A DNA stretch of 59,016 nucleotides. It comes from Rubrivirga sp. SAORIC476 (GTDB lineage: Bacteria; Bacteroidota; Rhodothermia; Rhodothermales; Rubricoccaceae). Below the pieces are notes generated by a model. That model was given only the letters and a program-made list of their open reading frames with translations, was not told the DNA's origin and did not search any database. How positions within the stretch are numbered: position 1 is the stretch's first letter; each line of letters begins with the position of its first letter. This document shows positions 1-59,016 of the stretch, one piece after another. The DNA lies in the NCBI RefSeq assembly GCF_002283555.1, contig NZ_MVOI01000003.1:2104835-2163850 (forward strand), written 5' to 3'. The position numbers and the translations under genes were made by a program.

Positions 1-54
1 CCGACACCTGAACCCACCCGCCTCAGCGCTGAGGTGGAGGGAGCCGCCGGGCGC

Positions 55-60
55 TATCCT
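55..60 (+). promoter_or_regulatory. -10-like box TATCCT
   Basis: TATCCT lies 25 bases before the ATG at 85. The same hexamer stands 27-55 bases before mnmG, rlpA and the arginine leader, which supports a -10 role. No good -35 box is visible 17-18 bases upstream. Confidence 0.35.
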
Positions 61-84
61 CCCTCACCACCCGCCGTCCTCGCC

Positions 85-627
85 ATGCCCCGCCTGCTGC
101 TCGCCGCCCTCGCGCTCCTGCTCGTCCTCCCCGCCTCGGCGCAAGACTGGCCCGAGGCGGACCCCGCCGACGTGGAGTCGATCGACGCCATCCTCACGTC
201 GGTCTACCACGTCATCTCCGGCCCGGCGGACGAGCCGCGCGACTGGGACCGGTTCCTGTCGATGATGCACCCCGAGGCACGACTCATGCCCACGGGCACG
301 CGGCCGGACGGCACGACCTTCGTCCGCGTCATGACGGCCCGCGGCTATGCCGAAGCGGCCGGGCCCATCTTCCGCGACACGCCCATGTTCCAGGGCAAGG
401 GCTTCTACGAGGTCGAGTCCGCCCGGCGCGTCGAGCGCTACGGGACCATCGCCCACGTCTGGAGCACCTACGAGAGCCGCCTCGACCCCGACGAGGCGCC
501 GTTCGCCCGCGGCATCAACTCGTTCCAGCTGCTCTGGGACGGGACCCGCTGGCACGTCATGTCCATCTTCTGGCACCAGGAGACCGAGGACACGCCCATC
601 CCCGCGCCCTACCTGCCCGAGGACTGA
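85..627 (+). CDS. Secreted NTF2-like (SnoaL/DUF4440-type) protein
   Basis: This 180-residue protein begins with a clear signal peptide: a short basic start, a Leu/Ala-rich core, then PASAQ at residues 16-20. The mature part has the size and feel of an NTF2-like fold: an early helix with 'VESIDAILTSVYHVISG', a 'DWDRFLSMMHPEARLMP' segment, and a C-terminal strand ending 'RWHVMSIFWHQET'. Such cone-shaped folds bind small ligands or act as ketosteroid-isomerase-like enzymes, but no substrate can be named. The ATG at 85 is preferred over upstream starts because it opens the signal peptide. It is probably periplasmic. The next gene is convergent, with its stop at 647. Confidence 0.7.
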   Translation: MPRLLLAALALLLVLPASAQDWPEADPADVESIDAILTSVYHVISGPADEPRDWDRFLSMMHPEARLMPTGTRPDGTTFVRVMTARGYAEAAGPIFRDTPMFQGKGFYEVESARRVERYGTIAHVWSTYESRLDPDEAPFARGINSFQLLWDGTRWHVMSIFWHQETEDTPIPAPYLPED

Positions 628-646
628 CCGGTCCGCCACGACGCGC

Positions 647-1042
647 TCAGTCGGAGTCCAGGTCCTCGGAGTGAGGGATCTGGGCCGCGAAGAACAGGAG
701 CGCGGCGCCGACGGCGAGCAGAAGCCACCCGAGGCCCCGCGCGGCCTCAGATGCCTCGGCCTGTCCCAGGAACGGCCCCGCGGGCATGAACGGGGCGCAG
801 AGCAGCAGCAGCACGCCGAGGGCTGCCGGGGCGATGATGGCGCCGCGCACCCAGTCCCGGAGGCTCTGGCGGTCCGGCGGACCGAGGGTGTCGGCGATGT
901 CCTCGAAGGGCACGACGCGGTCGTCCGGGGGCACGGGCGCCCGACCCCGTGCGAGGTCGCTGCCGCAGTCCGCGCAGGTGGTCGCCGAGGCCACGTACTC
1001 GACGCGGCAGTCGGGGCAATGCTGGGCGGCGCGGTGAGACAC
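647..1042 (-). CDS. Zinc-ribbon membrane protein
   Basis: The product has about 131 residues if read from the GTG at 1042. Two Cys pairs (C9, C12 and C23, C26; 'CPDC...CADC') form a short zinc ribbon at the N terminus. A linker and two hydrophobic segments follow, near residues 68-85 and 103-121, so the ribbon probably faces the cytoplasm. This is a common layout for small bacterial zinc-ribbon/DUF2007-like membrane proteins of unknown role. The GTG start is chosen because it lies just before the ribbon. An ATG at 1096 would add a 19-residue tail with no recognisable feature. No function is assigned. Confidence 0.55.
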
Positions 1043-1127
1043 GGCGAGCGAGGATGGGGCAGCCCGGTACGGCCCACCGGGCCGGGCGTTTCGCACCGAA
1101 TCCAGGGATGCGGGGCGTGCGTCGGGC

Positions 1128-1133
1128 TATCCT
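1128..1133 (+). promoter_or_regulatory. -10-like box TATCCT before mnmG
   Basis: TATCCT stands 29 bases before the mnmG ATG. The 11-base stretch TATCCTTTCCG recurs in the same orientation upstream of rlpA (minus strand, 22384-22389). No convincing -35 box is seen. Confidence 0.4.
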
Positions 1134-1161
1134 TTCCGCGCACGATTCCCTGCACAGACGA

Positions 1162-3096
1162 ATGAGCCCGGACTCCTACGACGTGGTCGTGGTCGGCGGC
1201 GGCCACGCCGGGGCCGAGGCCGCGCACGCCGCCGCCCGCCTCGGCGCCCGCACGCTGCTCGTGTCGATGAACCTCGACACGCTCGGCGCGATGTCCTGCA
1301 ACCCCGCCATCGGCGGCGTCGGCAAAGGCCAGATCGTGCGCGAGATCGACGCCCTCGGCGGCCTCATGGGCACCCTCGCCGACGCGACAGGCCTCCAGTT
1401 CCGGATGCTCAACACGAGCAAGGGGCCGGCCGTCTGGAGCCCGCGCTGCCAGTCCGACCGCGCGCAGTACGCCGCGGCCGTCCGCGCCGCGCTGGAGGAC
1501 ACGCCGGGGCTGCTCTTCCGCCAGGACATGGTCGTCGATCTCGTCACCCGCCCGGGGGCCGACGGCACGCCCGAGGTGGCCGGGGTCGTGACCCAGACCG
1601 GACTCGAGATCGCCGCGCGAGCCGTCATCCTGACCTCCGGCACCTTCCTCAACGGCACCATCCACCTCGGCGAGCAGCAGTTCGGGGGCGGACGCGCGGG
1701 CGCCCGCGCCGCCGTCGGCCTGAGCGCCGCGCTGGAGCGGCTGGGCCTGGAGCTGGGCCGCCTCAAGACCGGCACCCCGCCTCGCATCGACGGGCGCAGC
1801 ATCGACTACGGCGTCTGCGAGGAGCAGCCGGGCGACGCCGACCCACGCCCGTTCTCACACCTCACCGACGCACTCCCCACCGAGCAGCGCTCGTGCTGGG
1901 TCACCTACACGTCGCCCGACGTCCACGACACGCTGCGAACCGGCTTCGAGCGCTCGCCCATGTTCATGGGCCGGATCGAGGGCCAGGGGCCGCGCTACTG
2001 CCCCTCCATCGAGGACAAGATCGACCGGTTCGCGGACCGCGACCGGCACCAGCTCTTCCTCGAACCGGAGGGCTGGGACACGCACGAGGTCTACGTCAAC
2101 GGCTTCTCGACGAGCCTGCCCGAGGACGTGCAGACGGCCGCGCTGCGCCAGATCCCCGGCCTCGAACGCGCCCACGTCCTCCGGCCGGGCTACGCCATCG
2201 AGTACGACTACGCGCCGCCGTACCAGCTGCGCTACACGCTGGAGACGAAGGCCGTCGGCGGCCTCTTCCTCGCGGGCCAGATCAACGGGACGACGGGCTA
2301 CGAGGAGGCCGCGGGGCAGGGGCTGCTGGCCGGGATCAACGCCGTCCGCGCGCTGGGCGGCTCCGACGGGCTCGTGCTGGGCCGCGACCAGGCCTACCTC
2401 GGCGTCCTCATCGACGACCTCGTCGCGAAGGGCACCGACGAGCCATACCGCATGTTCACCAGCCGCGCCGAGCACCGCCTGCTGCTGCGCCAGGACACCG
2501 CTGACCGCCGCCTGACGCGCCTCGGCCGCGACCTCGGGCTGGCGTCCGCCGAGCGCCTCGCGCGGCTGGAACAGAAGGAGGACGCCCTCGCCCGGACCCT
2601 CGCCGCGCTGCAGGCCACCAACGCCACGCCCGAGGCCGTCAACGGCTACCTCGACGCCGTCGGCACCGCGCCCCTCTCGGAGCCCACCCGGCTGGCGAAG
2701 CTGGCCCTGCGCCCGCAGGTGGACCTCGCGGCGATGCTCGACGCGACCGGCCAGCGCGGCCTCGTCGTGCCCGGACCGGGGATGGAGCGCACCGCCGAAC
2801 TGGCGGCCATCGAGATCCGCTACGCCGGCTACGTCGAGCGCGAGCAGGCGCTCGTGGAGCAGATGCGGAGCCTGGAGCGCTGGCGCATCCCGTCGGGCTT
2901 CGACGTGGCGGCGGTGACGGCCATCTCGCACGAGGCCCGCCAGAAGCTGGCCCGCATCCGCCCGGACACGCTCGGGCAGGCCTCCCGCATCTCAGGCGTC
3001 AGCCCCGCCGACGTGCAGGCCTTGATGGTGCTCCTGAAGCGGTACCGCACCCCCAGCGGGGACGGGGCCGCTGCCGAGATCGTCGCGCCGTCGTGA
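1162..3096 (+). CDS. mnmG: tRNA uridine-5-carboxymethylaminomethyl synthase MnmG
   Basis: MnmG (GidA) works with MnmE to place carboxymethylaminomethyl groups on U34 of certain tRNAs, using FAD, NADH and methylene-tetrahydrofolate. The 644-residue length is typical. The FAD-binding motif GGGHAG is at residues 12-17, followed by the family signatures '[12 protein letters not shown]' and 'LKTGTPPRI', and '[16 protein letters not shown]' in the second nucleotide-binding part. The C-terminal helical domain that contacts MnmE and tRNA is complete. The ATG at 1162 opens the protein directly on the Rossmann fold. rsmG follows 88 bases downstream, the classical gidA-gidB order. Confidence 0.97.
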
Positions 3097-3184
3097 GCCT
3101 CTGCGCGCCCATCGCCCGTAGATCGTGGAGCATGGGCTCTCACGCTCAGCCTTCCTCCATCGCACGCTCTCCTCGCCCCGCCTG

Positions 3185-3820
3185 ATGATCTCCGACCTCC
3201 CTGTCGTCCTCGCCCCATCCCAGCGCGAGACCCTCGACGCCTACGTCGGCCAGATGGAGCGCGTCAACCAGCGCGTCAACCTCGTCGCGCGCCCGGCCGT
3301 CCGCGCGGATCTGGAGCGGCACGTCCGCCACTGCCTGACGCTGGCGACGCGGCCGTTCCCGGACGGCGCGGTCGTCGTGGACTGGGGCACCGGCGGTGGG
3401 CTGCCCGCCATCCCGCTCGCCATCGCCTTCCCGTCGATCCAGATGATGGCCGTCGACGCGGTCGGCAAGAAGACCGAGGCAGTGAAGCTGTTCGCGCGCC
3501 GCCTCGGCATCGAGAACGTGGACGTGTGGAACGGCCGCGCCGAGGCCTACGACGGACCCGCGCCGCACCTCTCGGTGAGCCGGGCGACTGCGCCCCTCGC
3601 GTCGCTCTGGGCGTGGCACACGCGCGTCCGCGCCCCGCTGGACGAGATCCCCGAAGGCGGCTGGCCCGCCGGGCTGGTCTGCCTCAAGGGCGGCGACCTC
3701 GGCAGCGAGATGGCCGACCTCGCCCGCCAGTTCCCCGAGGCCGTCGCGACGCACGCGCCGCTGACGGACCTGCTGGGCGAAGAGTGGGCCGACAAGGCCA
3801 TCGTGACGGTCACGGACTGA
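3185..3820 (+). CDS. rsmG: 16S rRNA (guanine527-N7)-methyltransferase RsmG
   Basis: RsmG (GidB) methylates G527 of 16S rRNA at N7 with S-adenosylmethionine. The 211-residue protein has the SAM-binding loop 'VVDWGTGGGLPAIPLAI', preceded by the family's 'RVNQRVNLVAR' helix. The usual 'DVGSGxGFPG' appears here as 'DWGTGGGLPA', a small variation. The ATG at 3185 gives the normal N terminus; an upstream start would add 20 unlikely residues. The gene follows mnmG in the same direction and is probably co-transcribed. It ends 12 bases before the stop of a convergent beta-barrel gene. Confidence 0.93.
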   Translation: MISDLPVVLAPSQRETLDAYVGQMERVNQRVNLVARPAVRADLERHVRHCLTLATRPFPDGAVVVDWGTGGGLPAIPLAIAFPSIQMMAVDAVGKKTEAVKLFARRLGIENVDVWNGRAEAYDGPAPHLSVSRATAPLASLWAWHTRVRAPLDEIPEGGWPAGLVCLKGGDLGSEMADLARQFPEAVATHAPLTDLLGEEWADKAIVTVTD

Positions 3821-3832
3821 CGCCGCGCACGG

Positions 3833-4531
3833 TCACAGCCGGAAGCGGTAGGTCCCGTTGACTGACGCCACCCGGTTCTTGGCGGAGATGCTGGTGGTCT
3901 CCGTGTCGTAGAGCGAGGTCAGCCCGTGCGTGTACCGCAGGCCCACGTCGAACGGGCCCGCGCCGACGGTCAGCCCCAGCGAGGCGCCGAGGTCGGCCTT
4001 CCGGAGGGTCCCCGAGTCGTCGGCCTCCTCGCGATCGTCCTCTGCGTTGATCGTGTCGCAGGCCGACACCAGTTCGGCGTCGCCGTCGCAGTCGAGGTGG
4101 AAGCGCGTTCGGTAGGCGAACGACGGTCCGGCCTCCACGGCGACGTCCAGCGCGCTTCCGGTCGGGACGCGGACCGCGAGCAGCAGCGGGACCTCGACGT
4201 AGTCCATCTCTACCCGTTGGGTCCCCTGGAGCGCGACGGGTTCGCTGGATACGGGGTCGGTGGTCCTGATGTCGACCTCCAGGACGTAGCCTTTCTGCAC
4301 GTACAGCACCTCGGGGCGGAACGACAGGGCCGGGGTCAGGGGCACGTCGGCGACGACACCCAGCGCGAGGCCGAGGCGGGGCTGCTGATCGATGCCCTCG
4401 GCGTCCTCGAAGCCGCTGTTTTCGCCGAAGTCGAGGTCAGAGACAGTGAGGCCGAGGCGGAGGCCAGCCGTCGGCTGGGCGCTGGCGGGAAGCACCAGCA
4501 GGGTGAGGAGGGCGAGCAGAGACAGGCGCAT
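3833..4531 (-). CDS. Outer membrane beta-barrel protein (PorT-like)
   Basis: The 232-residue protein has a signal peptide ending PASAQ at residues 15-19. Alternating-hydrophobicity strands follow: 'AGLRLGLTVSD', 'PRLGLALGVVADVPL', 'SFRPEVLYVQKGY', 'VEVPLLLAVRVP', 'FDVGLRYTHGLTSL'. It ends in aromatic/basic 'NGTYRFRL'. These features match the small 'outer membrane beta-barrel domain' (PorT/OmpW-like) proteins common in Bacteroidota and Rhodothermota. The acidic stretch near residues 135-165, with Cys in 'HLDCDGDAELVSACD', probably forms an external loop. The next gene upstream on the same strand has the same plan, suggesting an old tandem duplication. The ligand is unknown. Confidence 0.75.
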   Translation of the reverse strand: MRLSLLALLTLLVLPASAQPTAGLRLGLTVSDLDFGENSGFEDAEGIDQQPRLGLALGVVADVPLTPALSFRPEVLYVQKGYVLEVDIRTTDPVSSEPVALQGTQRVEMDYVEVPLLLAVRVPTGSALDVAVEAGPSFAYRTRFHLDCDGDAELVSACDTINAEDDREEADDSGTLRKADLGASLGLTVGAGPFDVGLRYTHGLTSLYDTETTSISAKNRVASVNGTYRFRL

Positions 4532-4627
4532 CGAGAGGGGAGGAGCGAGCCCTCAGGGTACCTCGCTCGTCGCTGCGACTTGTGGTCCGGCCGCACTAGA
4601 TCGGACGGGCGGTATGGCACAAACGAA

Positions 4628-4659
4628 CCGCGCCCGCCGGGTGGGATCGGCGGGCGCGG
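4628..4659 (-). terminator. GC-rich hairpin terminator
   Basis: A perfect 12-bp stem (CCGCGCCCGCCG at 4628-4639, its complement at 4648-4659) encloses an 8-base loop. On the minus strand it is followed by the T-rich TTCGTTTGT. It lies 46 bases beyond the stop of the beta-barrel gene ending at 4705 and separates it from the next barrel gene. Confidence 0.7.
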
Positions 4660-4704
4660 AAGCGGTGCGGCGGGGTGCGCGGACCGCCGCGCCGGGGGGA
4701 CGGC

Positions 4705-5328
4705 CTAGTAGCGGCTCCGGCCCGTCATGCCGCCGAAGCGGTAGCCCAACGTCAGCGAGAGGGCGCCGTTGCGCGCGTCGTTCAGGCCACGGCCATCCTC
4801 GAACGCGTCCTGGAGTCCGGCCGTGTAGCGGACATCGACGCCGAACGGTCCGGACCAGAAGTCCGCGCCGACGGCGATGCCGACATCGGTCTTGAGGTCG
4901 CCGTCGTAATCGATGTCGAGCGCGGACGAGTTGTCGGAGCGGAACTCGGCCGCCAGCGGGACGCCGATGGACGGGCCTGCGTAGACGCCCGCGTCGGCGT
5001 AGGGGCTCACGGGAATCGCGACGCGCGCGAGAAGGGGGACTTCGAGGTAGTCGAGCCGATACGTGCCCGGATCGGTCACGAGGCCGTCTTCGGCGCCCTT
5101 CTGGCTGTAGAGGGCCTCGGCCTGAAGCGAGAGCGAGGGCGTCACGTCGTAGCGGATCCCCACGCCGCCGACGGCGCCGAGGCGGGGATCGAGGCCGTCT
5201 GTGCTGGTGCCTCCGTTCAGGAAGGCCGTGTTCAGACCACCCTTGAGCACGACGGTGGTCTGAGCGCTGGCGGGTGCGGCGAAGAAGGCGAGGGCGAGGA
5301 GCGCGGTCGAAAGAAGGGAGAGGCGCAT
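4705..5328 (-). CDS. Outer membrane beta-barrel protein (PorT-like)
   Basis: The 207-residue protein starts at the ATG at 5328, which gives a clean signal peptide ending PASAQ. Barrel strands are evident: 'TTVVLKGGLNTAF', 'RLGAVGGVGIRYDV', 'SLQAEALYSQKGAED', 'YRLDYLEVPLLARVAIP', 'FGVDVRYTAGLQD'. The last strand is 'GALSLTLGYRFGG'. The shared 'EALYSQKG...LDYLEVPLL' block is close to 'EVLYVQKG...MDYVEVPLL' in the downstream barrel gene, so the two look like paralogues. A strong hairpin between them (4628-4659) suggests separate transcripts. It is probably an outer membrane structural or pore protein. Confidence 0.75.
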   Translation of the reverse strand: MRLSLLSTALLALAFFAAPASAQTTVVLKGGLNTAFLNGGTSTDGLDPRLGAVGGVGIRYDVTPSLSLQAEALYSQKGAEDGLVTDPGTYRLDYLEVPLLARVAIPVSPYADAGVYAGPSIGVPLAAEFRSDNSSALDIDYDGDLKTDVGIAVGADFWSGPFGVDVRYTAGLQDAFEDGRGLNDARNGALSLTLGYRFGGMTGRSRY

Positions 5329-5473
5329 GGATCTGGAGAGTGGTGGGGGACAGTGCGCGGTGCCCGGAGAGTCGGACACACGGGGCGCCTCTCAAGCCGC
5401 GGGCCAATCGCCGCAGGTCTCGCCTTCCTCGCGTCTTCGAGCCCGAAATCGAACGGTTTCTGCGAGTCTGGCG

Positions 5474-5503
5474 TTGACAAACGACTGTCACCCGTCCGAT
5501 CCT
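5474..5503 (+). promoter_or_regulatory. Sigma-70-type promoter for the WYL regulator gene
   Basis: TTGACA at 5474-5479, an 18-base spacer, then GATCCT at 5498-5503. The first ATG of the regulator is 60 bases further on. The -35 box is perfect for sigma-70; the -10 box is a G-for-T variant of the TATCCT seen elsewhere here. Confidence 0.55.
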
Positions 5504-5562
5504 GCGGACGCCCCTGCCCGCCGCCGTCGTCACCCCTTCCCGGACCGCCCCGGTCCTACTGG

Positions 5563-6558
5563 ATGCCCCGCTCCGACCGCTCGCTCAACAAGACCGAACG
5601 CCTGTTCGCCCTCGTGCTGCTCCTGCAGAACCGGCCGAACATGACCTCCCGCGACCTCGCCGACCACTTCGGCGTCTCGCGGCGGACCATCTTCCGCGAC
5701 CTCCGGACGCTGGGCGAGTCCGGGGTCCCGCTGACGTACGCCGAGGCAGGGGGCTACGAGATTCTGGAGGGCTACCAGTTGCCGCCGCTCATGTTCAGCG
5801 CGCGCGAGGCCGCCACGCTGCTCGTCGGCACGGGGTTCACCAAGCTCCAGCCCGACGCCAGCCTCCGCACCGACGCCGACGCGGTGGCCATGAAGATCCG
5901 CAACGTGCTGCCCGAGCCGGTCCGCGACTACATCGACCGTCTCCAGGAGCTGACCGTGCTGGCCCCGTTCAATGAGACCCAGGGGGGCGGCGGCGCCACC
6001 GAAGACGAGCAGGGCCTGTGGTTTGAGCTCTCGGAGGCGATGGCCCGCCAGCGCGTCGTCAAGATGACGTACTACGTGGCGAGCCGCGACGAGGAGACGG
6101 TCCGCGAGGTGGACCCGCTCGGGCTGGTCTACTACTCGGACCACTGGAACCTGATCGCCTACGACCACCTCCGGGACGACATCCGCAACTTCCGGCTGGA
6201 CCAGATCAAGAAGCTCCGGACGCGCTTCGACACGTTCACGCCGCCGGCCGGGTTCGACCTCAAGGAGCACCTCCGCGAGCGCGGCACGAGCCCCGAGAAC
6301 GTCCGCATGACGGTCCGCTTCCGGAACCGTGCGTGGCGCTGGGCCCGCCGCCAGGTGCCCGCGGACGTGGAACAGGAGCTGCCCGTCGGCGACGGCTGGA
6401 CGGAGGTCACGTTCGAGTTCGAGAACCTCGCCTACGTCGCCAAGTGGCTGCTGCGGTACGGCACCGACGCGGAGGTGGTGGCCCCGGCCGCGCTGCGCAC
6501 CGAGGTGGCCGAGCAGGCGCGGGCGGTCGCTGAGATGTACGGCGCCGTCCCGGCCTGA
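5563..6558 (+). CDS. WYL-domain transcriptional regulator with DeoR-type HTH (YafY family)
   Basis: The 331-residue protein has a helix-turn-helix at residues 26-50 ('NMTSRDLADHFGVSRRTIFRDLRTL') followed by 'GVPLTYAEAGGYEI', the wing of HTH_11/DeoR-type regulators. The C-terminal half holds a WYL domain; its core is 'REVDPLGLVYYSDHWNLIAYDHLRDDIRNF', though the name-giving W-Y-L reads V-Y-Y here. A C-terminal WCX-like extension follows. WYL domains sense nucleic acids or small ligands, so this family often controls DNA-damage or defence responses. No obvious target operon is adjacent. A TTGACA promoter precedes it. Confidence 0.85.
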   Translation: MPRSDRSLNKTERLFALVLLLQNRPNMTSRDLADHFGVSRRTIFRDLRTLGESGVPLTYAEAGGYEILEGYQLPPLMFSAREAATLLVGTGFTKLQPDASLRTDADAVAMKIRNVLPEPVRDYIDRLQELTVLAPFNETQGGGGATEDEQGLWFELSEAMARQRVVKMTYYVASRDEETVREVDPLGLVYYSDHWNLIAYDHLRDDIRNFRLDQIKKLRTRFDTFTPPAGFDLKEHLRERGTSPENVRMTVRFRNRAWRWARRQVPADVEQELPVGDGWTEVTFEFENLAYVAKWLLRYGTDAEVVAPAALRTEVAEQARAVAEMYGAVPA

Positions 6559-6608
6559 GCCGCCCCGCCTCGGTCGGGCGTCGGGGGAGGAGACAAACAG
6601 GACGCGGG

Positions 6609-6652
6609 CCCCGACCGTCTGGCCGAGGCCCGCTCAGGGCAAACGGTCGGGG
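6609..6652. terminator. Hairpin between convergent genes
   Basis: CCCCGACCGT (6609-6618) pairs with ACGGTCGGGG (6643-6652) across a 24-base loop. It sits between the WYL gene stop (6558) and the stop of a minus-strand gene (6657), where a bidirectional terminator is expected. No U tract follows on either side. Confidence 0.45.
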
Positions 6653-6656
6653 GAGG

Positions 6657-6926
6657 CTAGAGGACCTCGAAGTCGGCGCGGGTGCCGACGGCCGTCTTGA
6701 CGATGTTGGTCACGCTGACCTGCACGTCGCCGGGGCCGGAGGTCGTCTTGTGGTAGATGATGCCCTCGAACGTGGCCTCGTCGATGTCGGTCGAGATCTC
6801 GGCGTCGTCGTCGTTGGCGAAGAACACGCCCCGGTACTGCTTGCCCTCGAAGGTGTCGACGGGGAAGACGTAGCCCTGGCCTTCGATGCCGGCGAGCGTC
6901 GCGTCGTGGAGTTCGTAGAGCGCCAA
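6657..6926 (-). CDS. Small acidic hypothetical protein
   Basis: About 89 residues if started at the TTG at 6926; the reading frame has no ATG near this point. The sequence is acidic and strand-rich ('GYVFPVDTFEGKQYRGVFFANDDDAEISTDIDEATFEGIIYHKT'), ending 'VTNIVKTAVGTRADFEVL'. It reads like a real soluble beta-rich domain, and its composition differs from the Arg/Pro-rich antisense frames around it. It is not recognised. The start is uncertain. The upstream 132 bases are shared with a divergent 5'-nucleotidase gene and contain an AT-rich patch near 6925-6945. Confidence 0.5.
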   Translation of the reverse strand: MALYELHDATLAGIEGQGYVFPVDTFEGKQYRGVFFANDDDAEISTDIDEATFEGIIYHKTTSGPGDVQVSVTNIVKTAVGTRADFEVL

Positions 6927-7058
6927 ATCAAACCTCGGTATGTGGGAGACAACGAGGCGAGCGCGCGTCCGCAGCCCGTCCGTCGGGGGAGGGCCGTGGG
7001 CGAGCGTCGCCGGTCTATCATCGTATGGTTCGACACACACCGGAGTTTCCCCCACGCC

Positions 7059-8576
7059 ATGAATCAGCCGCCCCTCCTTCGCCTCCTCGCCGTTCTCGCC
7101 GTCGTCCTCGCCGGGTGTGCCTCTCCCGCGCCCGTGATGTCGTCCGGTGTCGCCGGGGTCCTGCCATCGCCGGACGCGGTCACGTTCACGGTGCTCCAGA
7201 TGAACGACGTGTACGAGATCACGCCCGTCGAGGGCGGGCAGGCCGGAGGGCTGGCGCGCGTCGCCGGGCTGCGGGCGCAGCTGCTGGCGCAGGATCCGAA
7301 CACGCTCACAGTCCTCGCGGGCGACTACCTGAGCCCGTCCGCGCTGGGTACGGCGCGCGTCGACGGCGAGCGGCTGGCGGGCAAGCAGATGGTGGCCGTC
7401 CTGAACGCGCTCGGGCTGGACGCCGCCGCACTCGGCAACCACGAGTTCGACGTGAGCGAGGAGGCATTCGCGGCGCGGATGGCCGAGTCCGACTTCGCGG
7501 TCATCTCGGCGAACGCGCTCCAGGCCGACGGCACGCCGTTCCCCAACGTCGCCAGGCGGGCGGTCCTGCCGGTCGTCGTGGCGCCCGGCGACACGGTGCG
7601 CGTGGGCTTGGCGAGCGTGGTGCTGCCGTCCACGGTGAAGGACTGGATCCACTACCTCGACGCCGACTCGACGCTGCGGGCCGAGGTCGCCCGCCTCGAC
7701 GCCGAGACGGACGTGGTGCTGGCGCTCACCCACCAGGCCTTCGCCGACGACGCGACCGCGGCCGCCACGATCCCCGGCATCGACGCCGTGCTGGGTGGCC
7801 ACGAGCACGAGAACGTCCGCGCGCTGCGTGGGCCCCGCATGGTGCCGGTGCTCAAGGCCGATGCCAACGCGCGGACCGTGTTCGTCCACCACGTCACGCT
7901 GGACCGCCGCTCGGGCGACGTGTCGCTGGAGTCGGAGCTGGTGTTCGTCACGCCCGACACGCCGGAGGACCCGGCGACCGCCGCCGTCGTGGCCGAGTGG
8001 GTCGAGGCGGCCTACGCAGGCTTCCGCGCCGACGGCTTCGAGCCCGAGAACGTGGTCGTGACCACCACGAGTCCGCTCGACGGGCGCGAGGGCACCGTCC
8101 GCACGCGGCCCGCCGACCTGGGCATCCTGATCGCGGAGGGCTTCCGCCAGGCGTCGGGCGCCGAGGTGGCGATCCTCAACGGTGGCTCGATCCGCATCGA
8201 CGACGTGATCTCGGCCGGGCCGTTCACCGAGTACGACGCCATCCGCGTGCTGCCGTTCGGCGGCGAGGTGCTGAGCGTCCAGATGACGGGCGCCACGCTC
8301 GTCCGCGCGCTCGACCAGGGCCTCGCCAACGCGGGCACGGGCGGCTACCTCCAGACGGCGGGCCTCGCCCGTACCGCCGACGGTACCTGGACCGCGGGCG
8401 GAACCCCCATCGACCCGGCGCGGACCTACCTCGTGGGTGTCAACGACTTCCTGGTGTCGGGCCGCGAGTCCGGGCTGGGCTTCCTCGACGTGTCCGGCCC
8501 CGACCTCACCGAGGTGGGCCGCCACGGGGATGTCCGGCGGGCCCTCATCGACGCGCTGCTGCGGGCCTACGAGTAG
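7059..8576 (+). CDS. 5'-nucleotidase / metallophosphatase lipoprotein
   Basis: The 505-residue lipoprotein has a signal peptide with lipobox LAGC (C20). The N-terminal metallophosphatase domain has 'MNDVYEI', 'LAGDYLSPS', 'LGNHEFD', 'THQAF' and 'GGHEHEN'. The C-terminal 5_nucleotid_C domain includes 'NGGSIRID' and 'LPFGGEVLSVQMTG'. This is the UshA-like family, which removes phosphate from nucleotides or sugar nucleotides outside the cytoplasm. In the first metal motif the usual D-x-H reads D-V-Y, so one ligand differs from E. coli UshA. The stop at 8576 is one base from the stop of the convergent FKBP gene. Confidence 0.9.
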   Translation: MNQPPLLRLLAVLAVVLAGCASPAPVMSSGVAGVLPSPDAVTFTVLQMNDVYEITPVEGGQAGGLARVAGLRAQLLAQDPNTLTVLAGDYLSPSALGTARVDGERLAGKQMVAVLNALGLDAAALGNHEFDVSEEAFAARMAESDFAVISANALQADGTPFPNVARRAVLPVVVAPGDTVRVGLASVVLPSTVKDWIHYLDADSTLRAEVARLDAETDVVLALTHQAFADDATAAATIPGIDAVLGGHEHENVRALRGPRMVPVLKADANARTVFVHHVTLDRRSGDVSLESELVFVTPDTPEDPATAAVVAEWVEAAYAGFRADGFEPENVVVTTTSPLDGREGTVRTRPADLGILIAEGFRQASGAEVAILNGGSIRIDDVISAGPFTEYDAIRVLPFGGEVLSVQMTGATLVRALDQGLANAGTGGYLQTAGLARTADGTWTAGGTPIDPARTYLVGVNDFLVSGRESGLGFLDVSGPDLTEVGRHGDVRRALIDALLRAYE

Positions 8577-8577
8577 C

Positions 8578-9063
8578 TCACTGGCAGGGGCGCGAGTCCT
8601 GGTAGATCGCCCGCAGCTTGATCTCGAACTCGACGACCGAGCAGGCCGGGATGCCGACCAGTCCCTCGGCCAGGGGCGGGTTCTCGAAGTTGCCGTACCC
8701 GATCGACCGGTCGGGAGGGACGGTCACGAGGCGCGTCTCGCCGACGCGCTGCCCCGCCATGCCCAACACGAACCCCGTCACGACGCCCTGGAGGCCGTTC
8801 GGGAAGAAGAACGCCCGGTCGGTCCCTCGCGCGAAGACGCTATCGTCCACCGCGCGACGCCCGACGTAGTCGATGCTGACACAGTCGCCCGACGCGACGG
8901 CCGTGCCCAGCTCCGTGCCCTCGGGCGAGATGTTCTCGAAGGAGAATGGGGTGGTGACGTCGCAGTTGCCGGTGCCGTCGCAGCCGGAGAGCGTGGGCGC
9001 GGCGGCGACCAGCGCGAGGAAGCCGAGCAGGATCGGCAGGGGGAGGAAGCGGGACAGTCGCAT
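8578..9063 (-). CDS. FKBP-type peptidyl-prolyl isomerase lipoprotein
   Basis: The 161-residue protein has a lipoprotein signal with LSGC (C28). An FKBP domain follows: 'DCVSIDYVGRRAVDDSVFARG', 'GLQGVVTGFVLGMAGQRVGETRLVTVPPDRSIGYGN', and final 'PACSVVEFEIKLRAI'. FKBPs catalyse cis-trans proline isomerisation and help fold exported proteins. The normal aromatic binding pocket is only partly kept; there is no 'VIxGW', and 'VVTGF' replaces it. A second, shorter FKBP lipoprotein is encoded at 43277. The ATG at 9063 opens the signal peptide. Confidence 0.85.
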   Translation of the reverse strand: MRLSRFLPLPILLGFLALVAAAPTLSGCDGTGNCDVTTPFSFENISPEGTELGTAVASGDCVSIDYVGRRAVDDSVFARGTDRAFFFPNGLQGVVTGFVLGMAGQRVGETRLVTVPPDRSIGYGNFENPPLAEGLVGIPACSVVEFEIKLRAIYQDSRPCQ

Positions 9064-9129
9064 GGGCCGGGGGGAAGCGACTCGCAAGCTAGAGGCCTCG
9101 CCTGCGCCGTCTGCGGCCGGGACGCCTTT

Positions 9130-9867
9130 TCACCCCGTCTGGGCCGTGCCGTCGCCCGTCGCGGGGCCGTCTGCCTCGGCCTCGACGCCGAGGGCCTCGG
9201 GGTCGAGGCGGTCGAGGAGCGCCTGGAGCGTCTCGAAGCCGAGCCGCTCGCGGGCCTCTGCCCACGGCACCCAGGCGACGGCCTCGATGCCCTCGCGCGT
9301 CTCGGGCTTGAAGCGCGTCGCCGTCGTCGTCATGGCGAACCAGTGGGTGGTCTTGATGGCGTAGACGTCCCTCCGCGCCCACGGGTAGCCGTGGACGGTC
9401 GTCCCGAGGTCGGCGGTGATCGTGACCCTCTTCTTCTTGATGCCGACCTCCTCGGCCACCTCGCGGCGGGCCGTCTTGCGGTGGCTCTCGCCGGGGTCCT
9501 GCTTGCCCTTCGGCAGGTCCCACGCGCCGCGGCGGAAGATCATCAGCACCTCTGGCCCGTCGGCGCCGGGGCGGACGACGACGCCGCCGGCCGCCACCAC
9601 AGGCGCCGGGCGCCAGAGGTCGCCGTCGAGGTCCACGTTGAGGACGGCCTCGCGGGCGACGTGGGCCGTCGTCGGCGGGTCGCCGTGGAGGGTGAGGCGG
9701 GCGGCGTCGAGCACGAGGACGCGGCCGAGGTGGCCGTCGGGCGCGACCGCCGCCGCCTCGGCGTCCTCCAGGGCGCGGTACAGGCGGAACGGCTCGCCGT
9801 CGGCGTGCCAGCCCTCTGCGGGGACGGGGTCGTGGTCGCGGACGAACGTCGGGAGGAAGAGCAGCAC
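9130..9867 (-). CDS. Nudix hydrolase
   Basis: This 245-residue protein has a complete Nudix box at residues 121-143 (G-x5-E-x7-REVAEEVGI), which binds Mg and hydrolyses a nucleoside diphosphate linked to another group. An unusual N-terminal region of about 85 residues precedes the Nudix fold; it may set substrate preference. The C-terminal part has 'EGIEAVAWVPWAEARERL', as in many Nudix enzymes of the MutT/DIPP type. The substrate cannot be told. The start is the GTG at 9867; a divergent reductase gene begins 78 bases away. Confidence 0.85.
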   Translation of the reverse strand: MLLFLPTFVRDHDPVPAEGWHADGEPFRLYRALEDAEAAAVAPDGHLGRVLVLDAARLTLHGDPPTTAHVAREAVLNVDLDGDLWRPAPVVAAGGVVVRPGADGPEVLMIFRRGAWDLPKGKQDPGESHRKTARREVAEEVGIKKKRVTITADLGTTVHGYPWARRDVYAIKTTHWFAMTTTATRFKPETREGIEAVAWVPWAEARERLGFETLQALLDRLDPEALGVEAEADGPATGDGTAQTG

Positions 9868-9944
9868 GGGACCGGGGGGAGACGAGGACAGTAAGATCGT
9901 CGCCGATCCGCGTCTCTACCGCATCCCTCGCCCTCGCTCTCTCC

Positions 9945-11405
9945 ATGGCCTACGACGTCGACCTTCTCGTGCTCGGCGGCGGTGCCGCTGGCCTCACCGC
10001 TGCGGGCACCGCCGCCAACCTCGGCGCCAAGACGATGATGGTCGAGCGCGACCGCCTCGGCGGCGACTGCACGTGGACCGGCTGCGTGCCGTCCAAGACG
10101 CTTCTCCACCATGCCGACCTCCGCGCCGCTGCGGTGGCTGCGGGCGCCGACCCCGGGCCGGTCGACTTCGCCGCCGTCATCGGGGACGTCCACACGACGC
10201 GCGAGGAGGTCTACCACGACGCCGACCGGCCGGAGATCTTCGAGGGCTTCGGCATCGAGGTGGTCTCGGGCGACGCCGCCTTCACCGGTCCGCACGCGGC
10301 CCGCATCGAGACCGCCGACGGGGCGCGCGACGTGACGTTCCGGATGGCGATCATCGCGACGGGAGGCCGGGCGGCCCCGCCGCCGATCCCGGGCCTGGAC
10401 GCGACGCCGCACCTCACCAACGAGAGACTGTTCGAGATCACCGAACTGCCGCGCCACCTCGTCATCGTCGGCGCCGGGCCCATCGGGTGCGAGATGGGAC
10501 AGGCCTTCCGCCGCCTCGGCTCCGAGGTCACCATCATCGACCGGGCCGACCGCCCGCTCGGCAAGGACGACGCCGACCACGGGCGGATGCTCCAGGGCGT
10601 CCTCGAAGACGAGGGCGTCCGTTTTCGCATGGGCGCCGATATCGAGCGAGTCGAGGGCACTGAGGGCGCGGTCACCGTCCACATCTCCGCCGACGGCGCC
10701 ACCGAGGCGGTCGAGGGCGACGTGCTCCTCATCGCGACCGGCCGCAAACCCAACATCGAGGGGCTGGGGCTGGAGGCGGCGGGCGTGGCCTTCACCGAGC
10801 GCGGCGTCACCGTGAACGACCAGTGCCGGACCTCGCAGCGCCACATCTGGGCCGCGGGCGACTGCACCGGCGAGTACGCGCTCACCCACATGAGCGAGCA
10901 CATGGCCAAGCAGGCGGCCACCCACGCCATCCTCAAGATCCCGGCGCCCATCGACCGGAAGGGCCTCGCCTGGACCACCTTCACCACGCCCGAGGTGGCC
11001 CAACTCGGGCCGACGGAGGACGACCTGCGTGAGCAGGGGACGAGCTTCGTGACCTACCGCTTCCCCTACACCAAGGTGGACCGCGCCGTAACCGAGCACG
11101 CGACCGTCGGCAGCATCAAGGTCCACGCGACGAGGTGGACCGGCAAGATCCTCGGCGCGAGCGTCATCGGGGAGCGCGCCGGCGAGCTGATCGGCATGCT
11201 GGCGGTCGCGAAGAAGGGCGGCGTGCCGCTGCGGACGGTCTCGGACACCATCATCCCGTACCCGACCTACGCGTTGGGGGCCCGGCGCGCGGCCGACCAG
11301 TACTACATCCAGAAGCAGTTCCCGAAGGCCATCGACCTCGTCAAGCGGGTCTTCGGCTACCGCGGCCTCACGCCGCCGCCGCCCGACCCCGACCGCGTGC
11401 TGTGA
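9945..11405 (+). CDS. FAD-dependent pyridine nucleotide-disulfide oxidoreductase (mercuric reductase-like)
   Basis: The 486-residue protein belongs to the class I flavin disulfide reductases. It has the FAD-binding GGGAAG near residue 11 and the redox pair 'GGDCTWTGCVPSK' (C42, C47). The NAD(P)-binding 'IVGAGPIGCEMGQAFRRLG' is near residue 180 and the second FAD motif is 'IWAAGDCTG'. Length and the 'GGDCTWTGC' form fit the mercuric-reductase-like/SidA group rather than true lipoamide dehydrogenase. It has neither an N-terminal HMA domain nor a C-terminal Cys pair for Hg, so mercury reduction is not supported. Its stop is one base from the convergent zinc-ribbon gene. Confidence 0.88.
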   Translation: MAYDVDLLVLGGGAAGLTAAGTAANLGAKTMMVERDRLGGDCTWTGCVPSKTLLHHADLRAAAVAAGADPGPVDFAAVIGDVHTTREEVYHDADRPEIFEGFGIEVVSGDAAFTGPHAARIETADGARDVTFRMAIIATGGRAAPPPIPGLDATPHLTNERLFEITELPRHLVIVGAGPIGCEMGQAFRRLGSEVTIIDRADRPLGKDDADHGRMLQGVLEDEGVRFRMGADIERVEGTEGAVTVHISADGATEAVEGDVLLIATGRKPNIEGLGLEAAGVAFTERGVTVNDQCRTSQRHIWAAGDCTGEYALTHMSEHMAKQAATHAILKIPAPIDRKGLAWTTFTTPEVAQLGPTEDDLREQGTSFVTYRFPYTKVDRAVTEHATVGSIKVHATRWTGKILGASVIGERAGELIGMLAVAKKGGVPLRTVSDTIIPYPTYALGARRAADQYYIQKQFPKAIDLVKRVFGYRGLTPPPPDPDRVL

Positions 11406-11406
11406 G

Positions 11407-11649
11407 CTACCCGCCGAAGAGCAGGTCGAACACGTTGGCCGTCCCGCCCTTCTCGCCGAGCACGCTCGCGTCGTAGAACTCGGTGTAGCCGCACCACTCG
11501 CATGTCGCGGCGAGGTAGCGGTTGTGCTGGAAGTTGAACATCCGCGACAGCGTCCCCCCGGACATCGAGACCGTCTTGACGGCCGCACCCTTGTTGCTGC
11601 ACTTCGGGCAGACGAACCGGAATTCGAGTTTGGAGCGGGGGGTGAGCAT
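11407..11649 (-). CDS. Zn-ribbon protein of the COG3478/DUF2082 type
   Basis: This 80-residue protein has two Cys pairs: C14 and C17 ('CPKC'), C50 and C53 ('CEWCGYTEFYD'). The pattern, the 'NRYLAATCEWCGYTEFY' block and the 'NVFDLLFGG' tail match the small 'predicted nucleic-acid-binding, Zn-ribbon' family found in many bacteria. Its role is unknown. The ATG at 11649 is chosen because it lies 13 residues before the first Cys; upstream in-frame starts add a poorly conserved tail. Confidence 0.8.
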   Translation of the reverse strand: MLTPRSKLEFRFVCPKCSNKGAAVKTVSMSGGTLSRMFNFQHNRYLAATCEWCGYTEFYDASVLGEKGGTANVFDLLFGG

Positions 11650-11721
11650 GGCGGTCGCGCAGATCCTCTCCGGCATCGGCAGATCCACGGCCGGGCTATA
11701 GGTGCCCGGCGGCCTCTCGGG

Positions 11722-12207
11722 TCACTCCACTGCGAACGAGAGGTCGTCGGCCCAGAAGACGGTCGGCGGCGGTGGGTCCACGTTCGGGGCGAAGGGGCCC
11801 GCGGGGTAGACGATGCCGCTGTAGACCTCCGGCCCCCAGTCCTGGATCTCGACCCGGCCGATCCCGACCTCCTGCGTCTCGTACCCGTCCGGGTTGCTGC
11901 TCACGATCTCGACCCTCCCGCGGACGGATTGGGGCAGGGTGTTCTCGTGCGCGGTCTGGAACGTAAAGCGAACCGTCTGCGAGCACTCGTCGCCGCAGAG
12001 GGTCCGCTGGTCGACCGAGACGCTCGTGCCTGTCCGGCCCAAGAACCCCGAGCCCTCCCACCCGGCGGCCCCGAGCGGCGGGTTGGGGACCGCCGCGTCC
12101 GCCTCGGTGATCGCGGGGCCGGTGTAGCGGACGATGACCGCATCGGTGCCGACGGTGTCGCACGCGGCGAGAGTGAGAAGGAGCAGGGCGAGAGGCAGAG
12201 CGCGCAT
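11722..12207 (-). CDS. Hypothetical lipoprotein
   Basis: The 161-residue product has a lipoprotein signal ending LAAC (C16). The mature protein includes 'CGDECSQTVRFTFQTAHEN' with two closely spaced Cys, then 'VRGRVEIVSSNPDGYETQEVGIGRVEIQDWGPEVYSGIVYPAGPF'. This reads as a beta-sandwich-like domain. No family is recognised. It stands alone between a Zn-ribbon gene and the arginine operon leader, pointing away from the latter. Confidence 0.6.
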   Translation of the reverse strand: MRALPLALLLLTLAACDTVGTDAVIVRYTGPAITEADAAVPNPPLGAAGWEGSGFLGRTGTSVSVDQRTLCGDECSQTVRFTFQTAHENTLPQSVRGRVEIVSSNPDGYETQEVGIGRVEIQDWGPEVYSGIVYPAGPFAPNVDPPPPTVFWADDLSFAVE

Positions 12208-12334
12208 CGGAGGCGTGGACGAGAAGGGGGCAGGATGGGCGCGCGGGGGAGGGGCGGGCAAGGCCGAAGGGGAGGCCCCGAGCGTCGGTTCGTGTGTTTT
12301 AGACGACCGGAAGCGCTACCATCCTCCTGTTCCG

Positions 12335-12364
12335 TTGACGGATGGGCCGCGCCGCGCCTATCCT
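12335..12364 (+). promoter_or_regulatory. Promoter of the arginine leader and operon
   Basis: TTGACG at 12335-12340, an 18-base spacer, then TATCCT at 12359-12364. Transcription would begin near 12371, about 20 bases before the leader-peptide ATG and about 180 before argG. The same box spacing appears at 5474, 23923, 24836 and 31925. Confidence 0.65.
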
Positions 12365-12390
12365 CTGCCATCCGCTCTGACTTCGTGTTG

Positions 12391-12459
12391 ATGCCCCTCG
12401 CCTCCCTCCGACGTCCCCGACGCCGACCGGCCCTCACCGGCCAGGGAGACGAGGCATAG
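12391..12459 (+). CDS. Arginine-rich leader peptide (attenuator candidate)
   Basis: A 22-codon open frame, ATG at 12391 to TAG at 12457, encodes a peptide with 'LRRPRRRP' in its middle: five Arg codons within six (CGA CGT CCC CGA CGC CGA). CGA is rare in the neighbouring genes, where CGC and CGG dominate. The frame begins about 20 bases after the predicted transcription start and ends 43 bases before an intrinsic terminator, upstream of argG. This is the classical layout of a transcription-attenuation leader. The peptide itself would have no function. Existence and role are inferred from layout; translation is not shown. Confidence 0.6.
   Translation: MPLASLRRPRRRPALTGQGDEA
12396..12454 (+). 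promoter_or_regulatory. Leader hairpin enclosing the Arg codons
   Basis: CCTCGCCTCCCT (12396-12407) is complementary to AGGGAGACGAGG (12443-12454) at 11 of 12 positions; the Arg codons at 12409-12426 lie in the loop. A ribosome stalled on them would open this hairpin and free the 3' strand. Its GGGAGA (12444-12449) can also pair with TCTTCCC (12510-12516, one bulge) in the terminator. A small hairpin (CCGCT/AGCGG, 12470-12487) follows. Confidence 0.5.
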
Positions 12460-12502
12460 ACGGACGGCACCGCTCCCACCCCAGCGGATCAGCCCTCTCC
12501 GA

Positions 12503-12534
12503 CGCCGACTCTTCCCAGAGTCGGCGTTTTTTTT
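12503..12534 (+). terminator. Intrinsic terminator just before argG
   Basis: A perfect 10-bp stem (CGCCGACTCT at 12503-12512, complement at 12517-12526) with a 4-base TCCC loop is followed by eight T residues (12527-12534). It is the only terminator in the window with a full U tract. It ends 14 bases before the argG ATG, in the sense direction, so it can only make sense as a regulated terminator or as a block to upstream transcription. Confidence 0.92.
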
Positions 12535-12548
12535 GGTCTCCCCCTCCC

Positions 12549-13760
12549 ATGCCCGATCCCATCGCCCTCGCCTTCTCCGGCGGCCTCGACACCTCCTTCT
12601 GCGTCCCGTACCTCCGCGAGGAGACGGGCCGCGAGATCCAGACCGTGACCGTCGACACGGGCGGCTTCGACGAGGCCGAGAAGGCGGCCATCGCGGCGCG
12701 CTCCGAAGAGCTGGGCGCCGCCGGTCACCAGATGGTGGACGCCCGGCGCGACCTCTGGGACCGCGTCCTCCAGTACCTCGTCAAGGGCAACGTGCTGCGC
12801 GGGGGCGTCTACCCGCTGTGCGTCGGGCCGGAGCGCGTGGTGCAGGCCGCGGCGCTGGCGACGGCGGCGCGTGACCTCGGCGCCACGGCCGTCGCCCACG
12901 GATCGACCGGCGCAGGCAACGACCAGATCCGCTTCGACGCCGCCCTCCGTCTGCTGGCCGATGCGGGCGACGGCGGTCCGCTGGAGATCTTGACGCCCAT
13001 TCGCGCCCTCGAACTGTCGCGGGAGGCGTCCACGACCTACCTGCAGGAGCGCGGCTTCGCCGTCGAGGCCAAGACCACCGAGTACTCGGTCAACCGGGGC
13101 CTGTGGGGGACCACCATCGGCGGCAAGGAGACGCACGACACCGACGGCGTCCTGCCCGAGGCGGCGTGGCCCGACACGATCGCGCCGGCCGACGCGCCCG
13201 ACCAGCCGCACCGCTTCCTGATCCGCTTCGAGGCGGGCGTGCCGGTGGCCGTGGCGGGCGAGGCCCTCGACCCGGTGACGTTGGTCGAGACGCTCAACCG
13301 CGACGGCGCGGCGCACGGCGTCGGGCGGGGCATCCACGTGGGCGACACGATCCTGGGCATCAAGGGCCGGATCGCGTTCGAGGCGCCGGGCGCGCTGACG
13401 CTCCTGGCCGCCCACCGCGAGCTGGAGAAGCTGGTGCTGACGCAGCTCCAACTCGTTCACAAGGCCAGCCTGGGCGACCTGTACGGGCGGCTCGTCCACG
13501 AGGGCCTGTTCTTCGACCCTGTCTGCCGCGACATCGAGGCGTTCCTCGACAGCAGCCAGCAGCGCGTCACGGGCGACGTGACCGTGGAGTGGTTCAAGGG
13601 AAGCATCCGTGTGCTCGGCGCCACGTCGCCGCACTCGCTCTTCGACGCCGGGGTCGCCCGCTACGGCGAGGACAACGCCCTGTGGTCCGGCCGCGACGCC
13701 GAGGGCTTCGCCCAGATCTACGGGCTGCAGGCCCGCCTCGCCGCCCGCGCGGGCGCGTAA
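12549..13760 (+). CDS. argG: Argininosuccinate synthase
   Basis: ArgG joins citrulline and aspartate with ATP to give argininosuccinate. The 403-residue protein begins with the PP-loop ATP-binding motif SGGLDTS (residues 10-16). It carries 'VAHGSTGAGNDQIRFD' and 'EASTTYLQERGFAVEAKTTEYSVNRGLWG', conserved in the family. Its placement as the first gene of the arginine operon, rather than next to argH, is the order known from Bacteroidota. The attenuator-like leader lies directly upstream. A 57-base spacer separates it from the DUF1611 gene. Confidence 0.97.
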   Translation: MPDPIALAFSGGLDTSFCVPYLREETGREIQTVTVDTGGFDEAEKAAIAARSEELGAAGHQMVDARRDLWDRVLQYLVKGNVLRGGVYPLCVGPERVVQAAALATAARDLGATAVAHGSTGAGNDQIRFDAALRLLADAGDGGPLEILTPIRALELSREASTTYLQERGFAVEAKTTEYSVNRGLWGTTIGGKETHDTDGVLPEAAWPDTIAPADAPDQPHRFLIRFEAGVPVAVAGEALDPVTLVETLNRDGAAHGVGRGIHVGDTILGIKGRIAFEAPGALTLLAAHRELEKLVLTQLQLVHKASLGDLYGRLVHEGLFFDPVCRDIEAFLDSSQQRVTGDVTVEWFKGSIRVLGATSPHSLFDAGVARYGEDNALWSGRDAEGFAQIYGLQARLAARAGA

Positions 13761-13817
13761 TGAGTACAGGGTGAGGGGAGAACCCTTCACTCCTCACTCC
13801 TCTCCATCCCCCGACTC

Positions 13818-14954
13818 ATGCCCACCCGAACGATCACGACGCTCACCGTCGACCACGTCGCCAGCAGCACGGGGCCGTGCGGGCTGGACCACGAGGTCCG
13901 CATCTCGCCCTACGTCGTCGCGGAGGAGGGGTACTGCCTCGCCGTCCGCGCGCTCGACGCCAAGGACGTCTACAACCAGCTCGAGGGCGCCGACGGCGTG
14001 TTCCGGACCATCGAAAAAGGGCAGACGCTGGTCGGCGCGCTCGGCGAGCGGCAGGCGCTGAAGGGGTATTCGGGGCGGATCCCGCGGCACGTGTCGGTGG
14101 GCGATGAGCTCCACATCCAGAACATGGGTGGCATCCTGGGCAAGGTGGCTGCGCCGCACCCCGACCTGGGGCCTGCGCTCCGCGTCGAGGTGCTGGGCGC
14201 CGTGCTGACGGGCGAGCCGCCGCGCCACGCGCGCATCCAGGACACCGCCATCGAGCCGGTCGAGACGCTGGCCACGAGCGCGCCCCTCGTGATGGTGTCC
14301 GGCACGGCCATGAACACCGGCAAGACGTTCGCCGCCGCCGCCCTGGTCGGCGGGCTGACGGCGCGCGGGCTCCGGGTGGCCGCGGCCAAGCTGACCGGCG
14401 CGGCGCTCCAGCGCGACGTGCGGGCGATGGTGGCGCAGGGCGCGATCGCGTCGGCCAGCTTCATCGAGGCCGGCGCGGTCGCGACGACGGGCCGCGACAT
14501 GGTGCCGGTCGCCAAGGGCATCATCGCCCACCTCAACCGCGCCGCCGAGGCGCAGGGGGCCCCGGCCGACGTGCTGGTGCTGGAACTGGGCGACGGCGTG
14601 ATCGGCCCGTACGGCGTCGACCAGATCCTGGAGGACATGGAGCTGCAGCGGCTGACGGCCGTCCACGTGCTCGCGGCGACGGACCTCGCGGGGGCGTGGG
14701 CGTGCGACCAGCTGTTCCGAAATCGGTACCGCGCGGAGATCGGCGTCGTCGTCGGCCCGGCGACCGACACGGACGTGGGCAAGCGCTACCTCCAGACCTC
14801 GCTCGGCATCCCCGCACTCAACGCCCGCTCCGAGCCCGACGCGCTCGTCTCGCTCGTCGCCGAGGACGTGCTGGAGCGCAAGGCGTGGCACGAGGCCCCG
14901 AGCCCGCTCCCGACGTTCAACGGTCCCCGCCGGCCCCTCACCCCGAGCTCATGA
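13818..14954 (+). CDS. DUF1611 P-loop protein; candidate glutamate N-acyltransferase
   Basis: This 378-residue protein matches DUF1611: an N-terminal alpha/beta domain of about 110 residues, then a P-loop domain with Walker A 'GTAMNTGKT' at residues 162-170, similar to dethiobiotin synthetase. 'VLVLELGDGVIGPYGVD' follows further on. DUF1611 includes DgcN, reported to N-acetylate D-glutamate. The gene lies inside the arginine operon between argG and argC and overlaps argC by 4 bases (ATGA), so it is almost certainly translated with it. No ArgA, ArgJ or GNAT-type synthase is encoded here. The inferred role is the first step, N-acylation (acetyl or succinyl) of L-glutamate. Family: confident; role: inference. 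A D-glutamate role is also possible. Confidence 0.8.
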   Translation: MPTRTITTLTVDHVASSTGPCGLDHEVRISPYVVAEEGYCLAVRALDAKDVYNQLEGADGVFRTIEKGQTLVGALGERQALKGYSGRIPRHVSVGDELHIQNMGGILGKVAAPHPDLGPALRVEVLGAVLTGEPPRHARIQDTAIEPVETLATSAPLVMVSGTAMNTGKTFAAAALVGGLTARGLRVAAAKLTGAALQRDVRAMVAQGAIASASFIEAGAVATTGRDMVPVAKGIIAHLNRAAEAQGAPADVLVLELGDGVIGPYGVDQILEDMELQRLTAVHVLAATDLAGAWACDQLFRNRYRAEIGVVVGPATDTDVGKRYLQTSLGIPALNARSEPDALVSLVAEDVLERKAWHEAPSPLPTFNGPRRPLTPSS

Positions 14955-16015
14955 CCTCCCCGACCGCTCCGCTCCGCGCAGCCGTCTTGCACGGCGCCGG
15001 CTACGCCGGTGGCGAGCTGCTGGCGCTGCTGCTGGCCCACCCGCTCGTCGACCCCGTCGTCGTCACCAGCCGCAGCCAGGCCGGGCAGCCGGTCTGGACG
15101 ACGCACCCGCGCCTGCGCGGCCAGTCCGACCTCGTCTACTCGGATCCCGCCGACCTCGACGCCGAGGCGGCCGATGTCGCGTTCATCTGTGCCGAGCACG
15201 GCCAGGGTGCCGCGGCGGTCCAGTCGCTCCGCGGGTCGGGCTTCGAGGGCCTGATCGTCGACCTGTCGGCCGACCACCGGCTGGACTCGCTGGCGACCTA
15301 CGAGGCGGTCTACGGCCTGGAGCACCCGGACCCGGACGCCATGCGGGCGGCGGTCTACGGGTTGGCCGAGGTCAACGGCGACGCCGTGGCGGGGGCGACG
15401 CTGGTCGCCAACCCGGGCTGCTTCGCGACGGGCCAGAGCCTGGCGCTCTACCCGCTCGTCGGCCTGCTGGGCGAGGTCGAGGCGCACGTGACCGCGCTGA
15501 CCGGCGCGTCGGGCTCGGGCGCCCGTCCGTCGGCGACGACCCACTACCCGCGCCGCGACGGCAACGTGCGCGCCTACAAGCCGCTGGCGCACCGCCACCT
15601 CGCCGAGGTGCAGGAGGTGCTGGGCGACGGCGCGACGGTCCACTTCGTCCCCGTCTCCGGCCCGTTCACGCGCGGCATCTGGGGAACGGCGCACGTCGCC
15701 CTGCCCGAGGGCATCAGCCTCGATGAGGTGACCGAGGCGTTCGAGGCCGCGTATGGTGGGCGCCCGCTCGTCCGCTTGTCGCCCGGCGTGCTGCCCGAGC
15801 TGCTGCCGACGGTCGGGACGCCGTTCTGCGACCTCGGCTGGGTGGTTCGCGACGGGCACCTGGTGGTCGGCTTCGCGCTGGACAACCTGATGAAGGGCGC
15901 GGCCTCGCAGGCCGTCCAGAACCTGAACCTCGCCCTGGGCTGGCCCGAGGCGCTGGGCCTGCTCCCCGGCGTGGCGGTGCCGTCCCTGTCCGACTCCGGC
16001 CTCGTGTCGTCCTGA
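14951..16015 (+). CDS. argC: N-acetyl-gamma-glutamyl-phosphate reductase
   Basis: ArgC reduces N-acyl-glutamyl phosphate to the semialdehyde with NADPH. The 354-residue length is normal. The N terminus holds the dinucleotide-binding 'LHGAGYAGGELLALLLAHP'; the active-site Cys is C157 in 'NPGCFATG'; 'VSGPFTRGIWGTAHV' carries further conserved residues. The ATG overlaps the stop of the DUF1611 gene (ATGA), which shows translational coupling. Whether it prefers acetyl or succinyl substrates cannot be read from the sequence. A repeated element (16029-16053) follows it. Confidence 0.95.
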   Translation: MTSPTAPLRAAVLHGAGYAGGELLALLLAHPLVDPVVVTSRSQAGQPVWTTHPRLRGQSDLVYSDPADLDAEAADVAFICAEHGQGAAAVQSLRGSGFEGLIVDLSADHRLDSLATYEAVYGLEHPDPDAMRAAVYGLAEVNGDAVAGATLVANPGCFATGQSLALYPLVGLLGEVEAHVTALTGASGSGARPSATTHYPRRDGNVRAYKPLAHRHLAEVQEVLGDGATVHFVPVSGPFTRGIWGTAHVALPEGISLDEVTEAFEAAYGGRPLVRLSPGVLPELLPTVGTPFCDLGWVVRDGHLVVGFALDNLMKGAASQAVQNLNLALGWPEALGLLPGVAVPSLSDSGLVSS

Positions 16016-16028
16016 GCGTCCGCATCGA

Positions 16029-16053
16029 GATCCTTCGCTCTGCTCAGGATGAC
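16029..16053. repeat. REP-like intergenic element
   Basis: The 25-base element contains ATCCT...AGGAT inverted ends around TCGCTCTGCTC. On the other strand it gives the frequently misannotated 'HPEQSEGS' and 'LSRAKDL' peptides, a mark of a short repeat found in many bacterial genomes. Only one copy is seen here, in the argC-argD spacer. Confidence 0.5.
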
Positions 16054-16113
16054 GAGCCGCGCCCGTGCTCGGCCCTCGCGCCACTCGCAACCCACTCGAT
16101 TCCCTCTCACCCC

Positions 16114-17289
<1,176 letters not shown>

Positions 17290-17318
17290 TGTGTCGCGTG
17301 TGTCGTGCTGCGTGCCGC

Positions 17319-17362
17319 GTGCGGCGCCCGGCGCGGGACATGCACCACGCACCACGCCCCCC
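17319..17362 (+). repeat. Intercistronic element before argF'
   Basis: The spacer holds GTGCGGCGCCC (17319-17329) overlapping CGGCGCCCGGC (17322-17332), then GCACCACGCACCACG and CCCCCC running into the ATG. Both 11-mers recur in the argE'-argH spacer, with a similar C-rich end. This may be a repeat family or a shared translation-start context. Confidence 0.4.
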
Positions 17363-18382
17363 ATGAACCACCTCACCTCCTGGACCGACCTCGACGACGC
17401 CACGTGGCGGGCCTGCCTCGACCGGGCGCTCTGGCACCGTCAGAACCGCGCGTGGAGCCAGTCGGCCGCGGCGAAGGCGCTCGGGCTCGTCTTCTTCAAC
17501 CCGTCCCTGCGGACGCGCGCGTCGATGGACCTGGCCGCCGCCCACCTCGGCGCGCACGCGGTCACCCTCACCCCGGGTAACGGGACGTGGGGCCTCGAAA
17601 CGCGCGACGGCGTGACGATGGACGGCCTCGCCGCCGAGCACGTCAAGGAGGCGTTCGGCGTGCTGAGCCGCTACGTCGACGCTCTGGGCGTCCGCACCTT
17701 CGCGACGCTCACGGACCCCGAGGCCGACGCTGAGGACCGCGCCTTCCGCGCCGTCGTGGACGCGTCGACGGTGCCGGTCGTCAACCTGGAGTCGGCGCGG
17801 TGGCACCCGTGCCAGGAACTGGGCGACGCCGCGACCATCACGGACCACCTGGGCGGCGACGTGCGGGGCAAGAAGCTGGTGCTCCACTGGGCGCCGCACC
17901 CGAAGCCGCTGCCGCGCGCCGTCCCCAACTCGGCGCTGCTGATGGCCGCGCGGCTGGGCATGGAGGTGATCGTCGCCCGCCCCGACGGCTTCGGCCTGGA
18001 CGCCGACGTGCTCGACCTCGCCCGCGACGCCGCGCGGCGGTCCGGCGGGTCGGTTACCGAATCGAGCGACCGGGTCGGCGCGCTCTCCGGCGCCAGCGTG
18101 GTCTACGCGAAGGCCTGGGCCGGCAGCGGGGTCTACGGCTCGCCCGACCACGAGGCCCAACAGCGCGCCTCCCACGCCGACACCTGGCGCCTCTCGTCGG
18201 ACGACTTGGTCCAGACCGACCGCGCCGCCTTCATGCACTGCCTGCCCGTCCGCCGTGGCGTGGTCGTGGACGGCGACGTGCTCGACGGCGACCGCGCGAT
18301 CCACCTTCTCCAGGCCGAGTACCGGCTCCACGCCCAGAAGGCGATTCTGGAGTGGGTCTGGGGATTGGGTGCCGAGGGGTAG
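17363..18382 (+). CDS. argF': N-acylornithine carbamoyltransferase (ArgF')
   Basis: This 339-residue transcarbamylase moves the carbamoyl group from carbamoyl phosphate to an N-acylornithine, giving N-acylcitrulline. It has 'FFNPSLRTRASMDL' (residues 44-57) for carbamoyl phosphate, 'HPCQEL', 'WAPHPKPLPRAVPNSALL', 'FMHCLPVRR', and a Lys in 'RLHAQKAI' corresponding to the carboxylated Lys of the Xanthomonas enzyme. These mark the AOTC/SOTC family, not ordinary ornithine transcarbamylase. In the loop 'MDGLAAEH' A91 aligns with Glu92 of acetyl-specific and Pro90 of succinyl-specific enzymes. Changing Glu92 to small or Pro residues is reported to give succinylornithine specificity, so the acyl group here is open. 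Confidence 0.92.
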   Translation: MNHLTSWTDLDDATWRACLDRALWHRQNRAWSQSAAAKALGLVFFNPSLRTRASMDLAAAHLGAHAVTLTPGNGTWGLETRDGVTMDGLAAEHVKEAFGVLSRYVDALGVRTFATLTDPEADAEDRAFRAVVDASTVPVVNLESARWHPCQELGDAATITDHLGGDVRGKKLVLHWAPHPKPLPRAVPNSALLMAARLGMEVIVARPDGFGLDADVLDLARDAARRSGGSVTESSDRVGALSGASVVYAKAWAGSGVYGSPDHEAQQRASHADTWRLSSDDLVQTDRAAFMHCLPVRRGVVVDGDVLDGDRAIHLLQAEYRLHAQKAILEWVWGLGAEG

Positions 18383-18386
18383 AGAG

Positions 18387-19187
18387 ATGCAGAACGAGTC
18401 CATTCCTCAGGCCCCCGCCCCGGTCGTCGTCAAGCTGGGCGGGGCGATTCTCGCCGATGCCGAGGCGACAGCGGCGGTCTGGGCGGGCGTCGCCGTGATG
18501 GCGGAGCCGGTGGTCGTGGTCCACGGCGGTGGGCCGCAGGCGACGGCGCTGGCGCGGCGCCTGGGCCACGAGCCGACGATCGTCGTCGGGCGCCGGGTCA
18601 CGGGCGACCTCGACCTGGAGGTGGCGCTCTACACGCTGCGCGGCGCGCTCAACGCGCGGCTGGTCGGCGCGGCGCGGGCGGCGGGCCTCCGCGCCGTCGG
18701 CGTGAGCGGGGCGGACGGGGCGCTGGTGACGGTCGCGAAGCGTCCGCCCATCCACGTCGATGGGCAGCGAGTCGACTTCGGCCACGTCGGCGACGTCCAG
18801 TCGGTCGACCCGACGCTCGTGCAGACGCTGCTCGGCGCGGGCTTCGTGCCGGTCGTCTCCACCGTCTGCGCCGACGCCGCGGGCGCGCTCTACAACGTCA
18901 ACGCGGACACCGTCGCGGCCGACCTGGCGGCGGCGCTCGGCGCGCCGCGTCTCGACCTCGTCACCGAGGCCGGGGGCGTTCGCCGCGACGCCGCCGACCC
19001 GTCCAGCCATCTCCCCCGGTTGACCGAGGCCGAGGTGGCCGCGGGCGTCGCCGAGGGCTGGATCGCGGGCGGCATGCGGCCCAAGCTGGAGACGGCGCTG
19101 GCGGCGCTCCGCCGCGGCGTCCCGTCCGTCCGCGTCTGTGCCCCCGCCGACCTCGGCGGCGACGGCGGCACGGTCGTCACCGCGTGA
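18387..19187 (+). CDS. argB: Acetylglutamate kinase
   Basis: ArgB phosphorylates N-acyl-glutamate with ATP, the second step of the pathway. The 266-residue protein has 'VVVKLGGAIL' at its start, 'VVVHGGGPQATALARRLG', and 'YNVNADTVAADLAAALGA', all conserved in amino-acid kinases of this type. It lacks the N-terminal helix of arginine-inhibited hexameric NAGKs, so direct arginine feedback is less likely; this would raise the weight of control at the leader. It starts 4 bases after argF' and overlaps the next gene by 4 bases (GTGA). Confidence 0.94.
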   Translation: MQNESIPQAPAPVVVKLGGAILADAEATAAVWAGVAVMAEPVVVVHGGGPQATALARRLGHEPTIVVGRRVTGDLDLEVALYTLRGALNARLVGAARAAGLRAVGVSGADGALVTVAKRPPIHVDGQRVDFGHVGDVQSVDPTLVQTLLGAGFVPVVSTVCADAAGALYNVNADTVAADLAAALGAPRLDLVTEAGGVRRDAADPSSHLPRLTEAEVAAGVAEGWIAGGMRPKLETALAALRRGVPSVRVCAPADLGGDGGTVVTA

Positions 19188-20317
19188 CCGCCTCGCATCC
19201 TCTTCCTCTCGCATCCCGCTCCGTGTCCGTCCTCTCCCTCCACGCCGACCTCGTCCGCATCCCGTCGCTGAGCTTCCAGGAGAAGCCCGCCGCCGACCAC
19301 GTCGAGGCGTTCCTGCGCGGCGTCGACGGGCTGGAGGTCGGGCGGCTGGACGAGAACGTCTGGGCCAGCCTCGGGGACGGCACGGACGACGTGCTGCTGC
19401 TCTGCTCGCACCTCGACGTGGTGCCGCCGAGCGAGGGCCACCCGTACCCGCCGTTCTCGCCCACGACCGTCGACGGCGCCGTCTACGGGCGGGGCGCGGT
19501 CGACGCCAAGGCCAGCGGCGCAGCTATGCTGACGGCCCTCGCCGACCTCGCGGCGTCCGGCTGGCGGCCCCCGGCGGGCGGGCGGCTCGTCGTCGCGCTG
19601 ACGGAGTGCGAGGAGACCGGCGCCGAGAACAACGGCATGGAGAAGATGCGCGACCGCGTCTTCGGCGACGCGCTGCCCGAGCCGACGGCGGCGCTCGTCG
19701 GGGAGCCGACCGAGCTGCGGCCGTGCCTCGCGCAGAAGGGCCTGCTGATCTTGAACGTGACCGCCCAGGGCGAGACGGCGCACGCCGCCCGCGCCCACCT
19801 CGGGAAGAACGCCCTCACCGTCGCCGCCCGCGACCTGCTCGCCATCGACGCGATGACGTTCGAGAAGAGCGACCCGCTGCTCGGCACGCCGACGATTACG
19901 GCGACCATGATCGAGGGCGGGACGGCCAAGAACGTTGTCCCGGACCGGTGCCGGATCACGCTCGACATCCGCTCGACGCCCGCGACTACGCACCCCGAAC
20001 TGACGGCACTCGTGCGCGAGGCGCTGGAGAGCCGCGTCGAGGTCCACTCCGAGCGCATCATCCCCTGTTCCACCGACCCCGACAGCCGGGTCGCGCAGGC
20101 CGCTGTCGCCGCCGTGTCCAGCCTGGGGCTGGACGCCGAGCCCTTCGGCAGCCCCACCGCGTCGGACTGGATCTTCGTCGCCGACGTGCCGACGGTCAAG
20201 ATCGGCCCCGGTCGCAGCGAGCTCTCCCACACCCCCGACGAGCACGTCGAGATCGCCCAACTCGAAGCGGCGGTGGACGTGTACAGCGAGATCGCTCGGT
20301 CCTACTTCGCCACATAG
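19184..20317 (+). CDS. argE': N-acylcitrulline deacylase (M20 family, ArgE')
   Basis: In the Bacteroidota-type route this enzyme removes the acyl group from N-acylcitrulline to give citrulline for ArgG. The 377-residue M20 peptidase-fold protein has the metal ligands in 'CSHLDVVP', 'GRGAVDAKASGAAM' and 'TECEETGAENNGM', followed by the lid/dimer domain ('AHAARAHLGKNAL'). The GTG at 19184 overlaps argB by four bases, fitting coupling; a second GTG at 19223 would give a 364-residue product starting nearer the conserved 'IPSLS'. No ordinary ArgE acting on acetylornithine is needed in this route. Confidence 0.9.
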   Translation: MTASHPLPLASRSVSVLSLHADLVRIPSLSFQEKPAADHVEAFLRGVDGLEVGRLDENVWASLGDGTDDVLLLCSHLDVVPPSEGHPYPPFSPTTVDGAVYGRGAVDAKASGAAMLTALADLAASGWRPPAGGRLVVALTECEETGAENNGMEKMRDRVFGDALPEPTAALVGEPTELRPCLAQKGLLILNVTAQGETAHAARAHLGKNALTVAARDLLAIDAMTFEKSDPLLGTPTITATMIEGGTAKNVVPDRCRITLDIRSTPATTHPELTALVREALESRVEVHSERIIPCSTDPDSRVAQAAVAAVSSLGLDAEPFGSPTASDWIFVADVPTVKIGPGRSELSHTPDEHVEIAQLEAAVDVYSEIARSYFAT

Positions 20318-20332
20318 CCTGTTTCGCGTTGA

Positions 20333-20401
20333 GTGCGGCGCCCCTTCAGGGTGCGTGATCCGCACGCGACACGGCGCCCGGCACGCACTACCCAACCCCC
20401 C
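20333..20401 (+). repeat. Intercistronic element before argH
   Basis: GTGCGGCGCCC (20333-20343) and CGGCGCCCGGC (20372-20382) are exact copies of the two 11-mers in the argD-argF' spacer, followed by GCACGCACTACCC and a C-rich run before the ATG. Here they are 28 bases apart instead of overlapping. Confidence 0.4.
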
Positions 20402-21721
20402 ATGGCCTCCCACGACTCGACTCCCCAGGCCCAAACCCCGATCTGGCACAAGGGCACCGCCGCCGAGGACTGGGTGACGCGCTTCACCGTCGGCGAGGAC
20501 TGGCGGTGGGACACGATCCTGCTGCCGTACGACCTGGAGGGGACGCGCGCGCACGCCTGGGCGCTCGGCCAGGTCGGCGTGCTGACCGAGGCCGAGGTGG
20601 GCGAGGTGGGGGAGGCGCTCGACGCGATCCGGCGCGAATGGGAGGAGGGCGCCGTCACGGTCCGCCCCGAGGACGAGGACATGCACACCGTCATCGAGCG
20701 CGAGCTGACGGTTCGCTTGGGCGACGCGGGCAAGAAGATCCACGCCGGGCGCAGCCGCAACGACCAGGTGCTGACGGCGCTCCGCCTGTGGCTCCGCGAC
20801 GCGCTCACCGGCATCGCCGACGGGGCCGCCGAGGTGGGCGCGGCGCTCGTCGGCCACGCCGAGACGGGGCAGGCGCTCCTGATGCCGGGCTACACGCACG
20901 GCCAGCGCGCCATGCCGACGACCGTCGCCGTCTGGGCCGCGGGCTACGTCGACCTGCTGGCGGACGATCTCGCCACGCTCGCAGCGGCCCGGCGGTCGGC
21001 CAACACGTCGCCGTGGGGGAGCGCGGCGGGCTACGGCGTGCCGGTCCTGGATCTGCCGCGCGACGCGGTCGCCGAGCGCCTCGGCTTCGAGCGGACGCAG
21101 GCCATCGCGGCGGTGCAGCTCTCGCGCGGCAAGCTGGAGGGCGCCGTCGTCCACGCGCTCGTCCAACTCGGCCTCACGCTGAACCGGCTCGCGAGCGACT
21201 TGGCGCTGTTCGCGACCTCGGAGTATGGGTTCGTGACGCTGCCCGTCGAGCACACGACGGGCTCGTCGATCATGCCCCAGAAGCGCAACCCCGACGTGCT
21301 GGAACTGGCCCGCGCCACGGCCCACCGGCTGACGGCCGAACTGCACGTCCTGCTGACGTTGCCGGCCAACCTGCCCGGCGGCTACCACCGCGATTTGCAA
21401 CTGACCAAGGAGGCGACGATGCGCGCCGTCCTCGCGTCGCAGGATCTCGTGACCGCCGTCGCCGCCGTGCTCCCGGGCGTCACTTGGCAGGCCGACCGGA
21501 TGCGTGCGGCGCTCTCGCCCGACCTGTTCGCGACCGCGGAGGCCCTGCGTCTGGTCGCCGACGGCACGCCCTTCCGCGACGCCTACCGCGCCGTCGGCAC
21601 CGACCTCGGCTCGCTCACCGTGCCCACCGAGGCGGACGCGCTCGCGGCCTACACGTCGGACGGGACGCCGGGGAATGTGGACGTGGAGATGCTCCGCGAA
21701 CGGCTCCGAGCCGGCAGCTAG
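20402..21721 (+). CDS. argH: Argininosuccinate lyase
   Basis: ArgH splits argininosuccinate into arginine and fumarate, the last step. The 439-residue protein has '[20 protein letters not shown]' and the fumarase/aspartase signature '[12 protein letters not shown]' starting at residue 287, which includes the catalytic Ser. '[15 protein letters not shown]' marks the family. It is slightly shorter than E. coli ArgH at the C terminus. It closes the operon; its last 4 bases overlap the end of the convergent rlpA gene. Confidence 0.96.
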
Positions 21722-22329
21722 CCGCGCGCGCCGCCGGTTCTCGGCAACCGCTCCAGCTCCACCTCGGCGGTCCCGGCGCGGGTCAGGCCAATGGCGTCGG
21801 CGGCGGCGCGCGACACGTCGATCACGCGGTCGCCGTGGAACGGCCCGCGGTCGTTGACGCGCACGACGACGCTCTCGCCCGTCCGCGCGTGCGTGACGCG
21901 GACCCGGGTGCCGAGGGGAAGCGTCCGGTGCGCCGCCGTCAGGGCGGACGGGTCGAACGGCTCGCCCGAGGCGGTCGGGTTGCCCGCCAGTTCGCGGCCG
22001 TAGTAGCTCGCGCGTCCGCCCTCGATGGGCGTGCCCGTCTCGGACACGTCGCCGGTCAGGTGGATCGGGACGGCGGGCGGGGTCGGAGGCGCAGGGGGCG
22101 GGAGCAACGTCGCGGGCGGGGCAGGCGCCGCCACGAGGGCGACCGTCCGCACCGGAGCGTCCGATGTGGGCGCCGACGTACAGGCGGAGCCGCCCACGGC
22201 CAGGAGCGCGACACTCGTCACGACGGCCGCGCGCCGCTTTGCCGCCGAGAGGCGGGAGCGCAGACCGCGCACGCGCCCCGACCGTCGGGGGCGAACGCTG
22301 GCGAGAGCGGGGGCAGTCGGTGTGTTCAT
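21718..22329 (-). CDS. rlpA: RlpA-like lipoprotein (double-psi beta-barrel)
   Basis: The 203-residue protein has an unusually long Arg-rich N terminus (residues 1-33), then a hydrophobic segment and a lipobox-like GSAC (C50). A Pro/Ala linker leads to the RlpA domain: '[60 protein letters not shown]'. The 'VNDRGPF' motif with its Asp is shared with active RlpA, a lytic transglycosylase that cuts naked glycan strands at the septum. It lacks a SPOR domain, so septal targeting is not obvious. A TATCCTTTCCG box lies upstream. Confidence 0.85.
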
Positions 22330-22383
22330 GGCGTTCGGGCTCTGTCTGCCCCGAAAGGCGCCAGAACCGTTCCGTGCCCGGAA

Positions 22384-22389
22384 AGGATA
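22384..22389 (-). promoter_or_regulatory. -10-like box for rlpA
   Basis: TATCCT on the minus strand, followed by TTCCG exactly as upstream of mnmG, 55 bases before the rlpA ATG. No clear -35 box. Confidence 0.35.
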
Positions 22390-22474
22390 CGCCGATTCAT
22401 CCGAGACTCACCTCCACACGGCGTTCTCCGCCGATCTGGCGCGTTTGCGTGCCGGTCTGTCGGGCCTGAACGCA

Positions 22475-22505
22475 CCGAGCCCGCGCCAGGACGGCACGGG
22501 CTCGG
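22475..22505 (-). terminator. GC hairpin after amt
   Basis: CCGAGCCCG (22475-22483) pairs perfectly with CGGGCTCGG (22497-22505), loop 13 bases, 26 bases beyond the amt stop. It has no U tract, like most hairpins at gene ends in this window. Confidence 0.5.
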
Positions 22506-22530
22506 CAGGAGAGGGGAAGGCCTCGAGAGG

Positions 22531-23883
22531 CTAGATCGCCGGCGCAGCCTCGATCTGGGGCGCCTCCTCGATGCCGTAGGCCGAGTCGCCGGAGGGGACG
22601 TCGGTAGCGGTCATGAGCTGGAACTCTGGGTAGGCCACCGTGCCGTGCTCGTGCACGTCGAGGCCGGCCGACTCGCCCTCGCCGGAGATCCGGAGGCCCA
22701 TCGTCAGGTCGAGCGCCTTGAAGAGCGCGTACGAGACCGGGAAGGTCCACAGGAACGCCGCGCCGACGCCGATGGCCTGGATGCCGAGCTGGCTCAGCGA
22801 GAACCCGTCGGCCGCGAACAGTGCCACGGCGAGCGTGCCCCAGGCGCCGCAGACGCCGTGGACCGCGACCGCGCCGACCGGGTCGTCGATGTACTTCTCC
22901 AGCCACAGCGTCGCGAAGACGACGATGATGCCCGCGAGCAGGCCGATCGCCAGCGCCCCGATGGGGAGGACGGCGTCGCATCCGGCCGTGATGCCCACCA
23001 GCCCGGCCAGCACGCCGTTGAGCGTCATCGTGACGCTCGGGATGCCGTCACGGAACCAGGTCAGGGCCATCGCGCCGAGCGCGCCCGCGCCGGCCGCCAG
23101 GAACGTGTTGGCCGCGATGATGGCGATGCCCGGTCCGCCCGCCGTCGTCGAGCCAGCGTTGAAGCCGAACCAGCCGAACCACAGGATGAACACGCCCAGC
23201 GCTGCCAGCGGGATGCTGTGGCCCGGAATGTCGACCGGCTTGCCGTCGATGAACTTGCCCACGCGGGGGCCGACCACCAACGTGCCCGCCAGCGCCGCCC
23301 ACGCGCCCACCGAGTGGACGACCGTCGAGCCGGCGAAGTCGAGGAAGCCCAGCCCTTCCAGCCAGCCTCCGCCGTTGAACAACCCGCCCCACGCCCATGA
23401 CCCGAACACGGGGTAGATCACAGCGACGATCACGACGGAGAATACGAGGTAGGCCTTGAAGTTGACCCGCTCGGCGACGGCACCGGAGACGATGGTCGCG
23501 GCGGTGGCCGCGAAGACGGCCTGGAAGAAGAAGAAGACGTAGGTCCACTCCGGCGTCTGGCCCTCGACGCCGAGCAGCGCGAACCCGTCCGTGCCGACCC
23601 AACCGCCGGCGCTCGTGCCGAACATCAGCCCGAAGCCGACCAGGAAGAACACGACCACCCCGGCGGAGGCGTCCATGACGTTCTTCATAATGATGTTGGC
23701 CGCGTTCTTGGCACGCGTCAGGCCCGTCTCGAGCAGGGCGAACCCGGCCTGCATCAGGAAGACGAGCGCGCCCGCGACCACGACCCAGACGAAGTCGAGG
23801 TTGGTCTGCACGTCGGCGGCCGTGGCGTCCTGGGCCGCGGCCAGGGCTGGGGCGAGGAGAAGGAGGGGGAGGAGCTTCCTCAT
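22531..23883 (-). CDS. amt: Ammonium transporter
   Basis: The 450-residue Amt channel carries ammonium through the inner membrane. A cleavable signal peptide ends AAAQ (residues 15-18), then about 11 membrane helices. Family signatures include 'FLMQAGFALLETGLTRAKN', 'DFAGSTVVHSVGAWAALAGTLVVG' with the pore His, and 'GDAVLPIGALAIGLLAGIIV' in the later helices. The second pore His is in 'AVAVHGVCGAWGTLAVALFA'. The C-terminal tail, which normally contacts the regulator GlnK, is present. No glnK lies next to it, which is unusual, since amt and glnK are commonly paired. Confidence 0.95.
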   Translation of the reverse strand: MRKLLPLLLLAPALAAAQDATAADVQTNLDFVWVVVAGALVFLMQAGFALLETGLTRAKNAANIIMKNVMDASAGVVVFFLVGFGLMFGTSAGGWVGTDGFALLGVEGQTPEWTYVFFFFQAVFAATAATIVSGAVAERVNFKAYLVFSVVIVAVIYPVFGSWAWGGLFNGGGWLEGLGFLDFAGSTVVHSVGAWAALAGTLVVGPRVGKFIDGKPVDIPGHSIPLAALGVFILWFGWFGFNAGSTTAGGPGIAIIAANTFLAAGAGALGAMALTWFRDGIPSVTMTLNGVLAGLVGITAGCDAVLPIGALAIGLLAGIIVVFATLWLEKYIDDPVGAVAVHGVCGAWGTLAVALFAADGFSLSQLGIQAIGVGAAFLWTFPVSYALFKALDLTMGLRISGEGESAGLDVHEHGTVAYPEFQLMTATDVPSGDSAYGIEEAPQIEAAPAI

Positions 23884-23922
23884 GGATCTAGGCGAAGCGG
23901 GGGATGGGGCTCAGGAACCGAG

Positions 23923-23952
23923 AGGCTATCTCCTCTTTGTCGGCTGCGTCAA
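23923..23952 (-). promoter_or_regulatory. Promoter of amt
   Basis: On the minus strand, TTGACG (23947-23952), an 18-base spacer, then TAGCCT (23923-23928). Transcription would start about 30 bases before the amt ATG. Confidence 0.6.
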
Positions 23953-23970
23953 GGCTCGCGAGCTTCGCGA

Positions 23971-24010
23971 CCTGATATTTTTAGATGGTAGCGCTTTTCT
24001 CTTGCTCAGA
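23971..24010. other. AT-rich patch in the amt-rad52 intergenic region
   Basis: The 221-base gap between amt and the Rad52-family gene holds a patch with TGATATTTTTAG and CTTTTCTCTTG, by far the most AT-rich stretch in view. It lies just upstream of the amt -35 box, as an UP element would, and may also carry the promoter of the Rad52-family gene. No gene is seen in the gap. Confidence 0.4.
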
Positions 24011-24104
24011 GTTCGGGACGGGAGCGCTTCCGCCTCTGCGTCGCTGTGTCATTCTGGTGTCACTGGCGTGTGTGACCTTGGGCGCGTACCTGCCGCTGAC
24101 TCCC

Positions 24105-24737
24105 ATGAAGGCCTCCGACCTGCCCCGCCTCGCCGCTCCCTTCCCCCCCTCCGATGTCGAGTGGAAGCCTGGAGCCACCACCCGTGACAAGACCAAGGGC
24201 CTCGCGATGGCCTACCTCAGCAGCCGCGTGGTCCAGCAGCGGTTCGACGAGGTCTGCGGTCCGGCCGACTGGCGCAACGAGTTCACAGAGGGCCCCGGTG
24301 GGGGCGTTCTCTGTGGCATCTCGGTCCGCGTCGAGCGCGAGCGTCCCGACGGCGTGACCGAGGCGGAGTGGGTCACGAAGTGGGACGGGGCCGACAACTC
24401 CCAGGTAGAGGCCGTCAAGGGCGGGCTCTCGGGAGCGATGAAGCGCGCCGCCGTGCAGTGGGGCGTCGGGCGCTACCTCTATGACCTTCCGGCGACGTGG
24501 GTGCGTCTCGACGACCGCGGCCGCTTCGCAGAGGAGCCGCGCATCCCCCGTCAGTATCTCCCCGGGAACGACGGGGCAGGGGCCCCGGCGGCCCGCACGC
24601 CGGCGCCTTCCCAGGAGCGCCACAGCGAGGGACGCGCGAAGAGCCCCCGCCCGACGCCCCGAAGCGGCCAGCGGCGGATCGTCCGGCCTGCGGCCTCCGG
24701 GGACGGCGACACGCGCGCGGCCGATCTCGGGGCCTGA
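24105..24737 (+). CDS. Rad52-family single-strand annealing protein
   Basis: The 210-residue protein has the Rad52/Rad22 fold region in residues 1-140: 'WKPGATTRDKTKGLAMAYLSSRVVQQRFDEVCGPADWRNEF', then 'EWVTKWDGADNSQVEAVKGGLSGAMKRAAVQWGVGRYLYDLP'. This block is typical of bacterial and phage Rad52-like proteins, which anneal complementary DNA strands. The tail (residues 150-210) is Pro/Arg-rich and probably disordered. No phage genes surround it, so it appears to be a resident chromosomal gene. The ATG at 24105 is preferred to upstream starts because it leads directly into the domain. Confidence 0.82.
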   Translation: MKASDLPRLAAPFPPSDVEWKPGATTRDKTKGLAMAYLSSRVVQQRFDEVCGPADWRNEFTEGPGGGVLCGISVRVERERPDGVTEAEWVTKWDGADNSQVEAVKGGLSGAMKRAAVQWGVGRYLYDLPATWVRLDDRGRFAEEPRIPRQYLPGNDGAGAPAARTPAPSQERHSEGRAKSPRPTPRSGQRRIVRPAASGDGDTRAADLGA

Positions 24738-24835
24738 GGCGGTTCGTCGAGGCCGTTCCCCGGCCGGGCGCTTCAACGGCTGAGGAGGAGGCTACATCAG
24801 ATGCCTAGGCGCCTCCCTGATTCCCGGGCGACCCC

Positions 24836-24865
24836 TTGCGTTGGAGGGTCTTGCACACGTACTTA
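24836..24865 (+). promoter_or_regulatory. Promoter of the beta-barrel gene at 24889
   Basis: TTGCGT (24836-24841), an 18-base spacer, then TACTTA (24860-24865), 24 bases before the ATG. The boxes are imperfect, but the spacing equals that of the other sites. Confidence 0.45.
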
Positions 24866-24888
24866 GAGCGAGACCTGCCCCGACGCCC

Positions 24889-25860
24889 ATGACCCCTGCT
24901 GCGATTCGAGGAGCGCTGGTCGCTCTCGCGCTGGGCCTGGGACCGATGGCCTCCGCGCAGGGCACCTTCCAGTCGCTCGACCCGTCGTACGGCGGCGAGA
25001 CGGCGCGGCGCGGCTTCTACGGGGGGTTCGCGGTCTCGGGCGAGGCTGCTTATCGCGACGCCGACCTGCTCGACCGCATCGAGACGGGCGCTCCGGCACC
25101 CAGCGACCTCTCGCTCGCCGCCCGCCTCGACTACGCACTGCTCCCCCAGGTGGATCTCGCGCTCGTGGCCGACCTCACCGGCGCCGCCCAGAACGGTCGC
25201 ATGGGTCTCAGCTGGGTGGTCGTGAAGCCCTACTGGAACAACGAGGGTACCGACTACGCCATCCGAGTGGCCGTGGACCCGGTCAGTGAGGGCGGCCTCG
25301 GGTTCCGCCAGACCGACGTGGCGTTCCTCTCCACGACGGCGCTCTCGCCGACCGTGACCAGCGACCTGTCCATCGGCATCCGGCGCCTGCGGACGGGCTA
25401 CAGCGACCCCGCTCCGGCGGAGCTAGAGATCGGAACCGACGGCGAGCCTGTCGTCCCGGACAGCCGTCTCAACGTGGGCACCACCGGCCTCGTCCGCTCG
25501 CGCATCGTCGGGCAGTCGGTGCGTGGGTCGTGGGGCTACAACGTCCTGTTCGACCCGGCCGGGAGTCGGCTGGCGTTCGGCCTCGTCGCCGAGGCGGCCG
25601 ATTACTCGATCCTCCAGGCGCAGGGGACCGACTCCTTCTCCGGCGATGCCGAGGGGCCTGCCGAGGAAAGACCGTCCGACCGCGTCCGCAGCGCCGTCGG
25701 GTGGGCGCGTGTGGGCATGGAATTCAGCCGCCCCTACTACCAGCTGGCGCCATTCGTGAGCCTGCCCCTGTTCACCCTGGCCGACGTGCAGGGGGATCCG
25801 GTGCGTCACGGCCCGCGCGTCGAGAAGCTGCGCGTCGGGTTGCGGATCACGCTCCGGTAG
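24889..25860 (+). CDS. Probable outer membrane beta-barrel protein
   Basis: The 323-residue protein has a signal peptide ending ASAQ (residues 21-24). The mature part is a run of amphipathic strands with 'GFYGGFAVSGEAAYRD', 'LSLAARLDYALLPQVDLALVADLTG', 'RMGLSWVVVKPYW', 'GWARVGMEFSRPYYQLAPFVSLPLF', and it ends 'EKLRVGLRITLR'. This is the typical pattern of a 12-16-strand barrel. No named family is recognised. A promoter-like site lies 24 bases upstream; the next gene starts about 100 bases downstream. Confidence 0.65.
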   Translation: MTPAAIRGALVALALGLGPMASAQGTFQSLDPSYGGETARRGFYGGFAVSGEAAYRDADLLDRIETGAPAPSDLSLAARLDYALLPQVDLALVADLTGAAQNGRMGLSWVVVKPYWNNEGTDYAIRVAVDPVSEGGLGFRQTDVAFLSTTALSPTVTSDLSIGIRRLRTGYSDPAPAELEIGTDGEPVVPDSRLNVGTTGLVRSRIVGQSVRGSWGYNVLFDPAGSRLAFGLVAEAADYSILQAQGTDSFSGDAEGPAEERPSDRVRSAVGWARVGMEFSRPYYQLAPFVSLPLFTLADVQGDPVRHGPRVEKLRVGLRITLR

Positions 25861-25958
25861 ACGTGGACGGGACGCTGGACGTCCGGTGAGGTGCGGGACG
25901 GGAGGGAGCCAGTGGGGCTGCTCGTACACTGGGCTCCTCCATCACTCGCCCTCTCCTC

Positions 25959-26468
25959 GTGCGCCTCGGCATCGTCTCGGACACCCACGGTTTCTACCAC
26001 CCCGAACTGGACGACGTGTTCGCGGACGTGGACGTGATCCTGCACGCGGGCGACGTGGGGCCAGTCGAGGTCGTGGAGCGGCTGGAGAAGCTGGCGCCGG
26101 TCGTCGGCGTGTATGGCAACGTCGACGGGCCTCCGGTGCGCGGACGGTTCAAGGAGCACGTCAAGATCCGAATCGGCGGCGTGCGCCTGTGGATGACGCA
26201 CATCGGCGGGCACCCGGCGCGCTGGGCGAAGGGCATCGGCCCCGCTCTCCGCGCCGACCCGCCGGATCTCTTCGTCTGCGGGCACAGCCACATCCTCCGG
26301 ATCGAGCGTGTGCCGTCGCTCCGCCGGATGCTGTACATCAACCCCGGCGCCGCCGGTCGGCAGGGGTTCCACCAGGTCAAGACGTGCGTGCGACTGACCG
26401 TGGAGGAGGGGAAGATGAGCCAGGCTGAGGTGATCCACCTAGAGAAGGAGGGACCGCAGGCGGGATGA
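25959..26468 (+). CDS. YfcE/MJ0936-type metallophosphoesterase
   Basis: The 169-residue protein is a compact calcineurin-like phosphoesterase. Metal-binding motifs are 'SDTHGFYHP' (residues 7-15), 'LHAGDVG', 'VYGNVDG', 'MTHIGGHP' and 'CGHSHILR'. Relatives such as YfcE and MJ0936 hydrolyse phosphodiesters in vitro; the physiological substrate is unknown. The start is the GTG at 25959, directly before the first strand. It is cytoplasmic (no signal peptide). Confidence 0.88.
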   Translation: MRLGIVSDTHGFYHPELDDVFADVDVILHAGDVGPVEVVERLEKLAPVVGVYGNVDGPPVRGRFKEHVKIRIGGVRLWMTHIGGHPARWAKGIGPALRADPPDLFVCGHSHILRIERVPSLRRMLYINPGAAGRQGFHQVKTCVRLTVEEGKMSQAEVIHLEKEGPQAG

Positions 26469-26536
26469 GAGGGGAAAGGGGGGGCACCGGGACCAACTCT
26501 GAAAACGTCCTCTCCTCTCGTTCCTAGCTTCGTCGC

Positions 26537-28198
26537 ATGGCCGCTCCCGCCCCGCTCGGATCCGTCGACGACCCGTCCGACGCCGCGCTCACTCTCGCCG
26601 ACCCGCTTGGCGCGCTCGTGCTCGCGCTGATGAGCCGCCTCCTGGCGTCGCGCGCGGTCGGCGCTGTGGCCGAGGGCGACGGGCTCCGGGTCGAGGTCGT
26701 CAAGGGCCGCCTCGGCGTGTCTGCGGGCGACCGGCTGGCGATGGGGGAGGGCGACCTGCCCGAGGCGCTCGCCGAGGCGGGGCTGACGCTCGGCCTCCCG
26801 CTCCGCCACGGCCCCGAGGTGGTCGGCTGGGTCGCGCTCGGGCCCAAGCTGACCGGCCAGCCGTACTCCCGCGCCGAGATCGGGTTGGCGCGGTCGCTGG
26901 CGGGGGCGACCGCCGCCTCGCTGGCCGCCCGCGCCTCGGCGCGCGACCTCGCCGCGGCGCACCGCGCCCTGGCCGCCCGCGCCCACGCCCTCCGGACGCT
27001 GTTCGAACTCGCACAGGCGTTCGGCCGGGCGCTCGACCGCGAGGCCATCGTCAGCCGCCTCGCCTACGCGCTCATGGGGCAGCTCATGATCCGTCGCGTC
27101 GCCGTCGCTCTCTGCGAGTCTGCCGATGGCCCGATGGACCTCGTCCTCGCCCGCGGCGCCGAGGCGGTTGAGGTGCCCCTGGCCCTCTGTACCCTCACGG
27201 CGCCCGTCCCCCTGGACGATGCCGCGCTGCGCGCCGAGGGCTGGCGGTGGGTGGTCCCGCTCCGCGCGGGGGACGTGACGCGCGGCGCCGTTCTGCTCGG
27301 CCCCCCCGCCTTCGCCGAGGACGACTGGACGCCCGATGCCGACACGACGGACTTCACGGCCGCGCTGGCCGCACTCGCCGTCGGCGCGCTGGAGACGGCT
27401 GATCGGGTCGAGGAGCGGGTCGACCGCGAGCGGCTGCGGGAGGAAGTCCGTCTGGCGCGCGAGGTCCAGGCGCGGCTGCTGCCGGCGACGCTCCCCGCGC
27501 TCCCAGGCCTCGACGTAGCCGCGCGCTGGCGGCCCAGCCGGGATGTCTCGGGCGACACGTACCACGCCGCCGACCTCGGCGGGCGTCTGCTCGTGGCCGT
27601 CGCCGATGTCGTCGGCAAGGGCATCGGGGCGTCGCTGCTGATGGCGACGCTCCAGGCGGGCTTCCGGATGGTCGAGCCCGACCTGCTCGACGCCGAGGAC
27701 TTGGGCGCGGCGCTGGAGGCCGCCACGGCGCGCCTCGACCGCCTCGTCCACGCGAGCACCGAGGCGCACCAGTTCGTGACGCTGGCGTGGGCCGTCATCG
27801 AGCCCGAAACCGGAGCGGTGTGGTCGGTCGTCGCCGGGCACCCGCCGCCGCGGCTGCTCCGGGCCGACGGCGTCGTGGAGCCGCTGCCGCCGGGCGGCCC
27901 GCTGCTGGGTGTGCTGCCGGGCGCCACGTTCACCGCCTCTCGCACGGTTCTCGCCACCGGCGACGCGCTCGTCTTCTACACCGACGGCGCCACCGAGGCG
28001 CAGGACGCCGACGGAACCGAACTCGACACCGACGGCCTCGACCGCATCCTCGCAGCCGGTCCCCGCGATGCCGCCGCGCTCGTCGAAAGCGTCGTCCTCG
28101 CCGTCGACGCCTGGGCGGAGGGGGGCGACATGGAGGCCGACGACCTGACCATCGTCGCGGTGTGTCGCGCGCCGGGAGGAGGGCCGGAGATGGGGTGA
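26537..28198 (+). CDS. SpoIIE/RsbU-type PP2C phosphatase with GAF-like sensor
   Basis: The 553-residue protein has an N-terminal half resembling GAF-type sensor domains ('GLTLGLPLRHGPEVVGWVALGPKLTGQPYSRAEIGLARSLAG'). A short coiled coil ('RVDRERLREEVRLAREVQARLLPATLP') follows from about residue 293. The C-terminal SpoIIE phosphatase domain has metal-binding 'RDVSGDTYHAADLGGRLLVAVADVVGKGIGASLLMATLQ', 'AGHPPPRLL' and 'DALVFYTDGATEAQD'. Such phosphatases dephosphorylate anti-anti-sigma factors in partner-switching systems. No anti-sigma partner is adjacent. There is no transmembrane segment, so it senses a cytoplasmic signal. Confidence 0.88.
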   Translation: MAAPAPLGSVDDPSDAALTLADPLGALVLALMSRLLASRAVGAVAEGDGLRVEVVKGRLGVSAGDRLAMGEGDLPEALAEAGLTLGLPLRHGPEVVGWVALGPKLTGQPYSRAEIGLARSLAGATAASLAARASARDLAAAHRALAARAHALRTLFELAQAFGRALDREAIVSRLAYALMGQLMIRRVAVALCESADGPMDLVLARGAEAVEVPLALCTLTAPVPLDDAALRAEGWRWVVPLRAGDVTRGAVLLGPPAFAEDDWTPDADTTDFTAALAALAVGALETADRVEERVDRERLREEVRLAREVQARLLPATLPALPGLDVAARWRPSRDVSGDTYHAADLGGRLLVAVADVVGKGIGASLLMATLQAGFRMVEPDLLDAEDLGAALEAATARLDRLVHASTEAHQFVTLAWAVIEPETGAVWSVVAGHPPPRLLRADGVVEPLPPGGPLLGVLPGATFTASRTVLATGDALVFYTDGATEAQDADGTELDTDGLDRILAAGPRDAAALVESVVLAVDAWAEGGDMEADDLTIVAVCRAPGGGPEMG

Positions 28199-28235
28199 GG
28201 GTGTCCGCCGCGAGCCCCTCCGTCGCGCGTTCCGT

Positions 28236-30164
28236 TCACTCCGCCCGGAACGGTGCGGCGGGCAGGCCCTCGGCGTTCACCAGCGTCGCCGCGACCGGGT
28301 TGTCGGCCCACGCGTAGCGGACCGCTACGGGGATGGGTACCGACGGGCTCGATACGACCACCCGATGCCCTACGATGCGCGCCTCGGCGTCGTGCCACGC
28401 GCCGTCGGCGCCGCGGAGGGCGAAGCCGCCCAGCGGACCGCCGCCGCGGGTCCCCAGCCCGTCGCCGACGTGGCCGAACGTGACTGTCACCTCGCCGCCG
28501 CCGACGGTGTGGCGGCGGTAGCGCGGTCCGGAGACGACGAGCCCGCCTTCGCCGTAGACCATCGCGCGGGCCGCTCGCGACAGCCGCTCGCCGACGGAGC
28601 GTTTGTCGCGCGGGTGGATGTCGTCCGATTCGCCTACGTCGAGCAGCACCGCCTCGGCGGTGCGGTCGAGGGCCAGCGCCGCGCTCTGGCTCTCGCGGAG
28701 CGTCGGCCAGAGGCCCGTGTCGTCGGGGCCGGTGGGCGGCGCGTGGAAGGACGCGAGCTGGGCCCAGAAGAACGGGAGGTCGGGCTGGTTCCAGGCCTCG
28801 CGCCAGCCCTGGATCAGGGCGCGGAACTGGGCGCCGTACGCCGCGGCATCCTCCGGCGTGTTGGCGTTCGACTCGCCCTGGTACCACAGCACCCCCGCGA
28901 CGGGCTGCGCGGTGAGAGGCGCGACCATCTGGTTCCAGAGTTCCATCGGCACCTGGTTCTTCTGCGCGTCGGCGTCCAGGCGGACCACGGCGGGCCTGAA
29001 GTGCCAGCCCGCGCCTGCGAGCGACCGGCGACCTCCGCCCGGCCACTCCAGGTAGACGAGGTCCGCGTCGCCTGCGATTCCGCCCCCGCCGCCGGTGTCG
29101 GTCACGCGGATCGTCAGGGTGTTGGCGCCCACCCGCAGCGCCTCGGCCGGGACCGGGTAGCGGCGGACCTGATTCCAGGCGTCGGTCATCCCTCCGACCG
29201 CGACGCCGTTGACCCACGTCTCGTCCGAGTCATCGATCATGCCGAGGCCGAGGGTCAGCCCTTCGGCGGCCTCGGCGGCGGAGAGTGTGAACGAGGTCCG
29301 GATCCAGGCGACGCCGTCTAATCCGTCGTAGCCCTGGGCCTCCCACAGCCCTGGTACCTGCAGGCGCACCCAGTCGGACGTGTCGAGGTCGGGGGCGGCC
29401 CAGTGGGGGCCGTCGTCCCCGAGCCCGGCGTCCTCGGTAGGCAGGTCGCCGCCGAGGAGGCCGCGCAGGCGGGCGGCGAGCGCATTGACGCGGGCGGCCT
29501 CCTGGTCGCGGAGGGCGTCCACCTCGGCAGTGGAGAGGCCCAGCATGTCGGCGCTCATCCACGGTTCGATGCGGCTGCCGCCCCACGACGTGTGGAGCAG
29601 CCCGATGGGCACGTCGTGGTGGGCGCGGATGTCGCGCGCGAAGAAGGTCCCGACTGCCGAGAACCCGCCGATGGTTTCGGGCGAGGCCACCGCCCACGAT
29701 CCGCCCGCCAACTCGTCCTGCGGCATGCTGGCGAACGACTTGGGGACGAGGAAGTGACGGAGGCCGGGATCGTCTGCCGTCGCGACCACAGCCTCGGCGC
29801 CATCGGCGTTCGCCAGCGTCCATTCCATGTTGGACTGACCGGAGAGGACCCACACGTCACCGACCAGGAGGTCGGTCGCTTGGGCCCGCTCGCCGCCCGA
29901 CGTGACGATGAGATCGACCGGCCCCCCGGCAGACCGGGCAGGCAGGGTCGTGCGCCAGCGTCCCTCTGCGTCGGCGGTCGCCTGCCCGGTGGCGTCCCCG
30001 AGGCGGACGGAGACGGCGGCGTCGGGGGCGGCCCACCCCCACACCGGGATCGGGTGGTGGCGCTGAAGCACGGCGCCATCGCTCAGCACGAGCGGCAGGC
30101 GAAGCTGGGCCTGGGCAGCGGACGCGAGCGTGAGGGCCACGAGAGAGAGGATGAACGTGCGCAT
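28236..30164 (-). CDS. Sialate O-acetylesterase
   Basis: The 642-residue secreted enzyme has a signal peptide ending AQAQ (residues 17-20). The SGNH-type catalytic motif 'SGQSNMEW' contains Ser111, and 'GVLWYQGESNAN' is the second conserved block. A galactose-binding-like insert, 'DTSDWVRLQVPGLWEAQGYDGLDGVAWIRTSFTL', divides the catalytic core, as in the family. The enzyme removes O-acetyl groups from sialic acids or related acetylated sugars. It lies near a GH20 hexosaminidase and a T9SS esterase, suggesting use of host- or algal-type glycans. The ATG at 30164 opens the signal. Confidence 0.9.
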   Translation of the reverse strand: MRTFILSLVALTLASAAQAQLRLPLVLSDGAVLQRHHPIPVWGWAAPDAAVSVRLGDATGQATADAEGRWRTTLPARSAGGPVDLIVTSGGERAQATDLLVGDVWVLSGQSNMEWTLANADGAEAVVATADDPGLRHFLVPKSFASMPQDELAGGSWAVASPETIGGFSAVGTFFARDIRAHHDVPIGLLHTSWGGSRIEPWMSADMLGLSTAEVDALRDQEAARVNALAARLRGLLGGDLPTEDAGLGDDGPHWAAPDLDTSDWVRLQVPGLWEAQGYDGLDGVAWIRTSFTLSAAEAAEGLTLGLGMIDDSDETWVNGVAVGGMTDAWNQVRRYPVPAEALRVGANTLTIRVTDTGGGGGIAGDADLVYLEWPGGGRRSLAGAGWHFRPAVVRLDADAQKNQVPMELWNQMVAPLTAQPVAGVLWYQGESNANTPEDAAAYGAQFRALIQGWREAWNQPDLPFFWAQLASFHAPPTGPDDTGLWPTLRESQSAALALDRTAEAVLLDVGESDDIHPRDKRSVGERLSRAARAMVYGEGGLVVSGPRYRRHTVGGGEVTVTFGHVGDGLGTRGGGPLGGFALRGADGAWHDAEARIVGHRVVVSSPSVPIPVAVRYAWADNPVAATLVNAEGLPAAPFRAE

Positions 30165-30245
30165 GAGGGCGGTCGGACCCGCAGGGGAGAGGTCTCCATC
30201 CAATGTAGGCGGGGCGTCTGGCTCCCGCGCCGGACCTTGCGGCCC

Positions 30246-31130
30246 ATGTGGATCTGGCTCTCCCTGCTCGCAGCCCTCGGCGGCGCCGGCACCAGCTTCG
30301 GCCTGAAGCGTGCGCTGGACGGCGCAGGAGCGGTCGGCGCGACGGTCGCGTACCGGCTGGTCGGGGGCGGCCTACTGCTGGCGTTCGTGGTCGGCGCGGG
30401 GCTCGGCTGGCCCATGCAGCCCGGCTACCTGGGCGCGGTGGCCCTCGCGATCCCGTTCGAGGTCATCGGCACGGTCGCGTTCACGCTGGCGCTGCGCGCT
30501 GGCGACCTCTCGCTCGTGCAGCCGCTGTTCGGGTTGCTCCCCGTGACGGTCACCCTCGGCGCCGCCGTGGCTCTCCGTGAGACGCCGACGCCGGGTGCCG
30601 TCGCGGGCATCGTGCTGGTCGCTGCGGGCGTCTACGTCCTTGCCCTGGGCGATGGCCGCGGCTGGTGGGCGCCACTGCGCGCCCTCGCCATGCACCCCGC
30701 CGGACGCTGGGCGGGCCTCTCCATCCTCGCCTGGAGCGTGACCACCGTGCTTCACAAAATCGGCATCGCCGCGTCCGGCCCGATGCCGTGGGCGGTGACG
30801 CTGGCGCTCGGCTCGGCGGTGGCGCTGGCCGTCGTCGCGCCGCTCCTGCCCCGCGCCCTGCGGACCGTCCCCGACCGACCGCCGACCCGGCGCAGTTGGC
30901 TCTGGTGGGCCGGGCTCGCAGGTCTTCTGTACGCCGTCCAGCAAGTCGGCCTCCAGTTTGCCCTGGCGATTGCCCCGGCGGGCTACGTGATCGCACTCGC
31001 GTCGACGAGTCTCCTGCTGTCGGTGGTGATCGGCCTGGTCTGGCTCGGCGAGCGCGAAGCCGGACGGGCCCGGCTGACGGGCGCAGCGCTGGTCACCCTC
31101 GGCGCGGCGCTGGTCGGCCTCTACGGGTGA
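30246..31130 (+). CDS. EamA/DMT-family transporter
   Basis: The 294-residue protein is almost wholly hydrophobic, with about ten membrane helices in two EamA repeats (roughly residues 1-140 and 150-294). The second ends 'VVIGLVWLGEREAGRARLTGAALVTLGAALVGLYG', a common EamA ending. DMT transporters export or import small metabolites; the substrate cannot be told. It starts 81 bases from the divergent sialate esterase start. Confidence 0.85.
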   Translation: MWIWLSLLAALGGAGTSFGLKRALDGAGAVGATVAYRLVGGGLLLAFVVGAGLGWPMQPGYLGAVALAIPFEVIGTVAFTLALRAGDLSLVQPLFGLLPVTVTLGAAVALRETPTPGAVAGIVLVAAGVYVLALGDGRGWWAPLRALAMHPAGRWAGLSILAWSVTTVLHKIGIAASGPMPWAVTLALGSAVALAVVAPLLPRALRTVPDRPPTRRSWLWWAGLAGLLYAVQQVGLQFALAIAPAGYVIALASTSLLLSVVIGLVWLGEREAGRARLTGAALVTLGAALVGLYG

Positions 31131-31144
31131 CCCGGCTCGGGGAC

Positions 31145-31173
31145 TTGCGGAGCCATGCGGACGCGGGTAGGAT
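31145..31173 (+). promoter_or_regulatory. Possible promoter of the thioredoxin-like gene
   Basis: TTGCGG (31145-31150), a 17-base spacer, TAGGAT (31168-31173), 23 bases before the ATG. Confidence 0.35.
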
Positions 31174-31196
31174 GCCGGCCTCACTCTTCCGGTCCG

Positions 31197-31730
31197 ATGC
31201 GCGTCGTCCTGCTTCTCCTCGTCCTCGTTCTGGCGCCTGCCGCCTTCGCCCAAAGCTACCAGCCTGCCTACGAGACCCACGGCGGGGCTCTCGGGCGGGG
31301 GCCGGAACTCGTCCTCGTCTACTTCGGCATGACCGAGTGCGTGCCGTGCCATGACCCCGATTTCAAGGCCGACCTCGAGCGCGCGAAGGGTCTCCTCGCC
31401 GAGCAGGCCGCTGCCACCGGGCGCGGGTTCGCCGTCGTCGGCGTGGCGATGGACTGGGACGTGGCCGAGGGCTTCGCCTTCCTCCAGGGCTCGGGCCGGT
31501 TCGACGAGGTCGCCATCGGGCGCAACTGGGAGAACGCGGCGGCGCTGACGCACCTCTGGCGGCCGGATGGCCTGGAGAGCCGCCAGATCGCGATCCCGTC
31601 GGTGCTGGTCTACGAGCGCGAGGTCACGAGTGCCGCCTCCATCGTGGCCACCGCGCCGACCTACCGCTTCGAGGCCGCGGGCGCGGACGCAATCCGCGCG
31701 TGGGTCGCCGCCGGGGCACCGGTCGAGTAG
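31197..31730 (+). CDS. Secreted thioredoxin-like protein
   Basis: The 177-residue protein has a signal peptide ending AFAQ (residues 16-19). A thioredoxin-like core follows, with 'ELVLVYFGMTECVPCHDPDFKADL' and the redox pair C48-x-x-C51. After a long insert ('GFAVVGVAMDWDVAEGFAFLQG'), 'IAIPSVLVYEREV' carries the cis-Pro typical of the fold. It is probably a periplasmic thiol-disulfide protein. No membrane partner such as DsbD is adjacent. Confidence 0.78.
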   Translation: MRVVLLLLVLVLAPAAFAQSYQPAYETHGGALGRGPELVLVYFGMTECVPCHDPDFKADLERAKGLLAEQAAATGRGFAVVGVAMDWDVAEGFAFLQGSGRFDEVAIGRNWENAAALTHLWRPDGLESRQIAIPSVLVYEREVTSAASIVATAPTYRFEAAGADAIRAWVAAGAPVE

Positions 31731-31817
31731 CCCGGCCTCGGCGACGCTGCCGACGGTGGGACCGAGGCGGCCGAACGCAGACCGGCTGCGACGCGCAGGG
31801 CGTCACGGCCGGAAACG

Positions 31818-31890
31818 TGGAGCTAAGGAGATTCGAACTCCTGACCTCTGCAGTGCGATTGCAGCGCTCTACCAACTGAGCTATAGCCCC
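31818..31890 (-). tRNA. tRNA-Ala (anticodon CGC)
   Basis: A 73-base cloverleaf without encoded CCA. The acceptor stem GGGGCTA/TAGCTCC includes the G3-U70 pair that identifies tRNA-Ala. The anticodon stem is CTGCA/TGCAG with loop ATCGCAC, anticodon CGC, reading GCG. The T arm has TTCGAAT. A promoter-like site is upstream (31925-31954). Confidence 0.95.
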
Positions 31891-31924
31891 TCAGGGTCGG
31901 CGGCGGACCACCGTGCAGGAGACC

Positions 31925-31954
31925 AGAATACCGCCTCGACCAGACCCCGCGCAA
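31925..31954 (-). promoter_or_regulatory. Promoter of tRNA-Ala
   Basis: On the minus strand, TTGCGC (31949-31954), an 18-base spacer, TATTCT (31925-31930), 34 bases before the mature tRNA 5' end. Confidence 0.55.
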
Positions 31955-32002
31955 CCGTCGCTCCGGGGACAATCGGTAAAGGCGGCTGCCCCGCCCTCGC
32001 GC

Positions 32003-32248
32003 TCACCCCCCGCTGACGGGCGTGATCAGCGCCACCTCGTCCCCGTCCGCCAGCGGCGTTTCGGCTGGCACGTAGCGGCGGTTGACCGCCAGCCGCACCA
32101 CCGGACGATGCCGCGCGACGGGCGCGTGCGCCTCGGCGAGTTGATCGAGCAGGTCGGCCCCGGTCCCGCCGTCGGGCACCTCCGCTGTCACCTCGCTCGC
32201 CCCGACCTCGCGGCGCAGTACGTCGAACAGGAGGACGCGGACGGTCAC
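32003..32248 (-). CDS. moaD: MoaD-like molybdopterin synthase sulfur carrier
   Basis: The 81-residue protein is read from the GTG at 32248. It has the ubiquitin-like beta-grasp pattern 'VRVLLFDVLRREVG', 'VRLAVNRRYVPAETPLADGDEVALITPVSGG', ending in the Gly-Gly that is thiocarboxylated to donate sulfur to molybdopterin. The 'DGDEVALITPVSGG' tail is characteristic of MoaD rather than ThiS. No moaE, moeB or other cofactor gene is adjacent. It is divergent from the SDR gene, 99 bases away. Confidence 0.85.
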   Translation of the reverse strand: MTVRVLLFDVLRREVGASEVTAEVPDGGTGADLLDQLAEAHAPVARHRPVVRLAVNRRYVPAETPLADGDEVALITPVSGG

Positions 32249-32347
32249 GTGGGGAGAGGCCTGAACGAAAGGAGAGGAGGGGCGGCCTCGGAACGCGTCC
32301 GGCGCGGGGCCGATCCAACAACCCCCTCTCTCTTCCCCTCCATTCTC

Positions 32348-33238
32348 ATGTCTACCCCCACTCGTCCCGGCCGCCTGGACGGCAAGATCGCCCTCATCAC
32401 TGGCGCCGCCGAGGGTATCGGCGAGGCCATCGCCCACAAGTTCGCCTACGAGGGCGCCGCGGGCCTCCTGCTGGCCGGCCTCCCCGGCGACCCGCTCGAT
32501 CAGGTCGCCGCCGACATCACCGACCAGTACGGTACCGAGGTCGGCACCTACGCCGGGGACCTCGGCGACCCCGACACCGCGGCCTCCTGCGTCGAGGCCG
32601 CCATCGAGGCCTTCGGCCGCCTCGACGTGCTCGTCAACAACGCGGGCGTGCTCCCGAAGCTGGCGCCCATCGACGAGTATCCGTTGGAGGACTTCGACAA
32701 GCTGATCCACAACAACATCAAGACGGCCTTCTACATGACCCGCGCGGCCATCCCGCACCTGCGCGAGACGCGCGGCAACGTGGTCTCGGCCGGGTCCGAG
32801 GCCGGGTGGAACGGCTCGCCGCAGTTCACGCCCTATGGCCCGACCAAGGCCTGGATGCACGCCTTCATGAAGGGCGTCGCGGGCGAGCAGGGAGGCCACG
32901 GGGTCCGCGCCAACTGCGTCTGCCCTGGCCCCATCGACACATCGTGGACGCACAAGGAGACCGGCCCGATGGACGCCGACGCCGAGGAGACGGTCACCTA
33001 CTCGACTGCCTTCGGTCGCCGTGCCACCACCGAGGAGGTCGCCAACGTGTACGCCTTCCTCGCCTCCGACGAGGCCAGCTACGTCACCGGCGCCCTCTGG
33101 CTGGTCGACGGCGCGACCACCATCGTCCACGGCATGCCGGGCAAGGATGCCGACGCAGCCGCGCAGACGCAGCCGACCGGCGTGCTCAACCTTCGGTTCC
33201 AGCGGTCGTCCGACCCCAGCGCCGTCCCGGCCGGGTAG
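32348..33238 (+). CDS. Short-chain dehydrogenase/reductase
   Basis: The 296-residue SDR has the cofactor motif 'TGAAEGIG' (residues 18-25), 'NNAG', the catalytic Ser in 'VSAGSEAGW', and Y-x-x-x-K as 'YGPTKAW'. The C-terminal 'SYVTGALWLVDGAT' is the usual SDR end, followed by an extra 35-residue tail ('PGKDADAAAQTQPTGVLNL') that most SDRs lack. Substrate unknown. A hairpin between its stop and the convergent T9SS gene probably terminates both. Confidence 0.88.
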   Translation: MSTPTRPGRLDGKIALITGAAEGIGEAIAHKFAYEGAAGLLLAGLPGDPLDQVAADITDQYGTEVGTYAGDLGDPDTAASCVEAAIEAFGRLDVLVNNAGVLPKLAPIDEYPLEDFDKLIHNNIKTAFYMTRAAIPHLRETRGNVVSAGSEAGWNGSPQFTPYGPTKAWMHAFMKGVAGEQGGHGVRANCVCPGPIDTSWTHKETGPMDADAEETVTYSTAFGRRATTEEVANVYAFLASDEASYVTGALWLVDGATTIVHGMPGKDADAAAQTQPTGVLNLRFQRSSDPSAVPAG

Positions 33239-33250
33239 CACGGCAGGCAT

Positions 33251-33290
33251 GTGGGGCGGGGCGTCTCCGACATCGGGACCCCCGCCTCAC
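33251..33290. terminator. Bidirectional hairpin between convergent genes
   Basis: GTGGGGCGGGG (33251-33261) and CCCCGCCTCAC (33280-33290) pair at 10 of 11 positions across an 18-base loop. The hairpin fills the 54-base gap between the SDR stop and the T9SS esterase stop. Confidence 0.55.
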
Positions 33291-33292
33291 GC

Positions 33293-35788
33293 TTACCGCC
33301 GCACCAGCACGACCGACTGGCGGACGCTCTCCGTCACGCCGTCGGCCGATTGCGCGCTCAGGCGGACCAGGAACACGCCGCTCGCCGCCTCGGCGGCCCA
33401 CGTCGTCCGGTGCGCACCCGGCCCGGCGGGGCCGTCGGCCAGCGTGGCGACGAGGCGGCCCCGTGCGTCGAACACTTCCAGGCGCACCGAGGCCGCCTCG
33501 GTGAGTTCGTAGGCGAGCGTGATCGGCCCGGTGGACGGGTTGGGGTACGTCTGGAGCGACAGCCCGCCGCGCGGTGCCACCGGCACCGACGTGTTGAAGC
33601 GGCCCTCAAACTCGAACACGTCCTCGCCGCTCAGCGAGCGGACCGGCACCAGCCGGAACACGTCACCCGCCTCGGGCAGCACCGTGTCGGTGGTCGCGTC
33701 GAACTCCAGGGCCCATGCGAGCGCGGGGTCGCCGTCACCGTTGGGCTCGACGAGGTAGAGTTTGTCGCCGTCGCCCGGCAGGCCATCATCGTTGCCGTCT
33801 ACGAACACCACGTCGCGCGGCTGGCCGTCGCCGCCGGTGACGGTGAAGCGGAGGTCTGTGACCGGGATGTTGTAGAGCCGGATCGACTGGCCGACCACGT
33901 CGTCGGCGATCTCGATCTCGTAGTCCGTCTCGGTCGCCAGAAGCTGGATGGTCAGGATCGAGATGCGCGTCGTGCCGCCCGAGACAGCCACGGCCAGGTC
34001 GGTGTCGCCCACGACCCAGCCCGTCGCGTCGGCGTCGGCGCGGCCCTCCTCCAGGTCGGTCACGACCAGCGCGATGCCGTCGAACACGGGGCTTTCCTGG
34101 ATGCCGTCCGAGAGCGGGATGCCGGTGAGCACCTGCGTGCCCTCGTCGAGGTCGGTCACCGAGTACGTCTTCGCCTCGCCGGACGTGTCGAGCGTGATGC
34201 GGTAGCGGTGGTTCGTGAGCGCGCCCTCGTCCACGAAGTGGAGCTCCACCGACCCCTCGCCCTCGCCCTGGACCTGCTGCACGAACGTGTTGACGTCGCG
34301 CGGGGTCTGCTTCAGGAACGAGACCGTCTCGTCAGAGACGGTCGACGTGCCGTCGCTCAGGTCGAGGCGGAGGCGGGCCGTGCGCGAGTTCGGCAGCGCG
34401 GCCATGTCGAGCGAGATCGTTTGCGGCTCGGCGCTCCCGAGGATGGCCGTCGCGCCGAGCGACACGTAGGTGGCGCCTCCATCGACGCTGTAGAAGGCCT
34501 CGGCGGTGAGGGCGTCGCCCTCGGCGTCGGCAGCGATGAACGTCAGGTCGTAGGTGGCGGCCGGGAGGCGCGGGTCGAAGCGGAGGGCCTCCGTATCCAG
34601 CCGGAGGTCGGGCGCGGCGTCGCCCGCATTGTCGAGCGCGAACGGCGCGCTGGTGGTGCGCCCCACGATGCGGTCCGCGGGCGTGCGCACGTACAGGCGG
34701 ACGCGCGCCAGCCCCGCGTCGGCGATCGCCTCGGTGTCGACGGCCAGCGCGCCGACGGTCGCTCCGGCCTCACCCACCTTCTTCCACCCCGTCGGGTCGT
34801 CAGTCGGGTTGATCCAGACCTCGACGGTGTCCTCGGCGGTCCGCGTCGTGGTCCAGGTGACGGTCTCGGCGCCCGTCCAGCGGTCGCCCGAGGCGGGCGC
34901 GGTGATCGCGACGGCGTCCGGGTCCTGGCGGACCTTCGAGAACAGCCAGTCCTGCATCAGCCCGTTCCGGAACCACGGCCCCCACGGTCCGTGCCCGACC
35001 GTCGGCTCGCTCCAGTAGATCAGGTCGGCGTTGGCGTCGAGAGCCGCCGCGAGCGAGTCGCTGCCGATGTATCCCGGGCAGTCGAAGGCGCTGGCGCCGA
35101 TGGGCGAGCGTTGGCAATGCGTGTAGATCACGTCGCGGCCGAGGTCTTCGAGCCGCTGGATCACGCGGCGCGTCTCGCCCGCCGGCACGACGCCGTCCGC
35201 CTCGCCGGTGAACGCCCAGATCGGGAGGGGGAGCAGGTCCTCGGCCTGCGACGGGAAGCCCTCGCCGCTCATCGGGACGGCCGCCGCGAACCGGCCCGGC
35301 AGCCGCGACGCGAAGTCCCAGGTTCCGTGGCCCCCCATCGATAGGCCGACCACGTAGATCCGGTCGGGGTCGATGGTGTACTCGGCCTCGACGGACGCCA
35401 GGATCTCCAGCGTCGTCCGCTGGACGGGCGTGAAGTCGGAGCTGGTGGGGTCCGTCTCGGCGCTCCAGCGGAGGCCGGACGGGACCTGCGGGGCGAGCAC
35501 GAACGCCGGGTGCTCGGTCTGGACCTGCGGCGTGGCCCAGGTCGTGAGCCCGTTCGACGCGGCGTCGCCGACGGTGAGGTTGCGGTAGTCGGAGCCGCGC
35601 TCGCCCGCCCCGTGGAGCGCCATCACGAGCGGGTAGGCCACCTCCGGGTCGTAGTCGGCCGGCACGTACAGGCCGTACTTGATCGTGACGCCGTTGGAGG
35701 TCCGCTCCAGCCGCTCGAACAGCTCGGACTGGGCGGACGCCGCCCCGGCGACGAGGAGAGCGAGGAGAACGAGAAGAGGGGATCGCAT
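33293..35788 (-). CDS. Secreted esterase/hydrolase with type IX sorting domain
   Basis: The 831-residue protein starts with a signal peptide ending ASAQ. An alpha/beta-hydrolase domain covers about residues 20-260 ('GLYVPADYDPEVAYPLVMALHGAGERG', nucleophile Ser150 in 'GLSMGGHG'). It resembles the PHB-depolymerase/feruloyl-esterase group (CE1-like). Beta-rich modules follow ('SGDRWTGAETVTWTTTRTAEDTVEVWI', 'DLTFIAADAEGDALTAEAFYSVDGG'). The last 80 residues are a T9SS sorting domain: 'LQTYPNPSTGPITLAYEL', 'VRLEVFDARGRLVATLADGPAGPG', 'SGVFLVRLSA'. The protein is probably exported and anchored at the cell surface. Substrate not known. Confidence 0.85.
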   Translation of the reverse strand: MRSPLLVLLALLVAGAASAQSELFERLERTSNGVTIKYGLYVPADYDPEVAYPLVMALHGAGERGSDYRNLTVGDAASNGLTTWATPQVQTEHPAFVLAPQVPSGLRWSAETDPTSSDFTPVQRTTLEILASVEAEYTIDPDRIYVVGLSMGGHGTWDFASRLPGRFAAAVPMSGEGFPSQAEDLLPLPIWAFTGEADGVVPAGETRRVIQRLEDLGRDVIYTHCQRSPIGASAFDCPGYIGSDSLAAALDANADLIYWSEPTVGHGPWGPWFRNGLMQDWLFSKVRQDPDAVAITAPASGDRWTGAETVTWTTTRTAEDTVEVWINPTDDPTGWKKVGEAGATVGALAVDTEAIADAGLARVRLYVRTPADRIVGRTTSAPFALDNAGDAAPDLRLDTEALRFDPRLPAATYDLTFIAADAEGDALTAEAFYSVDGGATYVSLGATAILGSAEPQTISLDMAALPNSRTARLRLDLSDGTSTVSDETVSFLKQTPRDVNTFVQQVQGEGEGSVELHFVDEGALTNHRYRITLDTSGEAKTYSVTDLDEGTQVLTGIPLSDGIQESPVFDGIALVVTDLEEGRADADATGWVVGDTDLAVAVSGGTTRISILTIQLLATETDYEIEIADDVVGQSIRLYNIPVTDLRFTVTGGDGQPRDVVFVDGNDDGLPGDGDKLYLVEPNGDGDPALAWALEFDATTDTVLPEAGDVFRLVPVRSLSGEDVFEFEGRFNTSVPVAPRGGLSLQTYPNPSTGPITLAYELTEAASVRLEVFDARGRLVATLADGPAGPGAHRTTWAAEAASGVFLVRLSAQSADGVTESVRQSVVLVRR

Positions 35789-35908
35789 CGGGATCTGGAG
35801 AGGGCTCTCTCCGATGGTCGCCGTCTGCAGCCTCGATCGCAAGCGCTTTCGGCGTCCGTCTCGCGATCCCGGGGCCAGCCCCAGTCTGCGCCGCGTCTCC
35901 CCAGGGGC

Positions 35909-37477
35909 TTACTCTACCCCGCCGAGCGTCCAGTCCACCTCCGGCGAGCGGAAGAAGGCGACGCCGAGGGCGTCCCAGCGCGGGCCGAAGGCGCCGAGGC
36001 GGGCACGGTAGCCGGTCCACGAGCGCTCGGCCTGCGGCGTCCACCCGAGCTCCGCGACGCCCGCCAGCCGCGGGAACGCCATGAACTCGATGTCGCGGAC
36101 GGTCGACAGCGTCTCCGACCACAGCGGCGCCTCCACGCCGAGCACGGCCGCCTCGGGCACGCCGGGGACCAGCGTGCCGGGGTCCCACTCGTACGCGTCG
36201 CGGACGCCGTTGAGGCCCGGCCACGTCAGCCCCAGGACAGTCGAGGCGTCGTACTTGATGTCGAGGTAGATGCGGTCGGCGGGGGAGAGGACCAGGCGCG
36301 CGCCCGCGGCCACGGCGTCCGCGACGTGACGGGCGCGTTCCGGCGACTGCGGGCGCCAGACCTGGACGATGCTGCCCGGGATCAGGTCGAGGTCGGCCTC
36401 GGCGATCTCGTCCCAGCCCATGAACGTCTTGCCGCGGGCGGCCACAATCTCTTGGGCGCGCGCCATGAACGCGGCGTACTGCGCGCCCGAGAGCCGCTGC
36501 ACCTCGTCGCCGCCGAGGTGGACCACCTCGGCCGGCACCTGCATCGCCAGCGCGTCCACCACGTCCTCGACGAACGCGTACGTCTCTTCCTTCTCGACGC
36601 ACACCGAGCTGAAGCCGACGCGCGTGCCGGTGTACGGCGCCCGCGCCCGGCCGTCGCAGTTGATCTCGGCGATGGAGGTCAGCGCCGCGTTCGTGTGGCC
36701 CGGCAGGTCGATCTCCGGGATGACCGTGATGAACCGCTCGGCCGCGTACGCCACGATCCGCTCCATGTCGGCGACCGTGTAGAATCCGCCCGGCCCGCCG
36801 CCCACGGCCGACAGCCCGCCGATGGACGTGAGGCGCGGACGGTTCGGCACGGAGACGCGCCAGCCCTGGTCGTCGGACAGGTGGAGATGGAGCCGGTTCA
36901 GCTTGTGGAGCGCCATCAGGTCGAGCACCCGCTCCACGTCCTCGACCCCGAAGAAGTGGCGGCTCACGTCGAGCATCATGCCGCGCCACGCGAACCGGGG
37001 CCGGTCGCGGATGCGGACGGCCGGGACCTCGAAGCCGCGCGGCAGGGCCGCGCCGTACTCGACGCGCGGCGGCATCAGCTGGCGGAGCGTCTGGACGCCG
37101 TAGAACAGCCCCGCGGGCGTGGCGGCCACCACCTCGACGCCGCGGGCGGTGACCTCCAGGTCGTAGCCCTCGGCCCCGAGGTCGGGCCGCTCGGCGAGCG
37201 TCAGGGAGACGACGCCCGCGCGCGGGTCGGGGCCATCGGCGGGGACCCCGGGTGGGTTGGTGACCTCCCCGCGTGACGGGCCGACCAGCGCGTCCAGCAT
37301 CGCGGCGATGCGGGCCACCTCGGCGTCGGTCGCGTCGAAACGGATCGGCGTGGCGCCCGTCATCTCGAACGGCGCCCCGCCCAGGAGCGCCATCTCGGCC
37401 GGGAGCGGAATCAGAGCGGGCTGGGCGTCGGCGGGGACGGCGGCCACCAGGGCGAGAGCGAGGAGGGCGAGGCGCAT
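35909..37477 (-). CDS. Beta-N-acetylhexosaminidase (GH20)
   Basis: GH20 enzymes release terminal N-acetylglucosamine or N-acetylgalactosamine. The 522-residue protein has a signal peptide ending ADAQ, then the GH20b domain (about residues 20-140) and the TIM barrel. The barrel starts 'RPRFAWRGMMLDVSRHFFGVEDVERVLDLMALHKLNRLHLHLSDDQGWR'. The catalytic Asp-Glu pair is D324-E325 in 'HLGGDEV'. 'IPEIDLPGHTNAAL' is also conserved. The enzyme may act in glycan scavenging together with the sialate esterase, or in wall recycling. It follows the T9SS esterase gene in transcription order with a 120-base gap. Confidence 0.93.
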   Translation of the reverse strand: MRLALLALALVAAVPADAQPALIPLPAEMALLGGAPFEMTGATPIRFDATDAEVARIAAMLDALVGPSRGEVTNPPGVPADGPDPRAGVVSLTLAERPDLGAEGYDLEVTARGVEVVAATPAGLFYGVQTLRQLMPPRVEYGAALPRGFEVPAVRIRDRPRFAWRGMMLDVSRHFFGVEDVERVLDLMALHKLNRLHLHLSDDQGWRVSVPNRPRLTSIGGLSAVGGGPGGFYTVADMERIVAYAAERFITVIPEIDLPGHTNAALTSIAEINCDGRARAPYTGTRVGFSSVCVEKEETYAFVEDVVDALAMQVPAEVVHLGGDEVQRLSGAQYAAFMARAQEIVAARGKTFMGWDEIAEADLDLIPGSIVQVWRPQSPERARHVADAVAAGARLVLSPADRIYLDIKYDASTVLGLTWPGLNGVRDAYEWDPGTLVPGVPEAAVLGVEAPLWSETLSTVRDIEFMAFPRLAGVAELGWTPQAERSWTGYRARLGAFGPRWDALGVAFFRSPEVDWTLGGVE

Positions 37478-37542
37478 GGATGACGGAAGGGAGAGACGCT
37501 GAGGATAGAACCGCTCGCATCTGAGTGCGCCCGTCTCGGCGA

Positions 37543-38100
37543 CTACCCGACCTGCGACCGCAGCCATGCCGGGTACCCCATCGCCGCTTCGGCCGGGAGC
37601 GCCGGCGCGTCGGTCCGGGCGAGCCATCGCGCCGCGCCTGCGCCGAGGGCAGACCGGGCCGCGTCGTCGTTCGGCCCCTCGGCCTCCAGGCAGACCGACC
37701 ACCAGACGGCCCCGCCGACGGTCACCTCCGACACGTCGAGGCGGCAGCGACCGGCGCCGGTCACGATCTCGCGCTGGCGGCGCGTCTTCGTCACCTCGAC
37801 CCAGCCCGCCTCGGGCCCGGCGTCGGCCGCGAGCGGAAAGGACCACTTGGTCCACGTCTCCACGGCCGCGTGGGCGCGGCCAGCCGTGAGCGGGCCGCCG
37901 ACGGCGTCGCGCCGCTTCGGCTCGAGGGCGCCCTCGCGAAGCTTGAGCCCCAGCGCGTCGTCGGTGGGGGCGAGGTAGTGGTCCGTTCGCGTCTCCCCCT
38001 CGATGCGCGGTCCGAGGCGGGCGAACCAGGCATCCGCCGCAGGCGGGAGTGGCCCCGCCAGAAACCAGCGGACTTCGGTGGTGCGGAGGAGATCGGTCAT
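37543..38100 (-). CDS. CYTH-like domain protein
   Basis: The 185-residue protein starts 'TEVRWFLAG' and runs through 'RTDHYLAPTDDALGLKLREGALEPKRR', 'WTKWSFPL', 'WVEVTKTRRQR', 'CRLDVSEVTVGGAVWWSVCLEAEG'. The pattern of alternating charged residues on strands (E-x-R, K-x-R-E, E-x-K, E-x-E) is that of CYTH/triphosphate-tunnel folds, though the exact ExExK start is altered. Such proteins bind or cut organic or inorganic triphosphates. It is probably a soluble cytoplasmic protein. Assignment rests on pattern only. Confidence 0.55.
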   Translation of the reverse strand: MTDLLRTTEVRWFLAGPLPPAADAWFARLGPRIEGETRTDHYLAPTDDALGLKLREGALEPKRRDAVGGPLTAGRAHAAVETWTKWSFPLAADAGPEAGWVEVTKTRRQREIVTGAGRCRLDVSEVTVGGAVWWSVCLEAEGPNDDAARSALGAGAARWLARTDAPALPAEAAMGYPAWLRSQVG

Positions 38101-38146
38101 GGCACGGTCAGACGCCCGCCGCCGGATTCCTGATTCCCGGCGCCGC

Positions 38147-38788
38147 CTAGACCGCCGCCACCATGCCCAGGATGCCCGCCCGGATCATGGCCACCGAGAT
38201 GGCGGCCAGGAACAGGCTCGCCACCTTCGCGACGGCCTTCGAGGTGCCGCGGCCGGCCAGCTTCAGGATCGCCGGGCCGAACGTGAACGACACGAACACC
38301 AGCGCCATGTTGATCACGATGGCCGCCAGCGTCACGATCCAGCCGTACTGGCCGTCCGTGATCAGGATGGTCGTGATGGCGCCCGGCCCGATGATGAGTG
38401 GGATGCCGAGCGGGACCACCGGCAGGTCCACGGGCTCGTCGACGGGGTGGTCCTTGAGCTTGGCGCGGGCCTTCTTGCCGCCGCCACGTCGCTCCTTGAC
38501 GTCGCCGAAGGCGAGGTCCGTCACAGCGATCACCAGCAGGATGAGGCCGCCACCGACGCGCAGGTCGTTGAGCGTGATGCCGAGCGTGTCGAAGATGACC
38601 TGCCCCGCGAACAGCATCAGCACGGCGAGCACGGCCGCCGCCAGCAGCGCGCGGACGAGCAACTGGCGCCGGTTGTCCGCGGAGAACGTCTCCGTCATCC
38701 CGATGTAGAGCGGCAGGATGCCGGGGATGTTGATGGCGACGAAGAGCGGGAGGAACGCCGCGATGAGGGCGGTCACGAAATCAGGCAC
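38147..38788 (-). CDS. MarC-family inner membrane protein
   Basis: About 213 residues from the GTG at 38788, which puts the conserved start 'FVTALIAAFLPLFVAINIPGILPLYIGMTE' at the N terminus. Six membrane helices are evident; 'GITLNDLRVGGGLILLVIAVTDL' and 'VPLGIPLIIGPGAITTILI' match MarC. A charged insert ('ERRGGGKKARAKLKDHP') lies in the central cytoplasmic loop. Despite its name, MarC is not shown to cause drug resistance; function unknown. A TTG at 38815 is a less likely start. Confidence 0.88.
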   Translation of the reverse strand: MPDFVTALIAAFLPLFVAINIPGILPLYIGMTETFSADNRRQLLVRALLAAAVLAVLMLFAGQVIFDTLGITLNDLRVGGGLILLVIAVTDLAFGDVKERRGGGKKARAKLKDHPVDEPVDLPVVPLGIPLIIGPGAITTILITDGQYGWIVTLAAIVINMALVFVSFTFGPAILKLAGRGTSKAVAKVASLFLAAISVAMIRAGILGMVAAV

Positions 38789-38852
38789 GGGCAGACGCGC
38801 GACGGTGCGCGGCAAGGGGAATGAGGCGCGCGAGTATCGCCCACCCGGCCCG

Positions 38853-38882
38853 GATGTTTCGCGCCATGCCGCGCCGCGTCAA
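38853..38882 (-). promoter_or_regulatory. Possible promoter of marC
   Basis: On the minus strand TTGACG (38877-38882), an 18-base spacer, then AACATC (38853-38858), a weak -10. It lies about 65 bases before the GTG start. Confidence 0.35.
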
Positions 38883-38980
38883 ACTCTTACCGGGCGTTCA
38901 CGCGCGCTCCCCGATCGGCCCGTCTCCACCCGGTCCCGGCCGCATGCCCCGTGGGGAGCCGCCCTCTCCCTCACCGCCGC

Positions 38981-39109
38981 CTACTTCTTCTTGGGCAGGA
39001 AGATGTGCTTCGCGTCCTCGGCGGCTCGCTTCAGGCGCGCGTCGTTGGTCACCTTCGCCTGCTTCTGCCCGGCCTTCTTGCTGGTCGACTTGGGGGATTT
39101 GTCACCCAT
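38981..39109 (-). CDS. Very small basic protein
   Basis: This 42-residue reading frame starts at the ATG at 39109 and begins 'MGDKSPKSTSKKAGQKQAKV'; it ends 'DAKHIFLPKKK'. It holds 13 Lys and is almost certainly a real gene: small bacterial proteins starting MGDKSPKS are known from many genomes as hypothetical proteins. Codon use is normal (AAG, GCC, ACC). High charge suggests binding to nucleic acid or ribosomes, but this is a guess. A TTGACC box lies 41 bases upstream. Confidence 0.8.
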   Translation of the reverse strand: MGDKSPKSTSKKAGQKQAKVTNDARLKRAAEDAKHIFLPKKK

Positions 39110-39125
39110 GACGGAGTCCTCGTAG

Positions 39126-39155
39126 AAATGTGATTCGAACCATGACACCGGTCAA
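39126..39155 (-). promoter_or_regulatory. Possible promoter of the small basic protein gene
   Basis: Minus strand TTGACC (39150-39155), an 18-base spacer, ACATTT (39126-39131); ATG 16 bases on. The -10 is weak. Confidence 0.35.
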
Positions 39156-39213
39156 GGTAGGCGCCGCCCACGCCGCGCCGACGGTGCGCTCGAAAGATGC
39201 CTGGTGCCGGGGC

Positions 39214-39951
<738 letters not shown>

Positions 39952-39999
39952 GCGAATGCGGGGGGCAGGCGAGGGCGGGGAAGGGCAGCTCGGGCGTCC

Positions 40000-41427
40000 C
40001 TAGTCGTCGGTCTTGACCGCGTCGCCCTCGGCGAGCTCGGTGCGGAGGAGGCGGAAGGGACCCGTGATGACGGTCTCGCCGCCGGTCAGCCCCTCGCGGA
40101 TCTCGATGTGCGTGTCGTCGGTGATGCCGGTCGTGACCTCGCGCATCTCCGCCTTGCCGTCCACCACGACGAACACGACGCGGCGGATGTCCTCGCCCTC
40201 GGGGATGTCGGTGTCCGGCACGTCCTCGCCGAGGGCCTCGGCGCGGCGGCGGCGCTCGCGCTCGACCTCGTTGAAGTCGCGTGCGGTGACGGCCTGGATG
40301 GGCACCACGACCGCCTCGGGCACCGAGCGGGTGTAGATGTCCACGGTGCCGCTCATGCCGGGGCGAAGGGTGGGGCCAGGCGCGGCCGGGACGCCCTCCT
40401 CGGGCGCCCGCTCGGCGTCGGTCACGTCGTCGCCCGCGGCGGCCAGCCGGACGACCACCGGGAAGTTGGTCACCGCCTGCGACGTGCCGGCGTTCTGGAT
40501 GCGCGCCGAGTTGGCAATCTCGACGACCGCCCCGCGCAGCGCCTCGCTCGGGTACGCGTCCACCTCGACGCGCGCCGAGTCGCCCAGCTCGACGTTCACC
40601 ACGTCGTTCTCGTTGACGTCGATCTCCATCGTCATGGCGTCCAGCCGCGCGATGCGCATCAGCTCGGTGCCGCTCATGGTCGCCGTCCCGACGACGCGCT
40701 CGCCGAGCTCGACGTTGAGCTGGCTCACGGTGCCGGACATGGGGGCGTAGATGGCGGTCTGGGCGAGTTGCTGCCCGGCCTGGCGGGCCCCGGCGCGGGC
40801 GCCCTGCACTTGCGTTTGGGCGCTCCGGACGCGGCCCTGCGCGCTCGCGACGCGCGCCTGCGCGCCGTCCACGGCCTGCCGGGCCGACGCCTCGGCGGCG
40901 CGGGCGACTTCGAAGGCGCCGCGAGCGGCCTCCAGGTCCATCGCCGGGGCCACGTCGCGGTCGAAGAGGTCCTGCTGGCGGGTCAGTGCGCGCTCGGTGC
41001 GCTCGCGCTCGGCGGTCGCCCGCGCGAGGTCGGCACGGGCCTGCTCGACGGCCTGCTGCGCCTCGGTGACCGCGTTCTGCGCCTCCCCGACGCCGCTCTG
41101 AGCCGTCGCCACCTGGGCGCGGGCGCGCTCGGCCTCGGTCGCGTAGAAGTCGGGCCGGACGCGCAGCAGCAGGTCGCCCTGCTGGACGCGGTCGCCCTCC
41201 TCGACGGCCAGGAAGATGATCTCGCCCGACACGTCGGACGAGATGGCGACCTCGACCTCGCTCGCGACCGTCCCGGACGCGCTCACGGTCTGGGTGATCG
41301 TCCGTACGCGCGCCTCGGCCGTCTCCACCTCGATGCCCTCCTCGCCGCCACCGAGCGTCAGCGCCACGCCGACGAGGACGACCAGCAGAACGCCGAGGCC
41401 GATTAGAATCTTTTTGGTTGGGGACAT
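40000..41427 (-). CDS. Periplasmic adaptor subunit (HlyD/MacA type)
   Basis: The 475-residue protein has one N-terminal membrane anchor (residues 6-26). The lipoyl-like half follows ('VSASGTVASEVEVAISSDVSGEIIFLAVEEGDRVQQGDLLLRV'). A long alpha-helical hairpin rich in Ala, Gln and Arg (about residues 95-215) reaches to TolC. The second half holds the beta-barrel and membrane-proximal domains ('PMSGTVSQLNVELGERV'). Such adaptors join an inner membrane pump to an outer membrane channel. It is co-directional with tolC (105 bases) and the ATPase (49 bases). Confidence 0.92.
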   Translation of the reverse strand: MSPTKKILIGLGVLLVVLVGVALTLGGGEEGIEVETAEARVRTITQTVSASGTVASEVEVAISSDVSGEIIFLAVEEGDRVQQGDLLLRVRPDFYATEAERARAQVATAQSGVGEAQNAVTEAQQAVEQARADLARATAERERTERALTRQQDLFDRDVAPAMDLEAARGAFEVARAAEASARQAVDGAQARVASAQGRVRSAQTQVQGARAGARQAGQQLAQTAIYAPMSGTVSQLNVELGERVVGTATMSGTELMRIARLDAMTMEIDVNENDVVNVELGDSARVEVDAYPSEALRGAVVEIANSARIQNAGTSQAVTNFPVVVRLAAAGDDVTDAERAPEEGVPAAPGPTLRPGMSGTVDIYTRSVPEAVVVPIQAVTARDFNEVERERRRRAEALGEDVPDTDIPEGEDIRRVVFVVVDGKAEMREVTTGITDDTHIEIREGLTGGETVITGPFRLLRTELAEGDAVKTDD

Positions 41428-41532
41428 CGAGGGGCGAGACGGGTGAGCGAATGTCCGGGTGGACGAGTGAGCCTGGAGGAGGTTACGCGGCGACCGTGTG
41501 GGGGAGACGATCCGGGGACGGGCAGCGGGGGG

Positions 41533-43008
41533 TCACTCCAGCATCCCTGCCAGCGCGCCCGGGTCCACGTCGCCGACGGCGAGGCGGACGAGCACGCGGC
41601 GGAAGGCGAGGCCGTAGGCAGCCTGGGCGCGACCGGCGAGCGACTCGGCCAGCCGGGTCTGGGCGGACGCCACGTCGTACAGCGTGCCCGCGCCGAGGCG
41701 GTAGCGGTCCTGCTCAACGCGGACGGCCGCCGTCGCGGCCTCGACCTGAGCCTCGGCGGCGTCGAGGCGGGCCCGCGCCGTCCGGGCCTCCACGACCGCC
41801 TGCTGCACTTCGGAGGCCACCTGCCGGTCGAGTGCGTCGAGTTGGAGGCGGGCGTCGTCGGCGCGGATCTGGGCCTCCACGACGCCGCGGCGGGACTGGT
41901 AGCGGTCGAACAGCGGCACGTTGACCGTCAGGCCGAGGGCGCCGCTGCGGTTGTCGCTGAGCTGGGTGAAGGGCGGCGTCGTCTCGAAGGTGGACGTGCC
42001 CGGGAACGTGAGCGGGGCGCCGCCAACGAGCACCGGCGTGCCGTCGTCCAGGGTCACCGGCAGGCTCGGCGTCGCGCCGACGACGCGCTGCTGGAGGCTG
42101 GAATACCCCGTGCCGACGTTGGCGCTCAGCGAGACGCTCGGGCGTCCTGCCGCGCGGGCGCCGCCGATGGCGGCCTCGGCGGCCTCGATGGCGAGCACCT
42201 GCGAACGGCGGTCGGCGCGGGCCTCGCGGGCGGCGGCGAGCAACTCGGCGAGCGGTGCCGTCGGCGCGTCGAGGAGACCCGAGGCCTCCAGCCGCGCGAG
42301 GTCGGGACCGACGAACCGGTACGGCGTGAGCGGGTCGAGGCCGATGAGCTGGACCAGGATCACTTCGTCGCGCTCGACGGCGCCGCGCGCCACGATGACC
42401 GCCGTCTGGCGCTCGGCGACGACGGCATCCTGGGCGAGGAGGTCGCCGCGAGGCCGCGCTCCGGCGTCGACCAGCTCGGCGACGCGGGCGCGCTGGGCCT
42501 GCGCGTCGGCGAGGCTGCCCGCCTCGATGCCCGCGATCTCGCGGTCGAGGAGGAGCGTCAGGAACTGCTGGGCCACGTCGAGCGCGACCTGCTGGCGCGT
42601 GCGTGCCAGTCCCGCCGAGGCCGCGTCACGCGAGAACTGCGCCTCCCGGACCGCCGCGCGCGTCCGCCCGCCGTCGTAGAGGGGCACCGACGCGAAGGCG
42701 CCCGCAGAGAGGCTCTCGACGGTTTGCGAGACCACCTCGCCGGTCGTCTGGTCGAAGCCGAGGCCGTAGCGCTGCTGGGGCGACACCTGGAGGTCGAGCG
42801 TCGGCAGGCGCCCGGCACGCGCCACGCGGACGGCCAGCGCCTGCCCGCGGTCGGCGATCTCGGCGCGGCGCACCTCGGGGCTTTGCTCGACGGCCCGCGC
42901 GACCGCCTCGGCGAGCGTGACCGTGGTCGAGTCCTGGGCCTGGACGGGCGCGGCCAGGGCGACGACGAGGAGGACGGCGAGACGACCCGCGGGCGGGAAT
43001 GGCAGCAT
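41533..43008 (-). CDS. TolC-family outer membrane efflux protein
   Basis: The 491-residue protein has a signal peptide ending VQAQ. Two outer-membrane-efflux repeats follow, with long Ala/Arg/Glu-rich coiled-coil helices ('[43 protein letters not shown]' and 'LDALDRQVASEVQQAVVEARTARARLDAAEAQVEAATAAVRVEQ'). The closing helices contain 'YRLGAGTLYDVASAQTRLAESLAGRAQAAYGLAFRRV'. It forms the outer channel of the tripartite export system encoded with the adaptor and ATPase. tRNA-Ser lies just upstream on the same strand. Confidence 0.92.
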   Translation of the reverse strand: MLPFPPAGRLAVLLVVALAAPVQAQDSTTVTLAEAVARAVEQSPEVRRAEIADRGQALAVRVARAGRLPTLDLQVSPQQRYGLGFDQTTGEVVSQTVESLSAGAFASVPLYDGGRTRAAVREAQFSRDAASAGLARTRQQVALDVAQQFLTLLLDREIAGIEAGSLADAQAQRARVAELVDAGARPRGDLLAQDAVVAERQTAVIVARGAVERDEVILVQLIGLDPLTPYRFVGPDLARLEASGLLDAPTAPLAELLAAAREARADRRSQVLAIEAAEAAIGGARAAGRPSVSLSANVGTGYSSLQQRVVGATPSLPVTLDDGTPVLVGGAPLTFPGTSTFETTPPFTQLSDNRSGALGLTVNVPLFDRYQSRRGVVEAQIRADDARLQLDALDRQVASEVQQAVVEARTARARLDAAEAQVEAATAAVRVEQDRYRLGAGTLYDVASAQTRLAESLAGRAQAAYGLAFRRVLVRLAVGDVDPGALAGMLE

Positions 43009-43073
43009 CGGTCGGGAGCGGGGGGCGTGCCCGTTGACGGACGACCCGGCGGCGGGTTGCGTCCGGTGCGCGT

Positions 43074-43161
<88 letters not shown>

Positions 43162-43276
43162 GGTGCTCGGGGTGGAGCGCGTCAAACCTACGCCGGAGGG
43201 CACCGCCGGGGGGAGCGTCTCCGTTGGCCCGCCTCGGTAGTTTCCCGGTCCTGGGTTCCATCCACCTCTTTTGTCC

Positions 43277-43627
43277 ATGATCTCGCTCGCCGGGCGCCGC
43301 GTCGCCCCGTTCCTTTTGCTCGCCCTCTTCGTCACCGCCTGCGATTCGGGCGGCTCCGGCTTCGTCGAAGCTGACAGCACCGTCACGATCGCCTACGAGG
43401 GCCGCCTTGCCGATGGCACGGTGTTTAGTGCCAGCCCAGGGTATCGCTCTGACATCAGAGGGTTTATCCCAGGCTTCCAGGCGGGCCTTCTCGGAATGGC
43501 CGTCGGCGAGACGAAGACGTTCGACATTCCCCCGGACCAGGCCTACGGGGCCAACCCGCCTCCAGGCAGTGGCATTCCGCCGAACGCGACGCTGACCTTT
43601 GAGGTGACCATCCTCGACATTGAGTAG
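43277..43627 (+). CDS. FKBP-type peptidyl-prolyl isomerase lipoprotein
   Basis: The 116-residue protein has a lipoprotein signal ending VTAC (C22). A compact FKBP domain follows: 'TVTIAYEGRLADGTVFSASPGYRSDIRGFIPGFQAGLLGMAVGETKTFDIPPDQAYGANPPPGSGIPPNATLTFEVTILDIE'. The 'FIPGFQAGL' and 'AYG...IPPNATLTFEV' blocks are conserved. It probably assists folding in the periplasm. It lies 23 bases before an M3 peptidase lipoprotein gene in the same direction and is probably co-transcribed. Its sequence is less GC-rich in the middle than that of its neighbours. Confidence 0.9.
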   Translation: MISLAGRRVAPFLLLALFVTACDSGGSGFVEADSTVTIAYEGRLADGTVFSASPGYRSDIRGFIPGFQAGLLGMAVGETKTFDIPPDQAYGANPPPGSGIPPNATLTFEVTILDIE

Positions 43628-43650
43628 TCCTCCCTCACCTCATCGTCTCG

Positions 43651-45810
43651 ATGCGCCCGACCCTCCTCGCCGCCCTGACTCTCCTCGCCACCGGCTGCGC
43701 CGGCCCTGCCGAGATGCCGACCGAGGCCCCCGACACCATGCCGACCGACCTCTCGAACCCGCTCCTCGCCGAGTGGACCGGCCCGTATGGCGGCGTCCCG
43801 GCGTTCGACGCGATGGACCTCGACGACCTCGAGCCCGCGCTGGAGGCGGGCATGGCCGCCCACCTCGCCGAGATCGACGCCATCGCGCAGAACCCGGCGC
43901 CGCCGACGTTCGAGAACACCATCGTGGCGATGGAGCGGGCGGGCAAGCCCATCGAGCGGGCGTTCACGTACTACGGCATCTGGTCGTCCAACCTCTCCAG
44001 CCCGGAGTTCCGCGAGATCCAGGGCCGGATGGCACCACGTCTCTCGGACTACGGCACCCAGATCACGCAGAACGCGGCGCTGTTCGACCGCGTCCGCGCC
44101 GTGTACGACGCCCGCGAGACGCTGGGCCTGCGGCCGGATCAGGTCCGGCTCGTGGAGCTGACCTACGACGGCTTCGCGCGCAACGGCGCCACGCTCGACG
44201 CCGAGGCGAAGGCGCGCTACGCCGCCATCGACCAGCGGCTCTCGGAGCTGTACACGGCGTTCGGCAACCACGTCCTGGCCGACGAGGAGGGCTACGTGAC
44301 CTACCTCTCCGCCGATCAACTCTCGGGCCTGCCCGCCTCGGTGGTCGCGGCGGCGGCGGCGGCGGCCGAGTCGCGCGGACGCGCCGGGGAGTACGCCATC
44401 ACCAACACGCGGTCCTCGATGGACCCCTTCCTGACGTACTCCGACGAGCGCGACCTCCGCGAGACCGTCTGGCGGACCTACTACAGCCGCGGCGACAACG
44501 GCGACGAGAACGACAACAACGCGCTCATCACTGAGATCCTGGCGCTCCGCGACGAGCGCGTCGGGCTGCTGGGCTACGAAACCTTCGCCGCGTGGCGTCT
44601 GGAGAACCGGATGGCGCAAACGCCCGAGCGGGCGATGGACCTGCTGCTGGCCGTCTGGCCCGCCGCCGTCGCCCGCGTCCGCGAGGAGGTGGCCGACATG
44701 CAGGCGGTCGCGGATACCGAGGGGGCAGACATCACCATCGAGCCGTGGGACTACCGCTACTACGCCGAGAAGGTGCGCCAGGAGCGTTACGCGCTGGACT
44801 CGGACGAGGTCAAGCAGTACCTCCAGCTCGACCGGCTCAACGAGGCGATGTTCTACGTGGCGGGCGAGCTGTTCGGGTTCGCGTTCACGCCTGTCACCGA
44901 CGGCTCGGTGCCCGTCTTCCACCCGGACGTGACGGTGTTCGAGGTCACCAACCGCGACACCGGCGCGCTGGTCGGGCTGTGGTACCTCGACCCGTTCGCG
45001 CGGCCCGGCAAGCGCTCCGGCGCCTGGGCGACGACCTACCGCAGCCACACGACGTTCGACGGCCCGAAGACGGTGCTGGCGTCCAACAACTCCAACTTCG
45101 TCCCCGGCGCGCCCGGCGAGCCGTCGCTGATCTCGCTGGACGACGCCGAGACGCTGTTCCACGAGTTCGGCCACGCGCTGCACTTCCTGGCCTCGAACGT
45201 GGCCTACCCCGGGCTCGACGGCGGGGTGCGCGACTACACCGAGTTCCAGAGCCAGCTGCTGGAGCGCTGGCTGCTGACGGACGAGGTGATCGACCGCTTC
45301 CTGGTCCACGTGGACACGGGCGAGCGGATGCCAGCCGAGCTGGTCGAGAAGATCCGCCGGGCAGGCACCTTCAACCAGGGCTTCGCGACGACCGAGTACC
45401 TGGCCTCGTCGCTGATCGACATGAAGCTCCACACCTTGGACGACCCGTCCGAGGTGGACCCGGACGCGTTCGAGCGCGAGACGCTGGCCGAGCTGGGCAT
45501 GCCGTCCGAGCTGGTCATGCGCCACCGGACGCCCCACTTCGGGCACGTCTTCTCGGGCGAGGGCTACGCGACCGGCTACTACGGCTACCTGTGGGCCGAC
45601 GTGCTCACCTCCGACGCCGCGGAGGCCTTCGCCGAGGCGCCGGGCGGCTTCTACGACGCCGAGGTCGCCCAGCGGCTGGTGCAGTACCTCTTCGCGCCGC
45701 GCAACGCCATCGACCCGGCCGAGGCCTACCGCCTGTTCCGCGGCCGCGACGCCGACATCGCGCCGCTCATGCGCGACCGCGGCTTTCCGATCCCGGCGGG
45801 CACCGAGTAG
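43651..45810 (+). CDS. M3-family metallopeptidase (oligopeptidase/dipeptidyl carboxypeptidase)
   Basis: The 719-residue zinc peptidase has a lipoprotein signal with ATGC (C16), a long helical N-terminal half, and the zinc motif 'HEFGHALH' (H504, E505, H508). The third ligand Glu is in 'YTEFQSQLLERW'. 'GHVFSGEGYATGYYGYLWADVLTSDA' carries the substrate-binding Tyr and Gly residues. These match Dcp/OpdA-type M3A peptidases, which degrade short peptides. The lipoprotein signal suggests a periplasmic or outer-membrane location. An FKBP lipoprotein gene precedes it by 23 bases. Confidence 0.93.
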   Translation: MRPTLLAALTLLATGCAGPAEMPTEAPDTMPTDLSNPLLAEWTGPYGGVPAFDAMDLDDLEPALEAGMAAHLAEIDAIAQNPAPPTFENTIVAMERAGKPIERAFTYYGIWSSNLSSPEFREIQGRMAPRLSDYGTQITQNAALFDRVRAVYDARETLGLRPDQVRLVELTYDGFARNGATLDAEAKARYAAIDQRLSELYTAFGNHVLADEEGYVTYLSADQLSGLPASVVAAAAAAAESRGRAGEYAITNTRSSMDPFLTYSDERDLRETVWRTYYSRGDNGDENDNNALITEILALRDERVGLLGYETFAAWRLENRMAQTPERAMDLLLAVWPAAVARVREEVADMQAVADTEGADITIEPWDYRYYAEKVRQERYALDSDEVKQYLQLDRLNEAMFYVAGELFGFAFTPVTDGSVPVFHPDVTVFEVTNRDTGALVGLWYLDPFARPGKRSGAWATTYRSHTTFDGPKTVLASNNSNFVPGAPGEPSLISLDDAETLFHEFGHALHFLASNVAYPGLDGGVRDYTEFQSQLLERWLLTDEVIDRFLVHVDTGERMPAELVEKIRRAGTFNQGFATTEYLASSLIDMKLHTLDDPSEVDPDAFERETLAELGMPSELVMRHRTPHFGHVFSGEGYATGYYGYLWADVLTSDAAEAFAEAPGGFYDAEVAQRLVQYLFAPRNAIDPAEAYRLFRGRDADIAPLMRDRGFPIPAGTE

Positions 45811-45872
45811 CCCGCGCCCGCCTCGGTGGCGTCCCCGAGGCGGAGAGTGGACGGCCAACTCCCCAGACTCCT

Positions 45873-46370
45873 ATGGGAACCGTCCACCTCATCATCGGGC
45901 CGCAGGGTGCTGGCAAGTCGACGTACGCGCGCCGCCTCGCCGATGAGACCGGCGGGGTCCGCTTCTCGATCGACGAGTGGATGCACCAGCTCTACGGACC
46001 GGACCTTCCGCGACCGCTCGACTTCGCGTGGATCATGGAGAGGGTCCGGCGGTGCGAGCAGCGTATCTGGGCGACCGCCTCCGCGTGCGCGACGGCCGGG
46101 GGCGACGTGGTGCTGGACCTGGGGTTCACGACCGTCGCCAGCCGCACGGAGTTCGCAGAGCGGACCCGCGCCGCCGCGCTCCCGGTCCGGCTGCACATCG
46201 TCGAGGCGCCCCACGATCTTCGCAGGAGGCGCGTGCTCGACCGAAACGCTACCAGGGGCGACACCTTTGCGTTCGAGGTCACGCCCGAGATGTTCGACTT
46301 CATGGAGAGCCGGTTCGAGCGCCCCACCGAGTCCGAACGAGCGGTCGCCACGGCGGTCCAGACGGGCTGA
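45873..46370 (+). CDS. P-loop ATPase/kinase (AAA_33 type)
   Basis: The 165-residue protein begins with Walker A 'GPQGAGKST' (residues 9-17), then 'RLADETGGVRFSIDEWMHQLYGPD'. Further motifs are 'GGDVVLDLGFTTVASRTEFAERTRAA' and 'LHIVEAPHDLRRRRVLDRNATRGDTFAFEVTPEMFDFMESRFERP'. This is the AAA_33 zeta-toxin/gluconate-kinase-like group that phosphorylates small molecules. The substrate is unknown. No antitoxin-like gene is next to it, so a toxin role is not supported. Its stop lies 2 bases from a convergent gene's stop. Confidence 0.8.
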   Translation: MGTVHLIIGPQGAGKSTYARRLADETGGVRFSIDEWMHQLYGPDLPRPLDFAWIMERVRRCEQRIWATASACATAGGDVVLDLGFTTVASRTEFAERTRAAALPVRLHIVEAPHDLRRRRVLDRNATRGDTFAFEVTPEMFDFMESRFERPTESERAVATAVQTG

Positions 46371-46372
46371 CC

Positions 46373-47272
46373 TCAGGCACCGACCCGGTCCAGAAACGCC
46401 AGCCCGTCGCGGGCGGTCGCGGTCGGGTCCTCCATCATCGGCAGGTGGCCCACCTCGGGCATGAGGTGGACCGTGGCATCGGGGAGGACGGCCGCGATCG
46501 AGTCGGCGCCGGACGGGTGGAGGACGCGGTCGGCGTCGCCCCATGTCAGGAGCGTCGGGATGGGGAGGCCGTCCAGCAACTCCTCCGTCGTGGCCCCGGT
46601 CGCGAACTCGTACGTCATGTCGACGAAGACCTGGACGGTGTGGTCGTAGGCGGCGGCGCTCTCGGCGGCGAGGACGCGGAGCGCGGGCTTCGGGATGGCG
46701 GGCGGGCGGCGCATCGTGAACTGGATCGACGCCGTGTACTCGGCGGGCGTCCGCGCGAAGAGGGGCACGCCCTCGCCCGCGAAGAAGCCCTCGATCATCT
46801 CGCTCGGCCGCTCGCCCTCGGCACCTGCCGGAGCCAAGAGCCAGAGCGACCGCAGGCGGTCGGCGTGGCGGTGGGCCACCTCGGCGGCGATGCGCCCGCC
46901 CATCGACGAGCCCGCGAGGTGGACGCGGTCCAGCCCGAGCGCGTCCAAGAACGCGACGACGGCCTCGCCCTGGCCGGCCATCGACAGGTCGCCGGTCAAG
47001 TCGCTCTCGCCGAAGCCCGGCAGGTCGGGCGCGATCACGCGGACGCGCTCCCGCATCCGCTTGGCCAGGCGTGGCCAGTGGTCCTTGCTCGCGCCGATGC
47101 CGTGGAGCAGCACGAGCGGCGGACGGTCGCCGCCCTGGTCGAGGTACACCACCTCGCGGCCGTCGCCGAGGCGGACGGCGCGGCGCTCCAGCCCGGCCGC
47201 GGCGCGGGCGTCGCGGCGCGCCTTGTCGACGGCGCGGGCGACGGGGTCGAGGGCGCGGAGGAAGCCGAACAT
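46373..47272 (-). CDS. Alpha/beta hydrolase
   Basis: The 299-residue protein has the hydrolase fold with 'PPLVLLHGIGASKDHW' (oxyanion hole), nucleophile Ser123 in 'GSSMGG', the acid in 'LTWGDADRVLHPSGADSI', and His in 'EVGHLPMMEDP'. It resembles the lipase/haloperoxidase-like group with MhpC-type sequences. No signal peptide is seen, though the first 15 residues are mildly hydrophobic. Substrate unknown. A thioesterase gene lies directly upstream on the same strand, with a repeat-rich spacer (47273-47367). Confidence 0.85.
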   Translation of the reverse strand: MFGFLRALDPVARAVDKARRDARAAAGLERRAVRLGDGREVVYLDQGGDRPPLVLLHGIGASKDHWPRLAKRMRERVRVIAPDLPGFGESDLTGDLSMAGQGEAVVAFLDALGLDRVHLAGSSMGGRIAAEVAHRHADRLRSLWLLAPAGAEGERPSEMIEGFFAGEGVPLFARTPAEYTASIQFTMRRPPAIPKPALRVLAAESAAAYDHTVQVFVDMTYEFATGATTEELLDGLPIPTLLTWGDADRVLHPSGADSIAAVLPDATVHLMPEVGHLPMMEDPTATARDGLAFLDRVGA

Positions 47273-47292
47273 CGGGAGGAGGCCAGTAGGGA

Positions 47293-47317
47293 GTGGGCAG
47301 TGGAGGGTGGGCAGTGG
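47293..47317. repeat. Short direct repeat (GTGGGCAGTGG x2)
   Basis: GTGGGCAGTGG occurs at 47293-47303 and 47307-47317, flanked by partial copies (GGAGTGG). Next to it GTGGCAGA (47321-47328) pairs with TCTGCCAC (47343-47350). The whole 95-base spacer between thioesterase and hydrolase genes is built of these units. Confidence 0.65.
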
Positions 47318-47367
47318 GGAGTGGCAGAGCCGGCGGCGTTTGTCTGCCACTGGCCCGGCCCCGCTGG

Positions 47368-47778
47368 CTACTGGCCGTCTAGCGCGTCCCGGATCACGTC
47401 GGGGAGCGGCGTCGGCCGGCCCGTCCGGCTGTCGACCCAGACGAGTGTCGCCTTGACGTCGGCGTAGACCGTCTCCTCGTCACCCTCGACCGTGAGGACG
47501 CTGTCGAGCGGGAACGACGTGCGCCCGGGGCCGGCGCTGAAGACGTTCACGACCACCGTCGCCGGGTAGTGGATGGGGCGCCGAAACTGCAACTCGGCGG
47601 CGGCCAGGATCGGGCCTGTGTCCGGCGCGCCCGGCCAGCCCTCGTCGGCCAGCGACTCCAGGAACTCGATGCGCGCCTGCTCGACGTAGCGCAGGTAGAC
47701 GGTGTTGTTGACGTGGCCGAGGGCGTCCTGGTCGCCCCAGCGGACGGGGATGCGGGCGGTGTAGAGCGGGTCTGGCAT
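47368..47778 (-). CDS. Acyl-CoA thioesterase (4HBT hotdog fold)
   Basis: The 136-residue protein has the 4-hydroxybenzoyl-CoA thioesterase signature 'VRWGDQDALGHVNNTVYLRYVEQARIEFLESL', with catalytic Asp in 'DQDALGHVNN'. 'RRPIHYPATVVVNVFSAGPGRTSFPLDSVLTVEG' forms the hotdog strands. Enzymes like YbgC or FadM split acyl-CoA. The ATG at 47778 is chosen over an upstream start because it gives the usual N terminus. It is divergent from the Ser/Thr kinase gene. Confidence 0.9.
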   Translation of the reverse strand: MPDPLYTARIPVRWGDQDALGHVNNTVYLRYVEQARIEFLESLADEGWPGAPDTGPILAAAELQFRRPIHYPATVVVNVFSAGPGRTSFPLDSVLTVEGDEETVYADVKATLVWVDSRTGRPTPLPDVIRDALDGQ

Positions 47779-47843
47779 GGCGGTGTCGCGGGGCCCGCCT
47801 CCACGACGAGACGGCGCGGCGCGTTCCGCCGCGGGGCGGCCGG

Positions 47844-47872
47844 TTGTCCGGGGATCGGTCCGTCCCGATACT
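47844..47872 (+). promoter_or_regulatory. Promoter of the Ser/Thr kinase gene
   Basis: TTGTCC (47844-47849), a 17-base spacer, GATACT (47867-47872), 24 bases before the ATG. Confidence 0.4.
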
Positions 47873-47896
47873 GCGCCTCCCTGGTTTGTCCTCCCC

Positions 47897-50485
<2,589 letters not shown>

Positions 50486-50518
50486 GCTCGACCCCGCAAG
50501 AGTCGGACGGCGGGAGGA

Positions 50519-51058
50519 TCAGTAGGGCGCCGTGAAGCCACCCGGGATCGACATCCACTCCGCTCCCTCGGGGGCCCCGACGATCTCGACCGGCGCTCCG
50601 CCGAGGAACTGCGAGAGGACTTCGACCTTCTGGAGGGCGAACGGCGGCGGCGGCGGCGGGCACCCCCCGCCACCACCGGCGAAGACCGACCCGCCGACGG
50701 CCAGCACAGCCGCGCCCGGCGGCGGGGGCTCGCACTTGTCGCCACCGCGCGGACCGCGGGGAAACACCTCGGCCATCTCAGGCGAGAGCGTCTCGTAGCC
50801 GACGCGCGCGAGCGTCTGGCCGATCAGGTAGGCCTCGCCCGCGCCGAGGTCGACCACCCGGCCCTCGACCTCCAGCAAGACGCGGTCACCTTCGACGAAG
50901 ACGCTGACGGCCTCGGTGATGCGGTGGACGGCGTCCGACTTGGCGTTGGCCATGGGGGCGGGGGCAGCGGTGGCGTCCGCCTCGGAGGAGGGGGCGGCCG
51001 TGTCGCACGCGCCCAGCGTAAGGGTGAGGGCGAGCAGGAGGGGAGCAATCCGTGTCAT
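50519..51058 (-). CDS. Hypothetical lipoprotein with Gly/Pro tracts
   Basis: The 179-residue protein has a lipoprotein signal with LGAC (C18). Residues 40-95 form an ordinary alpha/beta segment ('HRITEAVSVFVEGDRVLLEVEGRVVDLGAGEAYLIGQTLARVGYETL'). A low-complexity part then has two Cys, each followed by a Pro run ('KCEPPPP', 'GCPPPPPPF'), with a five-Gly run before the second. The end is 'FLGGAPVEIVGAPEGAEWMSIPGGFTAPY'. No family is recognised. The Cys may form a disulfide or bind a ligand; this is only a suggestion. Confidence 0.6.
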   Translation of the reverse strand: MTRIAPLLLALTLTLGACDTAAPSSEADATAAPAPMANAKSDAVHRITEAVSVFVEGDRVLLEVEGRVVDLGAGEAYLIGQTLARVGYETLSPEMAEVFPRGPRGGDKCEPPPPGAAVLAVGGSVFAGGGGGCPPPPPPFALQKVEVLSQFLGGAPVEIVGAPEGAEWMSIPGGFTAPY

Positions 51059-51132
51059 GGGATAGGGGTAAGGTCTACCCCACTCTACCGCGAAGCGCCC
51101 GAACGGCTGTCAGGCAGACGGCTCGCGCTCCG

Positions 51133-52569
<1,437 letters not shown>

Positions 52570-52677
52570 GCGCGCAAGGTCGGCACAGCGGGGCCGCCCG
52601 CCGTGGCCTTTCGCTGAACTCCCGACTGGCGGGCCCTTCGGCCGCCTCCCGTCCGCGGCGTCGTCAGTGCGCGCCGG

Positions 52678-54810
52678 TCACCCCGTCCCGAGCACGGCGG
52701 CCGCGTCGACGCGGTCCGGCAGAGGACCGACGCGGGCCAGCTTGAGGGCCGCCATGCGAGCGCCCGCGCGGGCACAGTCGGGGGGCGTCTGCCCACCGAG
52801 CCACGCGGCCAGGAAGCCGGACCAGAAGGCGTCGCCCGCGCCCGTCGCGTCGACGGCGTCGACCGGCTCGGCGTCGACCTCGGCGCGGCCGCCGTCCCAC
52901 ACGACGAGGGCACCGTCCGGCCCACGGGTCAGGCAGACGAGCGAGGCGCCGAGGTCCACGAGGCGGTCGGCCGCCGCGTCGTCGCTGGCGGCGTCCGCGC
53001 CCCACAGGCGGGCGAGGTCGTCGTGGCTGCACTTGACGAGCGGGCCGAGGGCCAGGATCTGGCGGGCGGCGTCCTGCTTCTCGAGCCTCCTGGCCTCCGA
53101 GCGGGGGGCGAAGTTGATGTCGATGGAGATCGTCACCCCGAGGCGGGCGGCCCGGCGGGCGGCATCTAACAGGGTCGCGCGGGCGGGCTCGCGGCTGAGC
53201 GCGAAGCCGGACGTGTGGAAGACGCCCGCTTGCCGCAGCAGGCGGTCCGGCAACTGGTCGGGCGTGAGGTAGCGGTCCGCGGTCCGGTAGACGGCGAAGT
53301 CGGGCGTCCCGGCAGACCGTGCCACCGTGACGACGCTCGTCGGGTCCTCGACGCGGGTCCCCATGCGGGCCGCGACGCCGGTGCGCTCGACCTCGCGCGT
53401 CACGAAGCGCCCCAGGCTGTCGTCGCCGACGGTCGCGACCAGGGTCACGGGGACGCCGAGGCGGGCGAGGTTGGTGGCCAGGTTGGCGGGGCTCCCGCCT
53501 GCGTGGCGCTCGAACTGCGCCGCCGCCCCCAGGTCGTCGACGGTCTCGGTGGTGATGAAGTCGACCAGCACCTCGCCCGCGACGACGACGCTCGGCGGGC
53601 CGTCGATCTCATGGGCCGAGTCGGAGGGGGGCTCGGGGGCCGTCCACTCCGAGAGGCCCGCGCCCTGGAGCGCCGCGCGGCCGAGCACGACGCCAGCGGC
53701 GCTCCAGGCCAGCGGCGTCGTGCCCAGCCGCTCGCCCTGCTCCGCGTCGAGGTACTCGGGGAAGACCCCGGCGTTGGCGGCCTCGGTGCGCGCGAGGAGC
53801 GCCTCGGCGTCGGAGGTGCGGTCGGCGTGGGCGAGGGCGGCGACCCACCAGCCGTTGACCATCGGCCAGCACCCGCCGTTGTGGTAGTGCCCGGGGCGGT
53901 TCGAGAAGTGGTCGCGCGTGTTGCCGCGGAGCGTCGCCCACCCGTCGTCCCCCTCGCGGACGGTCGGGGCGAAGGCAGGGACGAGGCCCGGAGCGGTCTG
54001 CCCCGCCAGCGTGAGCCCGTGGTCGAGGAGCGCGTCGCGTCGGTCGGGCCAGAGGTCGGCGAGGACGGCGAGGGCGCTGCCGAGCGCGTCGAAGCGGCGC
54101 GCGTACCCCCCGGGCGTCAGCGCGGCGAAGGGGAACGGGGACGGGTCGGCCTGCGCCTGCTCGAACGCGGCGGGGTGGTAGGCGCCCGCGGCGTCTCCGT
54201 CGGCGCTCGGCCAGAACGTGGCTTCGATGAGGGCGTGGAGGTGGTGGGCTCGCTCGGTCACCGAGGCGGGCGATGGGGCGAACGGCGCCCACGCCCGGAG
54301 CGCCAGCAGCCGGAGCACCTGGTCGAAGAGCAGGTACCCATGGAGGTCGTACTCGTCGGCCCAGTCGCCCGACTGGGGGACGTAGACGAGACCGCGGCCG
54401 TTGAACTCCCAGGCGTCGAGCAGTCTGAGGACGCCGTCGACCCGCGTCGCGTGGTGTGCCGCCCAGGCGGTGTCGCCCGCGTGCCGGGCCCACACCGCCG
54501 CGCCGAGCACCGCCCACGGTCCGGCGTCGACGCGCCCGGCCAGCCCGCCGTAGCTGACCGCCTTCGTCCGCCCGTCGGCGCCGATGGCGACGTTGGACGG
54601 CACCTGCCCCTGAGGCCCGACGTGCGCGAAGAGTGTTTCTACGGTTCGGCGCAGCCCTTCCGCCAGGTCGTCGTCGCCAGAGGCGAGCCCGGCGAGGCCG
54701 CAGATGACGCCGTCGCGCGCCCAGACGCGCCGGTAGTTGGTGCGGTCGGTGGGCGACGCCAGGAAGCCCGCCTCGGTCAGCGAGTCGCGGAGGAGGTCGA
54801 GGGCTGTCAC
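52678..54810 (-). CDS. Fusion of GH100-like invertase and PfkB sugar kinase
   Basis: The 710-residue protein joins two enzymes. Residues 1-390 form an (alpha/alpha)6-barrel-like domain with 'NYRRVWARDGV' (25-35), 'SGDWADEYDLHGYLLFDQ' (147-164) and 'HYHNGGCWPMVNGWW' (308-322). These recall GH100 neutral invertases, though GH15/GH63-type relatives cannot be excluded. Residues 405-710 are a PfkB kinase: 'VVAGEVLVDFIT', 'AGGSPANLATNLARLG', 'DINFAPRSEARR', and 'DATGAGDAF' (654-662) with catalytic D660. Sucrose split by the first part would supply fructose to the second. The reading frame is continuous. The start is the GTG at 54810. No signal peptide. Confidence 0.85.
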   Translation of the reverse strand: MTALDLLRDSLTEAGFLASPTDRTNYRRVWARDGVICGLAGLASGDDDLAEGLRRTVETLFAHVGPQGQVPSNVAIGADGRTKAVSYGGLAGRVDAGPWAVLGAAVWARHAGDTAWAAHHATRVDGVLRLLDAWEFNGRGLVYVPQSGDWADEYDLHGYLLFDQVLRLLALRAWAPFAPSPASVTERAHHLHALIEATFWPSADGDAAGAYHPAAFEQAQADPSPFPFAALTPGGYARRFDALGSALAVLADLWPDRRDALLDHGLTLAGQTAPGLVPAFAPTVREGDDGWATLRGNTRDHFSNRPGHYHNGGCWPMVNGWWVAALAHADRTSDAEALLARTEAANAGVFPEYLDAEQGERLGTTPLAWSAAGVVLGRAALQGAGLSEWTAPEPPSDSAHEIDGPPSVVVAGEVLVDFITTETVDDLGAAAQFERHAGGSPANLATNLARLGVPVTLVATVGDDSLGRFVTREVERTGVAARMGTRVEDPTSVVTVARSAGTPDFAVYRTADRYLTPDQLPDRLLRQAGVFHTSGFALSREPARATLLDAARRAARLGVTISIDINFAPRSEARRLEKQDAARQILALGPLVKCSHDDLARLWGADAASDDAAADRLVDLGASLVCLTRGPDGALVVWDGGRAEVDAEPVDAVDATGAGDAFWSGFLAAWLGGQTPPDCARAGARMAALKLARVGPLPDRVDAAAVLGTG

Positions 54811-54877
54811 GGGTGAAGGGAAACGGTGAGGGGACAGGGGGCTCGCGAGGATGGCCGAGAGGCGAGGGGGAAGCCCT

Positions 54878-55699
54878 TCACCCGTCTCTCCGGACTCTCT
54901 CCAGCATCACCAGCCCCTGGGCGACGAGCAGGTTGGTGACCAGGAAGAACAGCGCCTCCTCGACGGGCAGGCCGAGGATCTCCCAGCCTGTCCGCGTCGC
55001 GTCGGTGATGTCCCAGATGCCGAGCCCGATGGCGATCCGGTCGGCGACCCAGAGGTAGAGCGTGATCGGGACGACGGCCCAGGCGACGAGGCGGCGGCGG
55101 GCCCAGATCAGGTGACCGCCCAGCCACCACATGCCCGCGAGCACGGGGAACGCCCAGGCGACGATCAGCCCGAGGTACAGCCAGTGCCCGGCCGCGACGA
55201 GGCAGGCGACGCCGAGGAGCGCCAGCACGCCGAACACGCTCGCCCCGATCGCCCGCACGCGCAGGTCCGCCTCGGGCTGCACGCGGACCGGCCAGCGCGC
55301 CTGCAGAAGACGCGTCCACAGACCCGTGATGACCGTCTGGATGACGAAGAAGGCGTACTCCTCGACCGGCACGTAGCCGACCGTCGCCATGACCGCCTCG
55401 GGCGGGTACGTCCAGATGGCGCGCGCGACGAGGTAGTTGTCCCACGGGGTCGTGTAGACGAACGCCACGCCGACGAGCACCCCGAGCGGCCACCACGGCT
55501 CGCGCGTCCGTCGTTGGAGGAGAGCCAGCGCGACGAGCACCGGCAACGTGAACGCGAGGTGGAACTGGAGGTAGGTCAGGGGTCCGGTGGCGAGGGAGGG
55601 CAGGTTCGACCGTCCCGCGGAATGGTTCCGCGCCCGCCGACCCGAAGCCGCCCATGGTGTCGGCTCCGGCCGCCCCGGGACCGAGGCGGGCGGGCGCAT
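54878..55699 (-). CDS. Lycopene cyclase (fused CrtYc-CrtYd type)
   Basis: The protein has two copies of the lycopene cyclase domain: 'TYLQFHLAFTLPVLVALAL...PWDNYLV...VPVEEYAFFVIQTVITGLW' in the first half and 'PITLYLWVADRIAIGLGIWDI...LPVEEALFFLVTNLLVAQGLVM' in the second. About six to seven membrane helices are evident. Such enzymes convert lycopene to carotenes in the inner membrane. The only ATG is at 55699, giving 273 residues, but homology starts at residue 41 ('LTYLQFH', near 55579), so the first 40 residues may not be made; a CTG at 55579 is possible. No other carotenoid gene is in the window. Confidence 0.85.
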   Translation of the reverse strand: MRPPASVPGRPEPTPWAASGRRARNHSAGRSNLPSLATGPLTYLQFHLAFTLPVLVALALLQRRTREPWWPLGVLVGVAFVYTTPWDNYLVARAIWTYPPEAVMATVGYVPVEEYAFFVIQTVITGLWTRLLQARWPVRVQPEADLRVRAIGASVFGVLALLGVACLVAAGHWLYLGLIVAWAFPVLAGMWWLGGHLIWARRRLVAWAVVPITLYLWVADRIAIGLGIWDITDATRTGWEILGLPVEEALFFLVTNLLVAQGLVMLERVRRDG

Positions 55700-55703
55700 G
55701 GCG

Positions 55704-57290
55704 CTACCAGAAGAAGCCCACCAGAATCGCCGTCAGCGTCACCAGGATGGCCGACTGGATGCGGTAGTTCTTCCACCACGCGACGTTGGCCAACTCAGCG
55801 CTCTCGGCCTTGAAGAAGGCGGGCGTCCAGGTCGTGTCCGCCGTCTTGTCCTCTGGCGGCGCCTCGCCCTGCAGGCTCACGACCACCATCACGGCCATTG
55901 CGATCACCAGGAGGATGGGGGCGAGGTAGAGGAAGTTGATCTGGAACGTGTCGGTGATGCTCAGGATCAGGAACCCGACCGCGGCGAGGTGACCGGCAGC
56001 CATGCCTGCGATGGCGCCCGTCGCGTTGGCGCGCTTCCAGAAGACACCCAGGAAGAACAGGGCCAGGGCGGGCGGCGCCACGTACGCCAGGGTCGTCTGG
56101 AGGTAGCTCCACAGCGTGTCGAAGCCGACGATGACGGGGCTCCACGCGATGGCGAAGATCATGCACGCCGCCGTCACCATCCGCCCCACACGGACGAGCG
56201 CCTTCGGAGAGATGCTGGGGTTCTTTCGCTTGATGAAGTCCATCGAGACCAGCGTCGAGGCAGCGTTGAGCGTCGAGTCCACCGACGACATGATGGCGGC
56301 CAGCATGGCCGTCAGCACGAGCGCGCGGAAGCCGTCCGGGAGAAGGTCGAAGAGGAGCGTCGGGAAGACCTGGTCGGCGCGCTCCAGGTTGGGGTAGAGG
56401 ACGCGGGCGAACGTGCCCGGCATCACCATCAGGAAGAGGACGGGCAGCTTCAGCAGGCCGCCGAAGAGCGCGCCCCAGCGCCCGTGGTCGAGGTTCTTGG
56501 CACCCAGCACGCGCTGGACCATGAACTGGTTGGTGGTCCAGAAATAGAAGCCCAGCAGGAACACGCCTGTGATGAGCCCCGGCCACGGCATCCCGTTCTC
56601 CACGTCGATGGGCTGGATCAGGTCGAGCCGGTCGGGCGGGGTCACGGCAGTCACGGCATCCCAGCCACCGACGGCGTTCCAGGCCATCACGGACACGGCG
56701 CCCGCGCCCAGCAAGAGCAGCGTGCCCTGGATGGCGTCCGTGTAGACGACCGCCTTCAGGCCGCCTGCGATGGTATAGGCCCCGGCCACCAGCGCCAGGA
56801 TCGCCATCGTGATCCACATGGGGAAGTCCGGGTAGACGAGCTGGACCACCAGCGCACCCGCGAACAGTGCCGCGGCCGTGTCCACCACGACCGAGAGGAA
56901 GATGCTCATCGCAGAGAAGTACACCCTGCTGCGCCCGTCGAACCGCTTCTCCAGGAACTCCGGCATCGTGTAGATGCCCGTCTTGATGTAGAACGGCAGG
57001 AAGAACAGCACGAAGACGACGAGCACCATCGCCGCCATCCACTCGTAGTTGAACACGGCCAGCCCGATGCCGCCGTACGCCTCGCCTGCCATGCCGATCA
57101 TCGACGACGACGACAGGTTGGACGCGAGCAGGCTGATGCCGATCAGGCCCCAACTCAGCGAGCGCCCCGCGAGGAAGTAGTCCTCTCCGTCTTCCGTCTT
57201 GCGCGAGAAGTAGAGCCCGATCCCGAAGATCACGAGGGCGTAGAGGACGACAGCCGAGATGTCGAGCGTAGTGAGGGCGAAGTCAGGCAT
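55704..57290 (-). CDS. Sodium/solute symporter (SSS family)
   Basis: The 528-residue protein has about 14 membrane helices and the SSS (SLC5) signatures 'GRSLSWGLIGISLLASNLSSSSMIGMAGEAYG' and 'AGGLKAVVYTDAIQGTLLLLGAG'. It also has 'FYFWTTNQFMVQRVLGAKNLDHGRWGALFGG' and 'LTAMLAAIMSSVDSTLNAASTLVSMDF'. The last includes the Ser residues of the sodium site. It resembles SGLT-type sugar transporters, which would suit the adjacent carbohydrate enzymes, but the substrate is not certain. It ends 5 bases from the possible start of the lycopene cyclase gene and is probably co-transcribed with it. Confidence 0.92.
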   Translation of the reverse strand: MPDFALTTLDISAVVLYALVIFGIGLYFSRKTEDGEDYFLAGRSLSWGLIGISLLASNLSSSSMIGMAGEAYGGIGLAVFNYEWMAAMVLVVFVLFFLPFYIKTGIYTMPEFLEKRFDGRSRVYFSAMSIFLSVVVDTAAALFAGALVVQLVYPDFPMWITMAILALVAGAYTIAGGLKAVVYTDAIQGTLLLLGAGAVSVMAWNAVGGWDAVTAVTPPDRLDLIQPIDVENGMPWPGLITGVFLLGFYFWTTNQFMVQRVLGAKNLDHGRWGALFGGLLKLPVLFLMVMPGTFARVLYPNLERADQVFPTLLFDLLPDGFRALVLTAMLAAIMSSVDSTLNAASTLVSMDFIKRKNPSISPKALVRVGRMVTAACMIFAIAWSPVIVGFDTLWSYLQTTLAYVAPPALALFFLGVFWKRANATGAIAGMAAGHLAAVGFLILSITDTFQINFLYLAPILLVIAMAVMVVVSLQGEAPPEDKTADTTWTPAFFKAESAELANVAWWKNYRIQSAILVTLTAILVGFFW

Positions 57291-57358
57291 GAGCGGGGAT
57301 GGAGGACCCGTGAAGGTAACTGACGAGTGAAAGCGGTTCCACTGCCCTCCAGAACAGC

Positions 57359-58462
57359 TTAGCCAGGGGGGTAGCGGTCGTACCAGCCCGGCCCTTTCGG
57401 TCCGTAGTACCAGTCCACCTGGACGGTCCGTGCATCGTGGAGGTCGTCGGCGATCTGGAGGATCGCGTCGCGGAGCTCGACGGCGCCGACCCACCGTGCG
57501 GGCAGCGCGTCGACGCCGAGCGCGGCCCCGAGCAGGTTTCCGCAGATGGCGCCCGTCGAGTCGCTGTCGCCCGTGTGAGTCACGGCCATCCGCAGCGCCC
57601 GCTCCGGATTGCTCGGGTAGCGTCGCGCGCACAGTGCGGCGACGGCGAGCGCCTCCTCCGCCACCCAGCCAGGCCCGGCGTCCGGCGTCACGGTGCCGAG
57701 CGCGTGGACGGCGTCGACATCGGAGAGTGTGCCGGTCGCCAGGCTCTGAGCCCGGTCCAGGGCGTCGACGGTCTCCTCGCCCCCCTCTGCCTCGGCGGCC
57801 GACTGGCGAGCATGGGCCAACGCCGTCCCGAGGTCGGCTCCCTCGGCGAGGTGCCAGATGGCGACGGCAAACGCGCCCGACGCAATGATTCCAGTGGGGT
57901 GCCCGTGGGTCAGCTTCGCGATTTTGCACCCCAGGTCGAACGCGACTCCGGGGCGGTCGCTCAGCAGCCCGACGGGTGCCATTCGCATGACCCCGCCGCA
58001 GCCCTTGGAGGTGTTGGTCGGCTCCGGATCGTTCGGTCCCTTCTGGCTCCAGGCACGGAGGGCGCCCAGACACGTCATGCCCGGTGCGCGTCGTGCGTGG
58101 AGGGCCTCGATGGCGTAGAGCCAGCTGGTCCGCGCCGCGAGCTTGTCGGGGTCCTCCCCCTGAGTGCCCAGCCAGCGGAAATACGCGCGCAGCACGACGC
58201 CGGGGACGGACACGATGCCGCGGCTCGCCCCACGACGGTAGGCTCGGAGTGAGCCCTCGGCCGTCCACAGCGTCATCTGGGTGTCGTCTGTGATCGCCCC
58301 GAGGACGCCGTAGCCGCTGCCGAGGTGGTCTGGCCCGTCGGGGCCGTGGCGGGCGACGATCTCGTCGTGGCTCAGAAACTCGATGTCGGCTCCGAGGGCA
58401 TCGCCGAGGGCTCCCCCGAGCAGACAGCCGCGGACGCGGGAGCGAAAGGACGGAGCGGGCAT
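57359..58462 (-). CDS. ADP-ribosylglycohydrolase family protein
   Basis: The 367-residue protein has the family pattern 'GCLLGGALGDALGADIEF' (residues 12-29), 'AITDDTQMTLWTAEG' with the metal-binding Asp pair, 'GCGGVMRMAPVGLL', and 'THTGDSDSTGAICGNLLGA' with the second Asp group. These bind two Mg ions. Members remove ADP-ribose from proteins (DraG, ARH3) or hydrolyse related N-glycosides. No ADP-ribosyltransferase or nitrogenase gene is adjacent, so the target is unknown. The ATG at 58462 is chosen because it opens directly on the domain. Confidence 0.92.
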   Translation of the reverse strand: MPAPSFRSRVRGCLLGGALGDALGADIEFLSHDEIVARHGPDGPDHLGSGYGVLGAITDDTQMTLWTAEGSLRAYRRGASRGIVSVPGVVLRAYFRWLGTQGEDPDKLAARTSWLYAIEALHARRAPGMTCLGALRAWSQKGPNDPEPTNTSKGCGGVMRMAPVGLLSDRPGVAFDLGCKIAKLTHGHPTGIIASGAFAVAIWHLAEGADLGTALAHARQSAAEAEGGEETVDALDRAQSLATGTLSDVDAVHALGTVTPDAGPGWVAEEALAVAALCARRYPSNPERALRMAVTHTGDSDSTGAICGNLLGAALGVDALPARWVGAVELRDAILQIADDLHDARTVQVDWYYGPKGPGWYDRYPPG

Positions 58463-58539
58463 GGACGAGTCCGGGAAGGAGTCTCTGAACCTACAGTCGT
58501 CCTCGCGTTCGGCCTCGTTGCGATGGGGCATCAACGCAG

Positions 58540-58573
58540 CGGCGGCCGCCCCCCGGAGGGAGCGGCCGCCGCC
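58540..58573 (-). terminator. GC hairpin after the T9SS cargo gene
   Basis: GCGGCGGCCGC (58540-58550) pairs perfectly with GCGGCCGCCGC (58563-58573), 11 bp, loop 12 bases. It lies 56 bases beyond the stop at 58629. No U tract. Confidence 0.55.
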
Positions 58574-58628
58574 GCTAGTTCTTGTCAGGATGCCGGCCGG
58601 TGCCCGGAGGCCCCGACCGGCGGTGTCC

Positions 58629-59016
58629 TTAGCGGACGACGACAGCCTGACGGGTGACGACCGAGCCGGCCGCCTCCAGGCGGACTACGTAGACGCCCGC
58701 CGCCAGCGAGCCGCTGTCCAGCGTCGCCTCGTGACGACCCGCGCTCAGCGGACCGTCCACCAGCGTCGCCACCGACCGGCCGCGCACGTCGTACACCGTC
58801 ACGCGCGCTGTGCCGGCCTCCGGCAGCGCGAACGACACCCGCGCCGAGCCCGTCGACGGGTTCGGCGCGATCGCTGTCAGCTCGACCTCCGTGATCGCCG
58901 CCTCAGCCGAGGCCGAGGTGCCGATCCGCAGCACGAACCGGTCGGTCGCGTTCGCGCCGTCGGCAAAGTCGCTCGACGGGATCACGTCGGTGAACGCCTC
59001 CAGCGTCCGCGCGACG
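58629..59016 (-). CDS. C-terminal end of a T9SS-secreted protein (partial)
   Basis: The frame continues past the end of the window, so only the last 128 residues are seen. They contain a type IX sorting domain: 'IAPNPSTGSARVSFALPEAG', 'ARVTVYDVRGRSVATLVDG', 'SAGRHEATLDSGSLAAGVYVVRLEA', ending 'RQAVVVR'. This domain directs the protein through the outer membrane and to the cell surface. Upstream residues ('LEAFTDVIPSSDFADGANATDRFVLRIGTSASAE') do not show what the passenger is. The sorting domain is clearly related to that of the esterase at 33293-35788. Confidence 0.88.
   Translation of the reverse strand, partial: VARTLEAFTDVIPSSDFADGANATDRFVLRIGTSASAEAAITEVELTAIAPNPSTGSARVSFALPEAGTARVTVYDVRGRSVATLVDGPLSAGRHEATLDSGSLAAGVYVVRLEAAGSVVTRQAVVVR

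Follow-up and report, generated by a model that had tools for sequence, protein, structure and literature searches.

The 378-residue protein encoded at positions 13818–14954 (+ strand) of a 59,016-nucleotide stretch of the Rubrivirga sp. SAORIC476 genome (the window) probably catalyzes the first step of an arginine pathway that runs through succinylated intermediates, in which it would acylate the α-amino group of L-glutamate, most likely with a succinyl group. The protein is a strong candidate for a non-homologous first enzyme, most likely an N-succinylglutamate synthase. The first step is assigned to this protein because its gene fills a slot in the arginine operon and nearly always excludes the known first-step enzymes. 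An earlier reading of the DNA from the sequence alone (the sequence-only reading) had proposed the protein as a non-homologous replacement of N-acetylglutamate synthase, and this proposal is supported by synteny in distantly related groups, by near exclusion with two unrelated enzymes and by the failure to find the step elsewhere. The N-acylation of L-glutamate suggested in that reading is retained as the role, and the acyl group is refined to most likely succinyl on the basis of residues in the carbamoyltransferase of the operon (ArgF').

The gene and its arginine operon

The gene at 13818–14954 is an intact, real open reading frame (ORF) within an arg operon that is encoded on one strand in the order argG, the 13818–14954 gene, argC, argD, argF', argB, argE and argH, as assigned with Pfam and NCBIfam. 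Upstream of the gene lies argG (12549–13760, +; argininosuccinate synthase), which scores 316.9 bits with TIGR00032 (cut-off 268.2). The downstream genes encode the N-acyl-γ-glutamyl-phosphate reductase ArgC (14951–16015, +; TIGR01850, 308.3 bits, cut-off 233.6), an ArgD-type N-acylornithine aminotransferase (16114–17289, +; Aminotran_3, with 385.8 bits for TIGR00707, below the cut-off of 410), the knotted carbamoyltransferase ArgF' of the N-succinylornithine type (17363–18382, +; NF003384, 406 bits, cut-off 288), the N-acylglutamate kinase ArgB (18387–19187, +; TIGR00761, 184.9 bits, cut-off 151.3), an ArgE/DapE-type M20 deacylase with a GTG start (19184–20317, +; Peptidase_M20, with the DapE and ArgE models below their cut-offs) and the argininosuccinate lyase ArgH (20402–21721, +; TIGR00838, 310.8 bits, cut-off 279.5). 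The position of the ORF between argG and argC and its Walker A motif GTAMNTGKT at residues 162–170 (14301–14327, +) are borne out by the sequence, as is the four-base overlap with argC, whose ATG at 14951 shares the bases ATGA with the TGA stop codon of the gene. ArgA, ArgJ and GNAT were all not found in the operon by Pfam and NCBIfam, and the 378-residue protein itself gives no GNAT or ArgJ domain match (Pfam E ≤ 1; NCBIfam E ≤ 0.1). The sequence-only description of an operon with all other steps and without these three enzymes agrees with the Pfam and NCBIfam assignments, in which argD and argE fall below the NCBIfam cut-offs. An ammonium-transporter-like protein, judged by eye from its translation, is encoded convergently to the arg operon at 22531–23883 of the window (− strand).

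The synteny was analyzed in an order sample of 60 genomes, comprising the window's own genome and 59 genomes from the same genus, family or order. Full-length orthologues are present in 30 of the 60 genomes, and the 29 other than the window protein are 40–86% identical to it. More distant homologues with ∼30% identity are also present in some of the 60 genomes. In the 30 order loci, argG is located directly upstream of the gene in all 30 and argC directly downstream in 29, the exception being a contig edge. In a scan across 84,980 species, each represented by one genome, 436 relatives were confirmed and the best 80 retained. Among these best 80 of 436 relatives, argG is found upstream in 78 (76 by script and two by eye, L129 and L146, whose argG is read as two pieces), and 77 have argC downstream; the other two and the other three loci are contig starts and contig ends, respectively. 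Twelve loci are common to the two sets, yielding 98 distinct loci that exhibit the argG–gene–argC arrangement as far as the contigs reach. The best-80 loci are named as Rhodothermales, Balneolales, Salinibacter, Gemmatimonadota and Acidobacteriota, and several are named merely as ‘bacterium’ or ‘Bacteroidetes’. In the 32 loci longer than 18 kb, argG, argC, argF and argB are present in 32/32, argE in 31, argD in 30 and argH in 29. Among 81 genomes of Gemmatimonadota (the phylum of L177 according to its title), 11 carry the gene, which lies beside argC in 11/11 and has argG upstream in 8/11.

Several individual loci depart from the common pattern. The arg-type gene precedes argC without argG upstream in the Gemmatimonadota loci L255, L256 and L257. 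No argD match lies between argC and argF' in the Balneolales/Balneolaceae bins L139, L145, L149, L152, L159, L160, L162, L163, L168, L169, L170 and L175, and the N-acylornithine aminotransferase of these 12 bins is probably encoded elsewhere. Moreover, arg operons with the gene occur in a bin named Aenigmarchaeota (L194) and in a bin named Bdellovibrionales (L183); the gene is unexpected in these lineages, and its presence may reflect horizontal transfer or a mis-binned contig.

Distribution relative to known first-step enzymes

Profile searches of the whole window genome found no ArgJ, no ArgA over the cut-off and no BT3761-like GNAT. The sequence-only reading had suggested a search of relatives for argA and argJ and for co-occurrence of the gene with arg operons; besides the 98 distinct loci described above, ArgJ was found in 0/60 and ArgA over the cut-off in 0/60 of the order genomes. 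The window genome contains 20 GNAT matches within our own ORF boundaries, and the single one that exceeds an NCBIfam cut-off is ArsN2. This protein (G000:C6), the sole GNAT reported for the ArgA profile (E 3.8e-12), was rejected as a hidden synthase based on its ArsN2 score of 138.3 bits (cut-off 125). At its locus (about 901500–902700; L205), an arsenate reductase-like domain is fused to the ArsN2-type acetyltransferase, with an ArsR-type gene adjoining. None of the remaining 19 GNAT matches exceeds an NCBIfam cut-off; since several of them fit no named family, a GNAT synthase of an unfamiliar kind might conceivably be encoded elsewhere in the window genome. An argA, argJ or GNAT synthase elsewhere in the genome, which the sequence-only reading had named as part of what would count against its proposal, was searched for genome-wide and not found. 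In arg operons that lack the gene, no alternative enzyme was recognized by eye among the ORFs upstream or downstream of argG or argC (20 stretches each, some cut by contig ends; L097 in the downstream set is a carrier).

A different candidate first-step enzyme is encoded in related operons. Of 23 loci from elsewhere in the phylum, all outside the order, 12 have a GNAT gene just upstream of argG and 11 have none at this position. Ten of these argG-adjacent GNATs were used to build the GNAT profile A2. The argG-adjacent GNAT is taken as the BT3761 family, read from its position, size and stated pathway and not from a comparison with the BT3761 sequence. According to PMC7311316, genetic evidence shows that BT3761 of Bacteroides takes part in arginine synthesis, and the protein is probably an N-succinylglutamate synthase. 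The GNAT would thus serve the same step in the same type of pathway as the 378-residue protein, but it is ∼190–270 residues long as read and exhibits no visible sequence relation to that protein, and the two replace each other. ArgA and ArgJ likewise fill the same step, but neither family matches the 378-residue protein or was found in the searched carriers (for ArgA, at scores over its cut-off).

With profile A2, the argG-type GNAT is detected in 23 of the 60 genomes of the order sample, always at an E value of 1.5e-82 or better. Nine of the 23 matches include one in-frame stop, and an intact ORF of 180–232 residues was read in five of eight retrieved loci. The gene is carried by 30 of the 60 genomes and the GNAT by 23, and both are found in one genome only (G019). 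The exclusion gives a Fisher's exact p value of 1.5e-8, or 2.4e-9 if the gene fragment of G023 is counted. This fragment is located at a contig end beside argC, and G023 is one of eight order genomes without a full-length copy of either gene. The remaining seven lack an argF' of the SOTCase type (best score 18.8 bits, in G017), six of the seven have no argC match, and three are 88% complete. In G013 (77% complete), the GNAT is present and argF' was not found. Gene-bearing and GNAT-bearing genomes occur together in families f2, f5, f7 and f12. A tree of argG and argC displays six label changes and provides three independent pairs on well supported branches (two opposite and one with no difference; sign test p 0.5). 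Because there are only three independent pairs, the tree alone gives no significance, and the exclusion is not phylogenetically independent.

A similar relationship is observed with ArgJ. In Gemmatimonadota, ArgJ is found in 0/11 carriers compared with 37/70 other genomes (p 0.0007), and 33 genomes lack both the gene and ArgJ. In a set of 24 carrier genomes, ArgJ was found in 0/24. The distribution of the gene is complementary to those of the known first-step enzymes, and across the sampled genomes the gene nearly always stands in for them and not beside them.

Sequence relatives and predicted fold

The sequence-only reading had labelled the protein as a member of DUF1611. PF07755 (DUF1611) is its best Pfam match, yet the score of 18.4 bits (E 0.0016) is below the cut-off of 25. 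Of 20 family members, 15 match PF07755 at E ≤ 0.01, with a best value of 1.2e-4, whereas no match at E ≤ 0.001 is obtained when PF07755 is run against the entire window genome. This is not due to chance: the orthologues are 38–86% identical across almost their full length and are syntenic. The label is weak, as the match lies under the Pfam cut-off and the P-loop domain fits DUF1611, BioD and CTP synthase about equally well. By sequence, the basis for a DUF1611/DgcN assignment is weak. The nearest solved proteins by sequence are dethiobiotin synthetases (BioD), with E values of 0.002 (query A4) and 0.013 (query A1). The 2g0t, 2obn and 7xrj chains give no sequence match at E ≤ 1, and phmmer and profile searches from the family did not reach 7xrj (DgcN).

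Conserved residues were identified in 40 arg-type sequences and seven distant homologues. Eight of the 110 extracted proteins were excluded ahead of the redundancy filter that yielded the 40 sequences, but they still count in the synteny tallies (L007 and L121 with an over-long start; L139, L152, L180, L183 and L194 with in-frame stops as extracted; L175 truncated). In the Walker A motif, G162, M165, G168, K169 and T170 are invariant across the 40 arg-type sequences, and T163 is almost so. The P-loop glycine, lysine and threonine residues, K191 (14388–14390, +), D200 (14415–14417, +) and E256 (14583–14585, +) are invariant in both the 40 arg-type sequences and the seven distant homologues. K191 aligns with the lysine of the BioD stretch ‘CKPVQTG’, and D200 is located at or adjoins the aspartate residues of the BioD stretch ‘RGDDDLAE’. 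Five other residues are invariant in the arg-type sequences and seldom found in the distant homologues: Y84 (1/7), N102, G266, W294 and D317 (0/7 each).

An AlphaFold2 model of the protein, generated with 40 sequences, has a pLDDT value of 94.3 and a pTM value of 0.91 and consists of an N-terminal domain, which is almost entirely β-strand, and a P-loop domain (residues ∼150–357). The P-loop domain matches 2g0t (TM0796, which we take to be a DUF1611 protein; Z 17.2, rmsd 2.8, 181 aligned residues), CTP synthase (Z 16.9), BioD (Z 16.5), 2obn (DUF1611; Z 15.6, rmsd 2.8, 180 aligned residues) and 7xrj (DgcN; Z 14.9). With the whole model, 7xrj is aligned over 183 residues in the range 59–349 (rmsd 3.0, Z 14.9). 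Fold matches that differ by less than 1 in Z are counted as tied. Because the DUF1611, CTP synthase and BioD matches are tied, DgcN does not stand out by fold; the P-loop domain of the DUF1611/BioD fold is present, but it is unspecific. The N-terminal domain alone matches no solved structure at Z ≥ 5 and gives no Foldseek match at E ≤ 0.001. The structures 7xrj, 2g0t and 2obn are missing from the match lists of the N-terminal domain, an absence that does not mean different folds.

Acyl group, proposed reaction and alternatives

The acyl group is suggested by the carbamoyltransferase of the operon. According to PMC4581275, the AOTCase of Xanthomonas has Glu92, Asn185 and Lys302 at three sites that are Ala/Ser/Pro/Val/Gln, Pro and Val/Ile/Glu, respectively, in SOTCases. 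The window ArgF' contains A91, P184 and V301 at the E92, N185 and K302 sites. Among PDB entries it matches 3l02 best, with alanine aligned at the Glu92 site. Glu, Asn and Lys are absent from the respective three sites in all 66 ArgF' sequences of carriers, and the published SOTCase residue set fits 53 of the 66. In 13 of the 66 sequences, the E92 site is occupied by threonine, which is outside the published AOTCase and SOTCase sets (L132, L139, L141, L149, L152, L160, L162, L163, L168, L169, L170, L175 and L183). The ArgF' proteins of 19 distinct GNAT-bearing genomes are of the same type, one of them with alanine at the second site; these 19 are what is left of 24 ‘non-carrier’ entries that hold four repeats and one carrier (L075). 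Both first enzymes appear to serve a succinyl pathway because the ArgF' proteins of carriers and of GNAT-bearing genomes are of the same type. Given the role, the product would probably be N-succinyl-L-glutamate, which is the most likely product because the carbamoyltransferase of the operon has the N-succinylornithine signature A, P and V. The same enzyme could instead act as an N-acetyl-L-glutamate synthase in a pathway with acetylated intermediates, as might be argued from the name N-acetylornithine carbamoyltransferase carried by the matching argF' model and from Cabys_1732, a relative of BT3761 that is an N-acetylglutamate synthase according to PMC7311316. This reading is improbable given that the Ala/Pro/Val residues of ArgF' correspond to the SOTCase set and that most Bacteroidetes, according to PMC7311316, appear to use succinylated intermediates.

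In the proposed pathway, the 378-residue protein would cap the α-amino group of L-glutamate with an acyl group, most likely succinyl, and ArgB, ArgC, ArgD and ArgF' would then act on the protected intermediates. The M20 enzyme ArgE would remove the acyl group before ArgG and ArgH act. The P-loop domain, with the GTAMNTGKT motif, K191, D200 and E256, may bind the nucleotide part of the activated donor, most likely succinyl-CoA, and Y84, N102, W294 and D317 may bind glutamate and the succinyl carboxylate. We infer the reaction, the donor and these residue roles from the evidence above. DgcN is an acetyl-CoA-dependent D-glutamate N-acetyltransferase, reportedly described in a paper in the ISME Journal, and the PDB title of 7xrj names an N-acetyltransferase. 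Acyl transfer from succinyl-CoA is favored because DgcN has the same fold; a CoA-dependent mechanism would be suggested by this fold and the known DgcN activity, 7xrj itself lying beyond the reach of the sequence searches.

Enzymes of the BioD, CTP synthase and CobB fold are known to work via acyl phosphate activation, and the 378-residue protein could by analogy be an ATP-dependent ligase, in which succinate or acetate would be activated as an acyl phosphate and attacked by the amine of L-glutamate. The BioD relationships by sequence (E 0.002 and 0.013), the alignment or adjacency of K191 and D200 to the BioD lysine and aspartate stretch, and the ties of CTP synthase and BioD with DUF1611 in Z score all speak for such a ligase, and BioD-like ATP-dependent ligation of succinate would fit the sequence about as well as succinyl-CoA transfer. 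However, DgcN, which is among the listed fold matches, uses acetyl-CoA to acylate glutamate, and the acylating first-step enzymes known to us use acyl-CoA or transfer from acetylornithine. A ligase is a tentative, rather unlikely reading, and it is somewhat less likely still that the protein founds a new class of enzymes as a BioD-fold ATP-dependent ligase that caps L-glutamate with free succinate and allows arginine synthesis without acyl-CoA. Two further readings would remove the protein from the pathway altogether. As SRP-type GTPases, HypB and MeaB-like proteins have the same P-loop fold, the protein might be an NTPase with a regulatory or assembly function in the operon; such an accessory factor is quite unlikely because it would leave unexplained the replacement of the GNAT within the order, the absence of the gene where ArgJ occurs and the missing first step in carriers. 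Least likely by far is a D-glutamate N-acetyltransferase with the DgcN role that is located in arg operons by chance. DUF1611 as the best Pfam match, though below its cut-off, and 7xrj in the fold list are in keeping with that role, but coincidence does not explain 98 distinct loci in arg operons, and this role would leave the first step without an enzyme.

The N-succinylglutamate synthase candidate thus combines features of several known proteins. It shares the P-loop fold with DUF1611 and DgcN proteins (2g0t, 2obn and 7xrj), with glutamate N-acylation as the activity of DgcN, but its family is found in the arg operon, whereas DgcN belongs to a D-glutamate pathway, and PF07755 is below its cut-off. 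BioD is nearest by sequence, BioD and CTP synthase both equal DUF1611 by fold, and the P-loop and K191 align with BioD; unlike these enzymes, the family here has an all-β N-terminal domain before the P-loop domain and an arg operon context. To our knowledge, this P-loop fold has so far not been reported for any glutamate-acylating enzyme of amino acid biosynthesis. Among the matches listed in searches of the open-licence literature (titles and abstract starts), neither a description of this family in arginine synthesis nor an L-glutamate activity of the family is reported. Rhodothermia are reported as dgcN carriers in PMC12363236, and, as a guess, some of these dgcN genes may be members of the arg-operon family.

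The first step of arginine synthesis is known for repeated enzyme replacement. If the assignment is correct, it would add a non-homologous enzyme to this step and fill the missing first step in many Rhodothermales and Balneolales and in some Gemmatimonadota and Acidobacteriota. Genome-based models would then count apparent arginine auxotrophs as prototrophs, and arginine synthesis may be the role of some proteins that are read as BioD-like, DUF1611 or DgcN-like.

The distant homologues occur in other gene contexts. For an enzyme that attaches an N-acyl group, an M20 deacylase would be a fitting partner, and in the order, an M20-type gene is located near the ∼30% identical homologue in five of seven loci in a tblastn search with ArgE (L199, L200, L203, L204 and L208). 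An M20-type gene was also recognized by eye in L201; the Pfam run covered the L199 gene only. The ∼30% homologue and the M20-type deacylase possibly form a separate N-acylation/deacylation pair. A flavin reductase-like gene is also found near the homologue in L199. For plasmid homologues, an M20 gene is present in one of four loci. The Rhodobacterales plasmid homologues L266, L267 and L268 have no M20 gene within the stretch viewed and, in contrast to the arg-type genes, lie immediately ahead of an ABC transporter gene. On the Priestia megaterium plasmid NZ_CP085446.1 (85130–93038; L269), the homologue is accompanied by an ornithine carbamoyltransferase, two ATP-grasp proteins, thiamine pyrophosphate enzymes and an M20 peptidase, and this cluster looks like a small-molecule biosynthesis pathway that uses N-protection.
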